Source: a virus
IMG/VR virus record: IMGVR_UViG_3300025120_000699
Location: 1-21,024 of that record
Length of the DNA stretch: 21,024 bases
Reading direction: 5' to 3' (one strand)
This document shows, in pieces, positions 1-21,024 of the stretch; the first letter of the stretch is position 1, and each line of letters starts with the position of its first letter. Both the position numbers and the translations under genes were made by a program. Under the pieces are notes generated by a model. The model was not told the origin of the DNA and searched no databases. It was given only the letters and a program-made list of their open reading frames with translations.

Positions 1-8
1 AGGTTAAT

Positions 9-263
9 ATGAATAAAATAGTAGAAGAACCAAAGCTTTTAGGACACAAAGAAGTTAATGGTCAACAGGTTCCTGTTTACAGTTGTAAAACAGAAACAGT
101 TCTTACAAATAAAAATACTAGTGAAACATACGAATCGGAAGAAGCGTGCACTGCAGACATTGAAAATCCAGATACGGATACTGCAGAAGAGCATATTCAA
201 AGAGATGTAAAAATTTTCGCACCACGACTTGCTAGTTTGGGTGCATCAAATAAGAAGGAATAA
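9..263 (+). CDS. Small acidic protein of the virion gene cluster, function unknown
   Basis: An 84-residue soluble, acidic protein. I do not recognise a domain. It has two cysteines (near residues 26 and 47), a Thr/Glu-rich middle and a C-terminus with basic residues; there is no signal peptide or membrane segment. The ATG is preceded by an AGG within the first bases of the window, a plausible ribosome binding site. The next gene starts one base after its stop codon, so it belongs to the late structural operon. It is probably a minor virion or assembly protein, but that rests on position only. Confidence 0.6.
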   Translation: MNKIVEEPKLLGHKEVNGQQVPVYSCKTETVLTNKNTSETYESEEACTADIENPDTDTAEEHIQRDVKIFAPRLASLGASNKKE

Positions 264-264
264 A

Positions 265-1071
265 ATGTTAAAAAAGATTCTACCAGTTATCGGAGGTACA
301 ATAGGTTTTGCTATTGGCGGACCTATGGGCGCAGCTATTGGTAGTGGATTAGGATCAGCAGCAAGGGGAGATAATCCTTCTAACGTTGCAACAAACGCTT
401 TGATGGGTTTTGGTCTAGGGAGTTTTGGAGCTAGTGCAGGTCTATTCGGAAAAGCGCCTGCTACAAGCTATGGAGCAACTGCTGTACCTAAAAATATTAA
501 AAATGCTAAAACCGTTGCAGAATTAAAAACTGCATTAGGTGGAGCACCAAGTTCGATGGCCACAAAGACCGCAGGTCAAGCATTAGCTAAACCAGGGATA
601 GGAGCACAAGCATTACAATTCGCAAAAGATAATAAATTATTAACAGGTGCTTTAGGTCTTAGTGCTTTAGGTGGAATGGGAGCATTTAAAGAAGAAGATA
701 CAAGTATGCCACCACCAGCACAGATTGAACCTGGTAGCCAAGGTATGTTCGATGTCAGTGCACCGAGGGCCACGTACTATGATACTGCAACAGGTAGATA
801 CGGAGCATCAGCTCCGACATTGCAACCCATTGCAAGAGTTGCTGAGGGAGGTTTCCCTCGTAAAACAGGACAGATCGACGGACCAGGGACAGAAAAATCT
901 GATGACATCCCTGCAATGTTATCTGATGGTGAGTTTGTTATGACTGCTGCTGCAGTTAGAGGACTTGGGGCATTGAATGGTGCAAATAAAGATGATAAAG
1001 TAGAACAACGTCGCAAGGGCGCTAAGATGATGTATGACATGATGGATAAATTTGAAAGTAAGGTAGCATAA
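265..1071 (+). CDS. Virion protein with glycine-rich N-terminus and conserved 'DGPGTxxSDDIPAxLSDGEFVM' type C-terminal motif
   Basis: A 268-residue protein. The N-terminal ~60 residues are hydrophobic and rich in Gly and Ala (a GG-rich amphipathic or membrane-active segment). The middle is Ala-rich and low complexity. The C-terminal third carries the motif read as DGPGTEKSDDIPAMLSDGEF followed by VMTA, which I recognise as recurrent in tail or virion-associated proteins of marine phages. The frame is open back to a TTG at 229, but the ATG at 265, with AGAAGGA just upstream and one base after the previous stop, is the better start. Its stop overlaps the next ATG by one base (TAATG), implying translational coupling. 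The exact virion location is not shown by the sequence. Confidence 0.75.
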   Translation: MLKKILPVIGGTIGFAIGGPMGAAIGSGLGSAARGDNPSNVATNALMGFGLGSFGASAGLFGKAPATSYGATAVPKNIKNAKTVAELKTALGGAPSSMATKTAGQALAKPGIGAQALQFAKDNKLLTGALGLSALGGMGAFKEEDTSMPPPAQIEPGSQGMFDVSAPRATYYDTATGRYGASAPTLQPIARVAEGGFPRKTGQIDGPGTEKSDDIPAMLSDGEFVMTAAAVRGLGALNGANKDDKVEQRRKGAKMMYDMMDKFESKVA

Positions 1072-2012
1072 TGGCTGAAACAATATACCAATATCAACGA
1101 CAAGCACCCTTTATTGAAGAGAGAGCAGAAAAATTATTAGAGTCTGTGTTTGGTTCACAAGGACTAGCATCTAGACCTTCAGAGATCCCTGCATATGAAG
1201 TAGCAGGCTTAACTCCCCAACAACAAGCTGCCATTCAAAGAGCAGAAGCAGGACTTGGTGCCTATCAACCAGACCTAGAGGCTGCAAGGACAACCATTGG
1301 TACAGGCTTAGAAGCAATCGGTGCCGCTCAAGAAGTTTTAGATCCATCACAAATTTCTACATACATGGATCCTTATCAACAACAAGTTACACAAGAAGCT
1401 TTAGCTGAATTACAAAGACAATCTGATATTCAAGGACAAAGAACTTCTGCCGAAGCCGTGGCAGCAGGTGCATTTGGTGGATCACGATTCGGTGTTCGTG
1501 AAGCAGAAGAAGCTAGGAACTTAGCTCAGGTTCAATCACAAAGAATTTTTGAAGATTTATCCCGAAACTATTTACAAGCACAACAAGCTCAAAGAGCAAC
1601 AGCACAACAACTTGGTACAATTGGAACACAAACACTACAAGCTGCGCAAGGACAAGCAGGCTTAGGACAACTAGGACAACAGCTAGGTGGTGAAGATATC
1701 AACAGGTTATTGGGCCTTGGACAACTGACACAACAGTTTGGTTTCGAAGGACCAGGAGGAGCATTCGTTCCTGGTCAAGCACAGATTGAAGCTGCAAGAG
1801 CAACAACTTTAGCAGAGCAAAAAGAACCGTTTGAAAGAACAGCTTTTGCTTCTGATATTCTACGAGGCGTTCCCTCATCACAAATTACATACACACAACA
1901 ACCCACTCCTTCTGCTCTTCAACAAGCTTTAGGATTAGGTATCGCAGGACTTGGTGCTTATGGTTCAGCGGGAGGAACATTCGGTGGTATTAGTTCCTTG
2001 TTTGGAGGTTAG
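1071..2012 (+). CDS. Gln/Ala-rich virion protein, probably internal or DNA-ejection protein
   Basis: A 313-residue protein very rich in Gln, Ala and Gly. From about residue 115 it has the signature MDPYQQQVTQEAL, then a helical stretch with many Gln and Arg, then AAGAFGGSRFGVREAE. I associate this signature with a widespread family of phage structural proteins in tail or ejection gene clusters. Residues about 60-260 are predicted by eye to be mostly helical, coiled-coil-like repeats. The last 35 residues are a Gly-rich hydrophobic tail. It starts in a TAATG overlap with the preceding gene and ends directly against the next ATG, so it is cotranslated with them. No enzyme motif is seen. Role in DNA ejection is inference. 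Confidence 0.7.
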   Translation: MAETIYQYQRQAPFIEERAEKLLESVFGSQGLASRPSEIPAYEVAGLTPQQQAAIQRAEAGLGAYQPDLEAARTTIGTGLEAIGAAQEVLDPSQISTYMDPYQQQVTQEALAELQRQSDIQGQRTSAEAVAAGAFGGSRFGVREAEEARNLAQVQSQRIFEDLSRNYLQAQQAQRATAQQLGTIGTQTLQAAQGQAGLGQLGQQLGGEDINRLLGLGQLTQQFGFEGPGGAFVPGQAQIEAARATTLAEQKEPFERTAFASDILRGVPSSQITYTQQPTPSALQQALGLGIAGLGAYGSAGGTFGGISSLFGG

Positions 2013-3185
2013 ATGGCTATCTTAGATAGACCAATGTTTCAACGACCATTGACCAAGGACCAGCTACGTCAGTATGGAATACCGGCATTTGCTAATGGTG
2101 GTGTTGTAAACATGAGTAATGGTGGTTTGCCTTTTCTACCTAATAAACCACAAAATTCTGTTCCACCTTCATCAAAACAAGATTTATCTTCCATCCCATC
2201 TGGAACAGTTATTAGTAAGAAAGTAATAGAGAGAGATGGAAAACAGATAGAGGTTACTGAGACGGTTATAACTGGCGCTAGAGGAATAAAAGTAATACAA
2301 AAAAATGAAAGAGTACTTTTTGAACCAGGAAAAACAATACAGACTCCTAGAGGGGAAAAAGTGATTCCTGCTAAAGGTGAAGAACAGGAGCTCGGTGAAG
2401 TTGAGATAGAGGAAAAAGAAGAGAAAACAGATCCTCCAGCAGAGGATGCTCCAACAGTAGAACCTCCTGCCTCTACTACAGATGATCCAAGCGCTCCAAA
2501 AGAGAGAGAAAAAAGAGATACTCTTGCTGATCTCGTAAAAGAAAGATCTGATTTATATAAGCAGCTTTTAGGAGATCCAAAAGAAATGATGAAACAACAA
2601 GGATTTTTACAGCTTGCACAATTTGGTTTAAATCTAGCTTCTGCTAGAGGAGGTAATTTAGCAGAAAAAATTGCTAAATCTGCAAAAGATCCATTACAAG
2701 CTTTTGCACAATTAGCTCAACAAGCAGCTCGAGATGAAAGAGCAATTGATGTTGCTGCTATTGAGGCTGGCGAAGCAGAACTAGCTCAAATTAGAAAACG
2801 TGAAGAAGAGATGAGCAATCTAGAACAACAGGCAAAATATTTAGTTGAAACCGGAGTCATGAAAAATGAAAGAGCTGCAGTGGAATATATTTATGACGCA
2901 CAAAAAGGAGCAACTGGAAAAACTGCCACAGAACTATTTAGTTCAGGATATAATGCTGCACAGGGATTAGCAACAGGAGGAGCTCAGATAGTAGCCGGAG
3001 CAGTAGCTGCTGGCGGTCAAGTACCTAAAGGTAATGTATTTAATTCTCCTTTAACAGATGATGGTAAAGTTGACTTCGGAGCTTTAGAACCTAATGTTCT
3101 TTACATTGATCCTGATGAGCAAGTTTTCATGAAACCAGAAGCAAAGAGTGATAATATAATAGAATATAACTTTACGGTGTTCTAA
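2013..3185 (+). CDS. Virion-associated protein with Gly-Gly motif, acidic Pro/Glu linker and helical C-terminus
   Basis: A 390-residue protein. Residues 1-60 contain the repeat-like FANGGVV and MSNGG elements. Residues about 120-170 form an acidic Pro/Glu/Asp/Thr linker that looks disordered. Residues about 175-300 are charged and Ala-rich, likely coiled coil. The last ~60 residues look globular. A strong Shine-Dalgarno GGAGG (2004-2008) sits inside the end of the preceding gene, just before its TAG, and fixes the start at 2013. It lies between two virion genes and is followed after one base by the 1338-residue protein. I do not recognise a family beyond the Gly-Gly motif shared with neighbouring genes. 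A structural or tail-fibre-adaptor role is possible. Confidence 0.65.
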   Translation: MAILDRPMFQRPLTKDQLRQYGIPAFANGGVVNMSNGGLPFLPNKPQNSVPPSSKQDLSSIPSGTVISKKVIERDGKQIEVTETVITGARGIKVIQKNERVLFEPGKTIQTPRGEKVIPAKGEEQELGEVEIEEKEEKTDPPAEDAPTVEPPASTTDDPSAPKEREKRDTLADLVKERSDLYKQLLGDPKEMMKQQGFLQLAQFGLNLASARGGNLAEKIAKSAKDPLQAFAQLAQQAARDERAIDVAAIEAGEAELAQIRKREEEMSNLEQQAKYLVETGVMKNERAAVEYIYDAQKGATGKTATELFSSGYNAAQGLATGGAQIVAGAVAAGGQVPKGNVFNSPLTDDGKVDFGALEPNVLYIDPDEQVFMKPEAKSDNIIEYNFTVF

Positions 3186-3186
3186 A

Positions 3187-6100
3187 ATGCCTATTGAATT
3201 TGGCAACACAGCGCCTTCTGCTAATAGCACTTCTCCTCTAAATGAGAAAGAAGATGATACAATTACAGGTTTTAAAAGTTTTTTCGCAGGGGTAGGTTCT
3301 GGTCTATTTAAAATACCAGAGGGTGTTTTTTCTTTAGGGGCTGCTTTATATGATTTAGGTGCAGATACTAATACAGCCGCTCAAGTAGAATCATTTTTTG
3401 ATAAAATCAATCCTTTTGATGAAATGGCAGAGAAGACGACTGCTGGAAAGATAACAGAATTTGTTGTTAGTTTAGGTATTCCTTCAACAGCAGGTTATAA
3501 ATTAGGAACAAGTTTAGCTAGAAAAGCAATTGATGCTAAAAAGAAACCAGGAAATTATTTATCTTCTAATAAAGTTACTAGCTTAATTAAAGAAAAGAAA
3601 AATCTTGGAAAGAATAGTTTAATAAAAGATGAAGTTAAGGATAGGGCAAAAATTTTTGCTGGTGGTTTAGGTGGAGCAGGCATCACTGATTTTATTTTTA
3701 CCAATGATGATTTTGGAACATTAGGTGATGAATTAGGTGGAATTACTAAGAGAGACGTAAGAGAAGGTCTTGAAGGTAGAGAAGATGCAGTAAGAAGGTT
3801 ATCTAATAGATTAAAATTTGCTACTGAAGGAGCTGCCATTGGTAGTATTTTAGGAGGAGGTTTCGCTCTTTTAAAAGAAGGAGCTAAAGCTAATAAAATT
3901 GTTTTTAATAACGATCCTGTTATTCAATCTGTAAGAAAAGCAATTAATTCTATAACTCCAGAAGGAAACTTACCAAAAGAAATTTTTAATATTCAACAAA
4001 CAGGTAAGTCATTATTAAAAGGTTTTGAAAAAGGTGCAGCGGATGCTGGTGAAAAAATTCAAAAGTCAATGGATGATATTTTAGACGCTAGTGCAAACCT
4101 GTCTTTATCCACTAGAAAAAAGAAATTATTTTCTAATTTAATCTCTGATACTTTATCTCAAAAAGGAAGAACAAAAGAGGTTACTGATTTACAAAGATTT
4201 AATCGATTAGATAATTTTTTACAAAACGAATTAAAACTAGCAAAAGGATCGGAGCAAGTTGTTAATTTAAAAGAAACAATTTTAGAGGCAAGAGGAGCTG
4301 TAGATAGTCTATCTGAAAACCTGTTAAAAATAATTCCTGACACTTCAGCAAATCAAGCTTTAAGAAAAAAAATACAAGAGAATCTAGGATCTTATTTAAA
4401 CAGAAGCTACCAAGCGTTTGAAAGAGACTTGCCTACGCTAGCTGGCTTTGAAAAATATTTCCCGGCCAGAGATGCTATAAGAAACGCTAGAAGATATATT
4501 ATAAAAAACTTTTTGAATGACCCTGTAAAAACAACAAAAGAAAAAAGAGATTTAATATTTAAAGCAGACGAAGTATTAACTAAATTATTAAAAGGAGAAT
4601 CTCAAGATTTACCTCCTTTTATTGATGCTAAAGCTTTACAAAAATTAGGATTAAATAGAGACATTGATACAGGTATCTTAAAACCTAGAAAAAATGTTCC
4701 TGAAGAATTAAGAGCTTTTTATGGAGAGGTAAAAGATCCTGCAGTTCAAGTTGCTCAAACTCTAGCTAAACAAACATCCTCTTTTGGACAAGTAAAAATG
4801 CTTGATGAAATAGCTGTGGCTGGAGATAAAAAAATATTTTTTGATTCTGTGGAAGAGGCAGCAGAAGCATTTAATATACCGAAAGATAAAGCTAAAGAAT
4901 TGCTAGTTCAATTCAAACAAGGAGAAAATTTAAATAATTTAGTTCCCACAAAACTTAATCAAAAATATACTTTAAAAACAATAGGAGATTCTATTATTGA
5001 TCAAGTAGATAATCAAAGAAATGGAACAATATCTAAGCTATATAACTATTTTGTCTTAGCTCCTAAATCTATATCACAACAAGCAAAGACAATATTTTCT
5101 CCTTTTACACATTTAAGAAACTTTGTTTCTGCTTCCGCTTTTACAATGATGAATGGTAATTGGTTTACAAATCCTGCTAAGACAGCAGATTTGTTCAAAA
5201 AATCTTGGAATGCTTTTTCTAAAGGAAAAAATAGTCCGGAAGCTAGAAAAAAATATTTAGAATATTTACAAGAAGGTGTTGTAACAACAAACCCTGTTTT
5301 AGGAGAAATAGAAAATTTAGCTAAAGATGTTATGAAAATGGGCAGTAATGAACCTAATAATTTGATAGGTAGACTTATGAAGCCTTTCTCTAAAATTAGA
5401 GAATTTGCGATCGACAAATATGCTGCCGAAGATAGTTATTGGAAAATATGGAACTATGAAGCCGAGAAGGATGCTTATACAAAAGTGTTTGATAATTTCT
5501 TTTCTAACTCAGAGTTTTTTGCTGGTAAAAGTAAGACAGCTATAAGCTCCGCTATTAGACAAGCTAGAACAAAAGGAATAAATTCTTTACCCACTGACGA
5601 AAGAGAAGCTGTTAATTCTTTAACTAAAATAGCCGGAGATGTGGTTGGAAGACCAGTTACGATAGATGATGGTTTATTTAATACTGTAAAGTTTGGAGCA
5701 AAAGGAATAGAAGAAGTTGATCCTATCGAAGGAATTGTAAGAGCTGTTTCTTCTGATGTTACAAAAAATAACATTCCTAATTACGAATATGTAGGAGACT
5801 TTGTCAAAGGATTAAGAAGATTACCTCTTGGAACATTCATAGCTTTCCCTGCAGAAATTTTAAGAACAGGATTTAATACAATTCAAAGAGGGATTAGAGA
5901 AGTAAAAAATCCCTATACAAAAGGATTAGGAATGAAAAGATTAGCTGGCGTTGCAACAACAGGTATCGCTTTACCGGCAGGCGCTGTAGAATTAGGAAAA
6001 CAATTATCTGGATTTACGGATGAACAAATGCAGGCTTTAAAAAAGTTTGTTCCTTCTTGGTCAGAAAATGGACTACTTGTTCCAACAGGAATTGACTCCG

Positions 6101-7203
6101 AATCAGGAAGGCCACAATATTTAGACCTTTCTTATATCTATCCTTACGATAGTTTGATCAGACCTGTTACAACAGCTCTTAATGAGATATCCAAAGGAAC
6201 AGAAACAGAAGAGAAAATATTTAAAACTTTAACCGACTCTGCAATTGTTTCTATGTCGGAACTTGCAAAACCCTTTGTATCAGAAGCTATCTTTATAGAA
6301 GCAGTGACAGATGTTTTTGTAAGAGGAGGAAGAACAAGAGAGAATACACAGGTGTTTAGAGAAGGAGATCCTATTGGAGAAAAAGTTTATAAAGCTGGAA
6401 TGCATGTTGTAGAAACATTTGCTCCAGGCTCTTTAAAAAGTATTCAAAGAATATCTAGTGCTCCTTTTAATATAGCAGATAAATACGGACAAACTTATGA
6501 TTTAGGTGATGAAGTCGCGGGTATTTTTGGGTTTAGAAATATTGAACTCGATCCTGCAAAGTCTTTAAAGTTTATGGTTTCTGATTTCAACAAAGGACTT
6601 TCATCAGCAAGAGGAAGTTTTTTAGGAGATACTTTACGAGGTGGAAAAGTTTCTCCACAAGAAGTATTCAATCAATACTTAGGATCAGAGATGATGAGAC
6701 AAAAATATTTTCAACAGATGTCTCAGAATGTTCAAGCAGCAAGAGTTTTAGGTATTTCTGAAAATGTAATCATGAATGAACTTCAAAGAATCCCTAAAAA
6801 AGATAGAGGAGCATTATTAAATAATACGTATTCTCCTTATGTTCCTAGTAAAAATGTTTTACAAACATTCTTTAAAAACGCTCAAAAATTAGCGACAGAA
6901 ACAGGAGAACCAATTTACAATCCGATGGATGATGCTATTACTTCTATCATAGAGTATGTAAATCAAAATTTAGGAAAAGAATTAGATAATGATTTAGATT
7001 TTGATGTTTCTCAGCCAACTGATTCTAGAGTTGGTTCTATTTTAGAGGGATTAGACTTCTTAACCAGACCAACCACGAACACTGGTCCAGGAACCATTGT
7101 CACCGGACAAGGACAAGGCTCGACAAACGCTAATGTAGATGTTAGATTTAGGCAAGGAACAATAACAGACCCAACTAATAGGGCTATAGGAAAATTAAGT
7201 TAA
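3187..7203 (+). CDS. Very large internal virion / DNA-ejection protein
   Basis: A 1338-residue protein, the largest in the window. The N-terminus (about 25-100) has a Gly-rich hydrophobic run and helices; another hydrophobic Gly-rich segment is near residues 213-230. Around residues 615-660 there is the pattern SPFTHLRNFVSASAF then MMNGNWF, which I associate with large internal or polyvalent-type virion proteins injected with phage DNA. A further apolar stretch lies near residues 915-935. No clear lytic transglycosylase, protease or polymerase motif is visible. The ATG is one base after the preceding stop with no good Shine-Dalgarno, so translation is probably coupled. Size, repeated amphipathic or apolar segments and position next to other virion genes fit a gp16-like ejection protein functionally, though not by visible homology. 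Confidence 0.65.
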   Translation: MPIEFGNTAPSANSTSPLNEKEDDTITGFKSFFAGVGSGLFKIPEGVFSLGAALYDLGADTNTAAQVESFFDKINPFDEMAEKTTAGKITEFVVSLGIPSTAGYKLGTSLARKAIDAKKKPGNYLSSNKVTSLIKEKKNLGKNSLIKDEVKDRAKIFAGGLGGAGITDFIFTNDDFGTLGDELGGITKRDVREGLEGREDAVRRLSNRLKFATEGAAIGSILGGGFALLKEGAKANKIVFNNDPVIQSVRKAINSITPEGNLPKEIFNIQQTGKSLLKGFEKGAADAGEKIQKSMDDILDASANLSLSTRKKKLFSNLISDTLSQKGRTKEVTDLQRFNRLDNFLQNELKLAKGSEQVVNLKETILEARGAVDSLSENLLKIIPDTSANQALRKKIQENLGSYLNRSYQAFERDLPTLAGFEKYFPARDAIRNARRYIIKNFLNDPVKTTKEKRDLIFKADEVLTKLLKGESQDLPPFIDAKALQKLGLNRDIDTGILKPRKNVPEELRAFYGEVKDPAVQVAQTLAKQTSSFGQVKMLDEIAVAGDKKIFFDSVEEAAEAFNIPKDKAKELLVQFKQGENLNNLVPTKLNQKYTLKTIGDSIIDQVDNQRNGTISKLYNYFVLAPKSISQQAKTIFSPFTHLRNFVSASAFTMMNGNWFTNPAKTADLFKKSWNAFSKGKNSPEARKKYLEYLQEGVVTTNPVLGEIENLAKDVMKMGSNEPNNLIGRLMKPFSKIREFAIDKYAAEDSYWKIWNYEAEKDAYTKVFDNFFSNSEFFAGKSKTAISSAIRQARTKGINSLPTDEREAVNSLTKIAGDVVGRPVTIDDGLFNTVKFGAKGIEEVDPIEGIVRAVSSDVTKNNIPNYEYVGDFVKGLRRLPLGTFIAFPAEILRTGFNTIQRGIREVKNPYTKGLGMKRLAGVATTGIALPAGAVELGKQLSGFTDEQMQALKKFVPSWSENGLLVPTGIDSESGRPQYLDLSYIYPYDSLIRPVTTALNEISKGTETEEKIFKTLTDSAIVSMSELAKPFVSEAIFIEAVTDVFVRGGRTRENTQVFREGDPIGEKVYKAGMHVVETFAPGSLKSIQRISSAPFNIADKYGQTYDLGDEVAGIFGFRNIELDPAKSLKFMVSDFNKGLSSARGSFLGDTLRGGKVSPQEVFNQYLGSEMMRQKYFQQMSQNVQAARVLGISENVIMNELQRIPKKDRGALLNNTYSPYVPSKNVLQTFFKNAQKLATETGEPIYNPMDDAITSIIEYVNQNLGKELDNDLDFDVSQPTDSRVGSILEGLDFLTRPTTNTGPGTIVTGQGQGSTNANVDVRFRQGTITDPTNRAIGKLS

Positions 7204-8249
7204 TGGCACCACCACGTAGAAGAAGAGCTAATATTAGTAGACCCTCTAGGCCGTCAGGAGGCCCGCCAGGGTCAGCACCGACTAGTAGAGCGGCTCAAAC
7301 AAGAGCGAATATCAGTAGAGCTAGAACGAGTAAAGCAGATATCGCTAGAGATTTAGACGCTGCTAGAGGCCGTAAAGAATTCTTTTCCAACAGACCAGAT
7401 GTCTCTGACGACAGAGCAGCTAGAAGAATGAAGCAAGCTGATGAACTTCAGCGATTCAAAAACCTATACACAAAGCCTGTTTATACAGATACAGGAAGTC
7501 GTGTTACGGGTGTCACTCAAATGAAGCTAGATGCTCCTAGAACGTTAGAGCAAGAAAGACAAAGATTAGTTCAGCAATATGGTCCTACGACAAGAGAAGT
7601 CATGGGAGATATTGGTTTTGGATTAGGTAGTCTTGCACAAGGTGTTGGTCAAGCAGCACAACAGTATCTAGGTTCCGGTGGATTATTTGGTTTAGCTGTC
7701 AATGCGTTTAGAGGTTTATCAGATACTGTTGATCAAAAAAGACAACAGCTTGGTGAAAAGATAAGCGCTTTAACAGATGTTCAAAAAGAAAAAATTGCAA
7801 ATCCCTCAAGACATAAATTAAGTATACTAAAAGATCCTGAACTACAGGATATTTCTCTTACTGAAAAAGAACAAATGACTGCTAAACAACAAGCAGATTT
7901 AATTAAACAAGGTATAACACAATTAGATACAATGGTACCTTCAACATTCTATGGATTACCTCAACAACCACCTGGGTTTAAAGTAATGCCTCCTGATCAA
8001 AGAGAATTATTAGCAGAGATAATGGCATCAGATGTTGGTAACAACAATCAAAACAACATGCAAATTCAAAACGGACAAGTAAGTTCTATTAGTAATCAAC
8101 AATTTGATGATGCTTTAAATAAATCAAATGAAATATTTGGTGAAGAGTCAATCTTTAGAGCTGAAGGTGGTTCCGTTGATAGTAGATTAGCAGAAATGCA
8201 AAAAAGTACTAACAACATTTATGGAACTGGTATATTATCTGTCAGATAA
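7203..8249 (+). CDS. Basic virion-associated protein with Arg-rich N-terminus
   Basis: A 348-residue protein. Its first ~60 residues are strongly basic and low complexity (poly-Arg, Ser, Pro, Gly), resembling a nucleic-acid-binding or packaged internal protein. Residues about 130-165 are Gly-rich and hydrophobic. The remainder is Gln- and Asn-rich. Near the C-terminus is FRAEGGSVDSRLAEMQ, sharing the Ala-x-Gly-Gly element with the genes at 265 and 2013. The ATG overlaps the preceding stop by one base (TAATG) and the stop is one base before the small gene at 8251. It is the last clear virion gene before lysis. Specific function is not known to me. Confidence 0.65.
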   Translation: MAPPRRRRANISRPSRPSGGPPGSAPTSRAAQTRANISRARTSKADIARDLDAARGRKEFFSNRPDVSDDRAARRMKQADELQRFKNLYTKPVYTDTGSRVTGVTQMKLDAPRTLEQERQRLVQQYGPTTREVMGDIGFGLGSLAQGVGQAAQQYLGSGGLFGLAVNAFRGLSDTVDQKRQQLGEKISALTDVQKEKIANPSRHKLSILKDPELQDISLTEKEQMTAKQQADLIKQGITQLDTMVPSTFYGLPQQPPGFKVMPPDQRELLAEIMASDVGNNNQNNMQIQNGQVSSISNQQFDDALNKSNEIFGEESIFRAEGGSVDSRLAEMQKSTNNIYGTGILSVR

Positions 8250-8250
8250 T

Positions 8251-8352
8251 ATGAGAATATTTACACACATTAGAAATTTAATAAGTACATTTATATTTAA
8301 AAGAAAGGAAAAAGACCCTCATGAAGAGCATTGGGGCATAGGATCAAGATGA
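8251..8352 (+). CDS. 33-residue peptide directly upstream of the endolysin, possible lysis accessory
   Basis: An uninterrupted reading frame of 33 codons plus TGA. It begins one base after the preceding stop and its TGA overlaps the endolysin ATG in an ATGA junction (8349-8352), the usual arrangement of translationally coupled genes. The first half is apolar/basic (residues 1-18, with Ile, Phe and Leu) and the second half is charged, ending in HWGIGSR. It has no good Shine-Dalgarno of its own, which fits coupling. The apolar segment is short for a holin transmembrane helix, but a pinholin-like or membrane-associated lysis helper is possible. It could also be only a spacer ORF. Confidence 0.5.
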   Translation: MRIFTHIRNLISTFIFKRKEKDPHEEHWGIGSR

Positions 8353-8810
8353 ATACAATTAAAATTACTGACGAATTAAAAGCAAGAATACGAGACCATG
8401 AAGGTTGTGTAGACACTGTTTATCTAGACAGCTTGGGAAAGGCCACGATAGGAATCGGGCACCTAGTACAAGCACATGAAAGAAAAAGATTTAAAGAAGG
8501 TGTTAAAATAGATCAAGAGGAAATAGAAGACCTATTTTTAATTGATCTCAATAGAGCCTGTGCAGGAGCAGAGCAATTAATATCAGAAAATTACAGAGGA
8601 GATAAAAGACTGCCTCAACAAATTGAGCATGTATTAGTTGAAATGGTTTTTCAATTAGGAAAAACAGGTGTTTCGAAGTTTAAAAAGATGTGGAAAGCAT
8701 TATCAAATGGGGATAAGCAGGAAGCTAAAAGTCAAATGAAGGACTCCAGATGGCATTCGCAAACCCCTGTGAGATGCGAAGCCTTAGCTGAAATTGTTGC
8801 AAACTCTTAA
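8349..8810 (+). CDS. Endolysin, T4-type lysozyme (glycoside hydrolase family 24)
   Basis: A 153-residue muramidase that cleaves the N-acetylmuramic acid to N-acetylglucosamine bond of peptidoglycan. The catalytic triad is at T4 lysozyme spacing: Glu18 (DHEG), Asp27 (YLDSLG) and Thr33 (ATIGIGH). The C-terminal half matches the T4 fold signature, with MVFQLGKTGV followed by FKKMWKAL and the SRWHSQTPVR element. Length is typical of the family. The frame opens at a TTG (8331), but ATG 8349 with AGGA at 8340-8343 is the natural start. There is no signal peptide or SAR segment, so export to the wall needs a holin, which is not obvious here. It closes the late plus-strand cassette; its stop overlaps the stop of the convergent minus-strand gene. 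Confidence 0.93.
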   Translation: MNTIKITDELKARIRDHEGCVDTVYLDSLGKATIGIGHLVQAHERKRFKEGVKIDQEEIEDLFLIDLNRACAGAEQLISENYRGDKRLPQQIEHVLVEMVFQLGKTGVSKFKKMWKALSNGDKQEAKSQMKDSRWHSQTPVRCEALAEIVANS

Positions 8811-8816
8811 AGAGTT
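8802..8816. terminator. Short palindrome at the convergent gene junction, possible weak bidirectional terminator
   Basis: AACTCTTAAAGAGTT is a perfect 15-base palindrome-like element (arms AACTC/GAGTT around TTAAA). It covers the overlapping stops of the endolysin and the minus-strand gene at 8807. Both sides are A/T-rich but no long T run follows, so the hairpin is weak. It could separate the two opposing transcripts or be only a by-product of the overlapping coding ends. Confidence 0.3.
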
Positions 8817-8983
8817 CTTCTAATAAAATTAGGGAACTGACCTTCTTCTTTAAAAAATCTATACGCTGCGTACCAATCTTTTTTGTACTCTGCTTGGCAG
8901 AATTCTTTGATGGATTCATCTTTATCTTCTTGCTTAAAGAAGTTTAAGAAATGATCTTTTGCTTTGTTGGTTAAGTTAAACAT
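8807..8983 (-). CDS. 58-residue protein at the end of the replication operon, unknown
   Basis: A minus-strand frame of 58 codons starting at the ATG complementary to 8981-8983, with a strong Shine-Dalgarno AAGGAG about six bases upstream (complement of 8991-8996). The protein is charged and aromatic, with Lys/Asp/Glu and many Phe, Trp and Tyr, for example KKDWYAAYRFFKEEG. No domain is recognised. The stop overlaps the endolysin stop. The good ribosome binding site and full codon run make it a credible gene, and it is the last one of the minus-strand cassette. Confidence 0.65.
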   Translation of the reverse strand: MFNLTNKAKDHFLNFFKQEDKDESIKEFCQAEYKKDWYAAYRFFKEEGQFPNFIRRTL

Positions 8984-9021
8984 TATTATCTCCTTGGTTT
9001 ATTTCGAAGAGAATATAATAC

Positions 9022-9252
9022 TTATTTTTCTTTTTTGCTTATGCTTTTTTGAGACGCTAGGTGTTCTTCTATAGCTTCCCACACTTCTACATTAGACCAA
9101 TGAGCTTTAACACAATCAGATATATCCTCATGTAAAACTTTTAACATCTTAATGTCCATAGTCACTGGATTACCAGAGCTATCTACAATGTGTTTTATTT
9201 CTTGTTTCGTTAAGCTGAGTTTAAGTTCTCCACTTTGATAAATTATTCTCAT
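9022..9252 (-). CDS. 76-residue protein coupled to DNA polymerase, unknown
   Basis: A small charged protein with no recognised domain. The N-terminal half looks like beta strands (RIIYQSGELKLSLT); the second half is helical, with HWSNVEVWEAIEEHL and a Lys-rich C-terminus. Its ATG overlaps the polymerase stop in an ATGA arrangement (9249-9252), so it is translated together with the polymerase. A polymerase accessory or regulatory role is possible from position only. Confidence 0.6.
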   Translation of the reverse strand: MRIIYQSGELKLSLTKQEIKHIVDSSGNPVTMDIKMLKVLHEDISDCVKAHWSNVEVWEAIEEHLASQKSISKKEK

Positions 9253-11129
9253 TTAATATCTCCCCAATTTTTCCCTATCTCTGCATCGCACTTGACAGGT
9301 ACGTGTAGTTCAACAGCAGACTCCATCATCTCTTTAATCTCTTTTACCTGGGTCTCGCTGGTTACGGAGACGTTGAGTTCGTCATGTATTTGAATCATAG
9401 GAATAACCCCTACATCCTTCCACAGATTCACCATGGCTTGTTTGGTTTGATCTGCTGCTGAACCTTGTATTAACCTATTCAATGCACGATAGGTCCCTGC
9501 TCTTTTCATTTCATTCCATTGCCAAGTTTTCTTGGCATTTTCATGAGACATCATTCGTTTATCGTGAAAATCTTTATTCTCCCACAAATCAAAACGACAT
9601 CTTCTTCCGAGCAATGTATTAATATATCCATTCTGTTCCGTGTATCGCGTAGCACGAACAATTATATTGTTTAAAAAATTAACATTATCGTTGTATTTTT
9701 TCTTCAAAGCTTTGGCTTCTTCCTGACTGATGTCAAGAGATGCTGCTAATTTAGCTATACCCATGCCATACATCAAACCAAGTCCAATTGTTTTAGCTTC
9801 TTTCCTTGAAATCTCTGCCATATTTGCTGTCACTTGATGAAAGTCCTCTCCATCACGAAAGAACTTAATCATGGTGTCGGCGCCCTCTAAACCGTGTTTT
9901 TTAGCATAATGTACGAGGAGTCTAGGCTCTTGTTGAGAATAATCTAAGGAAGCCCATTTCTCCCCTTCTTCTGGTAAGAAGAGAGATCGTATCTTAGGAC
10001 CGATCGCTTCGTTTCTAGCTGGGACCTGTTGTAGGTTAGGATTGTTCATCGACAACCGCCCACTGACCGTGCCTCCAAACTCCCCTTTTAATTGATTAAT
10101 TTCTGCATGAATACGACCATCAACTTGATGTTTTAAAATAGAATCAATAAAGGTTGTATGCGCTTTATTATATTCTCTAGCCACTGATAAAGATTGAATC
10201 AAAGGATTCTCACTTTCTTTCATAGCTGTATTGCTAATCTTAGCTTGCTTATTTTTCTCTGTGTATTCGTACTTTTCCCCTAGCTTATCAAATACTTTTT
10301 GTAGAGATGCAGCAGTATAAATATCTGAGGCATCAATTTTAATATCTGTTTCTTTTTTAATATTGCTATAAATTTTTTCTTCTTCTGATTTAAAAAATTT
10401 CTTTGTCTTTTCTGCTTGCTCTAAATCAACACGAACACCTTTCCAACGCATCTCTAAAAGCAGGCGCAGTAGATCTGTTTCTAAATTAAAGATATCAGTA
10501 AGCCCTTGCTTTTGTATTTCAACCCGTAGAACTTCCCAAAGCTTCAGTGTAAGTCTAGTATCTTGTTCTGCATAAATGCCCGCATATTCTACAGGAACTA
10601 AATGCATATTCTCAATTGCTTTGAAGCCATGTTCTTTACCAAAGTCTTCTAAAATATTTCCTTGTTTTCTTTCCCCTAAATAATCTTTAGATAAATTATT
10701 CAAGCTATAACTAAATCTATTTTCATCAACTAAAGGAGCTGCGATCAACGTATCGTATACTTTAGTGACAGTACAATCGACACCCCAACGACGAAGCCAA
10801 CCTAAATCGTAGACAGCGTTATGACAAATTACAATAGGATCTTGTTTAAATAATTTTCGAAGCCACTTCTTTACTTCTTCTTCTGAAAAGTTTCCGCCTC
10901 TTTCATGGCGCACAGGAAAGTATCCATCAAAGCCATCGAAAGAAACAGCGACACCAACAACAAAACCTTTGTTCGTCGCCCATCCACCACCAAGATTTTT
11001 AATCTGAGGATCGTACGTTTCTAAATCTACTGCTACTTGTTGTATTCCTGTGACATCAGGAAAACTTGGTCGTGTCCATTCTGGTTTATTATCTTTTTTT
11101 AATAAGTCCATTTGTTGTTCAAATATCAT
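9249..11129 (-). CDS. polA: Family A DNA polymerase (Pol I type) with 3'-5' exonuclease, Leu at the 762 position
   Basis: A 626-residue replicative polymerase. The N-terminal proofreading exonuclease has ExoI Asp35-x-Glu37, ExoII Asn104-x3-Asp108 and ExoIII Tyr186-x3-Asp190. There is no 5'-3' nuclease domain. The polymerase domain has RLSMNNPNLQQVPAR (358-372), motif A with Asp396 (WASLDYSQQEPR), motif B Arg442-x3-Lys446-x3-Leu450-x3-Tyr454, and motif C His582-Asp583-Glu584. Leu450 aligns with E. coli Phe762. All catalytic residues are intact. Its start overlaps the helicase stop by four bases (ATGA) and its stop overlaps the next small gene the same way. It should copy the phage genome together with the nearby primase, SSB and helicase. 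Confidence 0.96.
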   Translation of the reverse strand: MIFEQQMDLLKKDNKPEWTRPSFPDVTGIQQVAVDLETYDPQIKNLGGGWATNKGFVVGVAVSFDGFDGYFPVRHERGGNFSEEEVKKWLRKLFKQDPIVICHNAVYDLGWLRRWGVDCTVTKVYDTLIAAPLVDENRFSYSLNNLSKDYLGERKQGNILEDFGKEHGFKAIENMHLVPVEYAGIYAEQDTRLTLKLWEVLRVEIQKQGLTDIFNLETDLLRLLLEMRWKGVRVDLEQAEKTKKFFKSEEEKIYSNIKKETDIKIDASDIYTAASLQKVFDKLGEKYEYTEKNKQAKISNTAMKESENPLIQSLSVAREYNKAHTTFIDSILKHQVDGRIHAEINQLKGEFGGTVSGRLSMNNPNLQQVPARNEAIGPKIRSLFLPEEGEKWASLDYSQQEPRLLVHYAKKHGLEGADTMIKFFRDGEDFHQVTANMAEISRKEAKTIGLGLMYGMGIAKLAASLDISQEEAKALKKKYNDNVNFLNNIIVRATRYTEQNGYINTLLGRRCRFDLWENKDFHDKRMMSHENAKKTWQWNEMKRAGTYRALNRLIQGSAADQTKQAMVNLWKDVGVIPMIQIHDELNVSVTSETQVKEIKEMMESAVELHVPVKCDAEIGKNWGDIK

Positions 11130-12640
11130 CTTAGTATCTCCTCAAATTCATAAGGCGAAGTAGAAGGAATAATGTACAAATTTTCTTTAGCTCGTGTCAT
11201 ACCTACATAAAAAACACGACGTTCATCATCTCTATTAGCCCACATGTTATCGTTAATTCTTTTTGAGATATCTGAAAATAAAATAACATTCTGACTTTCT
11301 CCACCCTTAGCACCGTGAATAGTTGAAAGTTTTATATTAGGTTTCTCGTCTAACTCATGCCCGCTTCTAAGTATATGTTTAATATAATTTCTATCTGATT
11401 CTGTAATTCTTATAAGCGCTACCTCCCAAGAATAGTTTAAAGGTGTATTGAGGCCCCATTCTTTTGATAAGCTTTCATAAGAATATTGTGATTCCATATC
11501 AGCGCCTGGTAATCCTTTCTTGCCTCTCGACACACCGCCATTGCCCACTGACATGAACTGATACATGATCTTTACATGTGAGTAAGAAATTTCTTCGTTC
11601 TTTTGTAAGGCTATCCACGAGCGATAAGCTGTGGCAATATCATTGCTAATCGACAATCTATTATTTTTTTCATAGAAAAAACCCTTATTTTTCAACTCTT
11701 TTGATACTTCATCAATATAATAATTTGTTCGACCGAGAATTAACCACTGACCTTCATTGAGATCTATACTTTCAAAGTTTGTATTGCGAATTTTTCCCTC
11801 TTCTTTTCGAGGTTGCCATTCTTTGTTAATTCTTTTTTTTATTCTAGACACAAGATTGTTCGACTTTGCGAATATTGTTTTTGGTATTCTATATGATTGA
11901 TTTAAAACTTGCAAATGACAGTCCAAATCAATTAATTTTGAAACATCAGCGCCACTCCAAGAATAAATAGCTTGATCATCATCCCCTGCTAGATAGGTAG
12001 CTGTTGCTTGTTTCATCATAATATTAACCATCTCCCATTCATTCGGTTTCAAGTCTTGTACTTCATCTACAATAACGATATCTAATCGAGGAGACTGAGC
12101 TACTTTATTAAACTCTGTAATTAAATCTGTGTAATCTTTAACACCTCTTTGATTTTTAAATAAACGATAGAGCTTGTCTATTCTTTGTAGTCTTTGAAGA
12201 CCACCTTTAATGTGTCCATGATTTCTAAACTCTTCTTCTAGTGATGTATTTTTTACACGATACAGATCTATTAAAGATAGTCCTGAGTCTTCTTCTCCAA
12301 AAGGAACATCATCTGTTTTAATAGACTTTGAAATATCAATACCGTGCTGATTATAAAAATCTTTGTAGTCTTGTTTTTGTATCATGTCGGTATATGTACA
12401 ACCAAGCCACTGATAAGCTAAACTATGTAGTGTTCGAAACCATTTTAAATCTTTGCGAGAAACTTTAAATTTAGTACAAGCTCTGTCGATAGCTTCTTGT
12501 GTAGCTTTCTTGGTAAAAGAAAAGTAGCCAATTCTATCTGGCTCACGGCCCAAGGACAATTGCTCCTCTACTAAACGCAATAGTGTTGTTGTTTTACCTG
12601 TGCCTGGAGGTCCAATTATTTTACAAACGTTATCTAAAAT
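11126..12640 (-). CDS. UvrD/Rep-like superfamily 1 DNA helicase, apparently started at an ATT codon
   Basis: An ATP-driven SF1A helicase. Motifs in order: Walker A GPPGTGKT (10-17 with the ATT start), Ia around YFSFTKKATQ, II DEVQD (192-196), III LAGDDDQAIYSWSGA, IV NQSYRIP, V LSTIHGAKGGE and VI VFYVGMTRAKE. The first standard start is a TTG complementary to 12578-12580, but using it would remove Walker A. The frame upstream has no ATG, GTG or TTG before its in-frame stops. The best candidate is ATT (complement of 12638-12640), seven bases after AGAGG, giving 504 residues and a seven-base overlap with the primase gene. The downstream polymerase overlaps by four bases. It is the likely replication-fork or repair helicase of this phage. 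The start is uncertain; the family is not. Confidence 0.85.
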   Translation of the reverse strand: MLDNVCKIIGPPGTGKTTTLLRLVEEQLSLGREPDRIGYFSFTKKATQEAIDRACTKFKVSRKDLKWFRTLHSLAYQWLGCTYTDMIQKQDYKDFYNQHGIDISKSIKTDDVPFGEEDSGLSLIDLYRVKNTSLEEEFRNHGHIKGGLQRLQRIDKLYRLFKNQRGVKDYTDLITEFNKVAQSPRLDIVIVDEVQDLKPNEWEMVNIMMKQATATYLAGDDDQAIYSWSGADVSKLIDLDCHLQVLNQSYRIPKTIFAKSNNLVSRIKKRINKEWQPRKEEGKIRNTNFESIDLNEGQWLILGRTNYYIDEVSKELKNKGFFYEKNNRLSISNDIATAYRSWIALQKNEEISYSHVKIMYQFMSVGNGGVSRGKKGLPGADMESQYSYESLSKEWGLNTPLNYSWEVALIRITESDRNYIKHILRSGHELDEKPNIKLSTIHGAKGGESQNVILFSDISKRINDNMWANRDDERRVFYVGMTRAKENLYIIPSTSPYEFEEILR

Positions 12641-14193
12641 GGAATTACCTCTTCTTGTTTTTCTTCTTGAGTTTCTACTACTTTTTTATTAGCGAATTTT
12701 TCACTAGGTACCCACCAAACAAGCTGTGCTGCTTTACCATTGAGTTTTCTTTTTGAATAGTCCCCACCTAAATTCCTGAGAAAAATACCCATTTGATTAG
12801 AACTAAGAGCAATGTATCGACGATTACGCATATATTCCTGAAGCTGATCCATACGGAAATACACTTTGCTTTCTTCATCATCCACGAAACACTGACCATT
12901 AAGAATGTCATCTATATCCATAGCGTTTGCTTGATTAGAAATATATCTTGATAAAACATTTCTAAATTCACCCTCTGGTGTCATTTCAAATTCTGATTTA
13001 ACTTTAATTGCTTTAGATACAATATCAGTGATGTAATAATCCCAGTCATTCCTGTTCATCATAGAAGGCATAGAGCCTAGTTTTACAAGACATTTTTTTC
13101 TAAACTTGTGTTGATCATAGAGCTCTTCTATACCACAAACAATCGTTTGTTCCTGATTAACAGTGACATGATAGATAGTATCTTCATTGTCTCCATACTG
13201 AATAACATTTCCAATATCACTAACAATATTACTATCTCCTACACCATACTTTCTAATACGACATTTTGATTTATTACAAAAGGAACACATCGGTTGATCT
13301 TTACATTTGTATCCCCAATCTTTTTTATCTGCTTGCTTAATAATTTTTTCAATTTCTTTTGGTCGAAGTGGGTCCTCAAAATACTTATGATGAAATTTAT
13401 GAACCTCTTCTTCATATGTCTCTCCATATTTTTTCTTTGCATACACAGCATATTGAAAGAGAAAGTTATCTCTACTACCGGGTTGCACTGTTTTGTTTTC
13501 AGTGAGATAAGCTTCAATGCAATAAGGGGCATCTGAAAATTCTGAGTTTTCTTTTTTCAAGGAAAGTTTTTTTAATTCATCAACTGTAATAGATTTTTCT
13601 TCTACTTCTTTTAAAAATTCATCAAGGCTTAAAGTGTTTCCTTCTCCACTGAAAGCGTATCGTTCAGTATGCTCAAGACCATTGTGATAAGGCATATTAA
13701 GAAAGCTTCCTACTTCCCAATCATTAGGATTTCCTTCTCGTAATAATTTTTCTTGTTTAGGAAATACTTCACAGTGACCAAGACCCATGAAGGCTGCTAA
13801 TTCTTTTATCTTGTTATGTACTAACCCTGCAGGGACATAGTCTTTAAAAAATAAAAAGATATGTGCGCCTCCACTTTTAGATTTAGATACAACAAAAGGT
13901 AATTTTTTCTCTGCTAATTTTTTAGCAATAGATACATGATCTAAAGGATACTCATCTACATCAATACATCCCCAACGACATTTGTCCTCATCATTAATGG
14001 GAAAAATACCGAGGCTTGGCCATTCACCTGAAAGGTGATTTTGCCATAGAGAATCTTCTAAAGGTTTCTTGCGAATCCAAGTTTCGCCTTCTGCTTTATT
14101 GTCTTCTCGGAGACTTTCTTTAGGCTGGAACGTACCGTATGCACGCTCCAACCCTAGAAAGATCTCTTTAAATTTAGAGACCCTTTCGTCCAT
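12634..14193 (-). CDS. Archaeo-eukaryotic-type (TOTE-like) DNA primase with C-terminal PriCT-like and Cys-cluster region
   Basis: A 519-residue protein. The N-terminal AEP catalytic core has the metal-binding pair Asp78-x-Asp80 (GCIDVDEYP) and the basic/His motif SKSGGAH with His111, followed by CEVFPKQ. This pattern is that of the primase domain of TOTE-type systems. A PriCT-like helical domain follows (about 224-295, with GSRDNFLFQYAVYAKKK). After it comes a four-Cys cluster, Cys297, Cys303, Cys306 and Cys311, then RKYGVG, probably metal-binding. The C-terminus is acidic and ends VIPF, like an SSB tail. It should make primers for the polymerase and may also extend DNA. Its ATG overlaps the SSB-like stop by one base (TAATG). 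Family assignment is by motif reading, not by search. Confidence 0.82.
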   Translation of the reverse strand: MDERVSKFKEIFLGLERAYGTFQPKESLREDNKAEGETWIRKKPLEDSLWQNHLSGEWPSLGIFPINDEDKCRWGCIDVDEYPLDHVSIAKKLAEKKLPFVVSKSKSGGAHIFLFFKDYVPAGLVHNKIKELAAFMGLGHCEVFPKQEKLLREGNPNDWEVGSFLNMPYHNGLEHTERYAFSGEGNTLSLDEFLKEVEEKSITVDELKKLSLKKENSEFSDAPYCIEAYLTENKTVQPGSRDNFLFQYAVYAKKKYGETYEEEVHKFHHKYFEDPLRPKEIEKIIKQADKKDWGYKCKDQPMCSFCNKSKCRIRKYGVGDSNIVSDIGNVIQYGDNEDTIYHVTVNQEQTIVCGIEELYDQHKFRKKCLVKLGSMPSMMNRNDWDYYITDIVSKAIKVKSEFEMTPEGEFRNVLSRYISNQANAMDIDDILNGQCFVDDEESKVYFRMDQLQEYMRNRRYIALSSNQMGIFLRNLGGDYSKRKLNGKAAQLVWWVPSEKFANKKVVETQEEKQEEVIPF

Positions 14194-14981
14194 TAAAATG
14201 GAATATCCTCGGAGCTATTTGAACTTTCAGCTTCATCATCATACTTCGGTGTGACTTTACCGCCTCTGACTGATTCATTGAAGTTAGCCGCCATATCAAA
14301 TGTTCCTTCGTTATCGAGGAAATCATCTTTGTTTACAACCCAACCATACCAAGTACCTTTATCATTAGATTGCTTGATCGTTGATAGGTTGTAAATACGA
14401 TACCAAGAAGGAGCTAAGAAAAGCTTTTTAGTTTTTGGATTTTGAATGAACTCATTCTTCAAACTATAGGCCCAACTTCTTGCAGCTTTTAACTGCGTTG
14501 CTTTCATTGATATGATTGCAGGCTCTGGAGCTACTCCACCATTTAAAAGAAGCACGTAAAAGTTTGCACACTCTTCTAAGTAGTTGCCGTTCTCTAGACG
14601 GAATTTTCCGTCATCTCCACGTACTGCGTTAGCTGGCTTTTCTTTTGGAGAAAAGATATTAACAGGAGCAGAGGAACCTTTTCCTCTATCTGTCCATTCC
14701 AACCATACTTTGTCATACCCACAGACAACAACTTTAATTCCGTCTTGCCCTGAGTATACTTTTTTGCTCACAGAATTGCAGATCATTCCAGCTTTTGCGC
14801 CTTCAATATCTTCAACTTCTGGAGACATTTGTGCCAAGACTTTAAGTCTTGGTGTTGCGATATCATCAGTGGTGATGGTATCAAGTCCTGTACCTGCAAA
14901 CTTCTCAAGACTGTCGAAGTTCATAGCAGGTAGATTTTCGGTCTTTGTGGTGACCGCACCATTTGCTTTTGTGTTTGTCAT
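14193..14981 (-). CDS. Single-stranded DNA-binding-like protein with IPF tail
   Basis: A 262-residue protein. A globular region of about residues 30-235 is rich in beta strands and aromatic residues (for example VWLEWTDRGKG, APSWYRIYNL and GTWYGWVV). The last ~25 residues are acidic and Ser-rich and end EDIPF, the hallmark of SSB C-terminal tails that recruit partner proteins. Position just upstream of the primase, helicase and polymerase supports a role in coating single strands and organising replication. The N-terminal 25 residues look disordered. The ATG has AAGGAA about eight to nine bases upstream. It is longer than bacterial SSB and lacks the classic SSB N-terminal pattern, so it may be a phage-specific OB-fold family. 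Confidence 0.72.
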   Translation of the reverse strand: MTNTKANGAVTTKTENLPAMNFDSLEKFAGTGLDTITTDDIATPRLKVLAQMSPEVEDIEGAKAGMICNSVSKKVYSGQDGIKVVVCGYDKVWLEWTDRGKGSSAPVNIFSPKEKPANAVRGDDGKFRLENGNYLEECANFYVLLLNGGVAPEPAIISMKATQLKAARSWAYSLKNEFIQNPKTKKLFLAPSWYRIYNLSTIKQSNDKGTWYGWVVNKDDFLDNEGTFDMAANFNESVRGGKVTPKYDDEAESSNSSEDIPF

Positions 14982-14998
14982 TTTTTGTTTTTTCCTTG

Positions 14999-15562
14999 TT
15001 ATTTTTTACGATCAATTTTTACTTTTTTCTGGGAGTAAACCCCGAACTTAGCTTGAACATCAGACGGCATTGATCCTTTTCCAATCTGTTCTTCTACGAG
15101 TTTAGCTAAGGTATTCCATGCTACTGCTTTTTTATTACTAGGATACAAACCACGATCTTGTAGTTCGCCCATAATATTTAGAGCATCGGAATCTTGTCCA
15201 CGGCCGAATGTCAACTTCACTTCATTTTTAATAACATCATCAAGACCTGATTGTTTTAACCAATCAAAACAATAGTCTTCGTTCTCTTGTGTAATGTTAG
15301 CTCTTGTTTGATCTTTGATAGAAACTTTACTACCATCCATCAAACTAATAGAAGAGACGCCGGCGGTCTCAAAGAAACTTGGTATCACTTCATTTTCTAA
15401 TTGATACTCTCTGTCTTTGAGTTGTTTAATCTCTGCTTCCTTGTTAGTGATCGCTTGACGAACATCATCAAGTTCATTACATGCTTCACCAACATCTTTT
15501 ACTTCTGAACTATCTAACGTATTAAGTTTAGATTGCTCGTAGGCTTTATCTAATAGACCCAT
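14999..15562 (-). CDS. Coiled-coil protein of the replication operon, unknown
   Basis: A 187-residue charged protein. Residues about 25-58 are a heptad-like coiled coil (VRQAITNKEAEIKQLKDREY), followed by a compact alpha/beta region with a DGSKVSIKDQTRANI strand segment and a Lys-rich C-terminus. No catalytic motif is seen. The start has an excellent Shine-Dalgarno, AAGGAG, about seven bases before the ATG. It sits immediately upstream of the SSB-like gene and is cotranscribed with it, so a DNA replication or recombination accessory role is the natural guess. I recognise this general layout in other phage replication clusters but cannot name a family. Confidence 0.62.
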   Translation of the reverse strand: MGLLDKAYEQSKLNTLDSSEVKDVGEACNELDDVRQAITNKEAEIKQLKDREYQLENEVIPSFFETAGVSSISLMDGSKVSIKDQTRANITQENEDYCFDWLKQSGLDDVIKNEVKLTFGRGQDSDALNIMGELQDRGLYPSNKKAVAWNTLAKLVEEQIGKGSMPSDVQAKFGVYSQKKVKIDRKK

Positions 15563-15572
15563 TTTAGACTCC

Positions 15573-15896
15573 TTATTTTAATTCTATTGTTATAGGAATA
15601 TATATAGCACTCTCTCTGTCCCATTTCAAGACTTTAAAATTATTATTTGTAATTTTTCCAGCGACAGCACAAACTATCCCTATTAAAACAGGATCTCCCA
15701 TCAATAATAAATAATCTTTTGATGTGAAATCTTTTAATTTTTTCTCCACTGCAAAAGCAAATCGTGTTGAGTTTACTTGTATTTGTTTAGGGTTTTCAAA
15801 CATAATGATAGGTGTTCCGAATCTTTCACAATCTGAAACGTCACGATATCCACCATTAGGCAACTTAGTGTTCGTTGTTATAAATACTTTATTCAT
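15573..15896 (-). CDS. 107-residue protein, first gene of the replication operon, unknown
   Basis: A protein rich in beta strands with several hydrophobic segments, including LLLMGDPVLIGIVCAVAGKI (about 66-85), which could be a buried core or a weak membrane segment. It ends with an alternating pattern that looks like a strand (YIPITIEL). The frame stays open to a TTG at 15950, but the ATG complementary to 15894-15896 with AAAGAGA just upstream is preferred; the TTG start would overlap the divergent gene start. The next gene begins 11 bases after its stop. No family is recognised. Confidence 0.58.
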   Translation of the reverse strand: MNKVFITTNTKLPNGGYRDVSDCERFGTPIIMFENPKQIQVNSTRFAFAVEKKLKDFTSKDYLLLMGDPVLIGIVCAVAGKITNNNFKVLKWDRESAIYIPITIELK

Positions 15897-15949
15897 TCTC
15901 TTTCTTTCGTTTATTATTTTCACTTTAAGATATTTCAGGTACAATTTCA
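15897..15949. promoter_or_regulatory. Divergent spacer expected to hold promoters of the replication and early blocks
   Basis: These 53 bases separate the minus-strand replication operon from the plus-strand early block, so at least one promoter for each is expected here or just inside the flanking genes. On the plus strand TACAAT (15940-15945) resembles a -10 box but lies so close to the ATG at 15950 that the message would be leaderless. On the minus strand TTGAAA followed 17 bases later by TAAAGT is a weak candidate. Neither is as good as the promoters at 16142 and 18068. Confidence 0.35.
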
Positions 15950-16156
15950 ATGATGAAATATTTTATGCTGATATGGCTATGCCTGAATGATCCTGTTGTT
16001 TCTTTGGAAAAGACCTGTATTCAAGAACAATATGGAAGTACCTTTAATTCTTTAGAGGAGTGCAGAGTAGCAGCTAATTATATTTATAACAATATAAAGA
16101 ACCCAGATTTATATATGACTTCTTTTTGTTCTTCAAAAAACTTGACAACGATATAG
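15950..16156 (+). CDS. Small Cys-containing protein with apolar N-terminus, possibly exported
   Basis: A 68-residue protein. It begins with a lysine followed by an apolar run (residues 4-12, YFMLIWLCL), too short for a textbook signal peptide but resembling one. Four cysteines at 11, 23, 38 and 60 give a C-x(14)-C-x(21)-C spacing after the apolar run, and FNSLEEC matches a pattern common in tiny phage proteins that may be periplasmic and disulfide-bonded. Two adjacent ATGs exist (15950 and 15953). An AGG at 15937-15939 is the only ribosome binding candidate. The gene end contains the -35 box of the next promoter. Function is unknown. Confidence 0.5.
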   Translation: MMKYFMLIWLCLNDPVVSLEKTCIQEQYGSTFNSLEECRVAANYIYNNIKNPDLYMTSFCSSKNLTTI

Positions 16157-16169
16157 GTTATCCTATATA
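16142..16169 (+). promoter_or_regulatory. Sigma70-type promoter with embedded palindromic operator, upstream of the SNF2-like helicase
   Basis: TTGACA (16142-16147) is a perfect -35 box, followed after 16 bases by TATATA (16164-16169). Between and into the -10 box lies the perfect inverted repeat ATATAGG (16151-16157), TTAT, CCTATAT (16162-16168). A protein bound there would block polymerase. It would drive the helicase gene at 16193, 24 bases downstream of the -10 box. The layout TTGAC-N15-CCTATAT recurs at 18068. Confidence 0.7.
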
Positions 16170-16192
16170 AAGAAATTAGAAAGTAAAAAACT

Positions 16193-17656
16193 ATGTATCC
16201 GAATTTTAAAACGAAACCGTTTAATCATCAATTACAAGCGTTAGGTTGTAGTTGGGACAAAACAAACTTTGCCTACTTCATGGAAATGGGAACAGGTAAA
16301 TCAAAAGTATTAATTGATAATATTGCAATGCTCTATGATCAAGGACAGATCAATGCTGCAGTTGTTATTGCGCCTAAAGGTGTGTATCGCAATTGGGAGC
16401 GATTAGAAATTCCTGCGCACTTGCCCGATCACATTGAAACAAGAGTCACTACCTGGGTGGCACCAAGTTCTCGAACAAAAGAAGACAAAAAAAATATTGA
16501 GGAGTTATCTAAAAGTTTTCAAGGTCTAGATATTTTTTTAATGAACATAGAAGCGTTGTCCAACAAACCTGCTGCAGAATTTTTAGCAAGATATTTAAAC
16601 TCAACTAATAGCTTGTTATCAGTAGATGAGAGCACTACGATTAAAACACAAAATGCTAGTCGTACAAAAAATTTAGTAAGGGCTTCTCGCTTTGCAAAAT
16701 ATCGTCGAATACTCACAGGATCTCCTGTCACAAAAAATCCTTTAGATCTTTATTCTCAGTGTCAATTTTTAGATGAAGATCTACTAGGTTTTAGTTCTTA
16801 CTATGCTTATAAGGCTCGCTATGCGATCGAGGTTAAAAGACATTCCTCAACACATTCTTTCAACCATATTGTAGGCTTTCGAAACCTTGAAGAACTTTCT
16901 CAAAAACTAGGATCTTTTTCTTTTCGAGTATTGAAAGAAGATTGTCTGGACTTACCTGCAAAGATTTATTCTCCTCGACACATTGAACTAAGTAAGGAAC
17001 AAGAGAAAGTTTATAATGATCTAGCGACCTTTGCGATCACACAGTTAGAAGGAGAAACATTATCGGTTAATAATACCATGACCATGCTGCTTCGACTTCA
17101 TCAGATTACGTGTGGTTATCTGCCCACGGACGACGGAACACCGCCCGTTCCAATTAAGAATAATCGTATGGCAGAACTGTTAGATGTTTTGGAAGAAGTA
17201 GATGGCAAGGTTATTATTTGGGCGAACTATCGCTATTCTATTTTTGACATAGAAAAAAATCTACAAAAGAAGTTTGGAGAAGATAGTGTCGTGACATATT
17301 TTGGAGACACCAAAGACAAAGATAGGCAAGAAATTGTCAAAAGATTTCAGGACCCAGAAAGTCCTGTTCGTTTCTTCGTAGCAAATCAACAGACCGGTGG
17401 CTACGGACTAACGTTAACACAGGCTCACACTGTTGTGTACTACTCTAATAACTATGATTTAGAGAAAAGAATACAATCAGAAGATAGAGCACATAGAATC
17501 GGTCAAAAGAACAATGTGACTTACATTGATATAATATGTGAGAAAACAGTTGATGAAAATATCGTAAATAGCTTACGAAACAAAATTGACTTGGCCTCAC
17601 AATCGTTAGGAGAAACACTAAAAGAATGGCTAATAGAAAGCAAAAAAAAGAAATGA
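16193..17656 (+). CDS. SNF2-like superfamily 2 helicase/translocase
   Basis: A 487-residue ATP-dependent DNA translocase. Motif I is MGTGKS (32-37); motif Ia AVVIAPKGVYRNW; motif II is Asp145-Glu146-Ser-Thr, a variant of DEAH; motif III is LTGSPVTKNPLDLYSQ (from 174); motif V is QTGGYGLTLTQA and motif VI EDRAHRIGQ, both in the C-terminal lobe, with ViIWANYRYS before them. The two RecA-like lobes are complete with no accessory nuclease domain, and length is normal for compact phage SNF2 proteins. The ATG has only a weak purine-rich ribosome binding site. Its stop overlaps the next gene in ATGA. It probably remodels or unwinds DNA during replication or recombination. Such helicases occur with family A polymerases in marine phages. 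Confidence 0.92.
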   Translation: MYPNFKTKPFNHQLQALGCSWDKTNFAYFMEMGTGKSKVLIDNIAMLYDQGQINAAVVIAPKGVYRNWERLEIPAHLPDHIETRVTTWVAPSSRTKEDKKNIEELSKSFQGLDIFLMNIEALSNKPAAEFLARYLNSTNSLLSVDESTTIKTQNASRTKNLVRASRFAKYRRILTGSPVTKNPLDLYSQCQFLDEDLLGFSSYYAYKARYAIEVKRHSSTHSFNHIVGFRNLEELSQKLGSFSFRVLKEDCLDLPAKIYSPRHIELSKEQEKVYNDLATFAITQLEGETLSVNNTMTMLLRLHQITCGYLPTDDGTPPVPIKNNRMAELLDVLEEVDGKVIIWANYRYSIFDIEKNLQKKFGEDSVVTYFGDTKDKDRQEIVKRFQDPESPVRFFVANQQTGGYGLTLTQAHTVVYYSNNYDLEKRIQSEDRAHRIGQKNNVTYIDIICEKTVDENIVNSLRNKIDLASQSLGETLKEWLIESKKKK

Positions 17657-18075
17657 CATATTACTTTGCTTATGGTTCCAATATGAATCATGAGCATATG
17701 AAATATAGATGCCCTAAATCAAAGTATATAGGGGCTCATAAACTACCTGATCACGAACTTGTATTTAGAAGTGTTGCAGATGTGCAACAATCTAAGGATA
17801 GCTCTGTGGTTGGAGCTTTGTTTAAGATAACAGATGAATGTGAAAGATCTCTGGATAGATATGAGGGATATCCTAATCTTTATACAAAAAAATATCATAT
17901 GGCACAGGATGAAAATATGCCTAAAAAAATAATGTTCTATAGCATGGTAGATAAGCAATTAGTTTTTCCTCCCTCTGAAAGCTATTTAGAAACTATTATA
18001 AAAGGCTATATAGATTGCGATATACCCACAGATAATTTGGTTGAAGCTGTAAAATTTTCACAGAGGCTTGACTAA
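17653..18075 (+). CDS. Gamma-glutamylcyclotransferase-like (GGCT/AIG2 fold) protein
   Basis: A 140-residue protein beginning MTYYFAYGSNM; the YGSN signature (7-10) is the substrate-binding loop of GGCT-like enzymes. The expected general acid/base Glu is present at 71 in LDRYEGYPNLY, another family hallmark. Family members act on gamma-glutamyl amines or dipeptides and release 5-oxoproline; the phage substrate is unknown. The frame is open nine codons further upstream (ATG at 17626), but those codons lie in the helicase gene and the family motif begins right after the ATG at 17653, which overlaps the helicase stop in ATGA. It is cotranscribed with the helicase. The fold call is firm, the reaction is inference. 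Confidence 0.88.
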   Translation: MTYYFAYGSNMNHEHMKYRCPKSKYIGAHKLPDHELVFRSVADVQQSKDSSVVGALFKITDECERSLDRYEGYPNLYTKKYHMAQDENMPKKIMFYSMVDKQLVFPPSESYLETIIKGYIDCDIPTDNLVEAVKFSQRLD

Positions 18076-18095
18076 TATAGAAAACATCCTATATT
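18068..18095 (+). promoter_or_regulatory. Promoter of the ParB/RHH operon, related to the promoter at 16142
   Basis: TTGACT (18068-18073) and, 16 bases on, TATATT (18090-18095) form a promoter overlapping the end of the preceding gene. CCTATAT begins exactly 20 bases after the start of TTGAC, as at 16142. An inverted repeat AATATAG (18074-18080), eight bases, CTATATT (18089-18095) spans the spacer and -10 box. It precedes the ATG at 18131 by 35 bases. Confidence 0.62.
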
Positions 18096-18130
18096 ATTAT
18101 ATATAACTTCAGAATGAAAAAGGACAAAAA

Positions 18131-18877
18131 ATGAAAACTCAAATACACGAAACACAAAACTACAATATGTTTTCGTTAATTAACGGGAACAGACCGATTG
18201 AAAAGGATCGAGTCAAAAGACTTCAAAAAGAAATCAAACAGTTTGGTTTGAAGAACCCTATCTTAGTCACTCAAGATAAAGGTGTACTAGATGGTGGTCA
18301 CAGGCTAGAAGCTTGTGAAAATTTAGGAATACCTGTTAGGTATGTAATGGATCAAATCTACTCATCTGATAATAGAGTTTTAGATTTGATAAGAGCTATA
18401 AACAAAAATCAAAAAAATTGGACATCAGTTAATATTGGAAACTCTTACGCAGTATCCGAAGATAATGAGTTCTACAAAAGATATATGGATCTTGTAAACC
18501 TAGGAGTGTCTCACTCTTTTGTTTTACATGCCTGCACTGAATTTTCAAAAGGTAAGCCTGATGTTAAATGCACTACTAATGATTTTAAATCAGGTAATTT
18601 TACTTTACCGCTTGAGGTATATGAAATGATCAAAGGCTTAATTAAAATGTTAAAAAGTTCTGGGATGGATCCTAAGATCTGGAACAAACAATACTTTATC
18701 AGAGCCTTGATGAAACTTAGAAAAGTAAAAGAGTTTGATACGTATCGTTTCATAGAAAACTTTGAGAGATTTCCATATGAGTGGAAAGACGCATATCAAA
18801 CCATGGACAATTTAAGAAGTATTCTTCATGTTCATAATTATAGAAACAGAGATAAAGCTAAATACTTTATAGAATAG
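18131..18877 (+). CDS. ParB/Srx-domain protein
   Basis: A 248-residue protein. Residues about 12-75 form a ParB N-terminal (ParB/sulfiredoxin) domain: INGNRPIEKDRVKRLQKEI, ILVTQDKGVLDGGHRLEA with the conserved DGGHR at 54-58, and a following NLGIPV. In chromosomal ParB this domain binds CTP; in phages, relatives act as nucleases or regulators. No clear helix-turn-helix follows. The rest (about 90-248) is helical, basic and aromatic, and I do not recognise it. It has a good ribosome binding site, AAGGAC, six bases before the ATG, and leads an operon that also encodes a ribbon-helix-helix protein. It could be a DNA-binding regulator or nuclease; the sequence does not decide. Confidence 0.8.
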   Translation: MKTQIHETQNYNMFSLINGNRPIEKDRVKRLQKEIKQFGLKNPILVTQDKGVLDGGHRLEACENLGIPVRYVMDQIYSSDNRVLDLIRAINKNQKNWTSVNIGNSYAVSEDNEFYKRYMDLVNLGVSHSFVLHACTEFSKGKPDVKCTTNDFKSGNFTLPLEVYEMIKGLIKMLKSSGMDPKIWNKQYFIRALMKLRKVKEFDTYRFIENFERFPYEWKDAYQTMDNLRSILHVHNYRNRDKAKYFIE

Positions 18878-18889
18878 AAAGGAAAGATA

Positions 18890-19108
18890 ATGAGTAAGTC
18901 AAACGAATATGCTTTAGAGTATGATAATAAACTAAAAGAGTTGTATTCTAAAGTAGAAGAAGCGGTCATAGCGATCGACAAAGTAGAAGAATTAGAGGGG
19001 TTTCAACTCCTTAGAAAACAACACAAAGAAATAGACTTTGATCTTCTTAAAAAACAAACAGAAGAATTTTTAAGTTTGATTGATGATTATATTCGAGGAG
19101 AATATTAA
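18890..19108 (+). CDS. 72-residue helical acidic protein, unknown
   Basis: A small protein that looks almost wholly helical and coiled-coil-like, rich in Glu, Lys and Leu (for example LKELYSKVEEAVIAIDKVEE). It has a clear Shine-Dalgarno, GAAAGGAAAG, shortly before the ATG. It lies 12 bases after the ParB-domain gene and overlaps the next gene by one base (TAATG), so all three are one translation unit. No family is recognised; a partner or regulator of its neighbours is possible. Confidence 0.6.
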   Translation: MSKSNEYALEYDNKLKELYSKVEEAVIAIDKVEELEGFQLLRKQHKEIDFDLLKKQTEEFLSLIDDYIRGEY

Positions 19109-19263
19109 TGACAGATATAACTAAATATAAATCAATTATCGTGAGATTAGAAACACACGCTAAGTTAAAATCGCTGGCAGGGAAAGATAAAAAAATTTCA
19201 GGTATTGTTTCTCAGCTTGTTGATAAGGAATGGAAGAAAGAACACAAGAGAAGTGCTCAGTAA
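19108..19263 (+). CDS. 51-residue ribbon-helix-helix (Arc/CopG-like) DNA-binding protein
   Basis: A frame of 51 codons starting in a TAATG overlap, with GAGGAG (19095-19100) eight bases upstream as a strong ribosome binding site. Residues about 7-14 (YKSIIVRL) form the alternating strand typical of the RHH motif, followed by helix A (ETHAKLKSLAGKD) and helix B (ISGIVSQLVDKEW). This is the whole length of a minimal Arc-type repressor. RHH dimers bind short inverted repeats, and two promoter-associated repeats lie nearby (16151-16168 and 18074-18095), one of them in its own operon promoter. It is therefore a candidate autoregulator of the early block. The fold call is by pattern. Confidence 0.75.
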   Translation: MTDITKYKSIIVRLETHAKLKSLAGKDKKISGIVSQLVDKEWKKEHKRSAQ

Positions 19264-19265
19264 TG

Positions 19266-19428
19266 AAGAGAGGGGGTTCGCTCTCTCTTGATTACTGATA
19301 GCGAGAATCAGTAATTATCTCAAACGTCTACCTCCCAAATCAGATGGATGAGATCTGACTTGCTCTCGCAAGACCGACCAAGGGGGTTTTAACATAATGT
19401 CTCCGCATAGTAAGTGCTCCCTTGGTTC
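19266..19428 (+). ncRNA. Chain of hairpins: candidate structured RNA or 5' leader of the 36-residue peptide
   Basis: The 182 bases between the RHH gene and the gene at 19446 hold no credible coding frame but many inverted repeats. Hairpin 1 (19269-19288) is an 8-bp stem with two G-U pairs capped by UUCG. Hairpin 2 has ATTACTGAT (19291-19299) pairing perfectly with ATCAGTAAT (19307-19315). Hairpin 3 pairs 19336-19345 with 19353-19362, nine of ten bases. Hairpin 4 is CTTGC (19359-19363), TCTC, GCAAG (19368-19372), and competes with hairpin 3 for CTTG. Hairpin 5 pairs ACCAAGGG (19377-19384) with CCCTTGGT (19419-19426) around a 34-base loop. It ends just before the peptide's GAGGA ribosome site. 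It matches no RNA class I know. Confidence 0.5.
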
Positions 19429-19445
19429 AAAATAGAGGAAAAAAC

Positions 19446-19556
19446 ATGCAAGAATCAATGAAAGAATTAACAATTGAAGAGTTAATGGAGATAGTAAAGC
19501 TGGCTCAAAAAGAAATAGACAGAAGAACTATTAAAAAAGTCGACGATAGGAATTAA
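19446..19556 (+). CDS. 36-residue helical peptide, unknown
   Basis: A short frame with a strong ribosome binding site (GAGGA, about seven bases before the ATG). The peptide looks amphipathic and helical throughout: KELTIEELMEIVKLAQKEI then a basic stretch and KKVDDRN. No membrane segment. It follows the hairpin-rich region, which may be its leader. Its codon pattern and ribosome site make it credible despite its size. Confidence 0.5.
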   Translation: MQESMKELTIEELMEIVKLAQKEIDRRTIKKVDDRN

Positions 19557-19574
19557 TTATCTATTTAATTCCTC

Positions 19575-19615
19575 TTGACTTTTCCCTATTAATTTATCTA
19601 AAAAATATATATAAT
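19575..19615 (+). promoter_or_regulatory. Possible promoter for the gene at 19677
   Basis: TTGACT (19575-19580) is a good -35 box, but the hexamer 16-17 bases on (around 19597, TCTAAA) is poor. A perfect TATAAT lies at 19610-19615, too far from TTGACT to pair with it. The stretch is very A/T-rich (many TATA steps), so promoter activity is likely but the exact boxes are unclear. It lacks the CCTATAT element of the other two promoters. Confidence 0.35.
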
Positions 19616-19625
19616 TTTATATAAG

Positions 19626-19662
19626 AGCGGGAGTATTTCCCTGTTTTCGATCTCCCGCTTTT
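19626..19662 (+). terminator. GC-rich hairpin followed by TTTT, terminator or attenuator/leader hairpin
   Basis: AGCGGGAG (19626-19633) pairs perfectly with CTCCCGCT (19652-19659) around an 18-base loop, and the downstream arm runs into TTTT (19659-19662). It is by far the most GC-rich stem of the region. It looks like an intrinsic terminator for the regulatory operon; if the TATAAT at 19610 is a promoter, it would instead sit in the leader of the next gene and act as an attenuator or stabiliser. Confidence 0.55.
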
Positions 19663-19676
19663 ACAAGGACAACAAT

Positions 19677-19901
19677 ATGTTGAACGAGATAAAAACAAAA
19701 ATCGTCCTCGCTGTCCAACGACAACGAATGTACGATCCGGTATTGAAAGATACAGTTGACAAAGTCTTAGTGACTTTCAACGACGGGAATGTAAATGGTT
19801 ATCTTGCTGAAGAGTGGGATAGTATGTTGAGCCAAGTAGACTCAATGTTAGAGAAGGCTTTTATTATTGAACCGAAAGCTACTCGACCGCAGCTCGACTA
19901 A
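19677..19901 (+). CDS. 74-residue protein, unknown
   Basis: A small soluble protein, helical at the ends, with a central strand-rich part (KVLVTFNDGNVNGYLAEEW). Ribosome binding site AAGGAC lies about eight bases before the ATG. It follows the GC-rich hairpin and is the last plus-strand gene of this block; its stop overlaps the convergent stop of the minus-strand gene at 19898. No family is recognised. Higher GC at its 5' end than its neighbours is noticeable by eye. Confidence 0.58.
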   Translation: MLNEIKTKIVLAVQRQRMYDPVLKDTVDKVLVTFNDGNVNGYLAEEWDSMLSQVDSMLEKAFIIEPKATRPQLD

Positions 19902-20062
19902 CGCTGGCCTAGTTTTACGCCCTGATCTTTCGCTTTTTCGCAAGCACAGTCTTCGCCACAAGGACACTCGCCCTTGGATAATTTATTTTGTAATGATGCT
20001 ATATACAGATTTCTGAGTTCTGTAGGGAGCAGGGAGTCTATGTTTAGGTTATACCGTTTCAT
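19898..20062 (-). CDS. 54-residue Cys-rich small protein, unknown
   Basis: The protein has a helical N-terminal part (MKRYNLNIDSLLPTELRNLY) and a C-terminal cluster of four cysteines in ECPCGEDCACEK (C-x-C-x3-C-x-C), which could bind a metal ion, then a basic tail. The frame is open to a TTG at 20095, but the ATG complementary to 20060-20062 has AAAGG six bases upstream and is preferred. That ribosome site lies inside a hairpin (20064-20088), which may control its translation. The stop overlaps that of the convergent gene at 19901. Confidence 0.55.
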   Translation of the reverse strand: MKRYNLNIDSLLPTELRNLYIASLQNKLSKGECPCGEDCACEKAKDQGVKLGQR

Positions 20063-20063
20063 G

Positions 20064-20088
20064 CGAACCTTTAGTATATCAAAGTTCG
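20064..20088 (-). promoter_or_regulatory. Hairpin covering the ribosome binding site of the Cys-rich gene
   Basis: On the minus strand, CGAACTTT pairs with AAAGGTTCG (one bulged base) around an eight-base loop GATATACT. The second arm contains the AAAGG ribosome binding site and ends one base before the ATG (20062). If it folds in the mRNA it would hide the ribosome site; as DNA it could be an operator. Confidence 0.4.
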
Positions 20089-20131
20089 TCAACAAATTTC
20101 TACTACTAAATTAAAATAAATTACTTGACTT

Positions 20132-20638
20132 TTAAATAGAATATTCCCAACGGACTTTTGGAACTGCTGTTTGTACTTTATTTCTAGACCTGGATTTTCT
20201 TGCCCATTCGCCCCCAGTACTAATGTTCGATTGTGTCCAATTGGCAGCTTTATAGATCGTACCTAAGTGCACTGCCGTATCTTGATAGGATATTACCTTT
20301 TCTATGTCGGGAAATTTTTCTTTAATTGTTTTAATCATTTTAGAGATAACATATGTTGCTGTATTTTTAGGACAATGTTTACTTAGAGCTAGCCGACGCA
20401 GCTCTAGTAGTGTTTTATTACTTAACATTCGAGCCACAGGGGATGACCAAATGCCAACACCGACGACTGCTTCGTCTATAATAAATAAAAAACAAATATA
20501 ATTTTTAGATCGCCACACATTACTTGGATGAAGTTGAGGTAATCGAGAGTGCCATACCTCGTTTAGTTTACAAGCGACAGCTGCTGAGGTTTCTTGTATT
20601 TCTATGTTCAAGTTATTTCTTTTTTGTTCACGATCCAC
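20132..20638 (-). CDS. Mom-like GNAT-fold protein, putative DNA adenine modification
   Basis: A 168-residue protein resembling the phage Mu Mom family, which has a GNAT acetyltransferase fold and converts adenine in DNA to N6-carbamoylmethyladenine, protecting it from host restriction. Visible signatures: a strand pair VVGVGIWSSPVARM, the LELRRLALS strand, a helix with NTATYVISKMIKTIKEKFP, and ISYQDTAVHLGTIYKAANW, matching the Ser-Tyr-x-Asp and Gly-x-Ile-Tyr-x-Ala-x-Asn-(Trp/Phe) pattern of Mom relatives. Start is GTG at 20638 with a poor ribosome site and 31 bases overlap with the upstream gene, so it may begin a little later. The C-terminus is basic, fitting DNA binding. A plain acetyltransferase is the alternative. 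Confidence 0.7.
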   Translation of the reverse strand: MDREQKRNNLNIEIQETSAAVACKLNEVWHSRLPQLHPSNVWRSKNYICFLFIIDEAVVGVGIWSSPVARMLSNKTLLELRRLALSKHCPKNTATYVISKMIKTIKEKFPDIEKVISYQDTAVHLGTIYKAANWTQSNISTGGEWARKSRSRNKVQTAVPKVRWEYSI

Positions 20639-20913
20639 TGCCCGGGGATCACGGTCACCCGACCAACGTCATTGTCCATCTTATCGGACCCTATATCGGC
20701 AGCTAATAAGAGATATTCTTTTGTTTCTTTCAGGACATATCCTACTGAGAGAACTTCGGGTGGTGTAATTTTTATTGCGTCTTTCAAACTATGCCACCCT
20801 GATTCCATTTCATAAGCGTCTAGCCATTTGACTTCATACAGTTTTGACCGGGGACTAGCTTCAAGCTGTCCGCTATCTCGTTGCTTCGGTCGTTTTTTAT
20901 CTGAGAGAACCAT
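20608..20913 (-). CDS. SH3-like small phage protein, unknown function
   Basis: A 101-residue protein. Residues about 25-100 match a small beta-barrel pattern I know from many phage hypotheticals: LYEVKWLDA, GWHSLKDA, a PPEVLSVGYVLKET strand pair, YLLLAADI and VTVIPGQWIV. The first ~24 residues are basic and unlike the rest, and lie in the overlap with the upstream gene, so they may be poorly constrained or the start may differ. GAGGG precedes the ATG very closely. It overlaps the Mom-like gene by 31 bases, implying cotranslation. Function is unknown; proximity suggests it works early with the Mom-like protein. Confidence 0.62.
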   Translation of the reverse strand: MVLSDKKRPKQRDSGQLEASPRSKLYEVKWLDAYEMESGWHSLKDAIKITPPEVLSVGYVLKETKEYLLLAADIGSDKMDNDVGRVTVIPGQWIVNKKEIT

Positions 20914-21024
20914 CCCTCAACCCCTTTACAGATGTTATATGTTTTAAGTCCATGATGCGCAAATCCATCTAAAGCAGCTTGCTTTACAGACTCCAAAGAT
21001 ACATCATCTCCGACCATCATGCCA
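20820..21024 (-). CDS. C-terminal part of a gene cut by the window edge, unknown
   Basis: An open minus-strand frame of at least 66 codons reaching the window edge. Two adjacent ATGs (complement of 21018-21020 and 21015-21017) could be the start, but the frame stays open to the last bases, so it may be the end of a longer protein. It reads MVGDDVSLESVKQAALDGF, then KTYNICKGVEGWFSQI, then a basic tail. I do not recognise it. Its last 94 bases overlap the start of the SH3-like gene. Confidence 0.45.
   Translation of the reverse strand, partial: GMMVGDDVSLESVKQAALDGFAHHGLKTYNICKGVEGWFSQIKNDRSNEIADSLKLVPGQNCMKSNG

Follow-up and report, generated by a model that had tools for sequence, protein, structure and literature searches.

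A conserved structured RNA element in a clade of marine phages

Orphan structured RNAs encoded by phages, such as GOLLD and ROOL, are a known yet poorly understood kind of RNA. Another phage RNA, the c4 antisense RNA, is processed from a longer transcript. GOLLD members are often longer than 800 nt and lie near tRNA islands, and both GOLLD and ROOL are RNAs of phages and prophages, of unknown function and with elaborate covarying folds that include pseudoknots (PMC12286853). Comparative genomics has additionally yielded the manA, wcaG and PhotoRC-II RNAs of marine metagenomes and cyanophages, and c4 antisense RNA is likewise listed among the structured RNAs of phages (PMC2864571). The put RNAs of phage HK022, about 70 nt long with two stem-loops and located downstream of early promoters, act alone on RNA polymerase, without a protein partner (PMC9378689). 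Here, we present a 171-base element (19257-19427, plus strand) that separates two small genes in the genome of an uncultured marine phage, represented by the 21,024-nucleotide IMG/VR record IMGVR_UViG_3300025120_000699 (hereafter the window), which is almost certainly a real conserved RNA.

The element resembles GOLLD and ROOL in being phage-encoded, of unknown function and elaborately folded, but its homologues measure 170-272 nt, no tRNA or tmRNA gene was found with ARAGORN, and neither family model matches it. Like manA, wcaG and PhotoRC-II it is a structured RNA of marine phages; these families are included in Rfam, however, where none matches the element, and the element has no fixed downstream gene. 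It also differs from c4 antisense RNA in giving no Rfam match to RF01695. With HK022 put it shares its location in a phage operon, but it has three or more hairpins and no promoter shown nearby, so that its layout is unlike the short, two-stem-loop, promoter-proximal arrangement of put. A search of Rfam 15 (4227 families) at the gathering thresholds gave no match either in the window or in 12 related loci, and permissive E-values added nothing credible, in agreement with the original prediction for this locus, which had recognised no known riboswitch or ribozyme core. Nothing relevant on pelagiphage noncoding RNA was found in the open-access literature, which limits any claim that the element has not been described before. 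The parts of the element and the adjacent genes are as follows, in coordinates of the window.

19108-19263, plus strand: upstream gene of 51 amino acids, ribbon-helix-helix-like by eye
19257-19427, plus strand: whole element (core, arm A and arm B), from inverted repeats, fold and homologue alignment
19257-19264, plus strand: strand X (TCAGTAAT), partner of Y, containing the UAA stop codon (19261-19263) of the upstream gene
19266-19289, plus strand: upper stem of arm A, UUCG-capped in the window, with four pairs changed on both sides and one pair at E = 0.02 against the tree-based null
19291-19299, plus strand: strand Y (ATTACTGAT), common to X:Y and Y:Z
19300-19306, plus strand: invariant AGCGAGA, the loop of the Y:Z hairpin
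19307-19315, plus strand: strand Z (ATCAGTAAT), partner of Y in 29 of 29 distinct homologues
19318-19321, plus strand: invariant UCUC, which may pair with GAGA of the P4 loop
19326-19338, plus strand: invariant GUCUACCUCCCAA, mostly unpaired in predictions and including an anti-Shine-Dalgarno-like ACCUCC
19340-19358, plus strand: hairpin P4 (UCAGA/UCUGA), with several different fully paired stems among homologues
19346-19353: invariant GGAUGAGA in the P4 loop
19364-19369, plus strand: UCUCGC, the 3' strand of P2
19376-19427, plus strand: arm B hairpin (GACCAAGGGGGT/GCTCCCTTGGTT), with four significant covarying pairs
19400-19407, plus strand: loop motif UCUCCGCA, located in arm B in the window; the motif or a near variant occurs in 38 of 38 elements
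19446-19556, plus strand: downstream gene for a 36-residue peptide; the family is conserved, but some relatives have a different gene here or none
19677-19901: conserved gene of 74 amino acids, preceded by the element in all 34 contigs that reach far enough upstream

From 5' to 3', the element consists of X (UCAGUAAU), arm A, Y (AUUACUGAU), AGCGAGA, Z (AUCAGUAAU), UCUC, GUCUACCUCCCAA, P4 with its GGAUGAGA loop, UCUCGC and arm B, and the core blocks AGCGAGA, UCUC, GUCUACCUCCCAA, GGAUGAGA and CUCGCA are nearly invariant. P2 would join GCGAGA (within AGCGAGA) to UCUCGC and is predicted to be a pseudoknot if Y:Z forms. A covariance model, built partly from the window sequence itself, matches 19257-19375 with 120 bits. 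Both side arms vary freely yet keep pairing: arm A is a UUCG-capped stem in the window but elsewhere can branch and reach about 140 nt, extended by up to about 110 nt, and arm B varies as well. In homologues with a long arm A (such as L105, L107 and L109) the branched domain contains a covarying hairpin (GGGC-UUCG-GCUC, GGGCUG...CAGCCC) followed by a conserved GGAAAG.

All five inverted repeats reported in the original prediction were recovered, namely 19257-19272/19283-19298 (16 nt, 94%), 19291-19299/19307-19315 (9 bp, perfect), 19317-19329/19342-19354 (13 nt, 77%), 19336-19345/19353-19362 (10 nt, 90%) and 19377-19384/19419-19426 (8 bp, perfect). The proposal of a hairpin-rich RNA was borne out as well, as the repeats exceed chance: the plus-strand RNA of 19255-19440 folds at -69.4 kcal/mol (z = -5.1), with 0 of 200 shuffles equally stable, compared with z = -2.0 for the minus strand, and the element itself (19257-19427, plus strand) gives z of about -5 to -6. 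The region had been placed at 19266-19428; the element spans 19257-19427 and begins in the last codons of the upstream gene. It is not, as had been stated, the largest non-coding stretch of the window, since the gap at 19264-19445 (182 nt) is second to that at 8811-9021 (211 nt). The extra-stable form of the UUCG tetraloop is C(UUCG)G; the UUCG tip noted earlier is indeed present in arm A of the window, but its closing pair makes it G(UUCG)C.

Homologues were sought in IMG/VR using flanking proteins and DNA patterns of the core, and the element was found in about 50 contigs, all of one marine phage clade. From these, 38 distinct elements were extracted and 29 distinct cores aligned. As a test independent of the core patterns, the 74-aa gene was located in 38 contigs, and the RNA was present in all 34 of those reaching far enough upstream, at a distance of 219-954 nt from the gene. 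Only a single copy was present in each of five larger records examined. The core is 97.6% identical, against an average of 69% at third codon positions of the 74-aa gene, a comparison that is partly biased as some core blocks served as search anchors; the first search pattern left GUCUACCUCCCAA, GGAUGAGA and CUCGCA unfixed, and all three are invariant in its matches too. The element gave no blastn match in catalogued phages, and the covariance model found no match in HTVC023P and 023Pt_psg01, cultured relatives with the closest DNA polymerases found. Two pelagiphages rank among the cultured phages with the most similar DNA polymerase (42-49% identity), which makes a marine bacterium the probable host. 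Among 84,980 prokaryote species genomes there were 31 pattern matches, which is no more than chance, and none had the remaining core. Candidates from looser DNA patterns (L106, L143, L189, L190, L191 and L192) were discarded as chance matches rather than distant homologues, the covariance model giving no real match in L189-L192, and the long non-coding stretches of two distant relatives (L011 and L013) fold no better than shuffles.

Covariation was assessed against a phylogeny-aware null in which substitutions were re-dealt along a FastTree tree, with the strands of arm B and part of P4 placed in the alignment by pairing and those of arm A anchored by X and Y. Of more than 9,000 column pairs, the eight with the highest scores are all located in predicted helices, and five of them have E < 0.05 (four in arm B, one in arm A). 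In the alignment of 29 distinct cores, both partners have changed at four pairs of arm A, where 96% of cells are paired, as opposed to 34-50% when the partners are slid. P4 is borderline (E = 0.29) and Y:Z is not significant in this test; the P4 stem reads TCAGA/TCTGA in the window and AAACAGA/TCTGTTT, AGCTAGAA/TTTTAGCT, AATCAGA/TTTGATT or AAGCTAGA/TCTAGTTT elsewhere. The covariation supports arms A and B formally and P4 less formally, while P2, UCUC/GAGA and X:Y hardly vary and these pairings are therefore putative. The original prediction had named covariation across homologues as its check and a conserved protein frame through the region as its refutation; covariation beyond the phylogenetic null, by which a structured RNA is recognised, was found in arms A and B, and no protein frame is conserved, since indels in the arms and the core interrupt every one. 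Furthermore, distinct helix variants include 47 wobble pairs against 1 A-C mismatch, and in 38 of 38 homologues it is the plus strand that folds better (mean z -6.2, against -3.9 for the minus strand), which together point to selection on the plus-strand RNA.

The loop motif UCUCCGCA, or a near variant such as UCUCUUGCA, is found in an arm of every one of the 38 elements. Its usual place is arm A; the five elements whose arm A is capped by UUCG (the type of the window) carry it in arm B instead, and a few elements have it in both arms. That the motif is kept while changing arm suggests that it docks or binds.

Two mutually exclusive pairings had also been proposed, and exclusive pairing is conserved for a different set of helices. 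The hairpin originally named, CTTGC-TCTC-GCAAG, was rejected as a conserved alternative fold, its middle pair being broken in 20 of 29 homologues and its covariation no higher than in shuffles. The conserved alternatives are X:Y and Y:Z, as X and Z share UCAGUAAU and both are complementary to Y. X:Y is paired in 99% without any double change; Y:Z is paired in 100%, includes several wobbles and shows a compensatory change (U-A to C-G), which is a single event and has no counterpart in X:Y. Nested energies, from which P2 is left out as a pseudoknot of the Y:Z fold, favour X:Y by roughly 8-15 kcal/mol, and our hypothesis is that both folds are used. A possible leader peptide starting from an AUG in X (MKRGGSLSLDY) is open in the window, but its frame is lost in homologues.

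The element fills the entire gap between its neighbouring genes, of which neither is constant. Three gene families precede it among the homologues, and across these the UAA of strand X serves as the upstream stop codon in 28 of 38 cases, the stop lying at most 11 nt from X in the rest. The upstream protein of the window had been called a ribbon-helix-helix regulator, a resemblance visible by eye that sequence searches of Pfam, NCBIfam and PDB did not confirm. Downstream, the next start codon is 15-24 nt past arm B in most homologues (18 nt in the window), and it may belong to the 36-residue peptide family, to another small gene family or to a 74-aa gene of a different kind, while in about 8 relatives no gene comes between the element and the conserved block beyond it. 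It is thus unlikely that the element is a leader specific to the 36-residue peptide, and the original option of a switch-like leader is weakened: the constant downstream gene family of riboswitches and cis-acting leaders is missing here, and judged by gene context the element is not a simple leader. In L022 (also in L080) an element close to that of the window shares its downstream gene, whereas the gene upstream is unrelated, an arrangement that gives the element the look of a joint at which gene modules have recombined. Neither a promoter nor a terminator belonging to the element was found, and possible pairing partners of GUCUACCUCCCAA at other phage sites, searched within the window, were matches at chance level alone.

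Other features of the locus include another conserved non-coding block (19585-19676), immediately ahead of the 74-aa gene, with a promoter-like A/T-rich stretch (TATATAA...ATAAGAG) and then a hairpin GCGGGAG (19627-19633)...CTCCCGC (19652-19658) TTTT, whose loop is a conserved CCCTGTTTCGA and whose stem in L169 (GCCGGAAG/CTTCCGGC) is a compensatory set. Where relatives lack a gene behind the element (L036 at about 3000-3180; L034, L071, L075 and L099) another structured stretch follows, which in L036 reads GATCGGTAGGG...CCTACGCC...GTACGT...ACGTAC-like and, with its inverted repeat and T run, is perhaps a long-loop terminator. A gene for a ParB-like 248-aa protein is located upstream of the block (18131-18877, plus strand; PHROG 12305), and a Mom-like DNA modification gene adjoins the locus (20132-20638, minus strand; Pfam PF25680, PHROG 1384).

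Taken as a stand-alone RNA within the operon, the element would represent a new family of phage structured RNA that acts as RNA in its own right, a reading to which we assign a probability of about 0.5. The RNA would be transcribed together with the operon and would not be a switch for one neighbouring gene; the UCUCCGCA-type loop, in either arm, may dock on the core or bind a partner, and contacts to a target, for which the host ribosome or host RNA polymerase are plausible, may be made by two exposed segments, ACCUCCC and GGAUGAGA. The duplicated X and Z would allow the RNA to switch folds, possibly in response to a ribosome halting at the UAA of strand X. The complete scheme, in which the core of a new class of phage RNA acts on such a host machine, a docking loop interchangeable between arms keeps that core in shape and termination at UAA drives the X/Z switch, is offered tentatively and as a whole is rather unlikely.

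Slightly less probable again is an intercistronic element for mRNA stability or processing, which would guard the upstream message from 3' exonucleases or mark a cleavage site and would not act in trans. The tight match of the element ends to the neighbouring stop and start codons also fits such a cis-acting role, as do its constant position directly after a stop codon, its highly stable arms and the terminator-like hairpin that lies further on in several relatives without a following gene, but simple stability elements need neither a near-invariant unpaired core nor a loop motif that is retained even as it changes arm. Two further readings we consider doubtful, each to the same degree and more so than the stability element. 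One is a cis-acting antitermination RNA that, as nascent RNA, binds RNA polymerase and permits read-through of downstream terminators, for which HK022 put provides the precedent of an RNA acting alone on polymerase (PMC9378689). The phage operon location, the indifference to which gene follows and the conserved or occasional terminator-like hairpins downstream agree with this, but the element is far larger than the roughly 70-nt put RNA and is situated at the distal end of the gene block, where no promoter was shown immediately ahead of it. The other is a regulatory switch for the adjacent genes, in which a ribosome at the UAA in X, or a ligand in riboswitch-like fashion, would free Y for Z and alter translation of the next gene. 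The shared complementarity of X and Z to Y, the frequent stop codon inside X and the short spacing to the next start are as expected for such a switch, yet neither fold sequesters a Shine-Dalgarno sequence or a terminator, no leader peptide frame is conserved, and the following gene is absent or of differing families.

A catalytic RNA, for example a self-cleaving ribozyme, is very improbable: the element is small and pseudoknot-capable, with invariant unpaired residues and an arm-loop motif, but it matches no Rfam ribozyme family even at permissive thresholds. Least probable is the DNA-level site contemplated in the original prediction (an origin, packaging site or protein-binding array), with which the inverted repeats and single copy per genome would agree, but which we rejected on the strand asymmetry of both wobble pairs and folding.

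The element, in our favoured reading a stand-alone phage RNA, is nearly unchanged across about 50 related contigs, although the genes on both sides differ. Being small, more tightly conserved than a neighbouring gene and confined to one marine phage clade, it is tractable for probing and structure work, and the arm-switching loop kept in all homologues constitutes an unusual natural experiment on RNA tertiary design. Should the RNA act on the host, it would represent a mechanism of phage takeover that protein-centred annotation has missed.
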